A stretch of DNA of 64,000 bases, taken from positions 62,001-126,000 of the forward strand of contig NZ_PJJO01000055.1 in NCBI RefSeq assembly GCF_002929535.1. Reading direction: 5' to 3'. The stretch is from Cryobacterium sp. Y11 (GTDB lineage: Bacteria > Actinomycetota > Actinomycetes > Actinomycetales > Microbacteriaceae). The notes beneath the pieces were generated by a model. That model was not told the DNA's origin. It worked only from the letters and a program-made list of their open reading frames with translations, and did not search any database. A program made the position numbers and the translations under genes. Positions 1 to 64,000 of this stretch are shown piece after piece. How positions within the stretch are numbered: the first letter of the stretch is position 1; each line of letters starts with the position of its first letter.

Positions 1-654
1 CAGATTATGGATCTGGGCGACCGGGTGCGCGTGATCGGCGGCGCCGTGGGCCGGGGGCTCGTGCTGCCCGCCATTCCTCTCGTGGAAGAGCGCATGCAGG
101 CACTCAAGCTGCCGGCGCAATACATTCTGACCTCCGGGTCGCTCGATCCGCGCAAGGCCGTCACTGCGCTGATTACTGCGCTGGGGTTGCCGGGGGCACC
201 AGACCTGCCACTGATCGTGCTCGGTCCGGACACCTGGGGCGAGCTCGACCTGGCTTCGGTCGCCGATGAAGCAGGGCTCGCGCCGGGGCGCGTGCGCGCG
301 TTGTCGGGGCTGAGCGACTCGGACCTGGCCGTGGTGATTGCCCGGGCGAGCGTGTTTGTGTATCCGAGCCTGGAAGAAGGCTTTGCGCTGCCGATCATCG
401 AGGCGTTCCACCTCGGCACGCCGGTCGTGCACTCCGACGCTCCCGCGTTGCTGGAAGCAGCCGGAGACGCCGGCGTTGTGGTCGAGCGTTCGAATGCCAA
501 GGAATACCCGGCACGACTCGCTGACGCAGTGAACAGGGTGCTCGGCGACAGCGTGCTGCGAAACCGCATGAGCATCTTCGGCGGTGACCGGGCGCGGGCG
601 TTCAGCTGGCGGGACTCGGCCGAGCGCGTGTGGCAGCTGCACGCGGACCTGTAA
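1..654 (+). CDS. GT4-like glycosyltransferase, C-terminal part (5' end outside window)
   Basis: The frame is open at the window edge, so only about 217 C-terminal residues are visible; the ATG at 7 is internal. The visible part is the nucleotide-sugar-binding half of a GT-B enzyme: a strand-loop segment 'LTSGSLDPRKAV', then 'LIVLGPDTWGE', then the acidic signature 'PSLEEGFALPIIEAF' (E-x7-E type) found in retaining GT4 glycosyltransferases. Family members move a sugar from a nucleotide donor to a glycan or lipid acceptor at the inner membrane face. Donor and acceptor cannot be read from the sequence. A GtrA-family gene starts 3 bp after the stop codon, so the two are probably co-transcribed and act in envelope polysaccharide assembly. 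Confidence 0.85.
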   Translation, partial: QIMDLGDRVRVIGGAVGRGLVLPAIPLVEERMQALKLPAQYILTSGSLDPRKAVTALITALGLPGAPDLPLIVLGPDTWGELDLASVADEAGLAPGRVRALSGLSDSDLAVVIARASVFVYPSLEEGFALPIIEAFHLGTPVVHSDAPALLEAAGDAGVVVERSNAKEYPARLADAVNRVLGDSVLRNRMSIFGGDRARAFSWRDSAERVWQLHADL

Positions 655-657
655 CCC

Positions 658-1065
658 ATGGTGAGCTTTCTGCAAGACCAGCGCGTTCGATTTCTCGCAG
701 TCGGCGGGACGAATACGGCCGTCGGGTATCTGGTCTTTTCGGCCTTCACACTGTGGGTTTTCACGGATGTCTATCTCGGCTACCTGCTGAGCCTCGCCCT
801 TTCGTACGTGGTTGGCATCACCCTCGCCTTCGTGCTGTACCGACGATTCGTGTTTGTGGTCCGCGGTCACGTGCGGCGGGACTTAGCCCGATTCGTGAGC
901 GTGTATCTGGTGGCGATCGCTATCAATACTGCCGCGCTGCCGCTGCTGGTTGAGGTGGCGTTGGTGCCGCCGCTGATCGCCCAGTTGATCATCCTCGCTG
1001 TCACGACGCTGCTGAGCTTCTTCGGGCACAAGAAGTTCTCGTTTCGGCGTAGTACGACCGAGTAA
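658..1065 (+). CDS. GtrA family membrane protein
   Basis: A 135-residue, very hydrophobic protein with four predicted membrane spans (about residues 8-32, 36-56, 78-98, 105-125). The opening 'RFLAVGGTNTAVGYLVF' and the end 'FFGHKKFSFR' are hallmarks of the GtrA family, small proteins thought to help move polyprenyl-linked sugars across the membrane. It starts 3 bp after the glycosyltransferase stop, so it probably depends on that gene's transcript. A second GtrA paralogue lies at 5422-5976. The exact substrate is unknown. Confidence 0.88.
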   Translation: MVSFLQDQRVRFLAVGGTNTAVGYLVFSAFTLWVFTDVYLGYLLSLALSYVVGITLAFVLYRRFVFVVRGHVRRDLARFVSVYLVAIAINTAALPLLVEVALVPPLIAQLIILAVTTLLSFFGHKKFSFRRSTTE

Positions 1066-1207
1066 CTATTTCCAAGCGCGCAAGTCTGAGAAGCCCTGCA
1101 CGTCGATAAGGACGTCGCGCGGCGGCGCCGACACTGCAACCATCCCGGACGGACTGCCGCCTAGTCTGATGCGGGGCCTGCTTGACTGACGGCCCCGAAC
1201 TTCTCCG

Positions 1208-1774
1208 TCACTGCAGAGCGACCACAGACGACAGCATGCCGGAGGAGCCAACGTAGTAGGTGGCCCCATCCCTGTTCACCAAAGCCGGGTAGGCATCGCC
1301 GGCGCGCTCGCCCTGGATCGTGCCGGCGACCGGATCATCGGACTGGACATACCCGGTGGCCAGGAGCTCCGTGCGCAGCGCCGTCCAGGTCGCATCGTCC
1401 ATGTCCGCAAGCCCAAGCCATGCCACAATGTCGTAGCCGTCGGCCCAGTAGCAACTCAGCCCGCCCTGTTCCACCAGGAGCGCCATGATCGGGTCCGGTC
1501 CGCTGGGAAGTTCTGTGAGGAGTGGATAGTTCGCTCTGGCGAAGGCGGCAGTGGCCTTTTCGGTGATCACGTTCACGCAGGTCGCCTGCACGGCTGCAGC
1601 TTCCGTGGCGCGCGGCGAGGGCTGCGCCGATACCGAGACGGACGGGGACGCCGACGGAGATGCCGATGTGCTTGCGGCGGAATCAACGGCGGGCGCGCAA
1701 CCGGTCAGGAGTAAACCGAGTGCAAGAAATGGAACTAACCGATGGAACTCAACTGCTTTCTGAAACGCCGACAT
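1208..1774 (-). CDS. Putative lipoprotein of unknown function
   Basis: This 188-residue protein begins with a basic stretch, a hydrophobic core 'LVPFLALGLL' and the lipobox 'LLTGC' (Cys 26), so it should be lipid-anchored outside the cell. A Ser/Pro/Ala-rich linker (about residues 30-58) precedes a folded region with two cysteines (in 'ATCVNV' and 'LSCYW') that could form a disulfide. I do not recognise the domain. It stands alone: convergent with the GtrA gene and separated by about 490 bp from the LCP gene upstream. The ATG at 1774 is preceded by a purine-rich AGGGGTGG stretch. Confidence 0.7.
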   Translation of the reverse strand: MSAFQKAVEFHRLVPFLALGLLLTGCAPAVDSAASTSASPSASPSVSVSAQPSPRATEAAAVQATCVNVITEKATAAFARANYPLLTELPSGPDPIMALLVEQGGLSCYWADGYDIVAWLGLADMDDATWTALRTELLATGYVQSDDPVAGTIQGERAGDAYPALVNRDGATYYVGSSGMLSSVVALQ

Positions 1775-2266
1775 TGGCCACCCCTTGTCTAGTCGTTGAC
1801 GCCTAGCCTAGTCCACCGGCAACACGATAAAGTGCTGGTCGATCGCCATTTTGTCGTATGCTCGGAGCGCCCGCCTCCAGACGCTCGATACTGTTTCACT
1901 CGCAACCGTTCTCAACATCGATGATGCTGTCGCAGCTTACTGGGCACGACTGCGGCAGAAACTTCGCGAGAAGGGACGGCGACTCAACTGCACTCGCCAA
2001 TTCACTCCCCGTTCTTACTCAGGCCGCTGACTTCCTTTTACTTGTGGATCTGGGTGGACCGGAGGTCGTTGTCGTCTGAGCGCGGTTACTCGGGTCCGCG
2101 GGTCCGCGGGTCGGCGGGTGCACCATTTGACGTAGGTGCCAGCATCCGCTTCGCGATTGGCGTCTAAATTGGGCGGGTTGCTGTGCCGGAATTGCGGTCT
2201 CGACCAGCGGAGGTGAAGGCGTTTCGCAGACACCGGCGCGGTAGTACCGGGTCGGAACGCGGCGGG
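1775..2266. other. Intergenic stretch of about 490 bp without a supported gene
   Basis: No convincing coding sequence, RNA gene or strong hairpin is visible. The 73-codon plus-strand frame at 1858-2079 has no family features. At 2089-2118 there is a short degenerate direct repeat of GGGTCCGC/GGGTCGGC units of no evident function. Confidence 0.5.
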
Positions 2267-3634
2267 CTATTGGGCGGGGGTGGCGGTGGGCGCGGGGGCC
2301 AGTGCCGCGGCGACCATGGACTGGATGGCGGCGTAGTCGGGGTTTTCGGGATCGATACCGTTGTCGGGAATCATCGGCACCGAGATGACGGGGAGCTCCT
2401 TGGTCTTGGCAGCGAGGTTCACGAAGTAGCCGAGCATGCCCTGGGGCACATCGGTCTTCACCACGCGGGCACCGGCGGCGGCCACACCCTGAAACTTGGT
2501 GAGCACGTTGGCCGGGCTGGCCTGCGCGAGCAGGGCCTCCTGCAGCTGCGTCTGACGCTGCATGCGGTCGTAGTCGCTCGTGCCGTGGCGGGAGCGGGCG
2601 AACCAGAGGGCGTGGTAGCCATCCATGTGCTGCGTTCCCGGCTCGAACCAGAACAAAACATCAGTCCAGGTGTCGTCGGTGTGCACCGGGACCCGGTTCT
2701 GCACGTCAATGTCGACGCCGCCGAGGGCATCGATGAGTTCGGAGAATCCCTGCATATCGATGAGGACGAAGTACTGAATGGTGAGTCCGGTGATGCCTTG
2801 GGCCGCCTCGAGCGTTGCCTGAATACCGGGGGAACTGCCCTCTGCCACCGCGTTCGGGTAGTACTCCGGGCGTTTCAGCTCAGCCTCGGTGAAAATGGCG
2901 TTGAGCATGCAGCGACCCGACACGTCGCATCCGTTGATGGAACCGTAGCCCTCGGGGTAGAGGGCGCCGAGCGAGGACCCGGCCGAGAAGGGCACGTCCT
3001 CGAGGTTGCGAGGCAGGCTGATGGTCGTGGCCTGGCCGGTTGAGGCGTCGATGCTGACCACCGAGATGCTGTCGGGGCGGAGGCCATCGCGGTCGGCGCC
3101 GGCGTCACCGCCAAGCAGCAGAATGTTGTAACGACCGTCGACCGGCGGTTCGCTCGGGCCGGCCACAAAGACGGAGGAGAGGAATCCGCTCGCGGAGGTG
3201 GCGACGAAGGCGCCGTAGCCTGCGGTGCCACAGACCACGACCATGAGCGCTGCGGAGAACGCGGCGATGATCGGGCGGGCACCGGGCGCGGCGCGGCCCA
3301 AATTGATCAGGCCGACGGTATTGACGGTGAGCACGAGCCAGGTGAGCGCGTAGAACGCGAGCACCGCGGCGACGGCCCACAGGCCGATTGTGCTGGTGAA
3401 CACGGTGAGCACGGCCTCGGGCCAGAGCAGGTAGAGGGCGCCGACGATGATTGCAGCGGTGACCAGGGTGAGCGACGCGCGAAGACCGAATCGGCCGAGG
3501 CGGCGATTGCCGGCGAGCACCTGGGCCGAACCGGGAAGCACGAAATTGAGTACGACAAGCCACCAGGCACGCGTCGTCATAATGCGCGTGGAGCCGGAAT
3601 TCGGGTGCCGGATCGGGTCTGTCACACTACTCAT
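2267..3634 (-). CDS. LCP family (LytR-CpsA-Psr) envelope glycopolymer ligase
   Basis: LCP enzymes attach undecaprenyl-linked glycopolymers to peptidoglycan on the outer face of the membrane. The first ~150 residues hold about four membrane spans, more than the single anchor of classical LytR. The catalytic domain begins near residue 165 ('YNILLLGGD'), with 'DSISVVSID', the phosphate-binding 'ISLPRNL', 'ALGGVDIDV' and '[18 protein letters not shown]', all classic LCP motifs. The tail is Ala/Pro/Thr-rich. The start overlaps the purE stop by 4 bp (ATGA), so it is translationally coupled to purE and read from the purK promoter. Confidence 0.9.
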
Positions 3635-4188
3635 AATCGGGTTTGGAGGTTCCTGTTCTTCTGCTCGACCAGGTCGGCGAGCGCTGTGGAATAGTCTTCG
3701 AGCTTCACACGCAACGCGTCGTCGCTCGTGGCGAGAATCTTGATCGCGATCAGCGCGGCGTTCTTCGCCCCGCCGATCGACACGGTCGCGACCGGCACGC
3801 CGGCCGGCATCTGCACGATCGACAGCAGCGAGTCGAGCCCGTCGAGCAGCCCGAGCGGAACGGGCACCCCGACAACGGGCAGCGTTGTCATGGCGGCCAG
3901 CATACCCGGCAAGTGCGCAGCTCCCCCGGCTCCGGCAATGATCACCTTGAGGCCGCGGGCCTGCGCGCTGCGACCGTAGGAAAGCATCTTCTCGGGGGTG
4001 CGGTGCGCCGAAACGACCTGCACCTCGTGGGCCACACCAAAGTCCGTGAGGGTCTGCACGGCAGCGCTCATGATGGTGAAGTCAGAGTCGCTGCCCATGA
4101 CCACGCCGACGATGGGCGCGGGTTCGCTGTTCGTGGGCACAGCGGAAGGCTCGATGTTGTCTGGCACGCAGATGATCCTATTGCTCAA
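3631..4188 (-). CDS. purE: N5-carboxyaminoimidazole ribonucleotide mutase
   Basis: PurE moves the carboxyl group of N5-CAIR to carbon 4 of the imidazole to give CAIR in de novo purine synthesis. The 185-residue protein has the class I motifs 'GSDSDFTIM' (about 32-40), 'SAHRTPEKM' with the catalytic histidine, and '[15 protein letters not shown]'. It carries roughly 25 extra N-terminal residues relative to the shortest homologues. Its ATG overlaps the purK stop by 4 bp and its stop overlaps the LCP start by 4 bp, so purK-purE-LCP are translationally coupled. Confidence 0.96.
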
Positions 4189-5321
4189 GACTGAAAGATT
4201 TGTGCAGTGGCGCGCGCCTGATACGCAACTTCGTCAAGATCGCTGCCGCCCGCGGTGACGTGGCCGACTTTGCGACCGGGCCGTGACGCCTTGCCATAGT
4301 TGTGCACTTTCACGAGCGGATGCTCCGCAAGCGCGCTCGCATAACGGTCACCGAGTGAGCCTGACGCCGGTCCACCAAAAATGTTCACCATGACCGTCCA
4401 CGGGTCTCTGGCTCCGGTCGCGCCGAGCGGCAGATCAAGCACTGCACGCAGGTGCTGCTCGAATTGGCTCGTCGTTGACCCCTCGATCGACCAGTGGCCG
4501 CTGTTGTGCGGGCGCATCGCCAGCTCGTTAATGAGAAGTCGCTCATCCGTTGTTTGAAAGAGTTCAACGGCGAGCACCCCCGTGACACCGATGCCCTCGG
4601 CCACCGCCACGGCAATGTCGGTGGCAACGTCGGCGAGGCGCCCGGCGGACTGCGGCGCCGGAGCGATGACCTCGGCGCAGACGCCATCTTTCTGCACGGT
4701 CTCCACGACCGGCCAGACCGCGATCTCACCGCTCGGGCGACGAGCGACGACCTGGGCCAGCTCGCGGCTGAAGTGCACGAGCTCTTCGACTAGCAGGGCT
4801 CCGCCGTTGCCGTCTTCGGCGAGCGCGGCAAACCAGTCGTCAACGTCGTGCTCGTGGTTGACCACCCGCACGCCCTTGCCGTCATAGCCACCGCGAGCGG
4901 TTTTCACGACGGCGCGGCCGCCGTGAGCTTGCAGAAATTCGGCGAGACCGGCAGCATCCGTTATGCGCGCCCAGTCGGGCACCGGCAGACCCAGTTCGGC
5001 GAGTTTTTCGCGCATGAGCAGTTTGTCTTGCGCGTAGAGCAGGGCGTCGGGGCCGGGATGCACGGTGACGCCTTCGCGCACGAGCTCCCGCAGAATCTCC
5101 TGCGGCACGTGCTCATGGTCGAAGGTGATCACGTCGACGGTTTTCGCGAAGGCGAGCACGGTCGGCAAATCGCGGTAATCGCCAACGCTCACGGCCGCGA
5201 GGGCAGCGGACATACCGTCGGCTTCGGCGAGTACCCGAAGGTCGATGCCGAGGTTGACGGCCGCGGGAATCATCATGCGGGCCAGTTGGCCAGCGCCAAT
5301 CACACCGACGGTCAAAGCCAT
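4185..5321 (-). CDS. purK: N5-carboxyaminoimidazole ribonucleotide synthase
   Basis: PurK is an ATP-grasp ligase that carboxylates AIR with bicarbonate and ATP to give N5-CAIR, the substrate of the PurE encoded just downstream. The 378-residue protein opens with '[12 protein letters not shown]', has the ATP-grasp glycine loop '[15 protein letters not shown]' near residue 140, and the metal-binding end '[16 protein letters not shown]'. Length fits the family. The ATG at 5321 is divergent from the GtrA gene at 5422, leaving 100 bp that should hold both promoters. Confidence 0.96.
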
Positions 5322-5421
5322 CTGTTCACCATTTTCTATGCAAGCGTTCAGCTAAACGCGCGTTAATACTCAGCCCGGGAAATTCAGCAGGCCGTAGACT
5401 TCGAGACTCAATGCTTTCCTA

Positions 5422-5976
5422 GTGCCACTTTACCGAACGGCGGACGGACGCATGTCGATCACTGTGAAGCAGCGCCTGCGGGGCTTTCTGAGCCAGGGCC
5501 TCAAGTTCGGCGCCGTCGGCGCGCTCGGCTTCGTGGTGGACTTCACCGTCTTTAACCTGCTGCGCACCACTGTGCTCGACTCGGCCGATGTGCATGCCGG
5601 CCCGATCTACGCGAAGATCATCTCCACCGTGCTGGCGATTGTGGTGAACTGGCTCGGCAACCGGTACTGGACCTTCAGCAAGAATCGTCAAGATCACACC
5701 GTGCGCGAGGGGCTTGAATTTCTTGCCGTCAGCCTGGCGGGCATGGGTATCGGCATTGCCTGCCTGTGGTTCAGCCACTATGTTCTCGGCTACACAAGCA
5801 TTCTCGCGGACAATATCTCGGGCAACGTCGTTGGACTTTTTTTGGGAGCGATCTTTCGCTTCACGCTATACCGATACTGGGTGTTCGCGCCGAGCCGGAG
5901 CGGAGCACCGGTATCCGTGGTTGACGCGGTGACCAGCGTGCAGACGGGCGCGCTAGCGGCGTCCCCAGAACGCTGA
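5422..5976 (+). CDS. GtrA family membrane protein (second paralogue)
   Basis: Four membrane spans and the family motifs 'FGAVGALGFVVDFTVFNLL', 'NWLGNRYWTFS' and 'FTLYRYWVF' identify a GtrA protein, probably a polyprenyl-sugar translocation helper. Two starts are possible: GTG at 5422, with AATGCT six bases upstream, or ATG at 5452 (MSITVKQ). The first fits the leaderless spacing seen elsewhere in the window but its hexamer is imperfect. The 3' end overlaps the convergent PH-domain gene by 24 bp. The position between purK and the PH-domain/birA pair matches Rv3277 of M. tuberculosis as I recall it. Confidence 0.88.
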   Translation: MPLYRTADGRMSITVKQRLRGFLSQGLKFGAVGALGFVVDFTVFNLLRTTVLDSADVHAGPIYAKIISTVLAIVVNWLGNRYWTFSKNRQDHTVREGLEFLAVSLAGMGIGIACLWFSHYVLGYTSILADNISGNVVGLFLGAIFRFTLYRYWVFAPSRSGAPVSVVDAVTSVQTGALAASPER

Positions 5977-6522
5977 CTCGTCGGACTGCGCCGACTGCTC
6001 CTGCCTTCTTGCGCCCATGACCGTGCTCGATTGTTCGATGAGGTCGTGCAGCGCGCTCTGCACCAGGTCGACGTTGGGCACGTCTTTCAAGATGAGCGGA
6101 TGCTCCAGACCCGAGTTGATCAGCACCGTTCCTGAGTGGAACCCGGCCTGTAGCCAGTTCTGGCGCACGCTCACGTCGTAGCCGCGGCTGTGCAAGAGTT
6201 CTTGCCGGGTGCGCACGAAGAACCCGTGGCGAAAAATGATGCGGCGGGTAGTGATCGTGTACCGCTTGGTGAGCCAGGCGGCCAGCGGCAGCAGCCAGCC
6301 GAGCACGGCCAACACGATGGCGGCGGGCAGCACGGCTGCATTCTGCCAGGGCTCCGGCAGGTTGTCGGCGAAATAGCCGGTTGCGCCGGCCAGCGCGAAG
6401 AGCAGCAGGGTGGGCCAGAGCAGCACGCGGGCGTGCGGGCGCAAGCGGGCCACGACCTTTTCGGGCCGACTCTCGTGGGCGTAGCCGGAGGGTTCGGTCT
6501 CGTTCTTTTTCATTAGGTCCAT
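5953..6522 (-). CDS. PH domain-containing membrane protein (bPH2/DUF304-like)
   Basis: This 189-residue protein has two membrane spans (about residues 34-50 and 62-86) followed by a bacterial PH-like domain, 'KRYTITTRRIIFRHGFFVR' and 'VLINSGLEHPLILKDVPNV', as in YdbS/YdbT-like proteins. The role of these proteins is not established. Its ATG overlaps the last base of the birA stop (TAATG) and is preceded by GAGGT, which supports the first Met over Met 4. It is probably co-transcribed with birA. Confidence 0.82.
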   Translation of the reverse strand: MDLMKKNETEPSGYAHESRPEKVVARLRPHARVLLWPTLLLFALAGATGYFADNLPEPWQNAAVLPAAIVLAVLGWLLPLAAWLTKRYTITTRRIIFRHGFFVRTRQELLHSRGYDVSVRQNWLQAGFHSGTVLINSGLEHPLILKDVPNVDLVQSALHDLIEQSSTVMGARRQEQSAQSDESAFWGRR

Positions 6523-7346
6523 TAATACCTCAGGTGGGTGACATCGCCGGCTGCGACAGACCGTTCTTCGCCATCGGCCTGGCTAGTGACGGTCAGTCGG
6601 CCCTGCGCGTCGATGCCCGTTGCGGTTCCGATCAGGTCGGTGCCGCCGGGGAGTTCGATCCGGACGTCGCTGCCGAGGGTGCCACAGAGTTGTGCGACTT
6701 CACCGTGCAGGCCGCTCTGCTGCGCGTCGCCGTTTGCTGTTACGAAAGCTGCATACAGCGTCGTGAGCTCGCGCAAGTAGGCGGCGAGCACGGCGTCGGG
6801 GTCTGGCGCGGTTCGGGTGACCAACAGCAACGAGGTGGAGGTGAGGGTGGGCAGATCATGCTCATCGAGGGACAGGTTGAGGCCGGCGCCAATGATGATG
6901 CCGGTCGCGTCGGGCAGGAGTTCGCACAAAATGCCGCACACCTTGTAGCCGTCGATGAGTACGTCGTTGGGCCATTTTAGGGTCGTATCGTGGCGGGGGT
7001 CTTCGGCCTCTTTCACGTCTTCGACCGGCTGCATGCTGGCCTCGACCACTTTTCGCACGGCGCGGGTCATGGCGGCGCCGGCCAGCAGGGGAAACCAGCC
7101 GAGGCTCGTCGGCGGGAGCTTCGGGCGAATCAGCACCGAGATGGCCAGGGCTTTGCCGGTCGGGGCCAACCAGACGCGGCCGAGCCGGCCACGCCCCTGA
7201 GTCTGGTTGTCGGTGACTACTACCGAGAGGTCTGGCCAGGCGGCGGCATCCGTTGTGGCGAGATCTTTGAGCACATCGTTGGTGGACGTAGCCTCGGCAC
7301 GGTAGTCAAACCGGCTCACCTCGGTGCGGCTGAGCGAAAACTCCAT
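6522..7346 (-). CDS. birA: Biotin--[acetyl-CoA-carboxylase] ligase
   Basis: BirA makes biotinyl-AMP and attaches biotin to the lysine of the carboxyl-carrier domain; the obvious client is the EAMKM lysine of the carboxylase at 15004. The 274-residue protein has the biotinyl-AMP loop 'GRGRLGRVW' (about residues 51-59) and 'KWPNDVLIDGYKVCGILCE', plus the small C-terminal domain. There is no N-terminal helix-turn-helix, so it should be a class I enzyme without repressor activity. The ATG follows GAGAGGG. It is divergent from accD across a 213-bp gap that holds a palindromic repeat. Confidence 0.95.
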   Translation of the reverse strand: MEFSLSRTEVSRFDYRAEATSTNDVLKDLATTDAAAWPDLSVVVTDNQTQGRGRLGRVWLAPTGKALAISVLIRPKLPPTSLGWFPLLAGAAMTRAVRKVVEASMQPVEDVKEAEDPRHDTTLKWPNDVLIDGYKVCGILCELLPDATGIIIGAGLNLSLDEHDLPTLTSTSLLLVTRTAPDPDAVLAAYLRELTTLYAAFVTANGDAQQSGLHGEVAQLCGTLGSDVRIELPGGTDLIGTATGIDAQGRLTVTSQADGEERSVAAGDVTHLRY

Positions 7347-7364
7347 GGTGGTGACCCTCTCGTG

Positions 7365-7449
7365 TGCGTAACTCCTGCAATTCTGTCGAATTTGGCCTCA
7401 AAACTCCTATTTCTGACGAATTCTGAACAAATTGCAGGAATTGTGCGCC
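7365..7449. repeat. Diverged copy of the inverted-end repeat (family A)
   Basis: The left end TAACTCCTGCAATT (7369-7382) is matched by the inverted right end AATTGCAGGAATTG (7430-7443), about 85 bp apart in total, with the flanking TGCG/GCGC also inverted. The same ends occur in three 96-bp elements around the nuclease gene at 43869-44774. The interior here is AT-rich and unrelated to those copies but contains its own weaker inverted pair. It lies between birA and accD. Confidence 0.8.
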
Positions 7450-7550
7450 GGTAGTTGGGGTGGCTGAGGGGCTGGGGAGGGCTGAGGAGACCAGTGTTGC
7501 GGGGCAAAGTTGTGAAACTTCGGCACGGGGAAGCGCCCGGGGCGTGCCGG

Positions 7551-7556
7551 TAGAGT
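7551..7556 (+). promoter_or_regulatory. -10 hexamer of accD (leaderless)
   Basis: TAGAGT ends 6 nt before GTG 7563, placing the expected transcript start on that codon. The ATG at 7560 would lie upstream of the transcript start. Confidence 0.6.
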
Positions 7557-7562
7557 GAAATG

Positions 7563-9167
7563 GTGACTGATAAGACGCCCGTTGCGGCACCCGACCTGTA
7601 TACGACGGCGGGAAAACTCGCCGACCTCAAGCTGCGCTATCACGAGGCCGTGACCGCTAGCGGGGCTACCGCCACGCAAAAGCAGCACGCCAAGGGCAAG
7701 ATGACCGCCCGCGAACGCGTCGATCTGCTGCTCGACCAGGGATCCTTCGTGGAGCTCGACGAGTTCGTGCGTCACCGCACCGTGGCCTTCGGCATGGAAA
7801 AGAAGCGGCCGTATGGCGACGCCGTCGTCACCGGCACCGGCACCATTCACGGTCGCCAAGTGGCGGTGTACTCGCAGGACTTCACCATCTTCGGCGGTTC
7901 GCTCGGCGAGGTGGCCGGCGAGAAGATCATCAAGGTAATGGACCTCGCCCTGAAGACCGGCGTGCCGATCATCGGCATTCTCGACTCCGGCGGAGCGCGC
8001 ATTCAAGAGGGCGTTGTGGCCCTCGGTAAGTACGGCGAAATCTTTCGCCGCAACACGGCCGCTTCCGGTGTCATTCCGCAGATTTCAATTATCTGCGGCC
8101 CGGCCGCCGGTGGCGCCGTCTACTCCCCCGCGCTGACCGACTTCGTGATCATGGTCGACAAGACCAGCCAGATGTTCGTCACCGGCCCCGACGTGATCAA
8201 GACCGTCACCGGTGAAGACGTCGGCATGGAGGAGCTCGGCGGCGCCCTGACGCACAACAAGGTCTCCGGTGTGTCGCACTACCTCGCGAGTGACGAGCCG
8301 GACGCGCTCGACTTTGCCCGTGCCCTGCTGAGCTACCTGCCAGACAACAACCTGGCCGAGCTGCCCGTGTTCGACAGCGAGGTGGAGCTCGAAACAACGG
8401 ATGCCGACCGCGCGCTGAACACGATCATCCCCGACTCGCCCAACCAGCCTTACGACGTGAAAACGGTCATCGAGCACATCGTTGACCACGGTGAGTTTCT
8501 CGAGACGCAGCCGCTGTACGCGCCGAACATCGTCGTCGGGTTCGCCCGGGTCGAGGGCCGTTCAATTGGGATCGTCGCCAATCAGCCCAACGCCATGGCC
8601 GGCACCCTGAACATCGAGGCCGGCGAGAAGGCGTCCCGCTTCGTGCGGTTCTGTGACGCGTTCTCGATCCCGATTCTGACGCTTGTCGACGTGCCCGGCT
8701 TTCTGCCCGGCACCGACCAGGAATGGACCGGCATCATCCGGCGCGGCGCGAAGCTGCTGTACGCCTACGCCGAAGCCACCGTGCCGCTGGTCACCGTCAT
8801 TTTGCGCAAGGCCTACGGCGGCGCGTACATCGTGATGGGTTCCAAGCAGCTCGGCGCCGACACCAACCTGGCCTGGCCGACCGCCGAGATCGCCGTCATG
8901 GGCGGACAGGGCGCCGTGAACATTCTGTACCGCGCCGAGATCAAGGCGGCTGAGGAGGCCGGCGAGGACGTCGCCGCTGTTCGCACCCGCCTGGCCAACG
9001 AGTACACCTACAACGTGGCCAGCCCGTTTCTCGCCGCGGAACGTGGAGAGCTCGATGGCATCATCGAACCGGCGGCTACGCGCGTGTCGGTCATCAAAGC
9101 CCTGCGCGCCCTGCGCACCAAGCGAGCGACCCTGCCCGCCAAGAAGCACGGAAACATCCCGCTCTGA
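7563..9167 (+). CDS. accD: Acyl-CoA carboxylase, carboxyltransferase beta subunit
   Basis: The beta subunit transfers carboxyl from carboxybiotin to acetyl- or propionyl-CoA. The ~534-residue protein has both crotonase-like halves, with oxyanion segments '[10 protein letters not shown]' and '[16 protein letters not shown]' in the first and '[18 protein letters not shown]' in the second, as in AccD5/PccB. I chose GTG 7563 because the -10 hexamer lies exactly 6 nt upstream; ATG 7560 is the alternative. The stop overlaps the epsilon-subunit start (TGATG). BirA and the biotinylated alpha subunit are encoded nearby, so a full holoenzyme set is present. Confidence 0.95.
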
Positions 9168-9400
9168 TGCCATCGAAGCCCTCAGAATTTGATCCCGCGG
9201 AGCTCATCTTCGTTACCGCGCGCGTCAGCGACGTCGAGGTATCGGCGGTGACCGCCGTTATCCGTGGTCTGTTAGGGGAGGAATCCGACGAGCGTCGGGC
9301 GGCGCCTAAGCAGCACCGCAGCGCCTGGCAGCGTAACCAGCGCGCCATTCGTCAGCCGGTGTACCCCGGCGCCGGGCGCTGGCGCGGCTTCACCGGCTGA
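9167..9400 (+). CDS. accE: Acyl-CoA carboxylase epsilon subunit
   Basis: A 77-residue protein with N-terminal 'LIFVTARVSDVEVSAVTAV' and C-terminal 'SAWQRNQRAIRQPVYPGAG', the pattern of the small epsilon subunits that stabilise actinobacterial AccA3-AccD5-type complexes. It overlaps the accD stop by one base, which indicates coupled translation. A strong hairpin at 9423-9450 follows. Confidence 0.9.
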   Translation: MPSKPSEFDPAELIFVTARVSDVEVSAVTAVIRGLLGEESDERRAAPKQHRSAWQRNQRAIRQPVYPGAGRWRGFTG

Positions 9401-9422
9401 CCCCGGTTTCCCCTTTCCCCCT

Positions 9423-9450
9423 CACGGACGGGGCCCGGGCCCCGTCCGTG
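9423..9450 (+). terminator. Hairpin after accDE
   Basis: A perfect 28-bp palindrome: CACGGACGGGGCCC and its reverse complement meet without a loop. No T-run follows, so it may be a U-less actinobacterial terminator. Confidence 0.65.
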
Positions 9451-9648
9451 TGAGGCGTGCATCCGCCGGTAGTCGTGTCCTCCTAAATGCCGACTGTGGC
9501 AATTTTGACGATGGTGCAGACTGGGGAGTGCTCGGTGGAACTCCAAAAGTTTCACTACCAATCATTCGCTGACTAGGGTAAGCGAGCGAATGTGTTGGGG
9601 GCGAGAACGGGTGGCATTCGGGTTGTCGCCCTTTCTCGAAAAAACGAT

Positions 9649-9675
9649 AGGGGATCAGTTTCGGCTGATCCCCTT
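9649..9675 (-). terminator. Rho-independent terminator of the signalling operon
   Basis: Read on the minus strand, AGGGGATCAG and its complement form a stem around a 7-nt loop. The run CGTTTTTTCG follows, the canonical layout after the stop codon at 9715. Confidence 0.8.
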
Positions 9676-9714
9676 TCGTGTACCCGGGGGCACACGCGGG
9701 GAACCGAGGCACGG

Positions 9715-10767
9715 TCAGCCCGCGACGATGGGTGTGACGTGCCGGGGGATTTCCAACCACAGATCGACCTCGTCGTCGCCCGAGGAGTCCGGCCCGAGAG
9801 CGCACTCGGCCGGGTCGGGGCTGGACAGCCCCACCACGGTCACCGCGGTGGTCGCACTGTCGGCCGCTGTGCGCACAATGATCCTGTCGGCGCTGGTGTG
9901 CTCGAGGGCGCCGGCCAGTGCGCCAAGCACCTCGTCGAGTGCGACCCCCGCGAGATCGTCGATACCGCCCTCGTCGAGGAGCGTCACGCTGGCTCCACGA
10001 CGGCGGGCCGCCATCACCTGGTCGCGCACGGCATGATTGAGCAGGCGGCGGCCGCGAATCTCATCGCGAATGGCCGCTTCGAGAAGCCGGCATTCCTGCT
10101 GCTCGTCTTCGGTGAGCTCACCGTTGCTCGCACTGATGCGCCGAAGCATCGGCATGGCGAGGCGCATGGTCTGAGTCAGACGCACCTGCCGCTCGTAGAG
10201 GTGAGCCTCCTGGGCTGCGTGCCATCCGCTGGCCTCTCGCTCGGCTCTGGCATACTGGCGGGCATCGCGGCTGGCCTTGACCAGGGCGCGGGAGAGCAAC
10301 GCCGCAGCGAGCACCCAGACCACGCTACCGATCACGCCCAGATGACCAAGCTCGCCCACTCCGGCCCAGATCACGCTGTGGATCACTAGTACGCCAACGC
10401 CGAGCAGTGCAAGCTGAGGGCGTTTGCGAGTGGCTGTGATGGTCATCAGCGTGCCGATGGCGGCGACGTACCAGGTGGTGTAGCCGAGATTTGCCGAGAA
10501 TCCGTCTAGCTGACTGCACACGATCAGTGGGAGCGCCGTGCAAACAGCGACATTGAACAGGGCCAACGGCAGCGACATGCGCAACGGACTACTGCGCCAG
10601 ATGCTCACCACCGTCGCCACCACGAAGAGACCCATCGCTACCAAGATCGGCACCGACGACGCCGGTTCTCGGATCGAATACAGCCCGAGAATCACGTGAT
10701 AGCCGGAGAAAAAAGCGGCCACGACGAGGCTAAGTGTGCGCGAGACGACCACGGCGCCGGTCACCAT
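9715..10767 (-). CDS. Membrane protein with degenerate histidine-kinase-like C-terminus
   Basis: The 350-residue protein has about five or six membrane spans in residues 1-165, a charged linker likely to be coiled (about 166-200), and a C-terminal part that resembles a histidine kinase ATPase domain in outline. The N-box is weak ('EVLGALAGALEHTSADRIIV', without the usual asparagine) and no DxGxG box is visible, so it is probably not a working kinase. It overlaps the 3' end of the active-looking kinase gene by 7 bp and is the last gene of the regulator-kinase operon. It may be a sensor partner; this is inference. Confidence 0.65.
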   Translation of the reverse strand: MVTGAVVVSRTLSLVVAAFFSGYHVILGLYSIREPASSVPILVAMGLFVVATVVSIWRSSPLRMSLPLALFNVAVCTALPLIVCSQLDGFSANLGYTTWYVAAIGTLMTITATRKRPQLALLGVGVLVIHSVIWAGVGELGHLGVIGSVVWVLAAALLSRALVKASRDARQYARAEREASGWHAAQEAHLYERQVRLTQTMRLAMPMLRRISASNGELTEDEQQECRLLEAAIRDEIRGRRLLNHAVRDQVMAARRRGASVTLLDEGGIDDLAGVALDEVLGALAGALEHTSADRIIVRTAADSATTAVTVVGLSSPDPAECALGPDSSGDDEVDLWLEIPRHVTPIVAG

Positions 10768-12164
10768 CGTCCCCTCGCCCGGCCGACGTTGGGCACGGCG
10801 GGCACGCGGTCGGCCGGTTCGCGCGGCGCACCCCGCAGTTCGGCTGCTGAGCTGGCATCGGTCCCTGGAAGGGCGCCGGCCCGCGGCCAGCTGATCACGA
10901 CCGTCGTGCCTTGGCCGGGGCGTGACGAGACGTCGGCGACGCCGCCGACACTGATAATGCGATCGCGGATGGACACGCGCACGCCGAGGCGAGCACTGGC
11001 GACGGTGGCCGGATCAAAGCCGCGGCCGGTGTCGCTGATTTGGATGGTGCATCCGTTCTGATCGTTACCGCTGATTGTCAGGCTGCGTGATTGTGCCGGG
11101 CCGGCATGCTGCACGCTGTTGACCATCGCCTGGATGCTGGCCGAGTAGAGCGCCTCCGAGACGTACTCGGGAATGCTTAAACCGTCCACGCACTGCTGGG
11201 TGACGGTGAACTTGCCGACATCCGCTGCGGCATCACGCAGGCGCGTGGCCAGGAGTCCCACGGGCACGGTCTCGAAATCGAGGGTGCGTTCACCGCTCGC
11301 CGCCTGCAAGCGGATGATGGCGCTGCGAGCCATCGCTGCGGCCAGTTCGGCTCCCTTGGCATTTTGCACACCGGCAGCGGAGAGCAACGTCGCCAGCACG
11401 CTGTCGTGCACGATCGAGTCGACCTCGACCCGTTCGACCTCGGTCGCGTGGTGGCGCACCGCCACGGCGTACTTCGCGAGGGCAGTGAACTGGGCCGTGT
11501 CGACCTTCGCTGTCGCGTCGCGCAGCACGTAGATAATGATCAGCACGACGCCGCCAAGCAGCATGGCGTAGCAGGTGTCGAGCACCGCGAGCAGGCTCTC
11601 GGCCTCCCCACCGGAGGGGAGCATTCGCAACGCCCCGAAGGCGATCGGAGTGATGACCGTGTAGATAATGGCCCAGACCAGCGGAAAAGCGAACGCAGCA
11701 CACGATGTCGCGACGGCGCACAAATACCAGAGCCACGGTCTGTCATCGAGTACAACGGATGAGTCGTGCATGACCAGCGGCCAAATAATGAGCGCCACAA
11801 GGTAGACGACCGAGACGATTCCGGCCGTGGTGCGGATGCCGCGCCGAACCAGAGTTGCGACCACGAAAGCCACAATCGTCAGGCCAAGGACGATCGCAAT
11901 CGGCACGGCGGAGCCGGGTTTTCGATTTTCCAGCTGCCCCAGCATGAGTGGCAGCGCCTGGATGGCGAAGATGACCGATCCTGCGGCCACCGAACGCGAC
12001 AGCACAATCTCGATCTGGGCGTGACTGATCGGATTGCGCGGATGTCTGGCGCGCCCGAACAGATTGTCTGGGGCGGGCTCTGTGCCGCGCTCTGTGCCGG
12101 CGGACGCCACGGGACCCGGATGGGCGGCCCGTTTAGACACCGCGGTCACCGACGGAAGCGTCAA
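10761..12164 (-). CDS. Sensor histidine kinase (NarL-partner type)
   Basis: The 467-residue protein has about six membrane spans up to residue ~235, a short helical segment with the probable phospho-accepting histidine in 'VDSIVHDSVLATLL', and an HATPase domain with N-box 'MVNSVQHAG' and D-box 'ISDTGRGFDP'. It probably phosphorylates the LuxR-type regulator encoded just upstream, whose 3' end overlaps this gene by 32 bp. The N-terminal 45 residues are soluble and low in complexity. The signal is unknown. Confidence 0.85.
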   Translation of the reverse strand: MTLPSVTAVSKRAAHPGPVASAGTERGTEPAPDNLFGRARHPRNPISHAQIEIVLSRSVAAGSVIFAIQALPLMLGQLENRKPGSAVPIAIVLGLTIVAFVVATLVRRGIRTTAGIVSVVYLVALIIWPLVMHDSSVVLDDRPWLWYLCAVATSCAAFAFPLVWAIIYTVITPIAFGALRMLPSGGEAESLLAVLDTCYAMLLGGVVLIIIYVLRDATAKVDTAQFTALAKYAVAVRHHATEVERVEVDSIVHDSVLATLLSAAGVQNAKGAELAAAMARSAIIRLQAASGERTLDFETVPVGLLATRLRDAAADVGKFTVTQQCVDGLSIPEYVSEALYSASIQAMVNSVQHAGPAQSRSLTISGNDQNGCTIQISDTGRGFDPATVASARLGVRVSIRDRIISVGGVADVSSRPGQGTTVVISWPRAGALPGTDASSAAELRGAPREPADRVPAVPNVGRARGRW

Positions 12165-12840
12165 GTCCCGGCAGAATTCCGTCTTCGACGGCGCGGCGCA
12201 GCAGGTCGACCTTGGTCGGTGCTGGGCGTCCGACTTCGACGTACTTCACCCGGATGCGGTCGAGGTATTCCCGCGCCGTTGAGTGTGCAATGCCTAGTTG
12301 CGAGGCGACCATCTTCAGCGGCAAACCCGAGGCGTAGAGGTGCAGCACGTCGCGTTCGCGGCGGCCGAGCTGCGCCTTGGCAAAGTCACAGTCGGCGTCG
12401 ATGGCGGTGGCCCACTCGAGGTTGTTGAGCACGTCACCGCGGGCGACGGATGCCACGGCCGCCATGACGGTCGTGGTCGGCGACGACTTGGGGATGACTC
12501 CGGCGGCCCCTGCTGCGAGGGCTTCACGCACCAACGCGACTCGATCGGCGATGCTGTGTACGAGCACTGCCGAACCGGTGCCTGCTACGAGGTGCACATT
12601 GTCGGTCACGCGCGATCCGTCGCCGAGCGAGAGGTCGAGCACGATCACGTCGCACGCTCGCCCAGCGAGGCCGTCGACCAGGGCCTGCGCGGTCGCAGCG
12701 GCGACGAGCACCTCGTAGCCAGAGTTCTCACACGCGGCTTGCAATCCCAACCGCACCGATTCGTGATCGTCGACAATGCCAACCCGCACGGGGCTCTCGG
12801 CGAGGGCGGGTGACACGGGATCAGGTGTTGCGTGACTCAC
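12133..12840 (-). CDS. Response regulator, NarL/LuxR type
   Basis: The receiver domain (about residues 17-130) has the acidic pair 'VDDHE', the phosphorylated aspartate in 'VIVLDLSLGDG' and the lysine in 'VIPKSS'. The C-terminal helix-turn-helix reads 'LGRRERDVLHLYASGLPLKM' onward to 'IAHSTAREYLDRIR'. The start is GTG at 12840; AAAGGA lies about 10 nt upstream. It is the first gene of the three-gene operon and probably controls that operon or membrane-stress genes. Confidence 0.9.
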   Translation of the reverse strand: MSHATPDPVSPALAESPVRVGIVDDHESVRLGLQAACENSGYEVLVAAATAQALVDGLAGRACDVIVLDLSLGDGSRVTDNVHLVAGTGSAVLVHSIADRVALVREALAAGAAGVIPKSSPTTTVMAAVASVARGDVLNNLEWATAIDADCDFAKAQLGRRERDVLHLYASGLPLKMVASQLGIAHSTAREYLDRIRVKYVEVGRPAPTKVDLLRRAVEDGILPGLDASVGDRGV

Positions 12841-12878
12841 TGTGGGGTTGTCCTTTGATTGTCTCGTCTGAACGAGAG

Positions 12879-14195
12879 CTATTTGCTAAGAAGTGCGACG
12901 GCTTCAACGTGATGAGTATTGGGAAACAGGTCGAAGGCGCGCAGGGTCGTCAACTGGTAGCCCTGCTGCTGAAACAGCGCAACGTCGCGGGCCAGGGCGA
13001 CTGGGTCGCAGGCCACGTAGACGATTTGGCGCGGAGCAATGGCGACGAGCTGGTCGACAACGGCTTTGCCGGCGCCGGAGCGTGGCGGGTCGAGCACGAC
13101 GGTGGCGGCGGCGAGTCTGGCTCGTTCGGCGGCATTCGCTTCTTTCAGCAGACGCTGCAGAAAACGGTCGACGCGGTCGGCTTCGGCTGTGGCTCCGGCC
13201 CAGTCTTTGAGGTTGCGGGCCGCAAAGGCAACAGCCTCCGGGTCGCTTTCCACCGAAGTCATGCGGGTCGACGCGCCAAACCGGTCGCCGACGGCCGCGG
13301 CGAGCAGTCCAACGCCGCCATAGAGATCGAGGTTGGAGGCGCGCGGATCGAACTGGTCTTCATCGATGATGTTCTGCACCGCGTGATACAGGGTGTCTGC
13401 GGCCAAGGAGTGCACCTGCCAGAATCCGGAGCGGTCGAGTTCGAACTCGCGGCCGGCGACGACCTCGTGGATCAGGCCGCGCGGCACCCGCTTGGGCTTG
13501 CCGTTGGTATCTTTGGCCGAGACGAGCACCTGCACGTCGCCCTTACTCGGCGCAACCAGGTCAACCTGAGCCGCATTGTGAAAAAGTGTGTCGAGGGGGG
13601 CGCGCAGCTCCAGCTCGTGCTCGGCGAGCGGCAAGTCGTCGACGCGGATCACCCGGTGGCTGCGGGCGGCGTACGGGCCGATGGTTCCATCTGCAGCTAC
13701 GTGCAGACTCACCCTGGTGCGCCATCCAGTACCATCCATCGCGTCGCCAGGGCTGGCCTTGGCGCTGACCGCCACGGGTTCGACGACCACGTCGGTGCCC
13801 TGCCCGGCCATCCGCGTGAGCGCGTCGGCGAGTACCCGACGCTTCAGCTCGCGTTGAAAGCCGAGCTCGATGTGGCCGAATTCGGCGCCGCCGGCGCGGT
13901 CTTCTGGGGCGCGATCAATGGATGCTGCGTTCCAGATGTGCGGCTGGCGTTCGGGGGCCGCGTCGATGACCGCGACCGTCTCTGCCCGCCAGAAGCTCTT
14001 GTGATTTGCCTCGGTGAGGCGGGCCCGCACGCGTTCGCCCGGGAGGGTGTCACTGACGAAGATGACGCGGCCCTCGTGGCGGGCGATGAAGATTCCGCCG
14101 TGGGCGACGTTGGTGATATCGAGCTCGAGTTCGCTGCCGACCGTCGCCGTGGGGGTATTGACGGGGGCCGGGGGCTGGTGACTCGTATTGCTCAT
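12879..14195 (-). CDS. TrmA/RumA-type RNA (uracil-C5) methyltransferase
   Basis: The protein carries an N-terminal TRAM-like RNA-binding domain ('LDITNVAHGGIFIARHEGRV'), then an SAM-dependent methyltransferase fold. Its motifs are 'LDLYGGVGLLA', 'VVLDPPRSGAGKAVVDQL' and the nucleophilic cysteine in 'VYVACDPVALARDV'. It should methylate C5 of a specific uridine in rRNA or tRNA using SAM. I chose ATG 14195 (MSNTSHQ); the longer GTG start at 14213 adds six residues. No iron-sulfur cysteine cluster of the RlmD type is evident. Confidence 0.88.
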   Translation of the reverse strand: MSNTSHQPPAPVNTPTATVGSELELDITNVAHGGIFIARHEGRVIFVSDTLPGERVRARLTEANHKSFWRAETVAVIDAAPERQPHIWNAASIDRAPEDRAGGAEFGHIELGFQRELKRRVLADALTRMAGQGTDVVVEPVAVSAKASPGDAMDGTGWRTRVSLHVAADGTIGPYAARSHRVIRVDDLPLAEHELELRAPLDTLFHNAAQVDLVAPSKGDVQVLVSAKDTNGKPKRVPRGLIHEVVAGREFELDRSGFWQVHSLAADTLYHAVQNIIDEDQFDPRASNLDLYGGVGLLAAAVGDRFGASTRMTSVESDPEAVAFAARNLKDWAGATAEADRVDRFLQRLLKEANAAERARLAAATVVLDPPRSGAGKAVVDQLVAIAPRQIVYVACDPVALARDVALFQQQGYQLTTLRAFDLFPNTHHVEAVALLSK

Positions 14196-14279
14196 GCCTC
14201 GATGATCCCACACCGCTTCCCCGCGCGCGCGATCGGGCCTGATTGAATGGAGTGACCGACACTCTTCTCAAAGGACACC

Positions 14280-14918
14280 ATGCGTCTCTATTTGGCTTCG
14301 ACCTCTCCGGCTCGGTTGGCCCTGCTTCGAGCTTCCGGCATCGAACCGGTGTTGATCAACCCCGATGTAGACGAAGCGGCCGTAGCACAGGCGGCCGGGG
14401 CGCCGCTCGACCCGGCAACGCTCGTGCAGTTGCTGGCGCGGGCCAAAGCCGAGGCGGCGACATCCACTCAACTGGCAGAACCGCTGGACGGATTGCTGCT
14501 CGGTGGCGACTCTGTTTTCGTGCTCGACGGTATCATTTACGGCAAACCCCATACGGCCGACGCCGCCCGGGAACGTTGGGAGCGCCAGCGCGGGCGCACC
14601 GGCACGCTGTACTCGGGACACTGGCTGATCGAGCTCCGTGACGGCGTGCCCGGCCGAGCCCTCGGGGCGGTCGCCACGGCCGAAGTGACCTTCGCCGACG
14701 ACCTCGACGACGCGGAACTCGACGCCTATATCGCGACCGGGGAGCCCCTGTTTGTGGCGGGCGCATTCACCATAGACAGCCTCGGGGCACCATTTATTAC
14801 GAGCATCGTCGGGGATCCGTCGACCGTGGTGGGGCTGTCGCTGCCGACGTTGCGCCGGCTGGTGAAGAGTCTTGGACACGAGTGGCCGACCCTGTGGAAT
14901 CGCCCCGGAGCCCTGTAA
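14280..14918 (+). CDS. maf: Maf-like nucleoside triphosphate pyrophosphatase
   Basis: The 212-residue protein has the family opening 'LYLASTSPARLALLRASGI', the acidic segment 'INPDVDE', and 'LLGGDSVFVLDGIIYGKP'. Maf proteins hydrolyse non-canonical or modified dNTPs/NTPs, and septum-inhibition effects are reported for some. AAAGGA sits 7 nt before the ATG. The gene lies between the methyltransferase (divergent) and the carboxylase alpha subunit, the same neighbourhood as Rv3282. Confidence 0.92.
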   Translation: MRLYLASTSPARLALLRASGIEPVLINPDVDEAAVAQAAGAPLDPATLVQLLARAKAEAATSTQLAEPLDGLLLGGDSVFVLDGIIYGKPHTADAARERWERQRGRTGTLYSGHWLIELRDGVPGRALGAVATAEVTFADDLDDAELDAYIATGEPLFVAGAFTIDSLGAPFITSIVGDPSTVVGLSLPTLRRLVKSLGHEWPTLWNRPGAL

Positions 14919-14989
14919 TTGTAGACATCCGCAAGAATCTGACCGGTCTTTTTGTGGGAGAGAAATAAAATGGATGCGGCGCGGCCCAA

Positions 14990-14995
14990 TAGGCT
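14990..14995 (+). promoter_or_regulatory. -10 hexamer of the carboxylase alpha gene
   Basis: TAGGCT ends 8 nt before GTG 15004, giving a leaderless or near-leaderless mRNA. Confidence 0.5.
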
Positions 14996-15003
14996 AAGGG
15001 ATT

Positions 15004-16776
15004 GTGTCACTCATAACGAAGGTCCTCATCGCCAACCGAGGCGAGATCGCCGTTCGGGTCATCCGTGCCGCGAAAGACAGCGGAATTCTCTCTGTCGCCG
15101 TCTACGCCGACCAGGATCGGGACTCCCTGCACGCCCGTCTCGCCGACGAGGCATACGGCCTCGACGGCACCAGCGGCGCCGAAACGTACCTGGTCATCGA
15201 CAAGATACTGTCGATCGCCCGCCGGAGCGGCGCTGACGCCGTGCACCCTGGCTACGGCTTTCTGGCAGAGAACGCTGACTTTGCCCGCGCCGTGATCGAC
15301 GCAGGGCTGACCTGGATCGGGCCGTCGCCCGAAGCGATTGAGCAGCTCGGCGACAAGGTCTCTGCCAGGCTCATCGCCGAGAAGGTCAACGCGCCGATGG
15401 CGCCCGGCACCCTCAACCCCTGCATTGACGCGGCCGAGGTACTCGCCTTCGTCGACGTGCACGGACTGCCGGTCGCGATCAAGGCCGCCTTCGGTGGCGG
15501 CGGACGCGGCCTCAAAGTCGCCCGCACCCGCGACGAGGTCGCCGAGATGTTCGACTCAGCTACCCGCGAGGCCATTACAGCCTTCGGTCGCGGCGAATGC
15601 TTCGTCGAGAAATATCTCGACTCCCCCCGCCACGTCGAGACACAATGCCTCGCCGACAGGTACGGCAACGTCGTCGTCGTCTCGACCCGTGACTGCTCGC
15701 TGCAGCGCCGGCACCAGAAACTCGTCGAAGAGGCACCAGCGCCGTTTCTCACCGAAGCGCAGACGACCGAAATGTATCGGGCGTCCAAGGCTATTTTGAA
15801 AGAAGTCGGCTACCTCGGCGCCGGCACCTGCGAGTTTCTCATCGGCCAGGACGGAACGGTATCGTTCCTCGAGGTCAACACCCGCCTGCAGGTCGAGCAC
15901 ACGGTCTCCGAAGAGGTCACCGGCATCGACTTGGTGCGTGAACAGTTCCGGCTCGCGGAGGGTGGCGAGCTGACCTATGGTGACCCCGTCGCATCCGCTC
16001 ACTCCTTTGAATTTCGCATCAACGGAGAGGATGCCGGCCGCGGCTTTCTACCAGCGCCCGGCCCGGTGCACGTATTCAAGCCCGCCGGTGGCCCCGGTGT
16101 GCGCGTTGACACCGGCGTGCAGTCCGGCGATGTGATCAGTGGATCATTCGACTCGCTCATCGCCAAGCTCATCGTGACGGGGGCGACCCGTGAAGAGGCC
16201 CTCGAACGGTCGCGCCGCGCCCTCGACGAGTTCGAGGTCGCCGGCCTGCCAACCGTGCTGCCCTTTCACCGCAAGGTCGTGCGCGACCCGGCCTTTGCGC
16301 CGACCGACGGCAAGCCCTTCACGGTATTCACCCGCTGGATCGAAACCGAGTTTGAGAACGACATCGAACCCTGGACCGGCAGCATGGAAGATGCCGTCGG
16401 CCCGCAGAAACGCCACAGCATCGTCGTGGAAGTCGAGGGACGCCGCATCGAGGTGACCCTGCCAACCCGACTGCTGCCCGGCGGTGCGAGCGCCCGCTCC
16501 GTCGGCCCGGCGCCGAAGCGTCGGAGCGGCCTGCACTCGGTCGACACCGCAACCGGCGACGCCATCAGGGCGCCGATGCAGGCGACCATCGTGAAGCTGC
16601 TCGTCGCCGAGGGCGACATGGTCGTCAAGGGCGATCTGCTGCTCGTGCTGGAGGCCATGAAGATGGAACAGCCGCTGACTGCTCACCGCAACGGGACCGT
16701 CGGTAATGTCGCTGCCGTCGTCGGCAGCACGGTCTCGTCCGGCTCGGTGCTGCTGACGGTCTCCGACGCCGCATAG
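15004..16776 (+). CDS. accA3: Acyl-CoA carboxylase alpha subunit (biotin carboxylase plus BCCP)
   Basis: This subunit carboxylates its own biotin with ATP and bicarbonate. The order is biotin-carboxylase N-domain '[20 protein letters not shown]' (8-27), ATP-grasp with '[15 protein letters not shown]' (about 159-173), carboxylase C-domain, a linker, and a biotinyl domain ending the 590-residue chain. The biotin-accepting lysine is K553 in '[10 protein letters not shown]'. GTG 15004 fits the hexamer at 14990. Partner subunits are accD and accE upstream, and BirA modifies it. Confidence 0.96.
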
Positions 16777-16910
16777 TTCATCTCGGCGCCCCGCCTGGTT
16801 TTCGAAATGGGCCGCGTGAGCGGGTCAGGTCACATACGCGACTCGCGTGAGATCAAGGCGAGGTATCGGTGGGACCGGACGGGGCAGGCTATTCGCGGGG
16901 CGACGAGTTA

Positions 16911-16970
16911 TGCCGGTTTTCAGGAACGGATCCGAACGCTTTTCTCGGATTTGTTCCTGAAAACCGGCAT
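16911..16970. terminator. Long hairpin between convergent genes
   Basis: Two 25-bp arms (16911-16935 and 16946-16970) with two mismatches surround a 10-nt loop. The arm contains GCCGGTTTTCAGGAAC. Placed between the carboxylase and lpdA stops, it can serve as a bidirectional terminator. Confidence 0.7.
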
Positions 16971-17038
16971 TGTTTGAGCTGAGGAGCGGATGCACTGCCC
17001 CCAACCCCGCCGACGAAAGCATGCTGGGGTGTCGAGAC

Positions 17039-18484
17039 CTACAGGACGACGTGCATGGCGCGGGCGGCATCCGTTATAGAACCGGTGAGCGAGGGGTAGA
17101 CGGGGAAGGTGCGAGCCACCTCATCGACCGTGAGCCGGTGCTCAACCGCGAGGGCCAGCGGAAAGATGAGCTCGCTCGCCTTCGGAGCCACGATGACGCC
17201 GCCGATGACGGTTCCGCTGCCGGTGCGCGCAAACAGCTTCACGAAACCGTCCTTGATCCCCATCATTTTGGCACGCGGGTTGACGGCGAGCGGCAGCTTG
17301 TAGATTTCGCCCTGAGCCAGGCCCTCTTCGATCTGCTTCTGGGTGTAGCCGACGGTCGCGATCTCCGGCTGAGTGAAGATGTTCGCGGCGACGTTGCGAA
17401 TCTCGATCGGATTGACGGTATCACCCATCGCGTGGAACACCGCGGTGCGTCCCATCATCGAGGCAACGGATGCCAGCGGGATCTCGGTCGTGCAGTCCCC
17501 CGCCGCGTAAATGTTCGGAATCGAGGTGCGTGCAACCCGGTTGACCTGGATGTGCCCAGACTCGGTGATTTGCACGCCGGCCTGTTCGAGGCCGATGTTC
17601 GCGGTGTTCGGAATCGAGCCGACGGCGATCAGACAGTGGCTGCCTTCGACGGTGCGCCCGTCGTCGAGGGTCGCGACGACACCGGTCTTGGTGCGCGTGA
17701 CCGAGGCGGCACGCGACTTCGACAGCACGGTCATGCCGTTGCGCTTGAAGACATTCTCGATCACGTTGGCGGCATCGGCGTCCTCACCGGGCAACACCTG
17801 GTCACGGCTGGAGATCAGGGTGACTTTGGCGCCCAGGGCACGGTAGGCCGAAGCGAACTCTGCCCCGGTAACACCGGATCCGACCACGATGAGGTGTTCG
17901 GGGATCGCCTTGAGGTTGTACAGCTGCGTCCAGGTGAGAATGTGTTCACCGTCCGGCAGAGCGGATGACAGCACTCGCGGGCTTGCACCCACCGACACGA
18001 CGATGGTGTCGGCCTCGACGCGGTCGAAGTCCGTCGCCGTCTCGTCGCCGGAGGTTGCGACGACGATGGCGTTGGTGCCGTCAAGACGCCCGTGGCCCTG
18101 CACGAAGTGCACGCCAGCGCGGATGAGCGTGGCTTTCATGTCTTCGGACTGCTGGCGAGCGAGGGCGAGCAGTCGCTTGTTCACGGCGGCCAGGTTGATG
18201 GCCACCTCCGGACGCAGCGGCTTGCCGGTTTCGCCGCGTACGAAGAACTGCACGCCCAGATCGGTGGCCTCTCCGATGGAGTTGGACGCCTCGGCGGTAG
18301 CGATGAGGGATTTGGAGGGGACAACATCCGTTATGACGGCGGAACCACCGACACCGACGCTTTCGATCAGGGTAACATCGGCACCCTGTTGTGCTCCGGC
18401 GATGGCCGCTTCGTATCCGCCGGGCCCTCCACCTAATACTGCGATGCGTTGCTTGCGTTCAAACTCATAGGCCATGTATTCCAT
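17039..18484 (-). CDS. lpdA: NAD(P)H quinone reductase, LpdA-like flavoprotein
   Basis: The pyridine-nucleotide-disulfide oxidoreductase fold is complete: FAD loop 'VLGGGPGGYEAAIAG', NAD(P) loop 'VVGSGVTGAEFASAYRALG', second FAD motif 'IYAAGDCT' and the dimerisation domain with 'FTQPEIATVGYT'. The redox cysteine pair of true lipoamide dehydrogenases is replaced ('GGSAVITDVVPSKSLIA' has no cysteine), as described for Rv3303c, so electrons probably go to quinones rather than lipoamide. The start is ATG 18484 (481 residues) or ATG 18475; a longer frame to 18619 has no support. It is divergent from pnp. Confidence 0.88.
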   Translation of the reverse strand: MEYMAYEFERKQRIAVLGGGPGGYEAAIAGAQQGADVTLIESVGVGGSAVITDVVPSKSLIATAEASNSIGEATDLGVQFFVRGETGKPLRPEVAINLAAVNKRLLALARQQSEDMKATLIRAGVHFVQGHGRLDGTNAIVVATSGDETATDFDRVEADTIVVSVGASPRVLSSALPDGEHILTWTQLYNLKAIPEHLIVVGSGVTGAEFASAYRALGAKVTLISSRDQVLPGEDADAANVIENVFKRNGMTVLSKSRAASVTRTKTGVVATLDDGRTVEGSHCLIAVGSIPNTANIGLEQAGVQITESGHIQVNRVARTSIPNIYAAGDCTTEIPLASVASMMGRTAVFHAMGDTVNPIEIRNVAANIFTQPEIATVGYTQKQIEEGLAQGEIYKLPLAVNPRAKMMGIKDGFVKLFARTGSGTVIGGVIVAPKASELIFPLALAVEHRLTVDEVARTFPVYPSLTGSITDAARAMHVVL

Positions 18485-18645
18485 TCTCTCAACCCTCAGA
18501 CCCCGAGTACTACCGCCTGCGGGCCCACTCCGATCAGTTTGGCCCTCAAAAGGGCCCAAAACGTGCCGGAGTGCCACGACGGACCCGCTGCGGCGCGCCG
18601 ATGAGCAGAATTCACGCAAAATCGCCGCCAGATTCGTGGGGGTTC

Positions 18646-18651
18646 TAGAGT
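18646..18651 (+). promoter_or_regulatory. -10 hexamer of pnp (leaderless)
   Basis: TAGAGT ends 6 nt before ATG 18658. Confidence 0.6.
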
Positions 18652-18657
18652 GGTAAA

Positions 18658-19491
18658 ATGTTTACGAACGAGATCAACCCGTTAGATCTGCCCGAAACTG
18701 ACCCGTTTGAGGCAGCTCGGTCGGCGGCAGCGGAGATCGCCGGCATTACCGGAGTGCCGCGGCACGACATCGCCCTGACGCTCGGGAGCGGCTGGGCCAC
18801 GGCCGCCGACCTCATCGGCGAGACCACGCACACCGTGTCCGCCGCCGACATCACCGGATTCAGCGCTCCGGCCCTGGCCGGGCACGCTGGTACCCTGCGC
18901 TCAATTTTGCTGCCGAACGGAAAGCGCGCGCTCGTGATCGGTGCCCGCACGCACTACTACGAGGGCCACGGCGTGCGCCGGGTCGTGCACAGTGTGCGCA
19001 CAGCAGCGGCGACCGGGGCGAAGACGATGATCCTGACCAACGGCGCTGGCGGCATCCGTGAATCGTGGAAACCGGGAACCCCGGTGCTGATCAGCGACCA
19101 CATCAACTTGACCTTTGATTCACCGCTTGAGGGCGCGACCTTCGTCGACCTGACCGATTTGTACTCGCAGCGGCTGCGCGACGTTGCGCGGGGCATCGAT
19201 CCTTCACTTGACGAGGGCGTGTACTGCCAGTTTCGCGGGCCGCATTACGAGACGCCGGCCGAGGTGCAGATGGCCAAGGCCATCGGTGGCCATATCGTGG
19301 GTATGTCGACCGCGCTCGAGGCCATCGCGGCCCGCCAGGCCGGTATGGAGGTGCTGGGCCTCTCGCTCATCACCAACCTCGCCGCCGGCATCTCGCCGAC
19401 GCCGCTCAGCCACGGTGAGGTCATCGAGGCCGGTACCCTGGCCGAACCGGTGATCAGCGCCCTCCTCGCCCGGATTGTGGCCGAACTGTGA
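18658..19491 (+). CDS. pnp: Purine-nucleoside phosphorylase
   Basis: PNP cleaves inosine and guanosine with phosphate to free base and ribose-1-phosphate. The 277-residue protein belongs to the trimeric family: phosphate-binding 'LTLGSGW', 'LTNGAGGI' and the purine-site segment 'GPHYETPAEVQMAKAIG' followed by 'VGMSTALEAIAARQ' and 'LITNLAAGI'. Ribose-1-phosphate made here can be isomerised by the mutase whose GTG start overlaps this stop (GTGA). The two therefore form a salvage operon, matching the deoD-pmmB order of M. tuberculosis. Confidence 0.95.
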   Translation: MFTNEINPLDLPETDPFEAARSAAAEIAGITGVPRHDIALTLGSGWATAADLIGETTHTVSAADITGFSAPALAGHAGTLRSILLPNGKRALVIGARTHYYEGHGVRRVVHSVRTAAATGAKTMILTNGAGGIRESWKPGTPVLISDHINLTFDSPLEGATFVDLTDLYSQRLRDVARGIDPSLDEGVYCQFRGPHYETPAEVQMAKAIGGHIVGMSTALEAIAARQAGMEVLGLSLITNLAAGISPTPLSHGEVIEAGTLAEPVISALLARIVAEL

Positions 19492-21542
19492 CCGGCGATG
19501 CCTCCTCTGCTAACGAGCGCCGCGACGCGGTGGCCGCACAGCCGGGCGACCAACCGGCCGACCAATCAGGCGCCCAGTCGGCCGCGCAGCCGGCCCCGCG
19601 CACCGGTGGCCGTCATTCCGGCCCGTCGGCAGATGCCCCGGCACCCGTCACCGAATCCGCGAATGTTCCGGCCCGCGTCACCGAATCCGCAGACGCGGAC
19701 ACAGCGACTCGAGCCTTGCCGATCGTGCAGGATAGCGACGATACCGGCTCTGAACCGACCGTCGCCATTGCGATCATCACGCCTGAACCCGCGGGTGACA
19801 ATGCCGACTTGCCCACTGCCCCGGTCGTGCAGGACAGCCTCGACACGCCAGCCGACCGCACCGCAGCTCTGCTGCAGGCGGCGCAGGCCTGGCTGAACCA
19901 GGATCCAGACCCCGAGACGCAGGCGCAACTGCGCGCGTTGATCAAGGCCGTCGACGACGGCGACAAGATTGCCCTCTCCGACCTGCACTCGCGCTTCGAC
20001 ACGCGGCTCGCCTTCGGTACGGCCGGGCTGCGCGGGGAGATCTCTGCCGGCCCGAACCGGATGAATCGAGTGCTCGTCTCGCAGGCCGCCGCCGGTCTGG
20101 CCACCTTCCTGCTGCGGCACGCCGCGACGGGCACGACCCCCTCGGTCGTCATCGGCTACGACGGACGCAAGAACTCGCATGTTTTTGCGACCGACACGGC
20201 GGCGCTGATGGCGGGCGCCGGGGTGCGCGCCATCCTCTTGCCGCGTCTGCTGCCCACGCCCGTGCTGGCTTTTGCGGTGCGGCACCTCGATGCGAGCTGC
20301 GGCGTGATGGTGACCGCCTCGCACAATCCGCCCAACGACAACGGCTACAAGGTCTATTTAGGCGGCGCGAATAACGGCGCCCAGATCGTCTCCCCCGATG
20401 ACAAGGGCATCTCCGACGAGATTCTGCGCGTTGCGGCCGACGAGCACGTGCCACACCTGCCGCGCGGCAGCTACGAGACCGCTGACGAGGCCGTCGTGCA
20501 GGCCTACATCGTCGAAACGGCCAGCATCGCCCATACGCCGCGTGCGCAGGTGAACGCCGTGTACACCGCCATGCACGGCGTTGGCTGGGACACCACCCGG
20601 CGCGTACTGGTACAGGCCGGATTCGACCTGCCCACTCTCGTTGACGCCCAGATCGCGCCGGACGCGGCCTTTCCCACCGTCGCCTTTCCCAACCCGGAAG
20701 AGCCCGGCGCGATGGATCTCTCCTACGAGACCGCCCGTGAGGTGGGCGCCGAGCTCATTATCGCCAACGACCCAGATGCCGACCGCCTCGCCGTGGCCAT
20801 CCCCGACCTGTCGAGCACGAGCGGATACCGCCGCCTGAGCGGCAACGAGGTCGGCGCGATTCTCGGCTGGCGGGCAGCGGCTCTGGCCCCGTCGTCGGAC
20901 GGCGGCGCGAGCGCTGGAGTACTGGCCTGCTCGATCGTGTCATCGCCGGCATTGCATGCGGTAGCGGATGCCTACGGCCTGCGCTTCGTCGAGACCCTCA
21001 CCGGGTTCAAATGGGTGTCGCGGGTTCCCGGCCTCGTTTACGGCTTCGAGGAGGCGCTCGGCTACCTGGTCAATCCCGACAGTGTGCGCGACAAGGACGG
21101 CATCTCGGCAGCGGTCGCGCTGCTGTCCCTCGTGAGCGACCTCAAGTCCGAGGGCACGACCCTGGCCAGTTATCTCGATCGCTTCAGCGAGAAGTTCGGC
21201 CACTTCGCCTCCGGGCAGATCTCCGTGCGGGTCTCCGAGGTGTCAACGATCGCGCTCGTCATGACGCGCCTCCGCGAGTCCCCACCAACACACGTCGGAC
21301 GTATTCGGGTCGACGAGATCGATGACTTTCGTTGGGGACTGGGTGATTTGCCGCCGAGCGACGTGCTGCGCATCCGTTTAACCGACGGATCCCGCGTCAT
21401 GGTGCGCCCGAGCGGTACCGAACCCAAGCTCAAGGTCTACCTGGACACGCGGAGCACGGTCGGCACGCTGGTCGAGCGGCGCGCTGCGGCGCAGGCCGCC
21501 CTCGACGAGCTCGACCGCGGCATGCGTGCGCTGATCGCCTAG
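19488..21542 (+). CDS. Phosphohexomutase (phosphomannomutase/phosphoglucomutase, PmmB-like) with long N-terminal extension
   Basis: The enzyme interconverts hexose- or pentose-1- and -6(5)-phosphates. The catalytic serine is S278 in 'VTASHNPPNDNGYKVY', the metal loop is 'NDPDADRLAVAIPD', the sugar loop 'GFEEALGYL', and the phosphate end 'VRPSGTEPKLKVYL'. Homologues are about 550 residues; this one is 684 because residues 1-125 are Ala/Pro/Asp/Thr-rich, apparently disordered and contain imperfect repeats ('PIVQDSDDT' and 'PVVQDSLDT', 'TESAN' and 'TESAD'). The GTG at 19488 overlaps the pnp stop; an alternative GTG near 19827 would give a normal-length protein. Confidence 0.9.
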   Translation: MTGDASSANERRDAVAAQPGDQPADQSGAQSAAQPAPRTGGRHSGPSADAPAPVTESANVPARVTESADADTATRALPIVQDSDDTGSEPTVAIAIITPEPAGDNADLPTAPVVQDSLDTPADRTAALLQAAQAWLNQDPDPETQAQLRALIKAVDDGDKIALSDLHSRFDTRLAFGTAGLRGEISAGPNRMNRVLVSQAAAGLATFLLRHAATGTTPSVVIGYDGRKNSHVFATDTAALMAGAGVRAILLPRLLPTPVLAFAVRHLDASCGVMVTASHNPPNDNGYKVYLGGANNGAQIVSPDDKGISDEILRVAADEHVPHLPRGSYETADEAVVQAYIVETASIAHTPRAQVNAVYTAMHGVGWDTTRRVLVQAGFDLPTLVDAQIAPDAAFPTVAFPNPEEPGAMDLSYETAREVGAELIIANDPDADRLAVAIPDLSSTSGYRRLSGNEVGAILGWRAAALAPSSDGGASAGVLACSIVSSPALHAVADAYGLRFVETLTGFKWVSRVPGLVYGFEEALGYLVNPDSVRDKDGISAAVALLSLVSDLKSEGTTLASYLDRFSEKFGHFASGQISVRVSEVSTIALVMTRLRESPPTHVGRIRVDEIDDFRWGLGDLPPSDVLRIRLTDGSRVMVRPSGTEPKLKVYLDTRSTVGTLVERRAAAQAALDELDRGMRALIA

Positions 21543-21560
21543 GTCGCGGCATCCGCTCAC

Positions 21561-21593
21561 CGGGCCCAGTGGGCCCATGATTTATCAGGGGCC
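21561..21593. repeat. GGGCCC-rich near-palindrome, copy 1
   Basis: GGGCCCATGATTTATC is followed by an imperfect inverted GGGGCC. A close relative is at 22646-22669. It sits between the convergent mutase and DUF1345 stops and may act as a terminator. Confidence 0.5.
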
Positions 21594-21629
21594 TCGTGTC
21601 CGGGCCCGTGCCTGGTCTGTGTTGCGGGG

Positions 21630-22334
21630 CTAGCCGAACAGGGCGACCGCGTGGGCGATGACCAGCGCTAGCAGCACAAACGCTCCGAAGGATTCGAGCC
21701 CCATTAGTACTTTGGCCCGCACCGACAGCGGCATCGCGTCGGTCGGGCTGAAGGCCATGGAATTCGACAGCGAGAAGTAGACATAGTCGACGTACGAGGC
21801 CACCCAGCCGGTGCGGTGCGACGATCTCGCGGCGACCTCTTCGATCGCGTCGTGGTCTTCGTCCTGGGGAAAGCGAAAATCGGCCGGGGGAAGGTCAACC
21901 CGGTCGGCATGGCGCCGTGAGACCGGGCCACCGCGGTCGAGTTCCCAGTAGACCAGCGCGAAGGCGATGACGTTGGTGACCCAGACTTGCAGGGCGGCCA
22001 GCAGCAGGGTTGGCCCGTCGCCCGTGCCGCCGGAGGTGAGCTGAATCACGAGCTGCACGAGCGCGACCTCGTTCGCCACTACTAGCAAGACGGCTTGGCC
22101 AGTGGCCAGGTTTTTCGACCAGCGGGTTTCGCGGTGCAGGCGGTGCGGGTTCAAGGCGATGAGCGGAATGAGCAGGGCCAGCCCGATCGCCACGACCGTG
22201 TAACGCAGCCCAGGCAAAAATGTGCTCGGCAGCGTGGCGTAGAGCGCGAGCGCGATCAAAAGCCCAAGCACGGCTGGCCAGCGGTACTCGGCCCGTGCGC
22301 CCCGTTTGACACTGTCGCTCATGCCGCTGAGCAT
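21630..22334 (-). CDS. DUF1345-like membrane protein
   Basis: The 234-residue protein has about five membrane spans and a conserved-looking C-terminal block 'DYVYFSLSNSMAFSPTDAMP' followed by 'LSVRAKVLMGLESFGAFVLL', which I associate with DUF1345. That block resembles the filter-helix layout of two-TM channels, but this is only a resemblance. Function is not established. Starts at ATG 22334 or 22322. A small MORN-type gene lies 32 bp upstream on the same strand, so they may be co-transcribed. Confidence 0.7.
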   Translation of the reverse strand: MLSGMSDSVKRGARAEYRWPAVLGLLIALALYATLPSTFLPGLRYTVVAIGLALLIPLIALNPHRLHRETRWSKNLATGQAVLLVVANEVALVQLVIQLTSGGTGDGPTLLLAALQVWVTNVIAFALVYWELDRGGPVSRRHADRVDLPPADFRFPQDEDHDAIEEVAARSSHRTGWVASYVDYVYFSLSNSMAFSPTDAMPLSVRAKVLMGLESFGAFVLLALVIAHAVALFG

Positions 22335-22365
22335 AGGCCCGTCCGGCGGCTGGCCGGGCGGCCAT

Positions 22366-22593
22366 TTACTCCGCGCGGGGCGGCTTCATCTGGGTGACCG
22401 TGTGCGGTTTGCTGCTGCGGTTATCCGTGGTCCACTGGCCGACCTGCACGCTGTGGGCGAAGTGGCCGGAGCGCATCTTCGAGCCGTCCTTGCGAAACCA
22501 CTCCCAGTACCCCTCGAGTTCACCAGTGAACCGGTGCCCGATGGCCTTGATCCCGCCGTCGGCGTAGCGCTCGGTGTGTTCGCCGTCGGGCAT
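22366..22593 (-). CDS. Small MORN-type repeat protein
   Basis: A 75-residue protein with alternating turns 'YADGGIKAIGHRFTGELEGY', 'WEWFRKDGSKMRSGHF' and 'VQVGQW', resembling the MORN_2 repeats of YwqK-like proteins. Such repeats form small beta-hairpins; no enzymatic residues are seen. No toxin gene is adjacent, so an antitoxin role is not supported. It is encoded just upstream of the DUF1345 gene. Confidence 0.65.
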   Translation of the reverse strand: MPDGEHTERYADGGIKAIGHRFTGELEGYWEWFRKDGSKMRSGHFAHSVQVGQWTTDNRSSKPHTVTQMKPPRAE

Positions 22594-22645
22594 GGTGTCC
22601 TCGCTCAGTTCTGGCGTTCCCTCGCCGGGCCCACCCTACGTCCCC

Positions 22646-22669
22646 GGGCCCATGATCTATCGTGGGCCC
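22646..22669. repeat. GGGCCC-rich near-palindrome, copy 2
   Basis: GGGCCCATGATCTATC continues to an inverted GTGGGCCC, making a 24-bp near-palindrome. With the copy at 21561-21593 it brackets the MORN/DUF1345 gene pair. It may terminate the add-PTS transcript. Confidence 0.5.
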
Positions 22670-22705
22670 ACCGGCCGGGACCGGGCCCGGACAGTGTGTC
22701 GGAGG

Positions 22706-22981
22706 CTAGGAACCGAGGGCTATGTCGAGCTTGACTACGAGCTCGTCGACGTCGAAGTAGTTGTTGATGACGATCACGTCGGCGTTGGTCTTGCCGATCG
22801 CGTCCACGAGCTCCGACGACGTGAGAATGACCTGGGCGTCGGCCGCCGCTGACCGTACGCCGGCGACATCCGTTGCCAGAACACTCGCCTCTATCTCGAG
22901 CCGCTCCAGCGCGCGCTCGGCATTCACCTTGAGAATGGCCGAGGTACCCAGGCCGACGCCGCACATCACGACAATCTTCAC
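22706..22981 (-). CDS. PTS sugar transporter subunit IIB (ascorbate/lactose type)
   Basis: The 91-residue protein opens with the phosphocysteine loop 'IVVMCGVGLGTS' (Cys 7) typical of SgaB/UlaB-like IIB domains, which take phosphate from IIA and pass it to sugar during IIC transport. The GTG start overlaps the IIA stop by 4 bp. No IIC gene is adjacent, so the sugar is unknown and a regulatory role is possible. Confidence 0.82.
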   Translation of the reverse strand: MKIVVMCGVGLGTSAILKVNAERALERLEIEASVLATDVAGVRSAAADAQVILTSSELVDAIGKTNADVIVINNYFDVDELVVKLDIALGS

Positions 22982-23415
22982 GAGAAAATGCTCTGCACGA
23001 ATTCTGCGGTGGTCGCGCCGGCCAGTGCCGGTATCACCGCGGGATCGTTGAACACGTTGGCGAGTTCGGCGACGAACTGCAGGTGGTCGTCGGCGCCGGC
23101 CACGGCCAGCCCGACAATGACGCTGACCGGGTCATTGTGCGGATGCCCGAAAACGACCGGTTCGGCCAGGGTCACCACGCAGAGCCCGTCGGACAGCACG
23201 TCATCACCGGGCCTGGCATGCGCCAGCGCCAGTCCGGGTGCGATCACGATATACGCCCCGAACTCCTGAATGACCGCGATCATGCGGTCGGTGTAATCGG
23301 ATGTCGTGGCGCCGGAACGCACCAGGGCGTCGCCAGCGGCCATGATGGCGGCCGGCCAGTCGTCAACGTGCGCGCCGATGGTGATGGCGTCAAGCGGGAG
23401 GTGTGGGAGTGGCAT
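22978..23415 (-). CDS. PTS sugar transporter subunit IIA (fructose/ascorbate type)
   Basis: A PTS_EIIA_2 domain with the phosphohistidine in 'GLALAHARPGDD' (His 66) and 'VVFGHPHNDPVSVIVGLA'. It should receive phosphate from HPr. I use ATG 23415 (MPLPHLPL); the longer frame would start with TTG. It follows add by 35 bp and overlaps IIB, so add-IIA-IIB looks like one operon. Confidence 0.85.
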   Translation of the reverse strand: MPLPHLPLDAITIGAHVDDWPAAIMAAGDALVRSGATTSDYTDRMIAVIQEFGAYIVIAPGLALAHARPGDDVLSDGLCVVTLAEPVVFGHPHNDPVSVIVGLAVAGADDHLQFVAELANVFNDPAVIPALAGATTAEFVQSIFS

Positions 23416-23450
23416 ATTCACTTTCAAAGCTGCTCGGTACTGCTACACGG

Positions 23451-24569
23451 CTAGGCGTCGCCGAAGCCCGTTTCGATGGCTTCGACGAGCTCTTCGCGGT
23501 CTTCCAGGGGCAGGAAAGCAGCACGGGCCGCGTTCAGCTGGAACGTCTCGAGGTCGCCCAGGTCGTAGCCGAAGGCATCGGAGAGCAGGGCGAGCTCCTG
23601 AGTCAGGGTGGTGTCGCTCATCAGCCGATTGTCGGTGTTGACGGTGACCTTGAAGCCGAGCTGGTAGAGCAGGTCGAACGGGTGGTCGAAGAGCGCCTCG
23701 CCCCACGCGGCGACCGCCCCGGTCTGCAGGTTGGACGATGGGCTCAGCTCGAGGGTGATCTCACGATCGCGCACCCACTGGGCCACCGGGCCGAGGGTGA
23801 CGAAGGTGTTGTCGTCGTCCTGGCGTTCAATGGTGACATCTTCGGCGAGGCGCACACCGTGACCGAGGCGCAGCGCCCGGCCGTCGAACAGGGCACCGCG
23901 AATGCTGCCCAGCCCGTCGGCCTCGCCGGCGTGCACGGTGACCGGCATGAATTCACGGGCCAACAGGTCGAAGGCGCCGCGGTGATTGCCGGCCGGGAAG
24001 CCGGCTTCTGCGCCGGCGATGTCGAATCCGACGACACCGTCGAAGCGGTAGCGCACGGCGAGTTCGGCGATCTCGAGGCTGCGGTTGGCGTGGCGCATCG
24101 CGGTAATCAGCTGGCCGATGCGGATGCTGCGGCCCGACTGCTCGACGTTCTCGATGCCGGCTTCAATGCCATCCTGCACGGCCTCAACGACCTCGTTCAG
24201 GGTGAGGCCGCGGGCGAGGTGCTGCTCGGGCGCCCAGCGAATCTCGCCGTAGATAACGCCGTCATCGGCGAGATCTTCCACGAATTCGCGGGCGACCCTG
24301 GCCAGGCCCTCGCGGGTCTGCATCACGGCGGTAGTGACGTCAAACGTCTTAAGGTATTCCACCAACGAGCCGGCATTGGACTGATCGGCGAACCACTCGC
24401 CGAGCGCGTCGGCATCTGTTGTGGGAAGTACGAAGCCGATGGAATCGGCCAGTTCGATGATCGACTGCGGGCGTAAGCCGCCGTCGAGGTGGTCGTGCAG
24501 GGAGATCTTGGGCAGGGTATTGATGCTCGCGCCGCCGCCAGGCATCAGGAATTCCTCGATCACAGTCAT
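23451..24569 (-). CDS. add: Adenosine deaminase
   Basis: The enzyme converts adenosine and deoxyadenosine to inosine forms, feeding the phosphorylase at 18658. Zinc ligands are visible in 'KISLHDHLDGGLRP' (HxH), in 'VHAGEADG' and in 'LRLGHGVRLAEDV'; 'LELSPSSNLQTG' is also typical. The 372-residue length fits. GAGGAG lies about 10 nt before the ATG. In M. tuberculosis add, deoA and cdd are contiguous; here a nuclease-like gene and repeats separate add from deoA. Confidence 0.95.
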   Translation of the reverse strand: MTVIEEFLMPGGGASINTLPKISLHDHLDGGLRPQSIIELADSIGFVLPTTDADALGEWFADQSNAGSLVEYLKTFDVTTAVMQTREGLARVAREFVEDLADDGVIYGEIRWAPEQHLARGLTLNEVVEAVQDGIEAGIENVEQSGRSIRIGQLITAMRHANRSLEIAELAVRYRFDGVVGFDIAGAEAGFPAGNHRGAFDLLAREFMPVTVHAGEADGLGSIRGALFDGRALRLGHGVRLAEDVTIERQDDDNTFVTLGPVAQWVRDREITLELSPSSNLQTGAVAAWGEALFDHPFDLLYQLGFKVTVNTDNRLMSDTTLTQELALLSDAFGYDLGDLETFQLNAARAAFLPLEDREELVEAIETGFGDA

Positions 24570-24665
24570 ACGAACAAACTCCTCGGTACCGGTAGCGGCT
24601 GTTAACTACAACCGCCCGGCAAGCTTATCGGAGCGGCTCTGCACGGAGTATGCGAGAAATCTCTG

Positions 24666-25568
24666 TTACGGACGCCACCCGCGCGACCGCAACGCCACAT
24701 TGACGGCATCGCGTACCCATTCTTTTGACGACCCCTTCCGCACGGTAATCACCAGCCATCCGGCCTCGCGCACATCGTGCAAGCGCTCAGCGTCGCGGTT
24801 GTACTGTGCGTCGTCGATGCGGTGCTGCTCACCGTCATATTCCACAAGTACCTTGTAGCGAAGATAGACAAGGTCACCGCGAGCCCGCCGTTTGCCCGCC
24901 GGCAGTGGAATATACACATTTGTTTCGGGCTTGGGAAACCCGCAGACCAACAGAAACAGACGCAGGAACGTTTCCCGCCTCGACTCGACACGAGGCCGAA
25001 TCAATGCTGCGGCCGCGCGCAGCCGCAGGGAACCACGATGCCCCGCATACTGCACAACCTGCGCGGCAATTTCGGAAGCCGTCGCGACCCCGAGCTCCGC
25101 TCGCAACAGGTGGTCTCCCGCCGCCACCAGATCATTTAATTCCAGAACGGATGCCAGCTGGCACCATGCCACAATGGGCTCCAACACCGACAGCCCCGCC
25201 ACACTACGCACGCCAGGTCGATCCGCGACCCGGTGACCGACAACGCCCACTGCTCGCAGCGAGCGGTCCGGATCGAGCACCGTGACGTGAATCAGCGGAT
25301 CCACCTCGAGATCTGCCGGCAGGGGCATGCCGTGAAGCCGGGCAGCCGTGGCGTGGCTGAAGAAGGCGCCAGCGGGCATCCGTTGTTGAATGGCTCGGCA
25401 GCGATCATTCAGATCGACAACGCTGCCCGCCGCAACGCAGACACCCCAAAACGGATGCTCGACGTCGCGCGACCGCAGGCGCTTGGCCGAGACGCCAGCT
25501 GCCAGGGCCTGTGCGAAAGTGAATGCCCCGTGCTCGAAGCCGGGAGGGAGAGGAGTTTGGATATGCAT
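24666..25568 (-). CDS. AbiEi-like/DUF559 protein with Vsr-like nuclease domain (nuclease 1)
   Basis: The 300-residue protein has an N-terminal segment like the AbiEi-type winged helix ('FTFAQALAAGVSAKRLRSRD' then 'HPFWGVCVAA'), a middle alpha/beta part, and a C-terminal DUF559 domain. Its likely PD-(D/E)xK acids are in 'RARGDLVYLRYKVLVEYDGE', followed by 'YNRDAERLHDVREAGWLVI', the layout of Vsr-like endonucleases. DNA cleavage is inferred, not shown. It lies between add and deoA, downstream of an unusual array of short repeats (25668-25924). Length and architecture match the protein at 43869-44774, but the sequences are only distantly similar. Confidence 0.75.
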   Translation of the reverse strand: MHIQTPLPPGFEHGAFTFAQALAAGVSAKRLRSRDVEHPFWGVCVAAGSVVDLNDRCRAIQQRMPAGAFFSHATAARLHGMPLPADLEVDPLIHVTVLDPDRSLRAVGVVGHRVADRPGVRSVAGLSVLEPIVAWCQLASVLELNDLVAAGDHLLRAELGVATASEIAAQVVQYAGHRGSLRLRAAAALIRPRVESRRETFLRLFLLVCGFPKPETNVYIPLPAGKRRARGDLVYLRYKVLVEYDGEQHRIDDAQYNRDAERLHDVREAGWLVITVRKGSSKEWVRDAVNVALRSRGWRP

Positions 25569-25667
25569 GGCCTGAGGGTGCCACGATCGGGCGCCGCGCG
25601 TAAAAGTTATCCACAGGGCAGGAGCGATGAGGGGCGACCTGGCGCCCAGCGGGAGCGCCCGAGTACA

Positions 25668-25924
25668 CGAGGTGCCATCTTTAGCCCATGAACCCTCCCG
25701 ACACGACGCGAAGTGCCACTTTTGGCCCCTATGAGCATCGTCGCCCGAGGCGAGGTGCCATTTTTGGCCCCATGAGCATCATCACCCAACGCGAGGTGCC
25801 ACTTTTAGCCCCATGGCCACTGGCCTATACACGCGAGGTGCCATCTTTAGCCCCATGAGCGGTCAACAAGGGGCTAAAGATGGCACCTCGCGAAAACCAT
25901 GGGGCCAAAGATGGCACCTCGCGC
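25668..25924. repeat. Array of regularly spaced short repeats (family B), with one 60-bp inverted pair
   Basis: Five direct copies of a motif close to GAGGTGCCATCTTTAGCCCC start near 25669, 25710, 25752, 25793 and 25835, that is every 41-42 bp. Two inverted copies follow (25870-25892 and 25898-25924). The fifth direct copy and first inverted copy match perfectly over 22 bp and enclose a 15-nt loop, making a 60-bp unit (25833-25892). Most copies continue into CATGAG. It occupies the gap upstream of nuclease 1 and downstream of deoA. Confidence 0.9.
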
Positions 25925-25998
25925 CGACACAGGCAGTGAGGGGGCGAGGAACGCACGGGGCCCGGCGAATTCCGCGCCCAACACGACGGGCGCAGCTG

Positions 25999-27303
25999 CT
26001 AGCGGCTCCCGATGCGCTCGGCGATCAGCGGCCCGCCATCCTGCACGGGCTCCCCCGGGTCCCCGATGCGCCAGGCACCCTCCACGGCCTCCAGCGCCCG
26101 CGCGAACCGCTCGGGCTCGTCGGCGCTGAGCGTGAACAGTGGCTGCCCCGTCAGCACGGTGTCGCCGGGCTTGGCGTGCAGGTCGATTCCCGCAGCGTGC
26201 TGCACCGGATCCTGCTTGCGGGCCCGGCCAGCGCCTAGGCGCCAGGCTCCAATTCCGAACGGGAGTGCCTGCTGTTCGACGAGCACACCGGAACGTTCGG
26301 CGAGCACGACGTGAGTCTCCCGCGCGACCGGCAGTGCAGCATCCGGGTCGCCGCCCTGCGCGCGAATCACGGCACGCCACTTGTCCATGGCTCGGCCGTC
26401 GGTGAGAGCCGCCGCAACGTCGACGCCGGTGATTCCGGCGAGCGAGAGCATCTCCTCGGCCAGGGCAACGGTCAGTGCGACCACGTCGGCCGGGCCGCCG
26501 CCGGCGAGCACCTCGACCGATTCACGCACCTCGTTGGCGTTGCCGATCGCGAAGCCCAGCGGCACGTTCATATTGGTAAGCAGTGCGGATGTCGCCACCC
26601 CGGCATCCTCGCCCAGCTCGACCATGGTGCGGGCCAGCTCTCGTGAGCGTTCGATGTCTTTCAAAAAGGCGCCGGAACCGAACTTCACATCGAGCACGAG
26701 CGCACTCGTACCCTCGGCAATCTTCTTCGACATGATCGACGATGCGATCAGCGGAATCGACTCGACCGTTCCGGTGATGTCGCGCAGGGCGTAAAGCTTT
26801 CCATCGGCCGGAGCCAGGCCGCTGCCGGCCGCGCAGACCACGCCGCCAATCTCCTGCAGCTGTTTGAGCATCTCGGCGTTGCTCAGATTTGCCCGCCAGC
26901 CCGGAATTGACTCGAGCTTGTCGAGTGTGCCGCCGGTGTGCCCGAGGCCACGGCCCGAAAGCTGCGGCACGGCCGCGCCGAACACCGCAACGAGCGGCAT
27001 CAGCGGCAGGGTGATCTTGTCGCCGACGCCACCGGTGGAGTGCTTGTCGGTGGTCGGTTTGCCGAGGCCGGCAAAGCTCATCCGCTCGCCGCTGGCCAGC
27101 ATCGCCATGGTCAGGGCGCGGATTTCGCCGCGGGTCATGCCATTGAGAAAGATGGCCATGGCCATGGCGGCCATCTGCTCGTCGCCGAGGTAACCACGGG
27201 TGTAGGCGTCGATCAGCCAGTTGATCTGCGGTTCGCTGAGTTCGCCGCGATCGCGCTTGGTGTGAATGAGATCGACGGCGTCAAATGCTTCGATGGTGGT
27301 CAT
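25999..27303 (-). CDS. deoA: Thymidine phosphorylase
   Basis: The enzyme phosphorolyses thymidine and deoxyuridine to base plus deoxyribose-1-phosphate. The 434-residue protein has the phosphate loop 'DKHSTGGVGDKITLPLMPLV', the catalytic-site 'SGRGLGHTGGTLDKLESIPG', and the C-terminal domain of the family. AAGGAAG precedes the ATG. Repeat clusters of the same family lie on both sides (25668-25924 and 27394-27582). It belongs functionally with cdd and the nucleoside ABC transporter upstream. Confidence 0.96.
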   Translation of the reverse strand: MTTIEAFDAVDLIHTKRDRGELSEPQINWLIDAYTRGYLGDEQMAAMAMAIFLNGMTRGEIRALTMAMLASGERMSFAGLGKPTTDKHSTGGVGDKITLPLMPLVAVFGAAVPQLSGRGLGHTGGTLDKLESIPGWRANLSNAEMLKQLQEIGGVVCAAGSGLAPADGKLYALRDITGTVESIPLIASSIMSKKIAEGTSALVLDVKFGSGAFLKDIERSRELARTMVELGEDAGVATSALLTNMNVPLGFAIGNANEVRESVEVLAGGGPADVVALTVALAEEMLSLAGITGVDVAAALTDGRAMDKWRAVIRAQGGDPDAALPVARETHVVLAERSGVLVEQQALPFGIGAWRLGAGRARKQDPVQHAAGIDLHAKPGDTVLTGQPLFTLSADEPERFARALEAVEGAWRIGDPGEPVQDGGPLIAERIGSR

Positions 27304-27393
27304 GCTGTCTTCCTTACGGGTGGCTGCCGTGATTATGGGGTTGGCCGGTCCAGGGCGAGTGGCCGGGTTCGGATGTTGGCCGAGTCGATTCCT

Positions 27394-27582
27394 GGGGCGA
27401 AAGGTGGCATCTCGAGTGGGGCGGGTGGGGTTGCGAGGGTGGGGCGGGGAGCCATGCGCCGCGAGATGCCACCTTTAGCCCCTTCGCAGTTTCGAAATGC
27501 CACCTTTAGCCCCTTCGCAGTTTCGAGATGCCAGTTTCGGCCCCTTGGCGGGGGCTCATGGGGCCACAACTGGCATCTCGCA
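27394..27582. repeat. Second cluster of family B repeats, including a 31-bp tandem repeat
   Basis: An inverted copy (27394-27415) is followed by three tandem units of 31 bp (27461-27553), each starting near CGAGATGCCACCTTTAG, and by a second inverted copy (27560-27582). The last tandem unit and the inverted copy pair with two mismatches around a 15-nt loop (27523-27582), the same 60-bp geometry as 25833-25892. The cluster fills the cdd-deoA gap. Confidence 0.88.
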
Positions 27583-27628
27583 GACGACGGCGGCGAACGT
27601 GGCGGCAGAGACATGGTCGGCCGCCTCA

Positions 27629-28051
27629 TTAGCGAGCGGTGCTGGCCCGGTACTCGGTGAGTTGGCGCGGCCCAAACGCATCCGGAAGCACCTCGTCAAT
27701 GGTTTTGACGCCCGACACCGTTTCGAGCAGCATGCCCGGCGCGGAGTGTTCGTAGAGCAGCTGCCGGCAGCGACCGCACGGCATGAGAATATTGCCGGCG
27801 CCGTCCACACAGGTGAACGCCACGAGCTGGCCGCCGCCGCCACGGTGCAGCGCAGAGACCAGGCCGCACTCGGCGCACAGCGTGAGGCCGTAGGAGGCAT
27901 TCTCCACGTTGCATCCGCTGATCACTCGCCCGTCATCGACGAGGGCTGCGACGCCGACCGGAAATTTCGAATACGGCACGTAGGCGGTCGCCATCGCGTC
28001 GAGGGCCACCGCGCGCAGCGCAGCCCAGTTCACCGAGTCAGCCCGGATCAT
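27629..28051 (-). CDS. cdd: Cytidine deaminase
   Basis: The enzyme deaminates cytidine and deoxycytidine to uridine forms. The 140-residue protein has the zinc motifs 'CAECGLVSALHRG' (catalytic glutamate) and 'PCGRCRQLL', plus 'VGVAALVDDGRVISGCNVEN'. I start at ATG 28051 because it overlaps the permease stop (ATGA) and gives the usual length; the longer open frame to 28468 only covers the permease gene. It is the fourth gene of the nucleoside-uptake operon. Confidence 0.95.
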   Translation of the reverse strand: MIRADSVNWAALRAVALDAMATAYVPYSKFPVGVAALVDDGRVISGCNVENASYGLTLCAECGLVSALHRGGGGQLVAFTCVDGAGNILMPCGRCRQLLYEHSAPGMLLETVSGVKTIDEVLPDAFGPRQLTEYRASTAR

Positions 28052-29346
28052 GATTTTATGTACGGCTTGCCCGACGCTGCCGGCCCGCGTGAGCGGCCGA
28101 CCAGTCCGGCGACGGCGAAGATGGTCACGAGGTAGGGCAGCATGAGCATAAATTCGCTCGGCACCGGCGAGCCGATGATGCTCAACACGCTCTGCAGGTT
28201 GCTCGCGAAGCCGAACAGCAGCGCCGCGAGGGTCGCCCGAATCGGATCCCAGCGCCCGAAGATCACCGCAGCGAGAGCAATGAAGCCCGCGCCCGCGGTC
28301 ATCTCCTTGCCGAAGGCTCCAACCGACCCGAGCGTGAAGTACGCCCCGCCGGCCCCGGCGATCGCGCCGGCGAGCGATACGTTCCAGAACCGAGTGGCGG
28401 CCACCTTGATACCGACGGTGTCGGCGGCTTGCGGATGCTCCCCCACGGCTCGCAAACGCAGGCCCCACTTGGTATGGAAAATTCCGAAGTACACCGCGAT
28501 GACGGCGAAGTACATGATGTACACGATCAGTGTCTGGCGGAACAGCACCGGGCCGAGGATCGGGATCTCGCTGAGGAAGGGGATATTGATGCGGTCAAAC
28601 TTGGGCGGCTGGTTGAGGGTTGCCGCGTTCGGGGCCAGCAGCTGCGTGAACAGGAAGCCGGTAACACCGGAGACCAGCACGTTGAGCACCACACCGACGA
28701 TGACCTGGTCGACGAAGTATTTGATCGAGAACGCCGCGAGCACAAAGGCCACGAGCATTCCGGCCAACATAGCGGCGAGCAGCCCGAGCAGCGGCTGCCC
28801 GGTGATGCTCGCGACGAGCGCCGAAGTGAACGCGCCGGCCAGCAGCTGACCCTCGATGGCCACGTTGACGACGCCGACCCGCTCCGAGATCACACCGCCG
28901 AGGGCGCCGAAGATGAGCGGCACGGCGAGACTGAGCGACCCGAACAGCAGGCCGGGAATCGGGATCGACGCGCCGGCTGACGCCCAGGCCAGGAAGCCGA
29001 GCAGCAGTAGAAAGGCGAACACGCCGCTAAGCCAGATTGGTGTCTTGCGCGAGTTGCGCACGCGCCAGGCGCTGCCGGCCGCGATGGCGAGCAGCAGCAG
29101 CGATACCACGATGCCGGTCGCCCGGGTGGGCAGATCAACGGTCGGCAGCTGGATCAGGTCGGAGGTCGTGGACAGCACCATGGTGCTGATGCCGTCTCTC
29201 CCGAAGCCGACGAGCATGATCGCGCCGAGCACAGTGAATACGCCGAGCGCGATCGGGGTTTTCCAGCTGCGGATGACCGCGGCCTTCGGGCCGTCGTCGG
29301 GCGGGGTCGGCTGGGTGGGCACACTGACGGGGGCGATGGTGCTCAT
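28048..29346 (-). CDS. Nucleoside-type ABC transporter permease 2
   Basis: The 432-residue membrane protein has about nine or ten spans and the BPD_transp_2 signature region 'GGVISERVGVVNVAIEGQLL' and 'LRLRAVGEHPQAADTVGI'. Homologues (YufQ/NupC-type) pair with a second permease, a double ATPase and BMP lipoproteins to import nucleosides. The stop overlaps cdd and the start overlaps permease 1 by 4 bp. Confidence 0.92.
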   Translation of the reverse strand: MSTIAPVSVPTQPTPPDDGPKAAVIRSWKTPIALGVFTVLGAIMLVGFGRDGISTMVLSTTSDLIQLPTVDLPTRATGIVVSLLLLAIAAGSAWRVRNSRKTPIWLSGVFAFLLLLGFLAWASAGASIPIPGLLFGSLSLAVPLIFGALGGVISERVGVVNVAIEGQLLAGAFTSALVASITGQPLLGLLAAMLAGMLVAFVLAAFSIKYFVDQVIVGVVLNVLVSGVTGFLFTQLLAPNAATLNQPPKFDRINIPFLSEIPILGPVLFRQTLIVYIMYFAVIAVYFGIFHTKWGLRLRAVGEHPQAADTVGIKVAATRFWNVSLAGAIAGAGGAYFTLGSVGAFGKEMTAGAGFIALAAVIFGRWDPIRATLAALLFGFASNLQSVLSIIGSPVPSEFMLMLPYLVTIFAVAGLVGRSRGPAASGKPYIKS

Positions 29347-30650
29347 TTCGCCGCCACCTCCTTGACGACGATCGGGCGCGCCCGAAGCGGGGTATCGCCC
29401 GGCGTCGGCAGACGGAAGATAGCTCGCACCAGCGGCGGGGCCGCGATAAACAACACGATGAGGGACTGTACAACGAGCACGATGTCAATGGGCACGCCCT
29501 CGGCGGCCTGCATCGAAAAGCTGCCGGCCTTGAACGCTCCGAAGAGGATGCCCGCGGCGAAGACTCCCCAGGGCTTGGACCGCCCGAGCAGCGCGACGGT
29601 AATCGCGTCGAAGCCGATGCCGGAGTCGACCGTGGCGCCGAACCCGCTCGTCGTGGTGCCGAGCACCTGGTTAATGCCGGCCAGGCCGACGAGGCCGCCG
29701 GAGAGCAGCATGGCATAGACGTACATGCGCTGCACGCTGATGCCGGCGACGCGGGCGGCGTTCGGGTTCTCGCCGACAGCGCGAAATTGAAAACCGAGGT
29801 TGGAGCGAGACAGCAGCCACCAGGTAAAGATGGTGGCGGCAATCACCAGGATGAAACCGAGGTGCAGGTTGTAGTCCGGGCCGAGCAGGTCGGGGAAGAC
29901 CGCGGTTTCCTTGCTGGCCGGGCTCTTGGGATTGTTCGATCCGGGAGTGCGCAAAAAGCCCTCGCGCAACAGGTAGCTCACGAGGTAGAAGGCGACGTAG
30001 TTGAGCATGATCGTCGTGATCACTTCGTGCGCGCCGGTGCGGGCCTTCAGCAGACCAACAATGCCACCCCACAGGGCACCGCCGAGGATGCCGGCGACGA
30101 GCGCCGCTACCAAATGGATGCCGTAGGGCAGGGCGACCGCGAAGGCCACCCAGCCGCCGATCGCGGCAGCGATGAGCATCTGACCGCGGCCGCCGATGTT
30201 AAACAGGCCGACGCGGAAGCCGAGGGCCACACCGAGACCCGCCGCGATCAGCGGGGTGGCAAAGACCAGCGTCTCGGTAAACGGAGTGATCCCCTCCGCG
30301 AAACTGCCCCGACCGAAGTTATAGATCGACCCCTGGAACAGTGCCGAGTATGCCCCGGAGACGGCGCCCCAGACGTCGCCGAGCAGGTCGCTCGGTCGGG
30401 AGAAGAAGTAGCCGGCTGATTCCTGCACGTCGTCATTGGTGACGGCGATCATGACGGCGCCCACGAGCAGGGCGAGCACGACGGCAAGCACCGAAATGAT
30501 GGCGCTGCCGCTCGTGATCTCGCGGAACACGCCGTGCCAGCGGGACTCCTCATCGGTCTGCGGCCGGTCGCGCCGCGACGCGGGCTTGCCAGGAGAACCT
30601 GCGGGTGGAGTAGCCGACCCCGGCGGAGTCTGCGGCGGGGTGTCGCTCAT
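29343..30650 (-). CDS. Nucleoside-type ABC transporter permease 1
   Basis: The 435-residue protein has a Pro/Ser-rich cytosolic N-terminus (about 45 residues), then multiple spans with family motifs 'FRVGLFNIGGRGQMLIAAAI', 'GAHEVITTIMLNYVAFYLVS' and 'FRAVGENPNAARVAGI'. It is the YufP-type partner of permease 2. Its start overlaps the ATPase gene by 4 bp, so all parts are translated in step. Confidence 0.92.
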   Translation of the reverse strand: MSDTPPQTPPGSATPPAGSPGKPASRRDRPQTDEESRWHGVFREITSGSAIISVLAVVLALLVGAVMIAVTNDDVQESAGYFFSRPSDLLGDVWGAVSGAYSALFQGSIYNFGRGSFAEGITPFTETLVFATPLIAAGLGVALGFRVGLFNIGGRGQMLIAAAIGGWVAFAVALPYGIHLVAALVAGILGGALWGGIVGLLKARTGAHEVITTIMLNYVAFYLVSYLLREGFLRTPGSNNPKSPASKETAVFPDLLGPDYNLHLGFILVIAATIFTWWLLSRSNLGFQFRAVGENPNAARVAGISVQRMYVYAMLLSGGLVGLAGINQVLGTTTSGFGATVDSGIGFDAITVALLGRSKPWGVFAAGILFGAFKAGSFSMQAAEGVPIDIVLVVQSLIVLFIAAPPLVRAIFRLPTPGDTPLRARPIVVKEVAAK

Positions 30651-32197
30651 GCGGCGGCTCCTTCGGTTGGTGCGGGGGTCGTTGGTTCGGGCGTAATCGG
30701 TGCCGGCTCGCCGGCCATCATCAGGCCGAGCACGGCGCGGGGCGTGTCACCGGGCACGATACCGACGATGCGGCCGCGATACATGACCATGATGCGGTCG
30801 GCGAGGGCTGCGACCTCGTCGAGTTCGGTCGAGATCACGATGACCGCTGTGCCGGCATCGCGAGTCGCGACGATGCGCTCGTGCACGAACTCAATCGAGC
30901 CCACGTCGAGCCCACGGGTCGGTTGTGCAGCGATGAACAGCCGAAGCTCGCGGCTGAGTTCCCGCGCCAGCACGACTTTCTGCTGGTTACCGCCAGACAG
31001 ACGTCCAACAGGCGTGTCAATGCCCTGCGAGCGCACGTCAAACTCCTTGACCTTGGCCGTGGCGAATTCGGCGAGCAGCGCGAGTTGCAGGTTGAAGCGT
31101 TTAACGAAGGGCAGCCTGTGGGAGCGGTCGAGCATGAGGTTCTCGGCGATCGTGAACCCGCCGACGAGACCGTCTTCGGTGCGGTCTTCTGGCACGAAGC
31201 CGACGGCGGCGTCGAGCACCTGGCGCACCGAGTGGCCGCGCAGGGATTTTCCGTCGAGGGTAATCTCACCGACCACGCGCGGTTGCAGGCCCATCAGAGC
31301 TTCGGTCAGTTCGGTTTGCCCGTTGCCCTGCACGCCCGCGATAGCGAGGATTTCGCCGGTTGCCACTGTAAAGCTCACGTTGTTCACGAGCGCCTGGCCG
31401 CGCGGGTCGATCACGGTCAGGCCCGACACGACCAGGGCGGGCGCCCCCGGCGTTGCGGGTGCTTTGTCGACGGTGAGGTCGACGGCACGGCCAACCATGA
31501 GCGAGGCGAGTTCTTCATTGGTGGCAGTCGGGCTGGCTTCACCGACTACCTTTCCCAGACGGATGACCGTGATCCGGTCCGCAACTTCGCGCACCTCGCG
31601 CAGTTTGTGCGTGATGAAGACGATGGAGGTGCCAGCATCTTTGAGCTGGCGCATGATGACCATGAGCTCGTCGGTCTCCTGCGGCGTGAGCACGGCGGTC
31701 GGCTCATCGAAGACCAGCACCTTCGCGTCTTGGGAGAGCGCCTTGATGATCTCGACCCGCTGCTGCACACCAACGGGGAGGTCTTCGACGAGCGCATCCG
31801 GATCGACGGCGAAGCCGAACCGGTCGGAGATGTGCTTGACCCGCAAGCGCGCGGCGGCGAGATCGAGCCGGCCCCCGATACGGGTCTCTTCGTGCCCCAG
31901 CATCACGTTTTCGGCGACCGTGAACACGGGAATCAGCATGAAATGCTGATGTACCATACCGATTCCGGCCTTCATGGCATCGCCGGGCCCGGCGAAGTGC
32001 GCGGGCTTATCGTCGAGAAGAATCTCGCCCTCCTCGGCCCGGTAGAGGCCGTAGAGCACGTTCATCAGGGTGGACTTGCCAGCGCCGTTCTCACCGAGCA
32101 GAGCGTGGATCTCTCCAGCTTCGACGGTGAGGTTGATGTTGTCGTTGGCAACGAGGGCGCCGAACCGTTTGGTGATGCCGCGTAGTTCAAGCTTCAT
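30647..32197 (-). CDS. Nucleoside-type ABC transporter ATP-binding protein (two NBDs)
   Basis: Two nucleotide-binding domains are fused in 516 residues. The first has Walker A 'GENGAGKSTLMN', a variant signature 'LPVGVQQRVEIIKAL' and Walker B 'VLVFDEPTAVLT'. The second has a degenerate Walker A ('GVQGNGQTEL') and a good signature 'LSGGNQQKVVLAREL'. This asymmetry is normal for sugar/nucleoside ATPases of this class (RbsA/YufO). It heads the ATPase-permease-permease-cdd operon; a TAGAAT hexamer lies 8 nt upstream of ATG 32197. Confidence 0.94.
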   Translation of the reverse strand: MKLELRGITKRFGALVANDNINLTVEAGEIHALLGENGAGKSTLMNVLYGLYRAEEGEILLDDKPAHFAGPGDAMKAGIGMVHQHFMLIPVFTVAENVMLGHEETRIGGRLDLAAARLRVKHISDRFGFAVDPDALVEDLPVGVQQRVEIIKALSQDAKVLVFDEPTAVLTPQETDELMVIMRQLKDAGTSIVFITHKLREVREVADRITVIRLGKVVGEASPTATNEELASLMVGRAVDLTVDKAPATPGAPALVVSGLTVIDPRGQALVNNVSFTVATGEILAIAGVQGNGQTELTEALMGLQPRVVGEITLDGKSLRGHSVRQVLDAAVGFVPEDRTEDGLVGGFTIAENLMLDRSHRLPFVKRFNLQLALLAEFATAKVKEFDVRSQGIDTPVGRLSGGNQQKVVLARELSRELRLFIAAQPTRGLDVGSIEFVHERIVATRDAGTAVIVISTELDEVAALADRIMVMYRGRIVGIVPGDTPRAVLGLMMAGEPAPITPEPTTPAPTEGAAA

Positions 32198-32205
32198 AGT
32201 CTTCG

Positions 32206-32211
32206 ATTCTA
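32206..32211 (-). promoter_or_regulatory. -10 hexamer of the nucleoside ABC operon
   Basis: On the minus strand TAGAAT ends 8 nt before ATG 32197, so the mRNA leader would be very short. The BMP gene upstream ends in its own terminator, so a separate promoter is needed. Confidence 0.5.
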
Positions 32212-32253
32212 TGCGTGCGATTGCGGCCTACAAACAGCGGGCTACGGTGAACA

Positions 32254-32291
32254 AAATCGGGGAGGTCAGCCGGCGCTGACCTCCCCGATTT
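32254..32291 (-). terminator. Rho-independent terminator after the first BMP lipoprotein gene
   Basis: Read on the minus strand, AAATCGGGGAGGTCAGC pairs with its complement around a 4-nt loop and is followed by TTTTGTT. It separates BMP gene 1 from the ABC operon. Confidence 0.85.
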
Positions 32292-32319
32292 CACTGCGAG
32301 AAGCGAATGCTGCCCCGAG

Positions 32320-33426
32320 TTAGGACTGCGGGGTGGCTTCCGACTCGATGACGAGTGAGCCGTCGACGATCTGCGCCGCCAGGTCCTCGATCTCGGTCAT
32401 GATCGCCGGGTCAACCTTGGACTCCCACTCGTGCAGTGGAGCGAGGAGCACGCCCTCGTTCTCGAGGGTGCCGACGTAGGGCGTCGCGTCGAAGTTGCCG
32501 GCGGCAGCATCGGTGATGATGAGCTTCGTGGCATCCGTCATCTGCTTCATCACCGAGGTGAGGTACAGCGCGGCGAATTCAGGCGTGGTCTCGAACAAAT
32601 CGCTGTCGACGCCGATGATAGCGACGTCCTTGCCGGAGTCGGTGATGGCCTGCGCGGTGCCCTGGAAGAGCGGTCCCGCGACGGGAAGGATGATGTCAGC
32701 GCCCGCATCGATGAAGTTCTGACTCGTGGTCTTGCCAGCGGCGATGTCGTCGAAGCTGCCGGCGAAGGAGCCGGTCTGAGCGGCCTTGTCCCAGCCGAGA
32801 AGCGTGACGTCGGTGCCCTTGGCTTCGTTGTAGTAGGCGATGCCGTCCGCGAAGCCATCCATGAAGATGGTGACCGAGGGGAACTGGAGCCCGCCGTAGG
32901 TGGCGACGATGCCGGTCTTGGTGGTTCCCGCGGCGAGGTAGCCGGCGAGGAACGCTGCCTGAGCGGTGTCGTAGAGCACGGGCTTCACGTTCTCCAGCTC
33001 GAGCGGCGTGAAGTCATCATTACTGAGGGCCGTGTCGATGATGGCGAAGTCAACGTCGGGGTTGGCGATCGCGGCGTCGCGGGTGGCGGTGCCGAGGTTG
33101 AAGCCGACGGTCAGGATGAAGTTGCAGCTCGCGTCAACCATGCTGTTGACGTTGCTCGCGTACTGGTCTTCCGCAGTGGACTCGGCCTGGTTGAAGTCGA
33201 CACCAAGCTCGTCGGCCGCGGCCTCGATGCCGGCGAAACTCGACTGGTTGAAGGACTTGTCGTTGAACCCGCCAAAGTCGGAGACGATGCAGGGAACGAA
33301 GTCGCGGGCGGCGGCGGAGTTGGTGTCGTCGGTTGTGGCGGGCGCCTGAGCACACGCGGCAAGCATGGCCACGGTGCCGAACATGGCAAGACCGCCAAGG
33401 ACGGTCTTACGGATCGAAATTGTCAA
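32320..33426 (-). CDS. BMP family ABC transporter substrate-binding lipoprotein 1
   Basis: The 368-residue protein has a signal peptide and lipobox 'LAACAQ' and then a BMP (PnrA/MED) fold: 'DFGGFNDKSFNQSSFAGIEA', 'FILTVGFNLGTATRDAAI', 'DTAQAAFLAGYLAAG'. It should deliver purine or other nucleosides to the ABC transporter encoded downstream. The start codon is TTG 33426, supported by AGGAGG five bases upstream. Its own terminator follows, so the binding protein can be made in excess of the membrane parts. Confidence 0.9.
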   Translation of the reverse strand: MTISIRKTVLGGLAMFGTVAMLAACAQAPATTDDTNSAAARDFVPCIVSDFGGFNDKSFNQSSFAGIEAAADELGVDFNQAESTAEDQYASNVNSMVDASCNFILTVGFNLGTATRDAAIANPDVDFAIIDTALSNDDFTPLELENVKPVLYDTAQAAFLAGYLAAGTTKTGIVATYGGLQFPSVTIFMDGFADGIAYYNEAKGTDVTLLGWDKAAQTGSFAGSFDDIAAGKTTSQNFIDAGADIILPVAGPLFQGTAQAITDSGKDVAIIGVDSDLFETTPEFAALYLTSVMKQMTDATKLIITDAAAGNFDATPYVGTLENEGVLLAPLHEWESKVDPAIMTEIEDLAAQIVDGSLVIESEATPQS

Positions 33427-33567
33427 GATGACCTCCTGGGTGCTGCCCAGCGAGATCGCTCGGGCGTAGTGCGCTCCACGTTACCGAATGTGACGCTGCG
33501 CAGATGAGCATTGTGGATGCGCGACCGAGTCGTTACCAACCCGCGACCTTGTGGAAACAAATCACCC

Positions 33568-34644
33568 CTATTGGGGCGTACTCGGACCCGTCACGATAAG
33601 AGTTCCCGCTATAATAGCGGCCCGAATCTGCTCCAGTTCGTCAGCCAGGTCAGCCGAGACCCGAGCGGACTGATCGTGGAAATCAGCGATTTCAACGCCA
33701 CCGTTGGCGAGGGTGCCCACGTACGGTGTGTTCTCAAACGTGCCATTCAGATCGTCGGCGATAATTTCAACGACCGCGTCCTGGGTGTTCTTCAACACGC
33801 TCGTCAGCAAAACCGCACGATATTCGGCGGGAAGGGTGTCGTAACCGTCGCTGTCGACCCAAATGATGGCGACGCCATCATTTTCGACAGCGGCCGCCGC
33901 AGCTCCCTCGCCGACCTGCCCGGCGACGGGCATAATGACGTCGGCGCCCTGGTCGATGAGGCCCTGGGCGTACGACTTTCCCTTGTTAATGTCGTCGAAG
34001 TCGCCGGTGAAAAACCCATCCTGTGCGGTTTTGTTCCAGCCGAGCACCGTGACGGCCGTACCGTGAGTGGTGTTGTAGGCGGCGATGCCGTCGACGTAGC
34101 CGTCCATGAACAGCGTCACGGGCGGCTGGTTGCCGCCGCCGAAGGTGCCGACAATGCCCGTTTGGCTCACGCCGGCCGCGAGGTATCCGGCGAGGTATGC
34201 GGCCTGGGCCGTGTCGAACACGATCGGCTTCACGTTGTCGGCGTCGACCTGCTCGTCGACGATCGCGAAGTGCACGTTGGGGTTGCCCCCGGCCTGTTCG
34301 AGTGTGGCGTCGGCAAGCTCGAACCCCACCGTGAGAATAAACTCACACCCGGTCGCGACCGCCTGCGTCAGGTTGGGGGCCAGGTCTGCCTCGGCGGTCG
34401 AGACGATCGCATCCACGTCTATGCCGAACTCGACCGCTGCGCTTTGCAGGCCTTCCCAGCTGGACTGGTTGAAGGAGCGGTCTTCAAGGCCGCCGGAGTT
34501 GGTGACCATGCGGGCGCAGTAATCCGATTCCGGGCTCTGCGCGGTCTGCTCCGGAGCTGGCGCGCAGCCGACGAGCAGGGCGACGGATGCCGCAACCACA
34601 GTCAGCAGGGCAGCGGTGCGTGTGCGAGTGGTGCGGCGGGTCAT
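33568..34644 (-). CDS. BMP family ABC transporter substrate-binding lipoprotein 2
   Basis: A 358-residue paralogue of the neighbouring BMP protein, with lipobox 'LLVGCAPAP' and matching motifs 'NSGGLEDRSFNQSSWEGLQS', 'FILTVGFELADATLEQAG' and 'DTAQAAYLAGYLAAG'. It probably binds a different nucleoside or a metabolite for the same transporter. AAAGGAG precedes the ATG. A small hairpin with CCCC/GGGG arms just after the stop (33566-33577) precedes a T-rich tract. Confidence 0.9.
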   Translation of the reverse strand: MTRRTTRTRTAALLTVVAASVALLVGCAPAPEQTAQSPESDYCARMVTNSGGLEDRSFNQSSWEGLQSAAVEFGIDVDAIVSTAEADLAPNLTQAVATGCEFILTVGFELADATLEQAGGNPNVHFAIVDEQVDADNVKPIVFDTAQAAYLAGYLAAGVSQTGIVGTFGGGNQPPVTLFMDGYVDGIAAYNTTHGTAVTVLGWNKTAQDGFFTGDFDDINKGKSYAQGLIDQGADVIMPVAGQVGEGAAAAAVENDGVAIIWVDSDGYDTLPAEYRAVLLTSVLKNTQDAVVEIIADDLNGTFENTPYVGTLANGGVEIADFHDQSARVSADLADELEQIRAAIIAGTLIVTGPSTPQ

Positions 34645-34682
34645 AGCGCTCCTTTACGGCAGTGCTTACGATACCGGACCGG

Positions 34683-35804
34683 CTACAGCACGTCGGTCGA
34701 ACCGGACAGCTTGAGCGCGTCAACGACCGCCTTAACCTTTTGGGCGTTCGCACTCGTGGTGACCAGCAGTGCATCCGGGGTGTCGATCACGACGATGTCT
34801 TCGACGCCGATGAGCGCGATCATGCGGCCGGTGTGGCTGACCACGATGCCGCTCGCGGAATCGGCGAGCACCCGGGCGCCCTCACCGAGGATGGCGAGGT
34901 TGGCCTTGCGGCCGCCGGAGTGCAGCTTGGCGATCGAGGCGAAGTCGCCAACGTCGTCCCAGTCGAACTGGCCGGGAATGACCACGAGCTTGCCAGCCGC
35001 TGCGGCCGGTTCGGCGACTGAATAGTCGATGGCGATCTTCTTTAGGCGCGGCCAGACCTGGTCAACGACCGCACCGCGGGCCGGGGTATCCCAAGCCGCG
35101 GCCAGTTCCATCAGCCCGGCGTGCAGTTCCGGTTCGGTCGCCTTGATCTCGGCCAGCAGCCGGTCAGCGCGGGCGATGAAGATGCCGGCATTCCACAGGT
35201 AATTCCCGTCGGCGAGGTATCGCTCAGCCACGTCGGGATCGGGTTTTTCCACGAACGAGTCGACCGCGAGAGCGGATGGAGCGCCGTCGATCGGTAGCGA
35301 CGCCGCGCTCTTGATGTAGCCGAAGCCGATCGCGGCCTCGGTGGGTTGAATGCCGATCGTGACGATATAGCCGGCATCGGCTGCGGCGACCGCCTCGGTC
35401 ACCGCCGAACGAAACAGTACGTCGCCCTTGATGACGTGGTCGGCCGGGAACGAGCCAATGATGACGCCCGGCTCGCGCAGCTGCAAAATGGCGGCGGCGA
35501 GGCCGATCGCGGCGGTCGAGTCGCGCGGTTCGCTCTCGAGCACGACGTTCGGATCGATCAATTCGGGCAGCTGCACTTCGACGGCGGCCCGGTGGGCGCG
35601 CCCGGTGACGACCATGATGCGCTGCTCGGTCGAGAGCGGAACGAGGCGATCCCAAGTATCGCGCAGCAGTGTGTGGCCAGACCCGGTGAGGTCATGCAGA
35701 AACTTGGGGGCATCCGCTCGCGACAACGGCCACAGCCGGGAACCAATGCCACCGGCGGGAATCACACTATACAAGCGGTCGAGCGGCTCACTGGACATAA
35801 TCAT
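34683..35804 (-). CDS. manC: Mannose-1-phosphate guanylyltransferase
   Basis: The enzyme makes GDP-mannose from mannose-1-phosphate and GTP. The 373-residue nucleotidyltransferase opens with 'VIPAGGIGSRLWPLSRADAP' followed by K-F-L, has 'GSFPADHVI' and 'FVEKPDPDVAERYL', and ends in a short left-handed-helix-like tail without a PMI domain. GDP-mannose is the donor expected for the divergent glycosyltransferase at 35888. ATG 35804 sits 6 nt after a TAGTCT hexamer. M. tuberculosis calls this gene manB (Rv3264c). Confidence 0.93.
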   Translation of the reverse strand: MIMSSEPLDRLYSVIPAGGIGSRLWPLSRADAPKFLHDLTGSGHTLLRDTWDRLVPLSTEQRIMVVTGRAHRAAVEVQLPELIDPNVVLESEPRDSTAAIGLAAAILQLREPGVIIGSFPADHVIKGDVLFRSAVTEAVAAADAGYIVTIGIQPTEAAIGFGYIKSAASLPIDGAPSALAVDSFVEKPDPDVAERYLADGNYLWNAGIFIARADRLLAEIKATEPELHAGLMELAAAWDTPARGAVVDQVWPRLKKIAIDYSVAEPAAAAGKLVVIPGQFDWDDVGDFASIAKLHSGGRKANLAILGEGARVLADSASGIVVSHTGRMIALIGVEDIVVIDTPDALLVTTSANAQKVKAVVDALKLSGSTDVL

Positions 35805-35810
35805 TGGTTC

Positions 35811-35816
35811 AGACTA
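35811..35816 (-). promoter_or_regulatory. -10 hexamer of manC (leaderless)
   Basis: On the minus strand TAGTCT is followed by GAACCA and ATG 35804. It lies back-to-back with the promoter at 35876. Confidence 0.6.
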
Positions 35817-35875
35817 TCGGGCAGTCCCGACACGACTGTTCACTCGCCGGTCACCGCGCGGCAACGCCAGCTACC

Positions 35876-35881
35876 TAGCCT
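35876..35881 (+). promoter_or_regulatory. -10 hexamer of the GT4 gene (leaderless)
   Basis: TAGCCT ends 6 nt before ATG 35888. Confidence 0.6.
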
Positions 35882-35887
35882 GGAGCC

Positions 35888-37072
35888 ATGCGGATCGCAG
35901 TCATCAGCGAAAGTTTCCTCCCCACCGTCAGCGGTGTCACGACGAGTGTCTGCCGGGTGCTGGATCACCTCGCGGCCACCGGACACGAGGCCATGGTGAT
36001 CGCTCCCCACGGCGCCCCAGCCGAATACGCCGGCTTTCCCGTGCACACCGTTTCGGCGGTTAACTACCGCCAGTTTCCGGTCGGAGTGCCCAGTCCGCAG
36101 GTGCAGAGGCTTCTCGCGTCCTGGCGGCCCGACGTGTTGCACGCTGCGTCGCCGTTTCTGCTGGGCGCGCAGGGAATCAGCGCCGCCAACAGACTCGACA
36201 TCCCCTCCGTCGCGATTTTTCAAACAGATGTTGCCGGTTACGCCCACAGAAACCACCTCGGACCGGCGCAGACGCTGGCTTGGCGCTTCGTGAAATGGGT
36301 GCACGAGGGTGCCACGCGCACCCTTGTACCGTCATCGGCTTCGATGGCAGCGCTGCTGCGCCTCGGTGTGCCACGTCTGGCGATGTGGGCCAGGGGCGTG
36401 GATCTCGGCAGTTTTCACCCGAACCTGAAGCACGATCCGGCCGTCACGGCGCTGCGCGAGCGGATTGCTCCGGAGTACCCTGTGCCAACGCTCGACGGTG
36501 CCGTGCGCGACGTGATCGTCGGCTACGTCGGTCGGATGGCTCCGGAGAAGCAGGTCGAGCGGTTGCGCGCCCTGCGCGGGCTGACTGGCATCCGTCTGGC
36601 GCTGGTCGGAGATGGACCGAGCGCACCTTCCATCCGGCGCGCACTGGCCGGACTTCCGGTGACCTGGCTGGGACGATTGGATGGCCGCGAGCTCGCCGTG
36701 GCCTACGCCAGTTTCGATCTTTTCGTACACGCCGGCACCGAGGAGACCTTCGGACAGACCATTCAAGAGGCGCACGCCGCCGGTCTGCCCGTCGTCGCAC
36801 CATACGCCGGCGGACCGATCGACCTCGTCACCCACGGTGAGGACGGCTACCTGTTTCGCCCCGATAACGATACGGACCTGCGGCACTGGGTGCGGCAACT
36901 CGTTCGTGACCCGGCGTTGCGGGCCAGAATGGGTGAGGCTGGGCGCCGCACCGTGCTTGGGCGCTCCTGGCCGACCCTGTGCGCGGAACTGCTCGATTAT
37001 TACCAGGAGGCCATCGACGAGCGTTGCGCGGTGCGGGCAGACACGCATGTTCCACCGTCAATGCAACGTTAG
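35888..37072 (+). CDS. GT4 glycosyltransferase, MgtA-like (putative GDP-mannose-dependent)
   Basis: A full GT-B enzyme of 394 residues. The N-domain opens with 'IAVISESFLPTVSGVTTSVC' and has 'PDVLHAASPFLLG'; the C-domain has 'VGYVGRMAPEKQVERL' and the E-x7-E signature 'HAGTEETFGQTIQEAHAAGL'. The N-terminal block strongly resembles actinobacterial alpha-mannosyltransferases of glycolipid synthesis (MgtA/PimB types), and the divergent manC gene supports GDP-mannose as donor. The acceptor is unknown. The stop codon lies within an iron-box-like sequence upstream of sdhC. Confidence 0.88.
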   Translation: MRIAVISESFLPTVSGVTTSVCRVLDHLAATGHEAMVIAPHGAPAEYAGFPVHTVSAVNYRQFPVGVPSPQVQRLLASWRPDVLHAASPFLLGAQGISAANRLDIPSVAIFQTDVAGYAHRNHLGPAQTLAWRFVKWVHEGATRTLVPSSASMAALLRLGVPRLAMWARGVDLGSFHPNLKHDPAVTALRERIAPEYPVPTLDGAVRDVIVGYVGRMAPEKQVERLRALRGLTGIRLALVGDGPSAPSIRRALAGLPVTWLGRLDGRELAVAYASFDLFVHAGTEETFGQTIQEAHAAGLPVVAPYAGGPIDLVTHGEDGYLFRPDNDTDLRHWVRQLVRDPALRARMGEAGRRTVLGRSWPTLCAELLDYYQEAIDERCAVRADTHVPPSMQR

Positions 37073-37084
37073 GTCACCCTAACC
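37069..37084. promoter_or_regulatory. Iron-box-like site upstream of sdhCDAB
   Basis: TTAGGTCACCCTAACC matches the left and right cores of the DtxR/IdeR consensus (TTAGGT and CTAACC at the right distance) but not the outer right end. It lies just upstream of the -10 hexamer at 37108, where a bound regulator could act on the promoter. By eye about 14 of 19 consensus positions match. Confidence 0.35.
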
Positions 37085-37107
37085 GGCACGATGAGGCGGC
37101 GCGCTTG

Positions 37108-37113
37108 TACACT
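37108..37113 (+). promoter_or_regulatory. -10 hexamer of sdhCDAB
   Basis: TACACT ends 6 nt before ATG 37120, an in-frame upstream start for sdhC. Confidence 0.55.
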
Positions 37114-37182
37114 TAGGAAATGTGCTCACAGCACATTCTCGGTCTCATTCAAGAGCCACAATTCAGCCAGGGAGGGTTGTTC

Positions 37183-37596
37183 ATGCCACAGAAGGCAGGA
37201 ACCCTAGATTCTCAGCAGAAGACGACATCACGTCGCCCCGCCGGCACCCTGTATCGGGGTAACACGGGCATGTGGTCGTGGGTCCTGCACCGCATCACCG
37301 GTGTCGCGATCTTCTTCTTTCTGCTCGTTCATATTCTCGACACGGCACTCGTGCGGGTCAGCCCCGAAGCGTATAACGCGGTGATTGGGCAGTACCAGAC
37401 GCCGATCATGGGCCTCGGTGAGGTTGCACTCGTCGGGGCCATCGTGTTTCACGCCTTCAACGGACTGCGTATCATTCTGATCGACTTCTGGAACGCCAAG
37501 TACCAGCGCGTACTGTTCTACGTCGTGATCGGCCTGTGGGTCGTTACCATGCTGGGCTTCGTGCCGCGCCACCTCATCAACGTGTTCAGCCACTAG
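37183..37596 (+). CDS. sdhC: Succinate dehydrogenase cytochrome b subunit
   Basis: SdhC is a membrane anchor subunit that holds heme b and the quinone site. From ATG 37183 it has 137 residues and three spans; 'MWSWVLHRITGVAIFFFLLV' is the family signature, with a heme-type histidine in 'VGAIVFHAFNGLRII'. GGAGGG lies 6 nt before this ATG. An in-frame ATG at 37120 sits at the leaderless distance from a promoter and would add 21 residues ('MCSQHILGLIQEPQ...'). Either or both may be used. It heads sdhCDAB. Confidence 0.9.
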   Translation: MPQKAGTLDSQQKTTSRRPAGTLYRGNTGMWSWVLHRITGVAIFFFLLVHILDTALVRVSPEAYNAVIGQYQTPIMGLGEVALVGAIVFHAFNGLRIILIDFWNAKYQRVLFYVVIGLWVVTMLGFVPRHLINVFSH

Positions 37597-37608
37597 GGGG
37601 CGACAGAC

Positions 37609-38061
37609 ATGACTTCAACAATCGAAGCTCCCCGCAGCCCGTACACCCGCTCCGCCAAAAAAAGCGGTGTCAACTGGGAAAAATGGGGCTGGATCTACAT
37701 GCGCGTCTCCGGCGTCGTGCTGGTCGTGCTCATCTTCGGCCACCTGTTCGTCAACCTCATGATCGGCGAGGGCGTCAGCGCCCTGAACTTCGCGTTCGTC
37801 GCCGGCAAGCTGACCAACCCGTTCTGGATGACCTGGGACATCATCATGCTCTGGCTCGCCCTGATTCACGGCGGCAACGGCATGCGCACCCTGGTCAATG
37901 ACTACGCGACCTCGCGGATGAGCCGCGGCATCCTGAAAATCGCGATCCTGGTCAGTGTTGTCGCGCTGATCGTGCTGGGCACCCTCGTGGTGTTCACCTT
38001 CGATCCCTGCCCCGCCGGTGCGCCCGCCGACCTCGTGGCCTCGTTCTGTAAGTCCCTATAG
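37609..38061 (+). CDS. sdhD: Succinate dehydrogenase membrane anchor subunit
   Basis: The 150-residue protein has three membrane spans (about residues 37-57, 72-92, 105-130) and the anchor histidine region '[17 protein letters not shown]'. A conserved tryptophan motif '[17 protein letters not shown]' opens the hydrophobic part. It follows sdhC by 12 bp and precedes sdhA by 17 bp. Its role is quinone binding and docking of the SdhAB head. Confidence 0.92.
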
Positions 38062-38078
38062 GAGCTGCACACAAAAAA

Positions 38079-39899
38079 ATGACATCCTCCACAGCACCTA
38101 CCGGCGCAAACCCGGAGTCCACCGTCGTAGACGGTGTGCACTACCACCAGCACGACATCGTCATTGTGGGAGCCGGTGGAGCTGGCATGCGTGCCGCCAT
38201 CGAAGCCGGCCCCCACGCCAGCACGGCGGTCATTTCCAAGCTCTACCCCACGCGTTCGCACACCGGTGCTGCGCAAGGCGGGATGGCTGCGGCCCTCGCC
38301 AACGTCGAGGAAGACAACTGGGAATGGCACACCTTCGACACGATCAAGGGTGGCGACTACCTGGTTGACCAGGACGCCGCCGAGATTCTGGCCAAGGAGG
38401 CCATCGACGCGGTCATCGACCTCGAAAACATGGGCCTGCCGTTCAACCGCACGCCAGAGGGCAAGATCGACCAGCGACGGTTCGGTGGTCACACCCGCGA
38501 CCACGGCAAGGCGCCGGTTCGTCGCTCATGCTACGCCGCCGACCGCACCGGCCATATGATTCTGCAGACGCTGTATCAGAACTGCGTCAAGCGCGGCATC
38601 AACTTCTTCAACGAGTACTACGTGCTCGACCTCGTCATGACCAACGTCGACGGCGTCGACCAGCCGTCGGCCGTGGTCGCCCTCGACCTGTCGAGCGGCG
38701 AGCTGCACGTGTTCCAGGGCAAGGCGTTCATCTTCGCCACCGGCGGTTTCGGCAAGATCTACAAGACCACCTCGAACGCTCACACCCTCACCGGCGACGG
38801 CGTCGGAATCGTCTGGCGTAAAGGACTGCCGCTCGAGGATATGGAATTCTTCCAGTTCCACCCGACCGGCTTGGCGGGCCTGGGCATCCTCTTGACCGAA
38901 GGAGCACGCGGAGAGGGCGCCATTTTGCGCAACTCCTCGGGTGAACGCTTCATGGAACGCTACGCGCCAACCATCAAGGACCTCGCCCCGCGTGACATCG
39001 TTTCACGCTGCATGCTCAAGGAGGTCGCTGAGGGTCGCGGCGCAGGCCCAGACAAGGACTACCTGTACCTGGACTGCACCCACCTCGGCAAGGAACTGCT
39101 CGAGACCAAGCTGCCTGACATCACCGAGTTCGCCCGCACCTACCTCGGCGTCGACCCGGTCACCGAACCGGTGCCGGTCATGCCGACAGCGCACTACGCG
39201 ATGGGCGGAATTCCGACCAACGTGAACGCCGAAGTCTGGCGCAACAACGAACAGGTCGTTCCCGGCCTGTATGCCGCCGGCGAGTGTGCCTGCGTGTCCG
39301 TGCACGGCTCCAACCGCCTCGGCACCAACTCGCTGCTCGACATCAACGTGTTCGGCAAGCGTGCCGGCAACAACGCGGTCGAATACGTCAAGACGGCGTC
39401 GTTCACTCCCCTGCCGGAAGACCCGGCCAAGGAGGTACGCGAGCTGTTGGAAGGCATCCGCTCGTCGAGCGGAACCGAACGCATCGCCGTGCTGCGCAAG
39501 ATTCTGCAGGAAGAAATGGACAAGAAGGCTCAGGTGTTCCGCACCGACGAGTCCCTCGCCGAGGTTACCGAGACCATCCACCTGCTGCGTCAGCGTTACA
39601 AGAATATTGGCGTGCAAGACAAGGGTCGCCGGTTCAACACCGACCTGCTCGAAGCCGTCGAGCTGGGCTTCCTGCTTGACCTCGCCGAGGTCGTCGTTTA
39701 CTCCGCTCGCAACCGCAAGGAAAGCCGCGGCGGACACCAGCGCGAGGATTACCTCGTGCGCGATGACGAGAACTACCTCAAGCACACGATGGCGTACCTT
39801 CAGGGTGACGCGATGAGCGCCGACGCTGCCGACCACATCAAACTCGACTGGAAACCGGTTGTCATCACCCGTTACCAGCCGATGGAGAGGAAGTACTAG
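38079..39899 (+). CDS. sdhA: Succinate dehydrogenase flavoprotein subunit
   Basis: The 606-residue subunit oxidises succinate to fumarate with covalent FAD. Visible are the FAD loop '[18 protein letters not shown]', the FAD-linking histidine in '[17 protein letters not shown]', the substrate site '[20 protein letters not shown]' and the active-site region '[15 protein letters not shown]'. It lacks any odd insertion. The stop overlaps the sdhB GTG by one base, so the two head subunits are translationally coupled. Confidence 0.97.
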
Positions 39900-40660
39900 T
39901 GAGCACTGCCACGATTGATAACAAGCCGGCCATTCCCGAAGAAATCAAGTCGTTTACGGCCACGATCATTGTGCGTCGGTTCAACCCGGAGGTTGATGAC
40001 GAGCCGCACTGGCAGGACTTCGACGTGCAGCTTTACCCCACCGACCGGGTGCTCGACGCGCTGCACAAGATCAAGTGGGAGCAGGACGGTTCCTTGACCT
40101 TCCGCCGCTCCTGTGCGCACGGCATTTGCGGTTCGGATGCCATGCGCATCAACGGCCGCAATCGTCTGGCCTGCAAGACGCTCATGAAAGACCTCGACGT
40201 CACCAAGCCCATCTACGTGGAGGCCATCAAGGGCCTGCCACTAGAGAAGGACCTCATCGTCGACATGGAGCCGTTCTTCGATTCCTTCAAGGCGGTGCAG
40301 CCGTTCCTCATGAACAGCGTCACCCCGGTCAAGGGCAAGGAACGCATCCAGACGGTCGCCCAGCGCGCCCGCTTCGACGACACCACCAAATGCATCCTCT
40401 GTGCAGCATGCACGTCGAGCTGCCCGGTTTTCTGGACCGACGGTCAGTACTTCGGCCCGGCCGCCATCGTCAACGCGCACCGCTTCATCTTCGACTCCCG
40501 CGACGAGAATGCGGCAGTACGCCTCGACATTCTCAACGACAAAGAGGGCGTGTGGCGTTGCCGCACGACCTTCAACTGCACAGAAGCCTGCCCCCGCGGG
40601 ATCCAGGTGACCCAGGCCATCGCCGAGGTCAAGCAGGCCATTATGCGCGGCAAGGCGTAA
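39899..40660 (+). CDS. sdhB: Succinate dehydrogenase iron-sulfur subunit
   Basis: The 253-residue subunit relays electrons from FAD to quinone. The [2Fe-2S] ligands are in 'SCAHGICGSDAM' and 'RLACKT'; the [4Fe-4S] and [3Fe-4S] ligands are in 'CILCAACTSSCPVFW' and 'CTEACPRGIQV'. The GTG start overlaps the sdhA stop (TAGTG). A terminator follows at 40677-40713. Confidence 0.97.
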   Translation: MSTATIDNKPAIPEEIKSFTATIIVRRFNPEVDDEPHWQDFDVQLYPTDRVLDALHKIKWEQDGSLTFRRSCAHGICGSDAMRINGRNRLACKTLMKDLDVTKPIYVEAIKGLPLEKDLIVDMEPFFDSFKAVQPFLMNSVTPVKGKERIQTVAQRARFDDTTKCILCAACTSSCPVFWTDGQYFGPAAIVNAHRFIFDSRDENAAVRLDILNDKEGVWRCRTTFNCTEACPRGIQVTQAIAEVKQAIMRGKA

Positions 40661-40676
40661 CTGCTTGTTTTTATCT

Positions 40677-40713
40677 GAGAAACACCCCCGTCGATTCGAC
40701 GGGGGTGTTTCTC
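40677..40713 (+). terminator. Terminator of sdhCDAB
   Basis: GAGAAACACCCCCGTCGA and its complement form a near-perfect long stem with a tiny loop, followed by CGTTATCC. The promoter of the next gene begins 11 bp later. Confidence 0.85.
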
Positions 40714-40723
40714 GTTATCCCGT

Positions 40724-40729
40724 TATGCT
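40724..40729 (+). promoter_or_regulatory. -10 hexamer of the YihY gene (leaderless)
   Basis: TATGCT ends 6 nt before GTG 40736. Confidence 0.6.
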
Positions 40730-40735
40730 GACACC

Positions 40736-41821
40736 GTGAAAGAGCTTCTGGCGCGCATCCAGACCTGGCGACCGGTCCGGGTCGTCGTGCACTTCGGCCT
40801 GGTCGGCGGGGGGATTCTCGCGGCCGGTATGAGCTTTCAGGCGATCTTCGCCGTCTTCGCGGCAATCTGGGTCGGCTTCTCTATTGCCGGGCTCGTGCTG
40901 AGCACAAACCAGGACTTGCTCAACGCGGTCTACGCGCTCATCAACCAGTCGGTCCCGGGCCTCATCGGCAGCGAAGGCGCCATCGATCCGGCGCTACTGG
41001 CCACCGGCACCATGTTCACCTGGATCGGTGCGATCGCCCTCGTCGGCCTGTTGGTGACCGCACTCAGCTGGCTTTCCACGACGGCACTGGCCGTGCGCAC
41101 CGTGTTCGGGATGCCGCCGCAGACCACGTTCTTTCTCCTGGTCAAACTGCGCGAGCTTGGCCTCGGCCTGCTCTTCGGGCTCGCCCTAGTGGTCTCTGCG
41201 GTCGTGTCACTCGCCAGCACAGCCCTGCTCGGCGGCCTGTTCAGCCTGTTTCAACTGCCGCAGGATTCGTTCTACTACGAGGCGTCGGCCCGGGTGATCG
41301 GCCTGGTCGTGGTACTGGTGATTGACACGATTACCCTAGCCGGGCTGTTTCGTGTGCTGTCTCGGGTGCGCATTCCGCTGCGGCGGCTGTTGGCCGGAGC
41401 GCTGCTCGGCGGCGGCGGCCTGGGCTTACTAAAAATTCTCGGCGGAACCCTGCTCGGCGGGGCCAGCAACAACCCCCTGCTCGCGACCTTTTCGGTGATC
41501 ATCGGGCTGCTGATCTGGTTCAACCTGATGAGCACCGTCACCCTCATCGCGGCATCCTGGATCGCCGTCGGCATGGACGACGCCGGCATTGCGCCACACA
41601 CCCTCAGCGCCGACGAGGCTGCCGCCGAAGCTACCAAAAGCGAACAGCGGCAACGACAGCGGATGCACGACGCCCTGCGATTGACCGCGCAGGCGTCGCT
41701 CGAGGCGGCCAGAGCGAACCTCGACTCGTCACCCTGGTACGCCAGGTGGAGCGCCCGCCGCGAGCTCCGCGCGGCGGAAGCGCGCGTCGCCCAGTACAAC
41801 CAGGCGGATGCTGCTAACTAG
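40736..41821 (+). CDS. YihY/BrkB family membrane protein
   Basis: The 361-residue protein has six membrane spans and motifs 'AAGMSFQAIFAVFAAIWVGF', 'GALLGGGGLGLLKILGGTLL' and 'LIWFNLMSTVTLIAASWIAV', as in the YihY/BrkB family once misnamed RNase BN. The function is unsettled; a transport role is suspected. The C-terminal 70 residues are soluble and charged. GTG 40736 is fixed by the promoter spacing. Its stop codon TAG is part of the -10 hexamer of the exonuclease gene. Confidence 0.87.
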   Translation: MKELLARIQTWRPVRVVVHFGLVGGGILAAGMSFQAIFAVFAAIWVGFSIAGLVLSTNQDLLNAVYALINQSVPGLIGSEGAIDPALLATGTMFTWIGAIALVGLLVTALSWLSTTALAVRTVFGMPPQTTFFLLVKLRELGLGLLFGLALVVSAVVSLASTALLGGLFSLFQLPQDSFYYEASARVIGLVVVLVIDTITLAGLFRVLSRVRIPLRRLLAGALLGGGGLGLLKILGGTLLGGASNNPLLATFSVIIGLLIWFNLMSTVTLIAASWIAVGMDDAGIAPHTLSADEAAAEATKSEQRQRQRMHDALRLTAQASLEAARANLDSSPWYARWSARRELRAAEARVAQYNQADAAN

Positions 41822-41824
41822 ACT
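41819..41824 (+). promoter_or_regulatory. -10 hexamer of the exonuclease III gene (leaderless)
   Basis: TAGACT includes the upstream stop codon TAG and ends 6 nt before ATG 41831. Confidence 0.6.
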
Positions 41825-41830
41825 TGATCC

Positions 41831-42685
41831 ATGTCTGCAGCCAAACCCCTTCGCATCGCCAGTATCAACACGAACGGGGTACGAGCCGCGTACCGCAAGG
41901 GAATGGGCGACTGGCTCACGGCCCGTGACGTTGATATTCTGGCAATTCAAGAGGTGCGCGCCTCCACCGAAGACCTCGAAGGGCTGCTCGGTCCGGACTG
42001 GAATATTCTGCACGATGCTGCCACTGCCAAGGGCCGTGCCGGAGTTGCTCTCGCGAGCCGAGCGGGAGCATCCATTCATCGCGTTGCCCTGGGGCCTGAG
42101 GAATTCGACAGCGCCGGTCGCTGGCTGGAGGCCGACTATGAGGTCAACGGCAGGGTCATCACCGTGGTGAGTACCTATGTACACTCCGGCGAAACCGATA
42201 CTCCCAAACAGGTCGAGAAGTACAAGTTTCTGGACGCCATGATCGCCCGGCTGCCCGAGCTGACGACGCACAGCCCGCTGGCGCTCGTGCTGGGCGATTT
42301 GAATGTTGGCCATCGCACACTCGACATTAAGAATTGGCGCGGCAACAAGAAGCACGCCGGTTTTTTGCCGGAGGAGCGCGCGTACTTCGACCTGATTCTC
42401 GGAAGCGAAGGTGACCCGAACTATAACGCGGGCGCGGGACTGGGCTGGATCGACGTTGGCCGTAAGTGGGCCGGTGAGGTTGACGGGCCGTACACCTGGT
42501 GGTCGCAGCGCGGCCAGGCGTTTGACACCGACACCGGGTGGCGGCTGGATTACCATCTGGCCAGCCCGATGCTGGCGGCATCCGTTGTCAATTATGTGGT
42601 TGACCGGGCCGCAGCGTATGACCAGCGCTGGAGCGACCACTCCGCCGTCGTTGTTGACTATGACCTTTCTGGAGCAACATTATGA
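41831..42685 (+). CDS. xth: Exodeoxyribonuclease III / AP endonuclease
   Basis: The 284-residue protein is an exonuclease-endonuclease-phosphatase fold enzyme that nicks DNA at abasic sites and trims 3' ends. Motifs in order: '[10 protein letters not shown]', '[10 protein letters not shown]' (metal Glu), 'VSTYVHSG', '[17 protein letters not shown]', 'GWIDVGR', 'DYHLASP' and the final '[12 protein letters not shown]'. The stop overlaps the trpS ATG by 4 bp. Confidence 0.94.
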
Positions 42686-43686
42686 CCAAACCCCGCCTGT
42701 ATTCGGGCATGCAGCCCTCGGCCGAGTCCCTGCAGATCGGCAACTACATTGGCGCGCTGCTGAATTGGAAGTCGCTGCAGCAGACGCACGACGCGTTTTT
42801 CTCCATCGTCGACCTACACGCGATCACCGTCGCGCAGGAGCCTTTAAAGTTGCGGGAGAACACCCGCGGAACGGCGGCCCAGTACATTGCGGCTGGGATC
42901 GATCCCTCGGCGTCGACGTTGTACGTGCAGTCGCACGTTGCGGCGCACGCGCAGCTGGCCTGGGTGCTCAACACCATCACCGGGTTCGGTGAGGCCAGTC
43001 GCATGACCCAGTTCAAGGACAAGTCTTCACGGCACGGCGCCGACGCCACGAGCGTGGGACTGTTTGCCTACCCGACGCTGATGGCCGCCGACATTCTGCT
43101 CTACCAGACCTCTGTCGTGCCGGTTGGGGAAGATCAGCGTCAGCACGTTGAACTCACCCGCGATCTCGCGCTGCGCTTCAACTCGCGATTCGGCGACACG
43201 TTTACGATTCCCGAGGTGGCAATCGTGAAGGACACCGCGAAGATCTACGACCTGCAAAATCCCACGTCGAAAATGTCGAAGTCGGCCGAGTCGCATGCCG
43301 GGGTCATCTGGCTGCTCGATGAGCCGGGGGTCACCAAGAAGAAGATCATGCGGGCGGTGACGGATGCCGATGGCGGCGTGGTCTTCGACCGCGAGAACAA
43401 GCCGGGCGTGGCGAACCTGCTCACGATCTACTCCGTGCTGGCTTCGCGCACGATCGAGTCCCTCGAGAATGAGTACGCCGGGCGCGGCTACGGTGACCTG
43501 AAGAAGGGGCTGGTCGAGGTGGTTCTTGGCACCTTCGACCCGATTCGTGAGCGCGTCACCGAGCTGCTTGGCGACCCGGCCGAGCTCGACCGGGTGCTCG
43601 CCTCCAACGCCGCTCGGGCTGCTGACGTCGCGGATGAGACCCTGGCCACCGTCTACGACCGCGTCGGCTTCCTGCCGCGTCGCTGA
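42682..43686 (+). CDS. trpS: Tryptophanyl-tRNA synthetase
   Basis: A class I synthetase of 334 residues. The HIGH-type motif is in '[20 protein letters not shown]' and the KMSKS loop is intact in '[12 protein letters not shown]'; '[19 protein letters not shown]' followed by '[15 protein letters not shown]' is the Trp/ATP site. It is coupled to the exonuclease gene by an ATGA overlap. A 96-bp repeat begins 46 bp after its stop. Confidence 0.96.
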
Positions 43687-43731
43687 TCGCTGCCCGGGTA
43701 TTCGTCTGCATCCCACCCGCCGATCCGCCCC

Positions 43732-43827
43732 TGCGCATAACTCCTGCAATTTCTCGCGCCGCCGGTTCAGAGCCGCGCGATCACGGGCATCCGCTGCCGA
43801 TGACTCAGAAATTGCAGGAGTTGTGCA
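43732..43827. repeat. 96-bp element with inverted ends, copy 1 (family A)
   Basis: The left end TGCGCATAACTCCTGCAA (43732-43749) and the right end TTGCAGGAGTTGTGCA (43812-43827) are inverted; with flanking bases the arms match over about 23 bp with two differences. The interior shares GGGCATCCG with the other copies. It lies between trpS and nuclease 2, with a right-end fragment just beyond (43841-43853). Confidence 0.9.
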
Positions 43828-43868
43828 CACCCGGGTGGACACAAGAGTTGTGCCGCCGGTCGATGTCG

Positions 43869-44774
43869 TCAGGCGAAGGAAGACGCGCGATCGCTGCCGT
43901 TACGGCAGATGTCGACGAGCTCGCGAACGGCCTGAATCACGCCCTCCGGGTCGAACATGATGTCCTGGTACAGAACACGGAGCGTCAGGTACCGGCGAGC
44001 GGCCAACAGACGATCCCTGGTGCGGTCACGAACGTGTTCTGACCATTCCTTGTGATGCAGCCGGTTGTCGGCTTCCAACACGACACAACCCTCGACCAGC
44101 ACATCGACCCGGCCAACGCCAGGAATGGCGACCTGGATCTCGCAGCGGAAGCCGGCTTGTCGCAACAGGTCGCGCAAGACGGTCTCCTGCCCCGCATCAA
44201 CCCGAGCATCGATTCGCGTGCGCAGGTCCCGATATTTCGCGGGAACCTGCGCGAAAATCGTGGCGAGGTCGGTCGGGAAGATCTTGCGCTCGTGCAGGGC
44301 GGTATCAAGCGCTGCGAGGGCGAAACGCGGTTCCTGACACTGGATGATCTGGGAGAGGGCATCCCGCGCGCCGACACAATATCTGGTGCCGTCCTCGGCG
44401 TCAATGAGGGGCCACCAGTGCAACTCGACGCCATCTCGGTGGGCCAGCGCGAGCGGAACGCGCCGGTCCTTCGGGCTGCGCAACCGCGACGCTTCTCGCG
44501 ACAGGTGGAGGTGCGTGAACTGCGCGTCGAAGGCGAAGAAGCCAATCTCTGCGGCGGCAGAGACGCAGGCCAGTCGACCACCGATGCGCACCGCCTCAAG
44601 GGTATGACGGTCAGTAGCCGGCGCCGCGTAGTGGTCGCGGCGTACCCGCACGAGGACGTTGTCCCGCACGGCGTTGGTGATATCCCGCCCGGTCATGCCG
44701 CTGGCAAGAAGCTCAGCGCGACTGAGGATGCGGCGCGGGCCGTCGACTGCGTTCAGGGTGGGGGAGGAAGCCAT
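43869..44774 (-). CDS. AbiEi-like/DUF559 protein with Vsr-like nuclease domain (nuclease 2)
   Basis: The 301-residue protein starts with an AbiEi-type antitoxin winged helix: 'ILSRAELLASGMTGRDITNA' then 'VLVRVRRDHYAAP'. A middle domain follows, then a DUF559 domain with likely metal acids in 'GVGRVDVLVEGCVVLEADNR' and following 'LHH', as in Vsr-like endonucleases. ATG 44774 gives the same length as nuclease 1; the frame extends to a TTG at 44834. No toxin gene adjoins, so this is not an AbiE operon. Three 96-bp repeats bracket it. Nuclease activity is inferred. Confidence 0.77.
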   Translation of the reverse strand: MASSPTLNAVDGPRRILSRAELLASGMTGRDITNAVRDNVLVRVRRDHYAAPATDRHTLEAVRIGGRLACVSAAAEIGFFAFDAQFTHLHLSREASRLRSPKDRRVPLALAHRDGVELHWWPLIDAEDGTRYCVGARDALSQIIQCQEPRFALAALDTALHERKIFPTDLATIFAQVPAKYRDLRTRIDARVDAGQETVLRDLLRQAGFRCEIQVAIPGVGRVDVLVEGCVVLEADNRLHHKEWSEHVRDRTRDRLLAARRYLTLRVLYQDIMFDPEGVIQAVRELVDICRNGSDRASSFA

Positions 44775-44914
44775 GACCTGATGTTGGCTACTGCCGGGCC
44801 GCGACCGAGAGTCGAAGTTCCAATCTGTGGACAATCGGCGCGACGACCACCTTGTGGAGGAGCAGCTGAGCCCGCTCCGGCACCGCTACACAGTCGCCGA
44901 GGCGACGCCACCCC

Positions 44915-45010
44915 GCGCATAACTCCTGCAAACCGTGGGTGGCTCGGTATAGCGGCCCGGAATCATGGGAATCCGTCGCCTCGGCCACAGAAATTGCAGG
45001 AGTTATGCGC
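44915..45010. repeat. 96-bp element with inverted ends, copy 2 (family A)
   Basis: GCGCATAACTCCTGCAA (44915-44931) is repeated perfectly in inverted form at 44994-45010. The interior contains AGCGGCCCGGAA and GGGAATCCG, also found in copy 3. A right-end fragment follows (45026-45040). It lies about 140 bp upstream of the nuclease 2 start. Confidence 0.92.
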
Positions 45011-45096
45011 TGTGGGGTACCCGCGGCAGGAATTCTGCGCCGTGGGCATCCGGATTCGGGTCGACCGCGGTGCAGTAGCCGAAGTCGGGCCGCCAT

Positions 45097-45192
45097 GCGC
45101 ATAACTCCTGCACATCGTAGCCAACGACAAGGAGCGGCCCGGAACTACGGGCATCCGGCGCCGCAACCACAGAAATTGCAGGAGTTATGCGC
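45097..45192. repeat. 96-bp element with inverted ends, copy 3 (family A)
   Basis: GCGCATAACTCCTGCA (45097-45112) and its exact inverted copy (45177-45192) bound an interior with GAGCGGCCCGGAA and GGGCATCCGGCGCCG. Its length equals that of copies 1 and 2. It ends 46 bp before the glpK stop. Confidence 0.92.
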
Positions 45193-45237
45193 AGTGGCGC
45201 ATGCTGGAGAGGAGCCAGCTGGTGGTGGGGGAAGGGG

Positions 45238-46752
45238 CTAGCGCACGTCGTCGTCTACCCAGTCGAGGGTCTTCGTGACAGCCTTCTTCCAGTTGCGCAG
45301 GAGACGAGCAGCTTCCTTTGGGTCCATGGCTGGCTCCCAGCGGGCGTCTTCCTGCCAGTTGGAGCGCAGGTCGTCCAGGTCGCTCCAGAAGCCCACAGCA
45401 AGGCCGGCCGCGTAGGCGGCGCCGAGCGCGGTGGTCTCGGCGACGACCGGGCGCACGACGGGCACGCCAATGATGTCGGCCTGGAACTGCATGAGCAGGT
45501 CGTTGACCGTGGCACCACCGTCGACCTTGAGCTCGGTCAGCGGCACCCCGGAGTCCGCGTTGACCGCGTCGAGTACCTCCCGGGTCTGATAGGCGATGGC
45601 CTCGAGCGCCGCCCGCGCGATGTGGCCCTTGTTCACGTAGCGGGTCAGTCCCACGAGCGCTCCGCGCGCGTCCGAGCGCCAGTACGGCGCGAACAGGCCC
45701 GAGAACGCCGGCACGAAGTAGGCCCCACCATTGTCGGTAACCGTCTTGGCGAGGTCTTCAATCTCGGAGGCGTTCTTGATGATGCCGAGCTGGTCCCGCA
45801 TCCACTGCACGAGCGAGCCGGTGACCGCAATCGATCCCTCAAGCGCGTAGTGCACCGGGGCATCGCCGAGCTTGTAGCCCACGGTGGTGAGCAGGCCGTT
45901 CTTTGAGTGGACGATCTCGGTGCCGGTATTGAAAATCAAAAAGTTACCGGTGCCGTAGGTGTTCTTCGCCTCGCCCTGGCCAAAGGCGGCCTGGCCGAAG
46001 GTCGCGGCCTGCTGGTCGCCGAGAATGCCGGATATCGGTACCTCGCGCAGCAGGCTGTGCCCGCTCGCGACACCATAGACCTCGGACGACGACTTGATCT
46101 CGGGCAACATCGACTTGGGCACGTCGAAGATGCGCAGGATCTCGTCGTCCCACTGCAGGGTTTCGAGGTCCATGAACATGGTGCGGCTCGCGTTAGTGAC
46201 GTCGGTAGCGTGCACGCCGCCCTCGATGCCGCCAGTCAGGTTCCACAGTACCCAGGAGTCGGTGGTGCCGAACAGGAGATCGCCGGCATCCGCTTTCTCG
46301 CGTGCTCCCTCGACGTTTTCGAGGATCCAGACGATCTTGGTGCCCGAGAAGTAGGTGGCCAGTGGCAGTCCGACCTTCGACTTGAATCGTTCGACACCGC
46401 CGTCCGCGGCGAGGCGGTCGACGATGGGCTGAGTGCGGGTGTCCTGCCAGACGATGGCGTTGTAGACGGGCACGCCGGTGTTCTTATCCCAGACCACAGC
46501 GGTTTCTCGCTGGTTGGTGATGCCGACGGCTTCAATGTCGTGGCGGGTGATGTTGGCCTTGGACAGCGCCTGGCCGATGGCCTCACGGGTGTTATCCCAG
46601 ATTTCTTTCGGGTCATGCTCGACCCAGCCGGCCTGCGGCAGAATCTGTTCGTGCTCCAGCTGACCAGTCGAAATGATCGACCCGGTCTTGTCAAAGATGA
46701 TCGCTCGGGAGCTCGTGGTTCCCTGGTCGATGGCGAGAACGTATTTGGCCAT
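45238..46752 (-). CDS. glpK: Glycerol kinase
   Basis: GlpK phosphorylates glycerol to glycerol-3-phosphate. The 504-residue FGGY kinase has '[15 protein letters not shown]', the signature region '[12 protein letters not shown]' and '[20 protein letters not shown]'. AAGGAGTT precedes the ATG. It follows the glycerol channel gene by 59 bp on the same strand, so uptake and phosphorylation are probably co-expressed. Confidence 0.97.
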
Positions 46753-46811
46753 GTGTAACTCCTTTGTTGGTCCAGGTGGTGAAAAACAAATAATGAAAGC
46801 GGATGCCTGAC

Positions 46812-47570
46812 TTAGCCCAAAATGGGCAAGAGCACCCCCGACGAGGCACCGGCGACGACACCGCCGATGATCGGGCCAAGGACCGGCACCCAGGAATAGG
46901 ACCAGTCGCTCGATCCCTTGCCCTTGATCGGCAGGATGAAGTGCGCGATGCGCGGGCCGAGGTCACGTGCCGGGTTGATGGCGTAGCCCGTTGGCCCACC
47001 GAGCGAGGCGCCAATCGCGATAACGAGCAAGGCCACCGGCAGGGCGCCGAGGGCCGCGAGGCCGCCGGCCTCGCCGTTTCGACCAAAACCGATGACGACG
47101 AAGACCAGCACGAAGGTGCCGATGATCTCGGTGACGAGGTTCCACCCGTAGGAGCGGATGGCCGGCCCGGTCGAGAACACGCCGAGTTTGTTCGCGGCGT
47201 CTGGTTCCAGATCAAAATGCGGCTTGTAGGCGAGCCAGACCACAACGGCACCCAGAATGGCACCGATCATCTGCGCCCCGATATACGTCAGGATCGACAC
47301 GAGATTGACCGGTACGCCGGAGCCGAACTCCTCCGCGCCGCTCGCGACGAGCCCGAGGGTGACGGCCGGGTTCAGGTGGGCACCCGAGTTGTACGCTGCG
47401 ATCACACCGGCGTAGACCGCGAGGCCCCAGCCAATGGTGACCATGAGAAAGCCGCCGCCAAAGCCCTTGTTCTTGGCAAGAGCGACGTTGGCGACCACGC
47501 CACAGCCGAGAAGTACGAGAATGGCCGTTCCCACGACCTCTGACATAAAGACGACACCGAGATTGTCCAC
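46812..47570 (-). CDS. glpF: Glycerol uptake facilitator (aquaglyceroporin)
   Basis: The 252-residue MIP-family channel has six spans and both pore loops: '[11 protein letters not shown]' and '[13 protein letters not shown]', the latter aspartate being typical of glycerol-conducting members. The start is GTG 47570 with AAAGG upstream. An inverted repeat at 47686-47701 lies upstream and may be an operator for the SorC-type regulator. It is the first gene of glpF-glpK. Confidence 0.93.
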
Positions 47571-47685
47571 ATTGACCTTTCAGATGGGGTGCTGCCGACT
47601 GACAAAGTTGTCGAGTGCGACGGTCGTGCTGGTGTTACCTACATAGAAACGTATCGGCGCCCCACCTGGCAATGGTCGCTTTCTG

Positions 47686-47701
47686 CTGCACGTTCGTGCA
47701 G
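47686..47701. promoter_or_regulatory. Candidate operator upstream of glpF
   Basis: CTGCACGTTCGTGCAG is a 7+2+7 inverted repeat. Its half-site CGTGCA also occurs in the palindrome at 49572-49587 before the regulator gene, suggesting a shared binding protein. Confidence 0.45.
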
Positions 47702-47728
47702 ATTGTCGGCAATCATCGCCACGGCCGG

Positions 47729-49471
47729 TTAAACGGCGAAAAAGGGAGCCTGGCTGACCGGGGCCAGCGCGACCCCGTGCACGTCGCTCAGGATGCCGTG
47801 GGCCAGCTCAATCTCCTCGGCCAGACGCCCAGCATCCCACCCCAAAACCGGGGCGACGACGCGCGCGACCTCCTCGATCAGGGGCGTGGTGACCGATCCG
47901 ACGAAGGCCATGCTGGTGCGCCGCAGGAGCACGTCGATCAGGCGCACGACGCTCTCGGTGGAGGCCAGAAATTCGATCTCACGCCGGGTGTATGCCGGGT
48001 CGTGCTGGAGCGGGGCATCCGTTTGCGCGGTCGGGTCGGTCATGAAGTCGATGACCTCGCTCGCGCGGGTGCCGTACCGGGCGAGCAGCGCTTCGGCACG
48101 ATCGGCGCCCACCTCGTCGCCGTGAGCGGTGACCCACACCTGATGGGCAGCATCCGTTACCGGAAAATTGCGGCCGCCGCCGATGGCCAAGCCCTCGGTG
48201 GAGACGGTGCGCGGCAGGCCGAGCAGCTTCAGGATGTCAGTGCTCAGGTTTTCGGCGAGGGCGCGGAAGGTGGTCCATTTGCCGCCGACCAGGCTGAGCA
48301 GGGTGCCGTCCGCGACGCCTGCTCGGGGCAGCGGACGCGACTCGATGCGGTAGTCGCGGGAGACGAAACCCGGGGCTTCATCGTCGTGACGCGGCAGCGG
48401 GCGCACGCCAGCAAAACGGAACACGATGTGCGAACGATCGACCTTCACCGTTGGGAAAACGTGCGCGACCAGGTCGAAGAAATAGTCGATCTCGTCTTCG
48501 GTGCAGCGCACCGGCTTCGACATGTCATGTTCGAGGTCGGTCGTACCGACTAAAACTCGGCCCTTGAGCGGGTAGATCAGCACAATGCGTCCGTCTTCGT
48601 GCTCGAAAAAGATCTCTCGGCCTCCGGTCGCCGCGAGCAGCTCCGGATTGTCGAGCACGATGTGGGAGCCCTTGGTACCGCCCATGAACGTGCTCGGCTG
48701 GCCCAAAGCCGTGTTAGTCAGGTCGGTCCACGGCCCGCTCGTGTTGACGACGACATCCGCGTGAAAGGTGAATTCTTCGCCGGTGACGCTATTGCGCAGG
48801 TGCACGCCGTCGTTATCCATGCCGACGGCCTCAACATAGTTGGCCGCGCGGGCGTGTGGGCCGGCATCGAGGCCGTCGTGCAGCACATCGAGGGCTAGCC
48901 GTTCCGGGTCGTGCATGGCGGCATCGTAATAGGTGGCCGTGTACTTGAGGCCGGGGTTGAGTTTCGGCAAGGCGGCGAGCGCCTTGCTTCGGCCAACGAA
49001 CTCATGGCGCGGCACCGTTCCGCCATCGCGGGAGAATGCGTCGTAGATCATCATGCCGACCTTGATGAGCATGGCGCCGCGCTCCACGTGCGTGGCCCCC
49101 TGCCTGTGGGTGATAAACCGCAGCGGCGCGGCCATCACCCCGGAGAAGGTGGAGAAGATGGGGATGGTTGTCTGCAGCGGTTTGACATAGTGCGGTGCAA
49201 TCTTGAGGAGGCTGTTGCGCTCCGTCACCGACTCCTTGACCAGGCGAAACTCGCCGTTTTCAAGGTAGCGCACCCCACCGTGAATCATGTGCGAGCTCGC
49301 CGACGACGCGCCGGAGACGAAGTCGTTCTTCTCGACGATGACCACGTCGACGCCCTGCAGGGCCAGATCGCGGAAGGTCGCGATGCCATTGATACCGGCG
49401 CCGATAATGAGCACCTGGGCCGTCGCACGATCGGAGATCGCGGTACCGGTCTGTGAATTTGCGAACGACAT
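47729..49471 (-). CDS. glpD: Aerobic glycerol-3-phosphate dehydrogenase
   Basis: GlpD oxidises glycerol-3-phosphate to dihydroxyacetone phosphate and passes electrons to quinone at the membrane. The FAD loop is 'VLIIGAGINGIATFRDLALQ', followed by 'NDFVSGASSASSHMIHGGVR' and 'PLKGRVLVGTTDLEHDM', with a C-terminal DAO_C domain. I start at ATG 49471 (580 residues) because AGAGGTGA lies 5 nt upstream; the frame extends to 49579 without support. It is divergent from the SorC-type regulator. Confidence 0.94.
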   Translation of the reverse strand: MSFANSQTGTAISDRATAQVLIIGAGINGIATFRDLALQGVDVVIVEKNDFVSGASSASSHMIHGGVRYLENGEFRLVKESVTERNSLLKIAPHYVKPLQTTIPIFSTFSGVMAAPLRFITHRQGATHVERGAMLIKVGMMIYDAFSRDGGTVPRHEFVGRSKALAALPKLNPGLKYTATYYDAAMHDPERLALDVLHDGLDAGPHARAANYVEAVGMDNDGVHLRNSVTGEEFTFHADVVVNTSGPWTDLTNTALGQPSTFMGGTKGSHIVLDNPELLAATGGREIFFEHEDGRIVLIYPLKGRVLVGTTDLEHDMSKPVRCTEDEIDYFFDLVAHVFPTVKVDRSHIVFRFAGVRPLPRHDDEAPGFVSRDYRIESRPLPRAGVADGTLLSLVGGKWTTFRALAENLSTDILKLLGLPRTVSTEGLAIGGGRNFPVTDAAHQVWVTAHGDEVGADRAEALLARYGTRASEVIDFMTDPTAQTDAPLQHDPAYTRREIEFLASTESVVRLIDVLLRRTSMAFVGSVTTPLIEEVARVVAPVLGWDAGRLAEEIELAHGILSDVHGVALAPVSQAPFFAV

Positions 49472-49571
49472 TGTTGTCACCTCTGCCTCGGGCTTACCCA
49501 GGCTTAATTTGCGCGGGTCAAGCCATGTGAATAGATTCAGTCTGACAGTCCGACACAATTTCTCAACAGGA

Positions 49572-49587
49572 TTGAACATACGTGCAA
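49572..49587. promoter_or_regulatory. Candidate operator between glpD and its regulator
   Basis: TTGAACATACGTGCAA is an imperfect palindrome (12 of 16 positions symmetric). It overlaps the ribosome site of the regulator gene, which would allow autoregulation. Confidence 0.45.
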
Positions 49588-49596
49588 GGAGTAAGT

Positions 49597-50571
49597 GTGA
49601 CGTTCGATATTGATCCGGTGCAGTCCGATCGCAGCCGCGACGCCCTTACAGCGGCACACCTTTACTACATGCAGGACCTCACTATGGACGCGATCGCCCA
49701 GGAGTTGCATACCTCCCGATCCTCCGTCTCTCGCCTGCTGAGCCATGCCAGGGAGACGGGTTTGGTCGATATTCAGATCAAGTCCCCGTTGGATGCTCCC
49801 AGTCACCTCGAGCAGCAGCTCGAGGCTCGGTTTCGGATCGAAGCGCACGTCGTCCCGGTTCCCGACAGCGCGAGCGACGTCGATCGCCTGGAGCGCGTAG
49901 CCCTCTCTGTTGCACGAATTCTCGGCCAATACTTCGATTCCAACATGACCATGGGCATCGCCTGGGGCTCCACCATGAACGCAATCAGCCGACACCTGAC
50001 GCCCAAGCAGACGCACAACTCGCAAATCGTGCAGCTCAATGGCGCGGGAAATATGCGCACAACCGGCCTCGGCTATGCGAGCGAAATTCTCGGACGCTTC
50101 GGCACGGCCTTCGGCGCGCACATTCAGCAGTTTCCGGTGCCGGCGTTCTTCGACGACCCGGCGACCAAGCAGGCGCTCTGGCGGGAGCGCAGCATCAGCC
50201 GTCTGATCGACATGCAATCCACCCTAGACATCGCCCTGTTCGGCCTGGGATCACCGTTTTCCGGTGTGACCAGCCGCGTCTATGCCGGGGGCTACCTCGA
50301 GAAGGCGGACTTCGACGCTCTCAGCACGGCGGGCATTGTCGGCGACGTAGCGACCGTGTTCTATCGCGCTGACGGTTCGGCCGACGGTATCGCCCTGAAC
50401 GAGCGGTCGACCGGCCCTGACTTCACGGTACTGCGCCGGACCCCGCGGCGCATCTGCGTCGTTGCCGGCCGCTCCAAAATCGCCAGCCTGCGCGGTGCGC
50501 TCGCCGCCCGGCTGATCACCGACCTCTTCGTCGACGAGAGCACCGCCAGGGCTCTGGTCGAGGCTTCCTGA
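49597..50571 (+). CDS. SorC/DeoR-type sugar-binding transcriptional regulator
   Basis: The ~324-residue protein has an N-terminal helix-turn-helix 'LTMDAIAQELHTSRSSVSRL' and a SorC effector domain with 'MGIAWGSTMNAISRHL' and 'DIALFGLGSPFSGVTSRVY', which binds phosphosugars. I use GTG 49597 because AAGGAG lies 5 nt upstream; GTG 49582 would add five residues. Being divergent from glpD and near glpFK, it probably responds to glycerol-3-phosphate or a related triose phosphate, which is inference. Confidence 0.87.
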   Translation: MTFDIDPVQSDRSRDALTAAHLYYMQDLTMDAIAQELHTSRSSVSRLLSHARETGLVDIQIKSPLDAPSHLEQQLEARFRIEAHVVPVPDSASDVDRLERVALSVARILGQYFDSNMTMGIAWGSTMNAISRHLTPKQTHNSQIVQLNGAGNMRTTGLGYASEILGRFGTAFGAHIQQFPVPAFFDDPATKQALWRERSISRLIDMQSTLDIALFGLGSPFSGVTSRVYAGGYLEKADFDALSTAGIVGDVATVFYRADGSADGIALNERSTGPDFTVLRRTPRRICVVAGRSKIASLRGALAARLITDLFVDESTARALVEAS

Positions 50572-50634
50572 GTCGGATTGTGGCGGGAATACCACGGTAC
50601 ACGGGCTGTTGCACTATAACTAGAAGTAGTACAC

Positions 50635-50766
50635 GTGCTCCGGGGTCGGCGTAATTCCGAACCGGCGGTTAAAGTCCGCGACCCGTTAGCCCCTTGAAAA
50701 AGGGACCAAGCGGTTGAGTTGGCGAAATTCCAGCACCGACGGTTAAAGTCCGGACGGGAGGCGCAC
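50635..50766 (+). ncRNA. FMN riboswitch (RFN element)
   Basis: The conserved blocks are in order: CCGGCGGTTAAAGTCCGCGA (50661-50680), ACCAAGCGGTTGAGTTGGCG, AAATTCCAGCACCGACGG and TTAAAGTCCGGACGGGAGG. The closing stem pairs GTGC (50635) with GCAC near 50765. It precedes ribD by about 90 bp and should lower rib expression when FMN is abundant. No clear T-rich terminator is visible, so control may be at translation or by Rho. Confidence 0.93.
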
Positions 50767-50857
50767 GAGTCGGTTGGCCCCTACGGTCGACCGACGGGTT
50801 TTGTGCATGTCGGCAGACCCACACCCCCGGAGCTCGTCCAATCTGGATGAGGGCGGG

Positions 50858-51892
50858 ATGACCAACAACGCGGCGGCTGACACAATGGTGCACAGCGCAA
50901 TGCGCCGCGCACTCGAACTCGCCGCCCGGGGGCCAGCCACCGGCGTGAACCCACGAGTCGGCTGCGTCATTCTGAACGCACAGGGCGACACCGTCGCGGA
51001 GGGCTGGCACCGCGGCGCTGGCAGCACACACGCAGAGGTCGACGCGTTGTCCTACCTCGCCCCTGGCGTCGCACACGGCAGTACCGTCGTGGTCACCCTC
51101 GAACCCTGCAACCATGTCGGCCGCACCGGCCCCTGCACCCAAGCCCTGATCGAGGCCGGCGTCGCCCGCGTTATCTACTCGGTGACCGACCCCGGCGAGC
51201 GTTCCCGCGGCGGAGCAGACCGGCTGCGGGCCGCCGGCATCGACGTTCAGGGCGGTCTATGGAGCATCGATGGTGAGGCGTTTCTCGGTGACTGGCTCGT
51301 CGCCGCACGCCTTCGACGCCCCTTCGTCACGCTCAAGTGGGCGTCGAGCCTCGACGGGCGCGCGGCCGCCGCCGACGGTTCCAGCCGCTGGATCACCGGG
51401 CCAGAGTCCCGACACGACGTGCACCGGCGCCGCGCCGCCGCGGACGCGATTCTGGTCGGCACCGGAACAGTGCTCGCCGACGACCCGGCGCTGACCGCGC
51501 GCGGACTCAAGGGTGAGCAGCTCGAGCGGCAGCCGGTGCCCGTTGTGCTGGGCCGACGCGAGCTGCCGGCATCCGCTGCCCTGCGCAGCCACCCGCAGCA
51601 ACCGCTGTTGTTCGACGGCCGCGATCTGCCTGGCCTACTCGCCGACCTGCACGAACGCGGCCTCCGCAGCGTGTTCATCGAGGGCGGACCCACCGTGGCG
51701 AGCGCCTTCGTGGCCGCCGGGCTGGTCGACGAATACCTCGTCTACCTGGCACCGACGCTCATCGGCGGGCCCCGACTAGCCATCACAGACATCGGCGTGA
51801 CCGGCATTGACGAGCAGCGTCGTCTCTCTGTTCACTCCCTCGACCGGCTCGGCGACGATGTTCTCATCGTTGCCCGGCCGCACACCACCTAA
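50858..51892 (+). CDS. ribD: Bifunctional pyrimidine deaminase/reductase of riboflavin synthesis
   Basis: The N-terminal cytidine-deaminase-type domain has the zinc motifs 'STHAEVDALSYL' and 'LEPCNHVGRTGPCTQAL'. The C-terminal reductase has 'VTLKWASSLDGRAAAADG', 'ILVGTGTVLADDP' and 'VFIEGGPTVASAFV'. Together they deaminate and reduce the pyrimidine made by GTP cyclohydrolase II. I prefer ATG 50858 (MTNNAAAD, 344 residues, GAGGGCGGG upstream); an upstream in-frame ATG at 50807 is possible. First gene of the rib operon. Confidence 0.94.
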   Translation: MTNNAAADTMVHSAMRRALELAARGPATGVNPRVGCVILNAQGDTVAEGWHRGAGSTHAEVDALSYLAPGVAHGSTVVVTLEPCNHVGRTGPCTQALIEAGVARVIYSVTDPGERSRGGADRLRAAGIDVQGGLWSIDGEAFLGDWLVAARLRRPFVTLKWASSLDGRAAAADGSSRWITGPESRHDVHRRRAAADAILVGTGTVLADDPALTARGLKGEQLERQPVPVVLGRRELPASAALRSHPQQPLLFDGRDLPGLLADLHERGLRSVFIEGGPTVASAFVAAGLVDEYLVYLAPTLIGGPRLAITDIGVTGIDEQRRLSVHSLDRLGDDVLIVARPHTT

Positions 51893-51900
51893 GGAACCCC

Positions 51901-52551
51901 ATGTTCACCGGAATCATCGAGGAGCTCGGCCAGATCGAGCACATCTCGCACACAGCGGATGCCGCCCGCCTCACCATTCGCGGCCCGCTCGTCGTCGACG
52001 GTGCTGGTCACGGCGACTCCATCGCGGTGCAGGGCGTCTGCCTCACCGTGGTTGCCCGCACCGCCGAAACGTTCACCGCCGACGTGATGGCGCAGACCCT
52101 GTCGATGTCAACGCTGTCGGAGGCCCGCGCCGGCTCCCCGGTCAATCTCGAACGCGCCGCCCTGGTCGGCGGGCGCCTCGGCGGCCACATCGTGCAGGGC
52201 CACATCGACGGAACCAGCACCGTGCTCGCGGTCACCCCCGGCGAGGCCTGGCGGGTGCTGCGATTCAGCCTCAGCACCGAACTTGCTCCCCTGGTGGTCG
52301 GTAAGGGCTCGATCGCCATCGACGGAGTCTCCCTCACCGTGAGCAACATCAGCCCCACCACCGAGACGAATCAGTGGTTTGAGGTGTCGCTCATTCCCGA
52401 GACCCTTACGGCGACCACCCTCGGCGAGCGTGCCGCCGGCGACCGGGTCAACATTGAGACCGACATTGTGGCCCGCCACGTCGAACGGATGCTCGACCTC
52501 ACCGCAGCCCGAACCCCGCAAAACCAGTCCGAAACCAGGAGCGCATCATGA
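51901..52551 (+). CDS. ribE: Riboflavin synthase, alpha subunit
   Basis: The enzyme converts two lumazine molecules to riboflavin and the pyrimidine precursor. The 216-residue protein contains two lumazine-binding repeats: 'MFTGIIEELGQI' and 'DSIAVQGVCLTVV' in the first, 'GHIVQGHIDGTSTV' and 'GSIAIDGVSLTVSNI' in the second. AAGGA lies 6 nt before the ATG and its end overlaps ribBA by 4 bp. Confidence 0.96.
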   Translation: MFTGIIEELGQIEHISHTADAARLTIRGPLVVDGAGHGDSIAVQGVCLTVVARTAETFTADVMAQTLSMSTLSEARAGSPVNLERAALVGGRLGGHIVQGHIDGTSTVLAVTPGEAWRVLRFSLSTELAPLVVGKGSIAIDGVSLTVSNISPTTETNQWFEVSLIPETLTATTLGERAAGDRVNIETDIVARHVERMLDLTAARTPQNQSETRSAS

Positions 52552-53798
52552 ACCTCGCCGATATTCCCGCCGCACTCGCGGAACTGCGCCTCGGCCGACC
52601 GGTCATCGTCGCCGACGACGAGGGCCGCGAAAACGAGGGTGACGTCATCATTTCAGCCCAGCTCGCTACCCAGGAATGGATCGCCTGGACCGTGCGCTAC
52701 TCGTCAGGGTTCATCTGTGCCCCGATGACCAACGAGATCGCCGATCGGCTTGACCTGCCGGTCATGGTCATGAACAACGAAGATCCTCTCGGCACGAACT
52801 ACACGGTGAGCGTCGACGCTGCCGACCGGCTGTCGACCGGCATCAGCGCCGCTGACCGCGCCCACACCCTGCGGGTGCTGGCCGACCCTGCTTCGGCAGC
52901 GATAAGCCTGCACCGGCCGGGTCACATTCTGCCGCTGCGCGCCAGGGACGGCGGTGTTCGCGAGCGCGGCGGCCACACTGAGGCCGGCGTTGACCTGATG
53001 AAGCTGGCCGGCTTAGTTCCGGTCGCCGCGATAGCTGAGATCGTCGCCGACGACGGAGAGATGATGCGCCTACCGGGGCTGCTTGAACTCGGCGAACGCG
53101 AGGGCCTACTCGTTATCACCATTAAAGACCTGATCAGTTTCCTGAACGAGTTTCATCCCGACGAGGAGCTCGCCCCCGTTGTGAAAGCACCACGGGTCGA
53201 CTTCGAGGTAGAAACCATGGTTCCCACCAGCCATGGTCTCTTTCGGGTGCGTGCCTACCGTGACGTCTCGACCGGCGCAGACCATGTCGCTTTCGTGGCG
53301 GGCACCCCGGTCGACGGCGCCATCGTGCGCGTGCACTCCGAGTGCCTCACCGGCGAAGCCTTCGGCTCACTCAAGTGCGAGTGCGGTCCGCAGCTCGACG
53401 CCTCGCTCGACATCGTTCAGGAGGAGGGCGGTGTTGTCGTCTACCTGCGCGGCCAGGAGGGGCGCGGCATCGGCCTGATCAACAAGCTGCGGGCCTATGA
53501 GCTGCAGGAGGACGGCCTCGACACCTTCGACGCGAACGTGGCGCTGGGCCTGCCCGTCGACAGCCGCGAATACGGCGCGGCCAGCAGCATCCTGCACGAA
53601 CTCGGGTTGACTTCGGTGCGACTGCTCACCAACAATCCCGAGAAGGTGCGCCAGCTGGAGCGGCACGGTGTAGGCGTGACCGAGCGGGTGCCGCTCGTGG
53701 TGGGCATCGGCGAATTCAACGAGGAATACCTCGCGACCAAGCGTGACCGGATGGGTCACCACATCACGAACACCGACATCATGAATGGAATCGCCTAA
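52548..53798 (+). CDS. ribBA: Bifunctional DHBP synthase / GTP cyclohydrolase II
   Basis: The N-terminal half (about 1-205) makes dihydroxybutanone phosphate and has '[20 protein letters not shown]' and '[20 protein letters not shown]'. The C-terminal half opens GTP and has zinc cysteines in '[20 protein letters not shown]' and '[20 protein letters not shown]'. Both riboflavin branches thus start from one 416-residue protein. It overlaps ribE by 4 bp and ribH by 1 bp. Confidence 0.96.
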
Positions 53799-54274
53799 TG
53801 GCTGGAACCGGACCTTTAATCAATGTTGACGGCAGCGGTCTGCGCGTGGTCATCGTGGCGGGTCTGTGGCACGACGTGATCACCGCCGGCCTGATTGCCG
53901 GGGCGACCAGGGTGCTCGAAGCGAGCGGCGCCTCCTGGTCGCTCGTGCGGGTGCCGGGCAGCTTCGAACTGCCCGTCGCCTGCAAGGTTGCCCTCGAAAA
54001 CGGGGCCGATGCGGTCGTCGCCCTCGGCGTTATCATTCGCGGCGGCACCCCGCACTTCGAATTCGTCTCTAATGCGGCAACGGATGGCCTCACTCGCGTC
54101 GCGCTCGACACCGGCAAGCCGGTAGGTTTCGGCGTACTGACCCTGGACAACGAACAGCAGGGCCTCGATCGAGCCGGATTGCCCGGTTCGAAGGAGGACA
54201 AGGGTGAGGAGGCGGCATCCGCTGCCCTCGCCACCGCTCTGGTGCTGCGTGAGCTGCGCGGGCTTGTCCGGTAG
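53798..54274 (+). CDS. ribH: 6,7-dimethyl-8-ribityllumazine synthase
   Basis: RibH condenses the RibBA and RibD-branch products to lumazine, the RibE substrate. The 158-residue protein has '[20 protein letters not shown]', '[18 protein letters not shown]' with the catalytic histidine, and '[20 protein letters not shown]'. Its ATG overlaps the ribBA stop (TAATG). It ends the riboswitch-controlled operon. Confidence 0.95.
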
Positions 54275-54296
54275 CTTGTGGCGCATCGTCGTCGCC

Positions 54297-54302
54297 TAGG
54301 CT
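54297..54302 (+). promoter_or_regulatory. -10 hexamer of the small membrane protein gene (leaderless)
   Basis: TAGGCT ends 6 nt before ATG 54309, so this gene has its own promoter after ribH. Confidence 0.6.
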
Positions 54303-54308
54303 GAACGC

Positions 54309-54665
54309 ATGGACCTTCTGCGCAACATTCTGCTCATTCTGCACTTCGTCGGCCTCGCCTCGCTGCTTGGCGGTTTTCTGGTGCAGATCAAGGCGATCAT
54401 CGCCGGCAAGGGCACGATTGTCGCCGCAATGTTTCACGGCGCGCTGACCCAGCTGGTCACCGGAGTGCTGCTGGTCGGCGTGATTGAGATGGGTTCGCTC
54501 GGCCACATCGACAACGTCAAGATCGGCATCAAGCTGCTCGTGCTCATCGTGATCACCGTGCTCGTGGTCATGAACCGCAAGAAGCCAAGCGTGGCCTCCT
54601 GGGTGCTCTGGGCCATCGGAGCCCTCACCCTCGTCAACATTGTCGTCGCGGTGCTCTGGAAGTAA
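54309..54665 (+). CDS. Small integral membrane protein of unknown function
   Basis: The 118-residue protein has four predicted spans (about 6-26, 38-60, 70-88, 97-116) and few charged residues apart from 'NRKKPS' between spans three and four. I recall similar proteins in many Micrococcales but know no function. It starts 35 bp after ribH, has a leaderless-type promoter, and is followed by a long hairpin. Confidence 0.72.
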   Translation: MDLLRNILLILHFVGLASLLGGFLVQIKAIIAGKGTIVAAMFHGALTQLVTGVLLVGVIEMGSLGHIDNVKIGIKLLVLIVITVLVVMNRKKPSVASWVLWAIGALTLVNIVVAVLWK

Positions 54666-54674
54666 TAAGTTTCG

Positions 54675-54731
54675 CGAAAGCGGGTAACTGGCTGCTTCAC
54701 GTCACTCGAAGCAACCATTTACCCGCTTTCG
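54675..54731. terminator. Long hairpin downstream of the small membrane protein gene
   Basis: Arms of 24 bp (54675-54698 and 54708-54731, containing GAAAGCGGGTAA and its complement) differ at two positions and enclose 9 nt. No clear T-run follows. The size and the compensated differences also fit a dispersed palindromic repeat. Confidence 0.65.
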
Positions 54732-54868
54732 ATCGGGCGAGGTAGGGTTTTTTATGGCCTCCACTCGCGGCCACACCCCCATTCGTGCGTAAACGTTACC
54801 GCGGGAAGTCAGATCGACTTGCGGGTTTCGTCAGCGCTTCGCAATCCCTTCCGGAGTGTTTCACCCTC

Positions 54869-56221
54869 ATGTCTACATCCACTGCGTCGGTTTCGACGCC
54901 GACCAAGCCCGTCAATCCGAAGGGCCGCGTCATCATGGCGAGCCTCATCGGCACGACCATTGAGTTCTACGACTTCTACGTCTACGCGACGGCGGCCGTT
55001 CTCGTCTTTCCCCACCTGTTCTTTCCCACCGGTAACGAGACCACCGCACTGCTCGCCTCCTTCGCCGTCTTCGGCGCCGCCATGGTCGCCCGACCGATCG
55101 GCGCACTGTTCTTCGGTCACTTCGGTGACCGCAAGGGGCGCAAAGCCACCCTGGTCGGCGCGCTGCTCATCATGGGCATCGCAACGTTCTTGATCGGCCT
55201 GCTGCCGACCTACGAGATGATCGGCTGGTGGGCACCGTTCATGCTCGTCATTCTGCGCCTGGCCCAGGGGTTCGCCCTCGGCGGCGAGTGGAGCGGCGCG
55301 GCACTGGTCGCAACCGAGAACGCACCGGCCGGCAAGCGCGCCTGGTATGGAACCTTTCCCCAGGTCGGCGCCCCGCTCGGGTTCATCATCGCCAACGGCT
55401 TGTTCCTCGGCCTCGCCCTCGCGCTGCCATCGACCGACCCAACCCGCCCGTCCGAGGCGTTCCTCGAGTGGGCCTGGCGCATCCCCTTCCTGTTCTCGGC
55501 CGTGATGGTCATCGTCGGCCTCTGGGTGCGTCTGCGCCTGGTCGAGAGCGAGGTCTTCACCCAGGTCGTCACGGCCAAACGGGTCGAGAAGCTGCCGCTC
55601 GCTGCGGTGTTCAAGTCGAACTGGCGCGAACTCATCCTCGGCACGTTCACTATGCTCGCGACCTATGTTCTGTTCTACCTGATGACGACCTTTACCCTCG
55701 GCTATGGCCGTGCAGCAACGGATGCCCCGGTGCCGGGACTTGGGTTCACCTACAACAACTTCATTCTCATGATGATTCTCGGCGTGGTGTTCTTCGGAAT
55801 CTTCACCCTCGCCTCTGGCCCCTGGGCCGACAGGCACGGACGCCGCAAGACACTCATCATCGTGACGCTCGCCATTGTCGTGTTCGGGCTGCTGTTCGTG
55901 CCGCTGCTCGGGGCCGGATTTCCCGGTGTGATGCTGTTTCTCATCGTCGGCTTTTCACTGATGGGCATGACGTTTGGCCCGATGGGCGCGCTGCTGCCTG
56001 AGCTGTTCCCGACCAGCGTGCGCTACACCGGCTCGGCCTTCGCTTACAACATGAGTTCGATTCTCGGCGCGGCCGTCGCTCCATTCATCGCCATTTGGCT
56101 GTGGACGCTCGGCGGGGGCAGCCCCTTCTGGGTGGGTATCTACCTCTCGGTCATGGCCGTGATCACCCTGATCGCGCTGATCCTGAGCCGCGAAACGAAG
56201 GACCTCGACCTGCACCGCTAG
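54869..56221 (+). CDS. MFS transporter, metabolite:H+ symporter (MHS) family
   Basis: Twelve spans and the MHS-family opening 'SLIGTTIEFYDFYVYATAAV' identify the ShiA/ProP-like group, proton symporters for small organic acids or osmolytes. Other motifs are 'GHFGDRKGRKATLVGALLIM' and 'LAQGFALGGEWSGAALVATE'. I start at ATG 54869 (MSTSTASV, 450 residues); the frame is open to a GTG at 54785 but that extension has no membrane or family features. The substrate is unknown. Confidence 0.88.
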   Translation: MSTSTASVSTPTKPVNPKGRVIMASLIGTTIEFYDFYVYATAAVLVFPHLFFPTGNETTALLASFAVFGAAMVARPIGALFFGHFGDRKGRKATLVGALLIMGIATFLIGLLPTYEMIGWWAPFMLVILRLAQGFALGGEWSGAALVATENAPAGKRAWYGTFPQVGAPLGFIIANGLFLGLALALPSTDPTRPSEAFLEWAWRIPFLFSAVMVIVGLWVRLRLVESEVFTQVVTAKRVEKLPLAAVFKSNWRELILGTFTMLATYVLFYLMTTFTLGYGRAATDAPVPGLGFTYNNFILMMILGVVFFGIFTLASGPWADRHGRRKTLIIVTLAIVVFGLLFVPLLGAGFPGVMLFLIVGFSLMGMTFGPMGALLPELFPTSVRYTGSAFAYNMSSILGAAVAPFIAIWLWTLGGGSPFWVGIYLSVMAVITLIALILSRETKDLDLHR

Positions 56222-56248
56222 GTTCGTGCTCTCGAGAGCGGCTCCATC

Positions 56249-56332
56249 GGTCTCGAGACGCCGGCTCCTCGACCAGCGAAGTGGGCGACCGACCCGCTGG
56301 TTGAGGAGCGCGCTTTACGCGCGTCCCGAGAC
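56249..56332. repeat. Inverted-repeat intergenic element
   Basis: GGTCTCGAGACG...GGCTCCTCGACCAGCG on the left is inverted as CGCTGGTTGAGGAGCGCGC...GCGTCCCGAGAC on the right, separated by about 15 bp, 84 bp in all. I recall very similar elements between genes in many Micrococcales. It sits between the MFS and ABC exporter genes. Confidence 0.8.
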
Positions 56333-56409
56333 AGCGCACACGGAGGTCGCCGCTCGTGCGCGTGCAGACCGCACCTGTACCAGTGGCGACGGTTCGCATC
56401 TTCGGCGGT

Positions 56410-56415
56410 TAAGAT
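56410..56415 (+). promoter_or_regulatory. -10 hexamer of the ABC exporter gene (leaderless)
   Basis: TAAGAT ends 6 nt before GTG 56422. Confidence 0.6.
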
Positions 56416-56421
56416 TAATCA

Positions 56422-58353
56422 GTGACTTCCGCTGAGCCCGACACATCTGCTCCCCCAACTGAACCGAAGCCGGCGCGCGCCGGCCGCCGGGGCCGCCCAG
56501 CCCCCACCGGCCCGCGTGCGAAGTTCAGCCAACTGCTCCCCTACCTGTTCGAACACAAGAAGGTGCTCGGCGTTGTCGTCGTCTTGAGCGTGCTCGGGGC
56601 CGCGGCAAGCCTGGCCCAACCCCTGCTGGTCAGCCAGGTCATCACGAAAGTCCAGGCCAACAACCCGCTCGGCTCGTTGCTCGGCTGGCTGATCGCGCTT
56701 GTGGTGATTTCCGGGTTGATCAGCGGTTATCAGCACTACCTGCTGCAGCGTACCGGCGAGGGGGTCGTGCTCTCCAGCCGACGTAAGCTGGTCGGCCGCC
56801 TGCTGCGCCTGCCGATCAGCGAATTCGATGCTCGCCGCACCGGCGACCTCGTCTCCCGCGTCGGCAGCGATACGACCCTGCTGCGCGCCGTGCTCACCCA
56901 GGGCCTGGTCGAGGCGATCGGAGGGTCGCTCACCTTTATCGGTGCGCTCATTGCGATGCTCATCATCGACCCGGTGCTGCTCGGTCTAACCGTGCTCGTC
57001 ATCGCGGTGTCGGTGGTCACGGTCACAGTGTTGTCACGGCGCATCCGCACCGCGAGCCAGGCCGCGCAGGCGAAGGTCGGCGACCTCGCCGCGAGCGTTG
57101 AGCGTGCCATCAGCGCCATCCGCACGGTGCGCGCCGCCAACGCAACCGAGCGCGAAGTCGCCGTGATCGACCAGGACGCCCACGGCGCGTGGCGCATGGG
57201 CATCGAGGTCGCCAAGATCAGCGCCCTCGTGGTGCCGATTGCCGGCATCGCCATGCAGGTCACATTTCTCGTGGTGCTCGGCGTTGGCGGCTTTCGCGTC
57301 GCGAGCAACGCCATCAGCATCGCCGACCTCGTCGCCTTCATTCTGTTCCTGTTCATGATGATCATGCCGCTCGGCCAGTTCTTCGGCGCGATCACCTCGG
57401 TCAACGCGGCGCTCGGCGCGCTCGGTCGAATCCAGGAAATCATCGATCTGCCCGCCGAGGATCAGTTCGATCGCGACATCGCGCCGCTCGCCATGACCGT
57501 CGGTGCCGCGAACGAGAAGGTCAATCCAGAAGCCGCGGCGATCAGCTTCGACAACGTGCACTTCGGGTACGCTGCGGCGGCGGTCGAGGTTGACCCTACG
57601 GCTGCAGCGGATGCTGACGGCTCGGCCGCCACCACGGCGACCGCACCAGACGCCTCAGCCTCTACCGAACCGCGTCCCGTACTCAAGGGCATCTCATTCA
57701 CCGCGCCGCGCGGCCTGCGCACGGCGCTCGTCGGCCCCAGCGGAGCCGGAAAGAGCACCATTCTCGCCCTGATCGAGCGCTTCTACGACGTCTCCGATGG
57801 CACGGTGCGGCTGGGCGGGCTGGACATCCGTTCGCTGGATCGCACCGCTTTACGGGCACAGATCGGCTACGTCGAGCAGGACGCCCCCGTGCTGGCCGGA
57901 TCGCTGCGCGACAACCTCACGCTCGCAACGCCCGATGCCACCGACGAGGACTGCATCAAGGTGCTGCACGCTGTCAACCTCGGCGAGGTACTCGACCGCG
58001 ACCCGGCCGGGCTCGGCGCCGCGGTCGGCGAATCGGGCGTGAAACTCTCCGGCGGCGAACGCCAACGCCTCGCAATCGCGCGGGCGCTGCTCGCGGCTCC
58101 GCCCATTCTGCTGCTCGACGAGTCCACCTCCAGCCTTGATGGCAAAAACGAGCAGATGATGCGCGAAGCTATCGACGCCGTGGCAGCCGACCGCACGCTC
58201 ATTGTGATCGCACACCGCCTGTCGACCGTCGTCGACAGCGACCAGATCGTGGTGCTCGATCACGGCGAAGTCGTCGGCATCGGCACCCACTCGGAGCTCG
58301 TGGTCTCAACCCCGCTCTACCGCGACCTCGCGAAGCACCAGCTGCTGGTCTAG
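56422..58353 (+). CDS. ABC exporter half-transporter (fused TMD-NBD)
   Basis: The 643-residue protein has a Pro/Arg-rich N-tail, six spans (about residues 45-330) and an NBD with Walker A 'GPSGAGKSTILALI', Q-loop 'IGYVEQDAPVLAGSL', signature 'LSGGERQRLAIARALL' and Walker B 'ILLLDESTSS'. It should work as a homodimer exporting a lipid, drug or peptide. An Ala/Asp/Thr-rich insert of about 30 residues lies inside the NBD between 'FDNVHFGYA' and 'PVLKGISF'. It could be a flexible loop; its effect is unknown. GTG start fixed by promoter spacing. Confidence 0.92.
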   Translation: MTSAEPDTSAPPTEPKPARAGRRGRPAPTGPRAKFSQLLPYLFEHKKVLGVVVVLSVLGAAASLAQPLLVSQVITKVQANNPLGSLLGWLIALVVISGLISGYQHYLLQRTGEGVVLSSRRKLVGRLLRLPISEFDARRTGDLVSRVGSDTTLLRAVLTQGLVEAIGGSLTFIGALIAMLIIDPVLLGLTVLVIAVSVVTVTVLSRRIRTASQAAQAKVGDLAASVERAISAIRTVRAANATEREVAVIDQDAHGAWRMGIEVAKISALVVPIAGIAMQVTFLVVLGVGGFRVASNAISIADLVAFILFLFMMIMPLGQFFGAITSVNAALGALGRIQEIIDLPAEDQFDRDIAPLAMTVGAANEKVNPEAAAISFDNVHFGYAAAAVEVDPTAAADADGSAATTATAPDASASTEPRPVLKGISFTAPRGLRTALVGPSGAGKSTILALIERFYDVSDGTVRLGGLDIRSLDRTALRAQIGYVEQDAPVLAGSLRDNLTLATPDATDEDCIKVLHAVNLGEVLDRDPAGLGAAVGESGVKLSGGERQRLAIARALLAAPPILLLDESTSSLDGKNEQMMREAIDAVAADRTLIVIAHRLSTVVDSDQIVVLDHGEVVGIGTHSELVVSTPLYRDLAKHQLLV

Positions 58354-58367
58354 GCCGCCGAGCCGGT

Positions 58368-58448
58368 ACGTAACGCCGGTGAATATGCGACACGCCGTGT
58401 CGGGTGACGCGTGGTGACGGCGTGTCGCGAATATTACCGGCGTTACGT
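58368..58448. terminator. Very long palindrome between convergent genes
   Basis: ACGTAACGCCGGTGAATAT...GACACGCCGT (58368-58398) is inverted at 58417-58448 with a single-base bulge and one or two mismatches. The arms exceed 30 bp. The last bases include the alpha-mannosidase stop codon (58443-58445). It can end transcription from both sides. Confidence 0.8.
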
Positions 58449-61400
58449 GCGCCGATAGCGCAGCGTCACCAGCTGGAACGGGCGCAATTCCAACGTCAGG
58501 CCGGCGTCATCAGTCGCGGTCACGGCGGCGGGGGCGACACGGCGCTCAAGCAGGTCCGTCTCGTAGGCCTCGGCCGCCTCGAATGAGCGGATGATCCGGG
58601 CCAGGGCCCGGATTCCGTGCGCCTCGTAGAGCCGCACGATCACGTCACCGCTGCCGTCTTCGGCGAGCTTGACGGCCTCAATCACCACAGCGGGATTGTC
58701 GACCGCGAACAGCGGCTCGACCGTTATAGCGCCAACGCCGGTGACGGTGCGCAGCGGCAGGTTGAGCCGATAACCCTCATATACCGCGTCAGGAATACTC
58801 GCGCCGACGCGGAGAGATACCCCGACGTCGTGCCGTCCCTGGTCGGTGGCCGGGTCGGGGAAGACCGGGGCGCGTAGTAGGGACAGCGCCACGGTGGTGC
58901 CGACGCGCGCTGGTGTTTCGATGCGGGGGGCGGCATCCGTTGCGCGAAAGACGGTGCGGGTGATCGCGTGGCCGTAGGTAGAGTCGTTGGCCACCGCCAC
59001 TCCGAAATCGGGTTCCCCGACGTGCACCCAGCGGTGGGCGACGGTTTCGAAGCGGGCAGCGTCCCACGAGGTATTCGCATGCGTCGGACGGAATATATGC
59101 CCGAACTGGATTTCAGAGGCGGCCCGATCGGCGTGCACGTCGAGCGGAAAGTTCAGCCGCAGCAGCTTCTGCCGCTCGTGCCAGTCGATGCTGAAGTTCA
59201 GGTCGATCGCACGTGAATCCGATGCGAGGGTGATCTCTTCGGTGAGGGACGAGCCTCCGAATCGGCGAGTGACGCGCACCCCCACCCTGCCGCTGGGAAG
59301 TTCGTCGATTCGGTCGATCGACTCGGCAGCGGTGAGCGCCTCGAACAGGCGCGAATGCGGGGTGTCCAGGTCCCAGGCGTCCCACTCGGTGGGGGTGTCC
59401 CGGTGCAGCGTGAGCAGGTTGGCCCTGGCTCCGGCCGGCACGACCTCGCGGTGGTTCTGACGATCATAGACCAACGTGAAGAGTCCGTCCGTGTCAATCG
59501 TCACGACCACGTGCCGGTTGGCGAGTACCCAGCCGTCGGGGGTGTTGGCGATCGTCGCTGTGACGGGCGTCACCTCGGCGCGCACGCTGCTGCCGCCAAG
59601 CGCGGGCACCCCGGCGCGGGCATACGGTCCAGCGTTCAGCACGATCGCGCCGCTACCCGCCCCGCACAGTGCACGAACGGATGCCTCGATCACCCCCTCC
59701 AGCACGCGCGCGACCCGTGCATACTCACGCTCGGCCTCCTGGTGCACCCAGGCGATCGACGATCCCGGAAGTATGTCGTGAAATTGCTGCAGCAACACCG
59801 TCTGCCACGCGTTATCGAGGGCCGCGCGTGGATACTCAGCCCCTGCCCGAAGAGAAGCCGTCGTCGCCCACAGCTCCGCCTCTCGGAGCAGGTGCTCACT
59901 GCGCCGGTTGCCCCGCTTGGTTCGGGCCTGCGAGGTGAGCGTGCCGCGGTGAAACTCCAGGTACAACTCGCCAGACCACACCGGTGGCGCCTCATATTCC
60001 GCCTCCGCCGCCTCAAAGAAGCGCCGCGGGCTCGACAGTTCGACCGTCGGCGAGCCCTCGAGCGACGCTGTGCGGTGGGCGGCGGCAATCATCTCCTCGG
60101 TCGGGCCACCGCCGCCGTCACCCCACCCGAACGGCACGAGCGAGGTATTCGCGGCACCCTTTTCGCTGTACAGGTTTTCGGCGCGGGCCAGTTCGAGGCC
60201 GGAGAGCTGCGCGTTGTAGTCGGCGACCGGCGGAAAGTGTGTGAAGACGCGGCTGCCGTCGAGGCCCTCCCAGAGAAAGCTGTGGTGGGGAAACACGTTC
60301 GTGTCGTTCCAGGAGAGCTTTTGGGTGAGAAACCACCGACTGCCGGCCGCGCGCACGATCTGGGGAAGCGCCGCCGAATAGCCGAAGGAGTCTGGCAGCC
60401 AGACTTCGAGGGGTTCCACTCCGAACTCCCGCAGAAAGAACCCCTTGCCGACGACAAACTGCCGGGCCAGTGCCTCGCCGCTAGGCATGTTCGTGTCGGA
60501 CTCGACCCACATACCGCCGACTGGCACGAAGTTTCCGGCCGCGACGGCCCCGCGCACCCGCTCAAACAAGTCCGGGTATTGGTCGCGCAACCAGGCGTAT
60601 TGCTGGGCGGAGGAGGCCGCGAACACGAAGTCTGGATACCGATCGATCAGATCGAGCACGTTGGACCAGGTACGCGCGACCTTCCGCACGGTCTCGCGCA
60701 CCGGCCAGAGCCAGGCGCTGTCGATGTGCGCGTGCCCGACCGCGTGCACCCGATGCGCGCTGGCGTTTGCCGGGCTCGCCATTACATTTGCCAAGGCAGC
60801 CCGGCCCACGACTGCTGTGCCACTCACATCGTCGGGGTCGAGCAGATCGAGGCAGCGTTCGAGGGCGCGCAGAATGTTCGCCCGCCGCGGTGAGGCGACG
60901 GGTAACTCGCGGCGCAGGCCGTCGAGAGCGAACACGTCCTGCACGAGGTGCCAGACCTGTGTGTCGCGCTGGGCGACATCCGCTTGTCGAAGCAGGTAGA
61001 GCGGCGTGGTGCCGGCGGTGTCGAGATCGCCGAGCAGCGTGGGGGTGAAGCTGAAGTCGGCCGCGATATTCGGGTTGGCGGCGGCCTCTATATAGAGGTC
61101 AATGGTGTCGCCGCGCACACTCACGGTGCGGTTCAACGACTCAACACCCTTGAGCAGGCGGCCATCCGGGCTGTAGGCGGTGCCCTCGGCCTGAAATCCT
61201 GGCACTGCGGCGGTGAACCCGAGGTCGATGACGACTTCGATGCGGGTGTCGGCCAGGCCGGCCCACGTGGGCGGCACCAGCCCGGTGAGGTGAAACCACA
61301 CGGTGCCCCACGGACGGCCCCACGCTTCGCCAACGACGAACGGCGCAAACGGATGCGCGATCGCCTCGGCAAACGAGACCGGCTCTCCCGGCACCGTCCA

Positions 61401-61505
61401 GGCGGTGACTGTGAGCGGCGCGGTGGCCCGGTAGATCGCTGGCAGCAGTCGTTCACGAACGAACCGGTTCAGCCGGGCTTCGATCAGTGCGCTGTCGTCG
61501 TGCAT
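58443..61505 (-). CDS. Alpha-mannosidase, GH38
   Basis: This 1020-residue retaining glycosidase has the zinc site 'HAVGHAHIDSAWLWPVRETV' and the nucleophile region 'GGMWVESDTNMPSGEALARQ', where the Asp of 'ESDTN' is the expected nucleophile. C-terminal beta domains are complete. No signal peptide is visible, so it acts in the cytosol on imported mannosides. It follows the permease gene by 7 bp on the same strand and should share the transcript with the binding protein and permeases, forming a mannoside uptake and hydrolysis unit. Confidence 0.92.
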   Translation of the reverse strand: MHDDSALIEARLNRFVRERLLPAIYRATAPLTVTAWTVPGEPVSFAEAIAHPFAPFVVGEAWGRPWGTVWFHLTGLVPPTWAGLADTRIEVVIDLGFTAAVPGFQAEGTAYSPDGRLLKGVESLNRTVSVRGDTIDLYIEAAANPNIAADFSFTPTLLGDLDTAGTTPLYLLRQADVAQRDTQVWHLVQDVFALDGLRRELPVASPRRANILRALERCLDLLDPDDVSGTAVVGRAALANVMASPANASAHRVHAVGHAHIDSAWLWPVRETVRKVARTWSNVLDLIDRYPDFVFAASSAQQYAWLRDQYPDLFERVRGAVAAGNFVPVGGMWVESDTNMPSGEALARQFVVGKGFFLREFGVEPLEVWLPDSFGYSAALPQIVRAAGSRWFLTQKLSWNDTNVFPHHSFLWEGLDGSRVFTHFPPVADYNAQLSGLELARAENLYSEKGAANTSLVPFGWGDGGGGPTEEMIAAAHRTASLEGSPTVELSSPRRFFEAAEAEYEAPPVWSGELYLEFHRGTLTSQARTKRGNRRSEHLLREAELWATTASLRAGAEYPRAALDNAWQTVLLQQFHDILPGSSIAWVHQEAEREYARVARVLEGVIEASVRALCGAGSGAIVLNAGPYARAGVPALGGSSVRAEVTPVTATIANTPDGWVLANRHVVVTIDTDGLFTLVYDRQNHREVVPAGARANLLTLHRDTPTEWDAWDLDTPHSRLFEALTAAESIDRIDELPSGRVGVRVTRRFGGSSLTEEITLASDSRAIDLNFSIDWHERQKLLRLNFPLDVHADRAASEIQFGHIFRPTHANTSWDAARFETVAHRWVHVGEPDFGVAVANDSTYGHAITRTVFRATDAAPRIETPARVGTTVALSLLRAPVFPDPATDQGRHDVGVSLRVGASIPDAVYEGYRLNLPLRTVTGVGAITVEPLFAVDNPAVVIEAVKLAEDGSGDVIVRLYEAHGIRALARIIRSFEAAEAYETDLLERRVAPAAVTATDDAGLTLELRPFQLVTLRYRRT

Positions 61506-61512
61506 GCTGGCC

Positions 61513-62394
61513 CTACCCTTTGATCGCGCCCGACATGGAGAAGGAGGCTCCCATGCCGCGCGAAACGAGTGCGTACAGAAGTATTACGGGAACGGAATAG
61601 AGCACGGAGAACGCCGCGAGTTGGCCGTACGCTATCGCCCCGAACTGGCCGAAGAAGCTATAAATGCTTACGGCCGCCGGTTGCTTACTCGGCGAGAGCA
61701 GCAGAATGAATGGTACGAAGAAGTTTCCCCAGGCCTGGATGAACACGAAAATGAAGACCACCCCGAGGCCCGGTCGCATCAGCGGCACGACAATGCGACG
61801 CAGCGCCGTCATAGCACTCGCGCCATCAACCCAAGCCGCTTCCTCAAGGCTGATCGGCACCGAGTCCATAAAGTTCTTGGTCATCCAAATCGCCATCGGC
61901 AACGACGTCGCCGCCAGGAACAGAACGGTCGCCCCCATCGAATCGATCAGCTGCAACCGCACAAACAGGCTGTAGACGGGAACCATGATCGCCGTGATCG
62001 GCAGGCAGGTCCCGAACAGAATCGCATACATAAACGGTTTATTGAAGCGCATCGAATATCGGGAGAGCGGGTAGGCGGCGAGAACGGAGGCCACCACGGT
62101 CACGACCGATGCGCCAGCCGAGAGTAGAAAGCTGTTCCACAGGGGCCGAAAAGTGAGATCGGGGGTGAGCACCGCCCGAAAATTCTCTAGCGAGAGCCGG
62201 TCGGGAATTTGCGTCTGATAGCTCGCCCGCACGTCGAGCGAGGCGAGCACGAGCCAGGCCAACGGCAGCAGAAAACACAGCGCAATGAGCACGAGAACGC
62301 CATTAACGAGCAGCGCACTGACCGCCTTTTTCGGCGAGGCGACGGATGCTGCCGGTCGCGTCACAGCCGGGACCACTGCAGCGAAATCGGTCAC
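61513..62394 (-). CDS. Carbohydrate ABC transporter permease (MalG-like)
   Basis: The 293-residue protein has six spans and the EAA loop 'MDSVPISLEEAAWVDGASAM' followed by 'TALRRIVVPLMRPGLGVVF', as in MalG-type subunits of CUT1 importers. It begins 2 bp after the first permease ends. No ATPase gene is in the window; CUT1 systems often use a shared MsiK-type ATPase encoded elsewhere. Confidence 0.92.
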   Translation of the reverse strand: MTDFAAVVPAVTRPAASVASPKKAVSALLVNGVLVLIALCFLLPLAWLVLASLDVRASYQTQIPDRLSLENFRAVLTPDLTFRPLWNSFLLSAGASVVTVVASVLAAYPLSRYSMRFNKPFMYAILFGTCLPITAIMVPVYSLFVRLQLIDSMGATVLFLAATSLPMAIWMTKNFMDSVPISLEEAAWVDGASAMTALRRIVVPLMRPGLGVVFIFVFIQAWGNFFVPFILLLSPSKQPAAVSIYSFFGQFGAIAYGQLAAFSVLYSVPVILLYALVSRGMGASFSMSGAIKG

Positions 62395-62396
62395 CC

Positions 62397-63341
62397 TTAC
62401 CCCTTACTCGGGCGCAGCGCGCGAATGTAGATGATGGAGAAAGCCGCACCAATGAGAAGCATCACGGTGGCGATCGCCGTGCCGTAGCCGATATCACTGA
62501 ACCGGAAGGCTTCCTGGAAAGCCATCACCGGCAGAATCGTGCTCTGGTTGCCCGGGCCGCCAGCGGTCATCACCCAGACCAAGGTGAAGACCGACAGGGT
62601 CTGCAGGGTGATCAGCATGAGGTTGGTGGTGATGCTCGATTTAATCATCGGAATGGTGATCAGGAACAGCCGTTTCGCCCCACCGGCTCCGTCGATCATT
62701 GCCGCCTCAGTAATTTCGATCGGCACGTCGCCCAGGGCCGCCCGATAGACCATCATCGAAAACGCGGTACCGCGCCAGACGTTGGCGAGCACGATGGCGA
62801 GCATCGGAAAGCTGTACAGCCAGTTCGGACCGGTCATGCCGAGTGCGGCCAGAATCTGATTAAGGGTGCCATCCTGGCTGAAATAGGCGTAGGCCACGAA
62901 GGCCGCGACAATCTCGGGTAGCACCCAAGCCGCGACGACGCAGGTGCCGACCACGCCGACCACGGCACTGTTCGCGCGGTTCATGAGCAGGGCGATGCCG
63001 AGGCCGAGAAAGTTCTGTCCAATGATCGCCGACGCCACCACGAACACCACGGTGAGCCAGAGCGAGAGCGGGAAGACCGGGTCGGAGAACAGGCGCAGGT
63101 AGTTGTCGAAGCCGATCCAGGCCGGATTTTGCGCGTTCGTACCGGTGAGTGAGGCGTTCGTGAAGGAGCCGTAGAACGACCAGACGACCGGCCCAGCGAG
63201 AAAGATCAGCAGCAGGACGATCGCCGGCACTACCGGAAGCAGCCGCCACGCCGGAGACGGCCGGCGTCGCCGACCGCCCCGCCCGGCGGGCCCGGCGGAG
63301 GCCGGACTCGCCGGGGCAGATGCGATCAGCCCGGCGGTCAT
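62397..63341 (-). CDS. Carbohydrate ABC transporter permease (MalF-like)
   Basis: The 314-residue protein has a short basic N-terminus, six spans and the EAA-type loop 'LGDVPIEITEAAMIDGAGGA' then 'KRLFLITIPMIKSSI'. It is the first permease after the binding protein, whose stop lies 2 bp upstream of this start. With the MalG-like partner it forms the channel for a mannose-containing oligosaccharide, judging from the alpha-mannosidase in the operon. Confidence 0.92.
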   Translation of the reverse strand: MTAGLIASAPASPASAGPAGRGGRRRRPSPAWRLLPVVPAIVLLLIFLAGPVVWSFYGSFTNASLTGTNAQNPAWIGFDNYLRLFSDPVFPLSLWLTVVFVVASAIIGQNFLGLGIALLMNRANSAVVGVVGTCVVAAWVLPEIVAAFVAYAYFSQDGTLNQILAALGMTGPNWLYSFPMLAIVLANVWRGTAFSMMVYRAALGDVPIEITEAAMIDGAGGAKRLFLITIPMIKSSITTNLMLITLQTLSVFTLVWVMTAGGPGNQSTILPVMAFQEAFRFSDIGYGTAIATVMLLIGAAFSIIYIRALRPSKG

Positions 63342-63343
63342 CG

Positions 63344-64000
63344 TTACTCGGTGACCTTGTCCGCACCTACGATGCCCTCGACGGCCGCGTCATAGGCGGC
63401 CGCAGCATCGTCGACGCTGAGCTGCCCGGTGATGACCGCTTCCGTTGCGGCCTGAACCTCGGCGGAGATCTTCGGATAATCCGACGTCGCTGGCCGATAG
63501 TGGGTCACCGACACCAGGTCAGTGACCGCTTCCACGAAGGGGTTCGCCTCGAGGTAGCTGGGTTCGCTCGCGACATCCGTGCGCACCGCGATCTGCGAAT
63601 TGTTGATGTTGTACCAGAGCGCGTTTTCCTGGTTGAGCGCGAGGGTGAGAAATTCGAAGGCCAGGTCGGCGTTCTTTGTCTTCGCTCCGACGGCGAGAGT
63701 CCAACCGCCCGACATACTCACGCCCTGCGGGGCATCGCCATCTTGGGTGGGGAAGGCCGCGACACCCATATCATCGATGTATTCTGGCCAGGCATATGAG
63801 CCGCCTTCCTGCCAAAAGGACGGGGTGTATGAGCCCTCGACCGTTCCTCCGAGTTTGCCCTGCGGGAAGAGCTCGCCGAAGACCTTCTTCCACACGTTGG
63901 CGTCGAGCGCCTCGGCCGGGGTCACGGCCAGCTTCTCGTCGTAGAGCGTCTTGAGAAATTCGAGCGAATCCTTAAACCCCTCGGAGCCGACGACCCATTT
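63344..64000 (-). CDS. Extracellular solute-binding protein, C-terminal part (5' end outside window)
   Basis: About 218 C-terminal residues of a CUT1-type binding protein are visible; the frame is open to the window end and begins with 'KWVVGSEGFKDSLEFLKTL'. 'FPTQDGDAPQGVSMSGGWTL' and 'NADLAFEFLTLALNQENALW' are typical of the family hinge and second lobe. The signal peptide is off-window. The GTG at 63925 is internal. It heads the permease-permease-mannosidase operon and sets its substrate. Confidence 0.88.
   Translation of the reverse strand, partial: KWVVGSEGFKDSLEFLKTLYDEKLAVTPAEALDANVWKKVFGELFPQGKLGGTVEGSYTPSFWQEGGSYAWPEYIDDMGVAAFPTQDGDAPQGVSMSGGWTLAVGAKTKNADLAFEFLTLALNQENALWYNINNSQIAVRTDVASEPSYLEANPFVEAVTDLVSVTHYRPATSDYPKISAEVQAATEAVITGQLSVDDAAAAYDAAVEGIVGADKVTE

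Follow-up and report, generated by a model that had tools for sequence, protein, structure and literature searches.

What ties a gene for a nuclease-like protein to the short, inverted-ended repeats on both of its sides? In the window, by which we mean the whole 64-kb stretch of Cryobacterium sp. Y11 DNA that was analysed, such a gene sits between trpS and glpK, inside a bracket of three repeat elements (Table 1). An earlier note, made without database searches, had described these three 96-bp copies and proposed that the protein may mobilise, maintain or bind them.

Three elements bracket the gene

The coordinates and inverted arms of the three copies were confirmed. The sequence ATAACTCCTGCA occurs seven times in the window at up to one mismatch, compared to 0.07 occurrences expected from shuffles. 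The three elements account for six of these matches, their arms, and the seventh belongs to an arm of a fourth, shorter copy that the earlier note had not listed; relatives of this fourth site were seen in five other loci (L140, L099, L114, L107 and L081). Two further end fragments had been described beside the elements. The one at 45026-45040 is indeed an arm with three mismatches, but 7.6 such matches are expected per window by chance, and at 43841-43853 no arm match was found at up to three mismatches; the fragments are at most remnants. The interior blocks said to be common to the copies turned out to be shared pairwise, AGCGGCCCGGAA by copies 2 and 3 only and GGGCATCCG by copies 1 and 3 only. 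Both blocks overlap or adjoin the central dyad, a feature of the wider family.

The window's genome (61 contigs, 4.03 Mb) has eight copies with exact 10-bp arms on both sides, three of them inside the window, and copies also lie on other contigs. It also holds one AATTCAGGA-type pair (G000:C49:346808-346891), possibly the trace of another arm lineage.

Table 1. Position of the elements, the partner gene and its neighbours in the window.
Feature	Position	Strand	Remarks
Element 1	43732..43827	no strand	96 bp; 84-bp span, AACTCCTGCA..TGCAGGAGTT; between trpS 3' end and nuclease-gene 3' end
Element 2	44915..45010	no strand	96 bp; 84-bp span; upstream of nuclease gene
Element 3	45097..45192	no strand	96 bp; 84-bp span; between element 2 and glpK 3' end
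Element 1 central dyad (core), degenerate	43773..43788	no strand	read off the sequence; family core from wider comparison
Element 2 central dyad (core), CCCGGAATCATGGG	44955..44970	no strand	read off the sequence; family core from wider comparison
Element 3 central dyad (core), CCCGGAACTACGGG	45137..45152	no strand	read off the sequence; family core from wider comparison
Partner gene, weakly AbiEi-like N-terminus and C-terminal Vsr-like (MTES_1575/DUF559) nuclease	43869..44834	-	
Fourth copy, degenerate, shorter class	7363..7450	no strand	74-bp arm span; arms slightly decayed
Possible decayed arm between elements 2 and 3	45025..45040	no strand	3 mismatches; alone not above chance
trpS, neighbour of partner gene	42682..43686	+	tRNA-synt_1b match
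glpK, neighbour of partner gene	45238..46752	-	FGGY kinase match

The partner protein

Read from a TTG, the partner gene encodes 321 amino acids; the ATG at codon 21 may be its true start. Its description in the earlier note as AbiEi-like/DUF559 holds in that the matches are present (Pfam: MTES_1575, E = 1.4e-5; DUF559, 5e-4; AbiEi_4, 2e-3), but each lies below its curated cut-off. MTES_1575 and DUF559 match the C-terminal half and the weak AbiEi_4 match is at the N-terminus. In the family, MTES_1575 was matched by 22 and DUF559 by 19 of 30 homologs (E = 1e-3), Pfam AbiEi_4 by 11 of 30 members, and one PADLOC AbiEi model by 18 of 30, which do not include the window protein. From the AbiEi match, the N-terminal part is taken to be a winged-helix DNA-binding domain. 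Six residues (E217, D244, E254, D256, H261 and D270) are invariant in all 30 aligned homologs, a pattern that fits Vsr-like nucleases of the EDxHD type. Among solved structures, the closest in sequence is an endonuclease-like protein (PDB 3hrl, E = 2.7e-7); the mobile intron protein 3r3p reached only E = 0.27.

Homologs are common: of 199 Microbacteriaceae genomes sampled, 131 have one at E = 1e-10 or better, and a class-wide search found a homolog at E = 1e-30 in 43 of 296 genomes. A second, weak MTES_1575-like match in the window (24699-24860, or G000:C52:86699-86860; E = 0.003) is without an exact bracketing arm, and none of four weak DUF559 matches elsewhere in the window's genome has one.

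Anatomy of the element

Copies from Cryobacterium and related genera have a conserved arm of approximately GCATAACTCCTGCAATTT, whose inner ten bases are exact because the search demanded exactness, and a conserved central dyad, approximately cCcCGnaa plus its mirror. The approximately 20 bases separating arm from dyad are near random. The arms themselves are inverted, so could pair with each other. Inside the arms, we found no excess of pairing compared to halves swapped between elements (12, 44 and 33 non-redundant copies of 73, 84 and 85 bp). The element body is not kept as a hairpin; what is conserved is the sequence of arms and central dyad, not a structure. A structured RNA or hairpin body was ruled out by this unpaired interior together with a scan of 43600-45400, which gave zero Rfam matches up to E = 0.1.

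The spans between the 10-bp arms fall into classes. Among 160 distinct elements, 28 had spans of 72-75 bp and 125 had spans of 83-86 bp, the remainder being 63 bp (one), 79 bp (one), 88 bp (two) and over 120 bp (three). As loci were fetched with spans of approximately 60-90 bp and orthologous copies are counted separately, only the near-empty gap from 75 to 83 bp is telling in these counts. Spans of AATTCAGGA-type elements, among the rows listed, were 73-75, 84-87 and 95-97 bp, with one of 68 bp, and those of CGAAATGCAG-type elements were 79-81 bp. The classes lie approximately 11 bp apart, which suggests that the two arms are held on one face of the helix. Since the 73 and 84 classes have different cores, they could instead represent two old subtypes. 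Eleven single exact arms were found in 0.93 Mb of element-bearing loci, and three of these have a partner with one mismatch.

Many homologous genes are bracketed

A homolog was counted as bracketed if the same inverted arm pair (10 bp, at most one mismatch, span 50-111 bp) was present on both sides of the gene. At a score of 9 or more, 76 of 111 homolog loci with complete flanks were bracketed, and 34 of 60 among the more distant loci; L267 and L268 had been chosen because elements were already known beside them, and without both the counts are 74 of 109 and 32 of 58. The remaining 35 of the 111 loci were unbracketed at this threshold. Six loci (L159, L193, L195, L201, L204 and L207) were omitted from the 111 for contig edges. 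The 60 extra loci were taken in the order of the homolog list, skipping edge or partial matches (G153, two of G099, and G130), and the last three picks were out of order: G114 and G168, both already known to be flanked, and G193.

Bracketing was found at 6 of 1500 pseudo-gene positions in the window and the named loci. A second control, in which flanks were swapped between loci, passed in 111 of 1321 pairs, a number that may include pairs whose two flanks have the same arm type. With exact arms, 17 of 34 loci were bracketed, compared to 0 of 1020 shuffles and 0 of 578 window positions. Chance as the source of the pairing between gene and element was ruled out by these counts.

Bracketing was most complete for the class A genes of Cryobacterium, which are 65-75% identical to the window's gene and carry AACTCCTGCA arms (AACTCCTCCA in G249). 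All 19 of their complete-flank loci were bracketed at a score of 8 or more, and 18 at 9 or more. The earlier note had said that a gene commonly found with no copy nearby, together with absent binding, would refute the link; for the most part this is not what was seen. In the class-wide sample 6 of 27 loci passed: 2 of 9 from the same family and 4 of 18 from other families (L278, L279, L289 and L299). The other 14 of these 18 showed no bracketing, and some of the loci from other families have half-length matches or contig edges.

Arms follow the protein lineage

The arms differ between lineages of the gene. Class B genes, also from Cryobacterium and 51-56% identical to the window's, have TAACTCAGGA- or AATTCAGGAA-like arms. 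Across the 76 bracketed loci, arm similarity dropped with protein distance (Mantel rho 0.42, 0 of 1000 permutations), with a mean local arm score of 17.1 for the closest protein pairs compared to 5.5 for the farthest. The correlation was weak (rho 0.13) for pairs below 45% identity. Simple co-inheritance alone would yield part of this correlation.

More telling than the overall correlation are loci that keep a neighbour and have different arms. At 32 complete-flank loci a tblastn search (E = 1e-10, a level at which related kinases could be caught as well) found a trpS- and/or glpK-like neighbour; 25 of these loci are bracketed, and they come from six genera. Because the bracketed loci with such a neighbour show at least six clearly different arm types, the gene apparently stayed in place while arms and protein changed. 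The arms of both bracketing elements differ together with the protein. The link between gene and elements proposed in the earlier note is supported by bracketed homologs in many genera, by arms matched to lineage, by the larger numbers of exact-armed elements where the close ortholog is present and by the failure to find a RAYT.

Dispersed copies and copy number

Exact AACTCCTGCA pairs were present in 9 of the 199 sampled genomes of the family and in 47 of 57 genomes of the genus, with at most 31 exact copies in one genome. The mean number per Cryobacterium genome was 16.2 with a class A gene (22 genomes), 3.9 with a class B gene (14 genomes) and 4.3 with neither (21 genomes), where the count misses the class B genomes' own arm type and some of the 21 genomes with neither hold weaker homologs. 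The difference between class A and neither class was significant before any correction for phylogeny (p = 3e-5). The earlier note had asked whether copy number tracks the gene. The median number of elements (16.5 with a class A gene compared to 3 without a class A or B gene) agrees with this, but some genomes that lack both classes retain elements, up to 15 in one case. Six class A orthologs contain one in-frame stop. Four of these genomes (G208, G211, G218 and G237) keep 12-27 copies, and two (G249 and G250) have none of class A type.

Two other arm types were counted in 21 genomes. Pairs of CGAAATGCAG were found in four (20 in G048, 10 in G107, three each in G190 and G076), and in each of the four a homolog is bracketed by arms of that type (L180, L176, L178 and L226). 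The other 17 genomes had none, including G029, whose homolog L211 has a related arm, and a reversed-pattern control gave 0 pairs in the 21 genomes. Pairs of AATTCAGGA were found in ten genomes, and in six of these a homolog is bracketed by that arm type (G168, G118, G114, G037, G175 and G197). In the others, no such homolog was present among the tested loci: G029 has 12 pairs, and G000, G078 and G091 have one or two each.

Not every copy sits near the gene. Only 10 of 119 stretches among the named loci contain a homolog, and 116 of 137 exact-armed elements lie in stretches without one; together with G048 and with copies on other contigs, this ruled out the idea that all copies are gene-proximal. 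Clustering round the gene was matched in 0 of 200000 simulations in both G168 and G037 and in 43 in G076, and G048 showed no clustering near the gene (170419 of 200000); the simulations took contigs as circular, and the four genomes were picked after their listings had been inspected.

Some local arrangements stand out. Dense clusters of elements occur in G168 (C1:1574065-1956944) and G029 (C12:152584-263217). The G168 cluster surrounds a partner gene near the middle of the one large contig, and an effect of the replication terminus is possible there. At L092 (2279-3572) and L112 (5890-7190), two elements lie approximately 1.2 kb apart with no homolog between them, possibly the site of a lost gene.

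Turnover and empty sites

The earlier note had also called for a search for empty sites in relatives, and no clean one emerged. At one orthologous site, for which 57 genomes were searched, 30 loci were fetched and all but one, 29, yielded both flanks. Nine of these have an element, four have a spacer of 20-27 bp, and 16 are element-free with spacers of 77-240 bp. Of two genomes with no close gene, G193 has decayed arms at this site and G209 exact ones. In G233, G216 and G248 the arms show one or two changes. What is missing from the element-less relatives goes beyond the element itself; gain therefore looks the same as loss, and no target duplication is visible. No clean insertion or empty site was found at this orthologous site, and among the listed cases from fetched loci none had both flanks aligned to those of an element with a short gap between them. 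Element positions are often conserved between species. Most copies have no clear similarity in their interiors, and signs of recent duplication are accordingly rare, with just a few near-identical copies.

Operators, composite units or another mobile family

The main rival to a system that acts on its own elements is an operator or regulon role. The AbiEi-like protein would repress its own gene through the inverted arms, and the dispersed copies would be regulon or titration sites that the protein does not move. There is precedent for this: AbiEi and Rv2827c autoregulate by binding to inverted repeats of 23 bp that lie in the promoters of their own genes (PMC7319586). The window protein has inverted repeats adjoining its gene and may resemble these in its N-terminus, where its AbiEi_4 match is weak, and AbiEi models match members of its family (11 of 30 for Pfam AbiEi_4, 18 of 30 for the PADLOC model). 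Conservation of arms and central dyad as sequence and not as structure also fits operators, and steps of approximately 11 bp in span would suit looped ones. However, the gene has a complete element on its 3' side too, some genomes show clustering of copies round it, and the spans of 73-97 bp are far above the 3- or 13-bp gaps of the AbiEi operators (PMC7319586). The AbiE system differs further in that the present gene has a fused nuclease, dispersed elements as well as elements on both sides, and, at the window locus, trpS and glpK as neighbours in place of an AbiEii-type gene. The genomic positions of the dispersed Cryobacterium copies are also awkward for operators. Compared to gaps in general, the elements were under-represented between divergent genes (12 of 114, compared to 97 of 440 gaps) and over-represented where the flanking genes converge (50 of 114, compared to 105 of 440), as judged with a crude gene caller that placed 14 more copies inside called genes and nine at edges. 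We regard operators as a serious but rather unlikely explanation.

We think it improbable that element, gene and element move together as a composite unit, with recombination between the two elements leaving a solo copy, as in solo LTRs. A few bracketing pairs do look like this, being near-identical and in direct orientation (L178, 0.96; L226, 0.91; L168 and L221, both 0.87). However, interior similarity rises above the 99% point of controls in no more than 5 of the 76 bracketing pairs, the other 71 lying within it, and direct orientation is not preferred (35 of 76). LTR-like pairs were set aside as a general pattern on the count of 5 in 76. The trpS- and/or glpK-like neighbour found at loci of several genera also speaks against such a unit.

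That the elements belong to some other mobile family, as MITEs of an absent insertion sequence or REPINs of a RAYT, and lie beside the gene by accident is very hard to sustain: elements do occur in genomes without a close gene, but bracketing at 76 of 111 loci compared to 6 of 1500 control positions (and at 4 of 18 loci from other families), arms that follow the protein lineage, and the absence of Y1_Tnp from all 20 genomes in a search that covered Y1_Tnp alone among transposases all stand against it. In that search the Y1 (PF01797) RAYT transposase was not found in any of 20 element-bearing genomes at E = 0.01, and a control set was positive in 6 of 14. A RAYT acting in trans was ruled out on this result, and the statement in the earlier note that no transposase lies behind the elements stands as far as Y1/RAYT is concerned. 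The elements share with MITEs a short, inverted-ended, non-coding form. They differ in that two complete elements bracket the gene and the spacers are random. No target duplication was seen; nor did an unsystematic look at the fetched loci reveal an autonomous copy with one arm at each end.

Comparison with known systems

The closest parallel in organisation is that of REPINs, which lie beside the RAYT gene. REPINs have two inverted arms round a diverse spacer, are dispersed and tied to one nuclease gene, and are commoner in genomes carrying the RAYT gene (PMC8049555). Here too there is an inverted arm pair round a diverse spacer, with both gene-flanking and dispersed copies, and in Cryobacterium the number of elements is higher with a class A gene (uncorrected for phylogeny). 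The analogy drawn in the earlier note is thus sound in layout, but it does not extend to the protein or the fold: the nuclease is Vsr-like, whereas that of REPIN/RAYT is a Y1 HuH enzyme, and the present elements show no hairpin constraint, have a central dyad and spacing classes, and reach at most 31 exact copies per genome.

With the DUF559/Vsr-like nucleases, which include the phage homing endonuclease I-Bth0305I, the partner protein has the nuclease family and the catalytic-type residues in common. The partner protein differs from them in its fused AbiEi-like part, and in its dispersed cognate elements, which are unreported for those nucleases in the parts of the literature consulted. Caulobacter VsrA carries DUF559 (PMC12907096).

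No description of the partnership between gene and elements, or of these repeats, was found in titles and the opening lines of abstracts of the open-access literature. With neither a Y1 nuclease nor a hairpin body found, we regard the system as new at the level of protein and element, while its organisation has a known parallel in REPIN/RAYT.

A proposed system of one protein and its elements

We prefer, with a probability of approximately 0.55, the reading that gene and elements form one system with the layout of REPIN/RAYT, built on an unrelated AbiEi-like/Vsr-like protein that would bind, cut and mobilise its elements. The N-terminal part would read both inverted arms, set at a fixed helical phase, and the central dyad may be a third contact or a site for a host factor, yielding a bridged complex. 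Inside this complex the nuclease could nick or cut. Repair or conversion of the nicked or cut elements might then follow, or their copying to new places, often close by. The copies that bracket the gene would be kept up by the same nuclease action, which would account for both of them differing together with the protein.

A bolder version of this one-system reading stands at even odds in our judgement: a new class of intragenomic repeat, in which actinobacterial AbiEi/Vsr-type nucleases drive the spread and concerted upkeep of three-site elements. The balance is equally fine on what the element would then be, namely arm, core and arm at helical phase, with arms that co-evolve with the protein and a nuclease gene that remains at a single locus. 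It could go either way, too, whether the REPIN/RAYT way of life was here invented a second time and independently, with substrates that are double-stranded and not hairpins.

What has been found looks like an undescribed partnership between a protein apparently capable of binding and cutting DNA and repeats that it may maintain or spread, in one actinobacterial family and some relatives from other families. It places a widespread but functionally uncharacterised nuclease family, with homologs in 131 of 199 sampled Microbacteriaceae genomes, in a context, and it accounts for a class of dispersed repeats for which the open-access literature, in its titles and abstract openings, offered no description. 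The 76 bracketed loci provide dozens of natural pairs of protein and arm, from which a code for DNA recognition might be read. Should the elements prove to be mobilised, a protein that is no relative of the Y1 transposases would have given rise to a partnership like that of REPINs.
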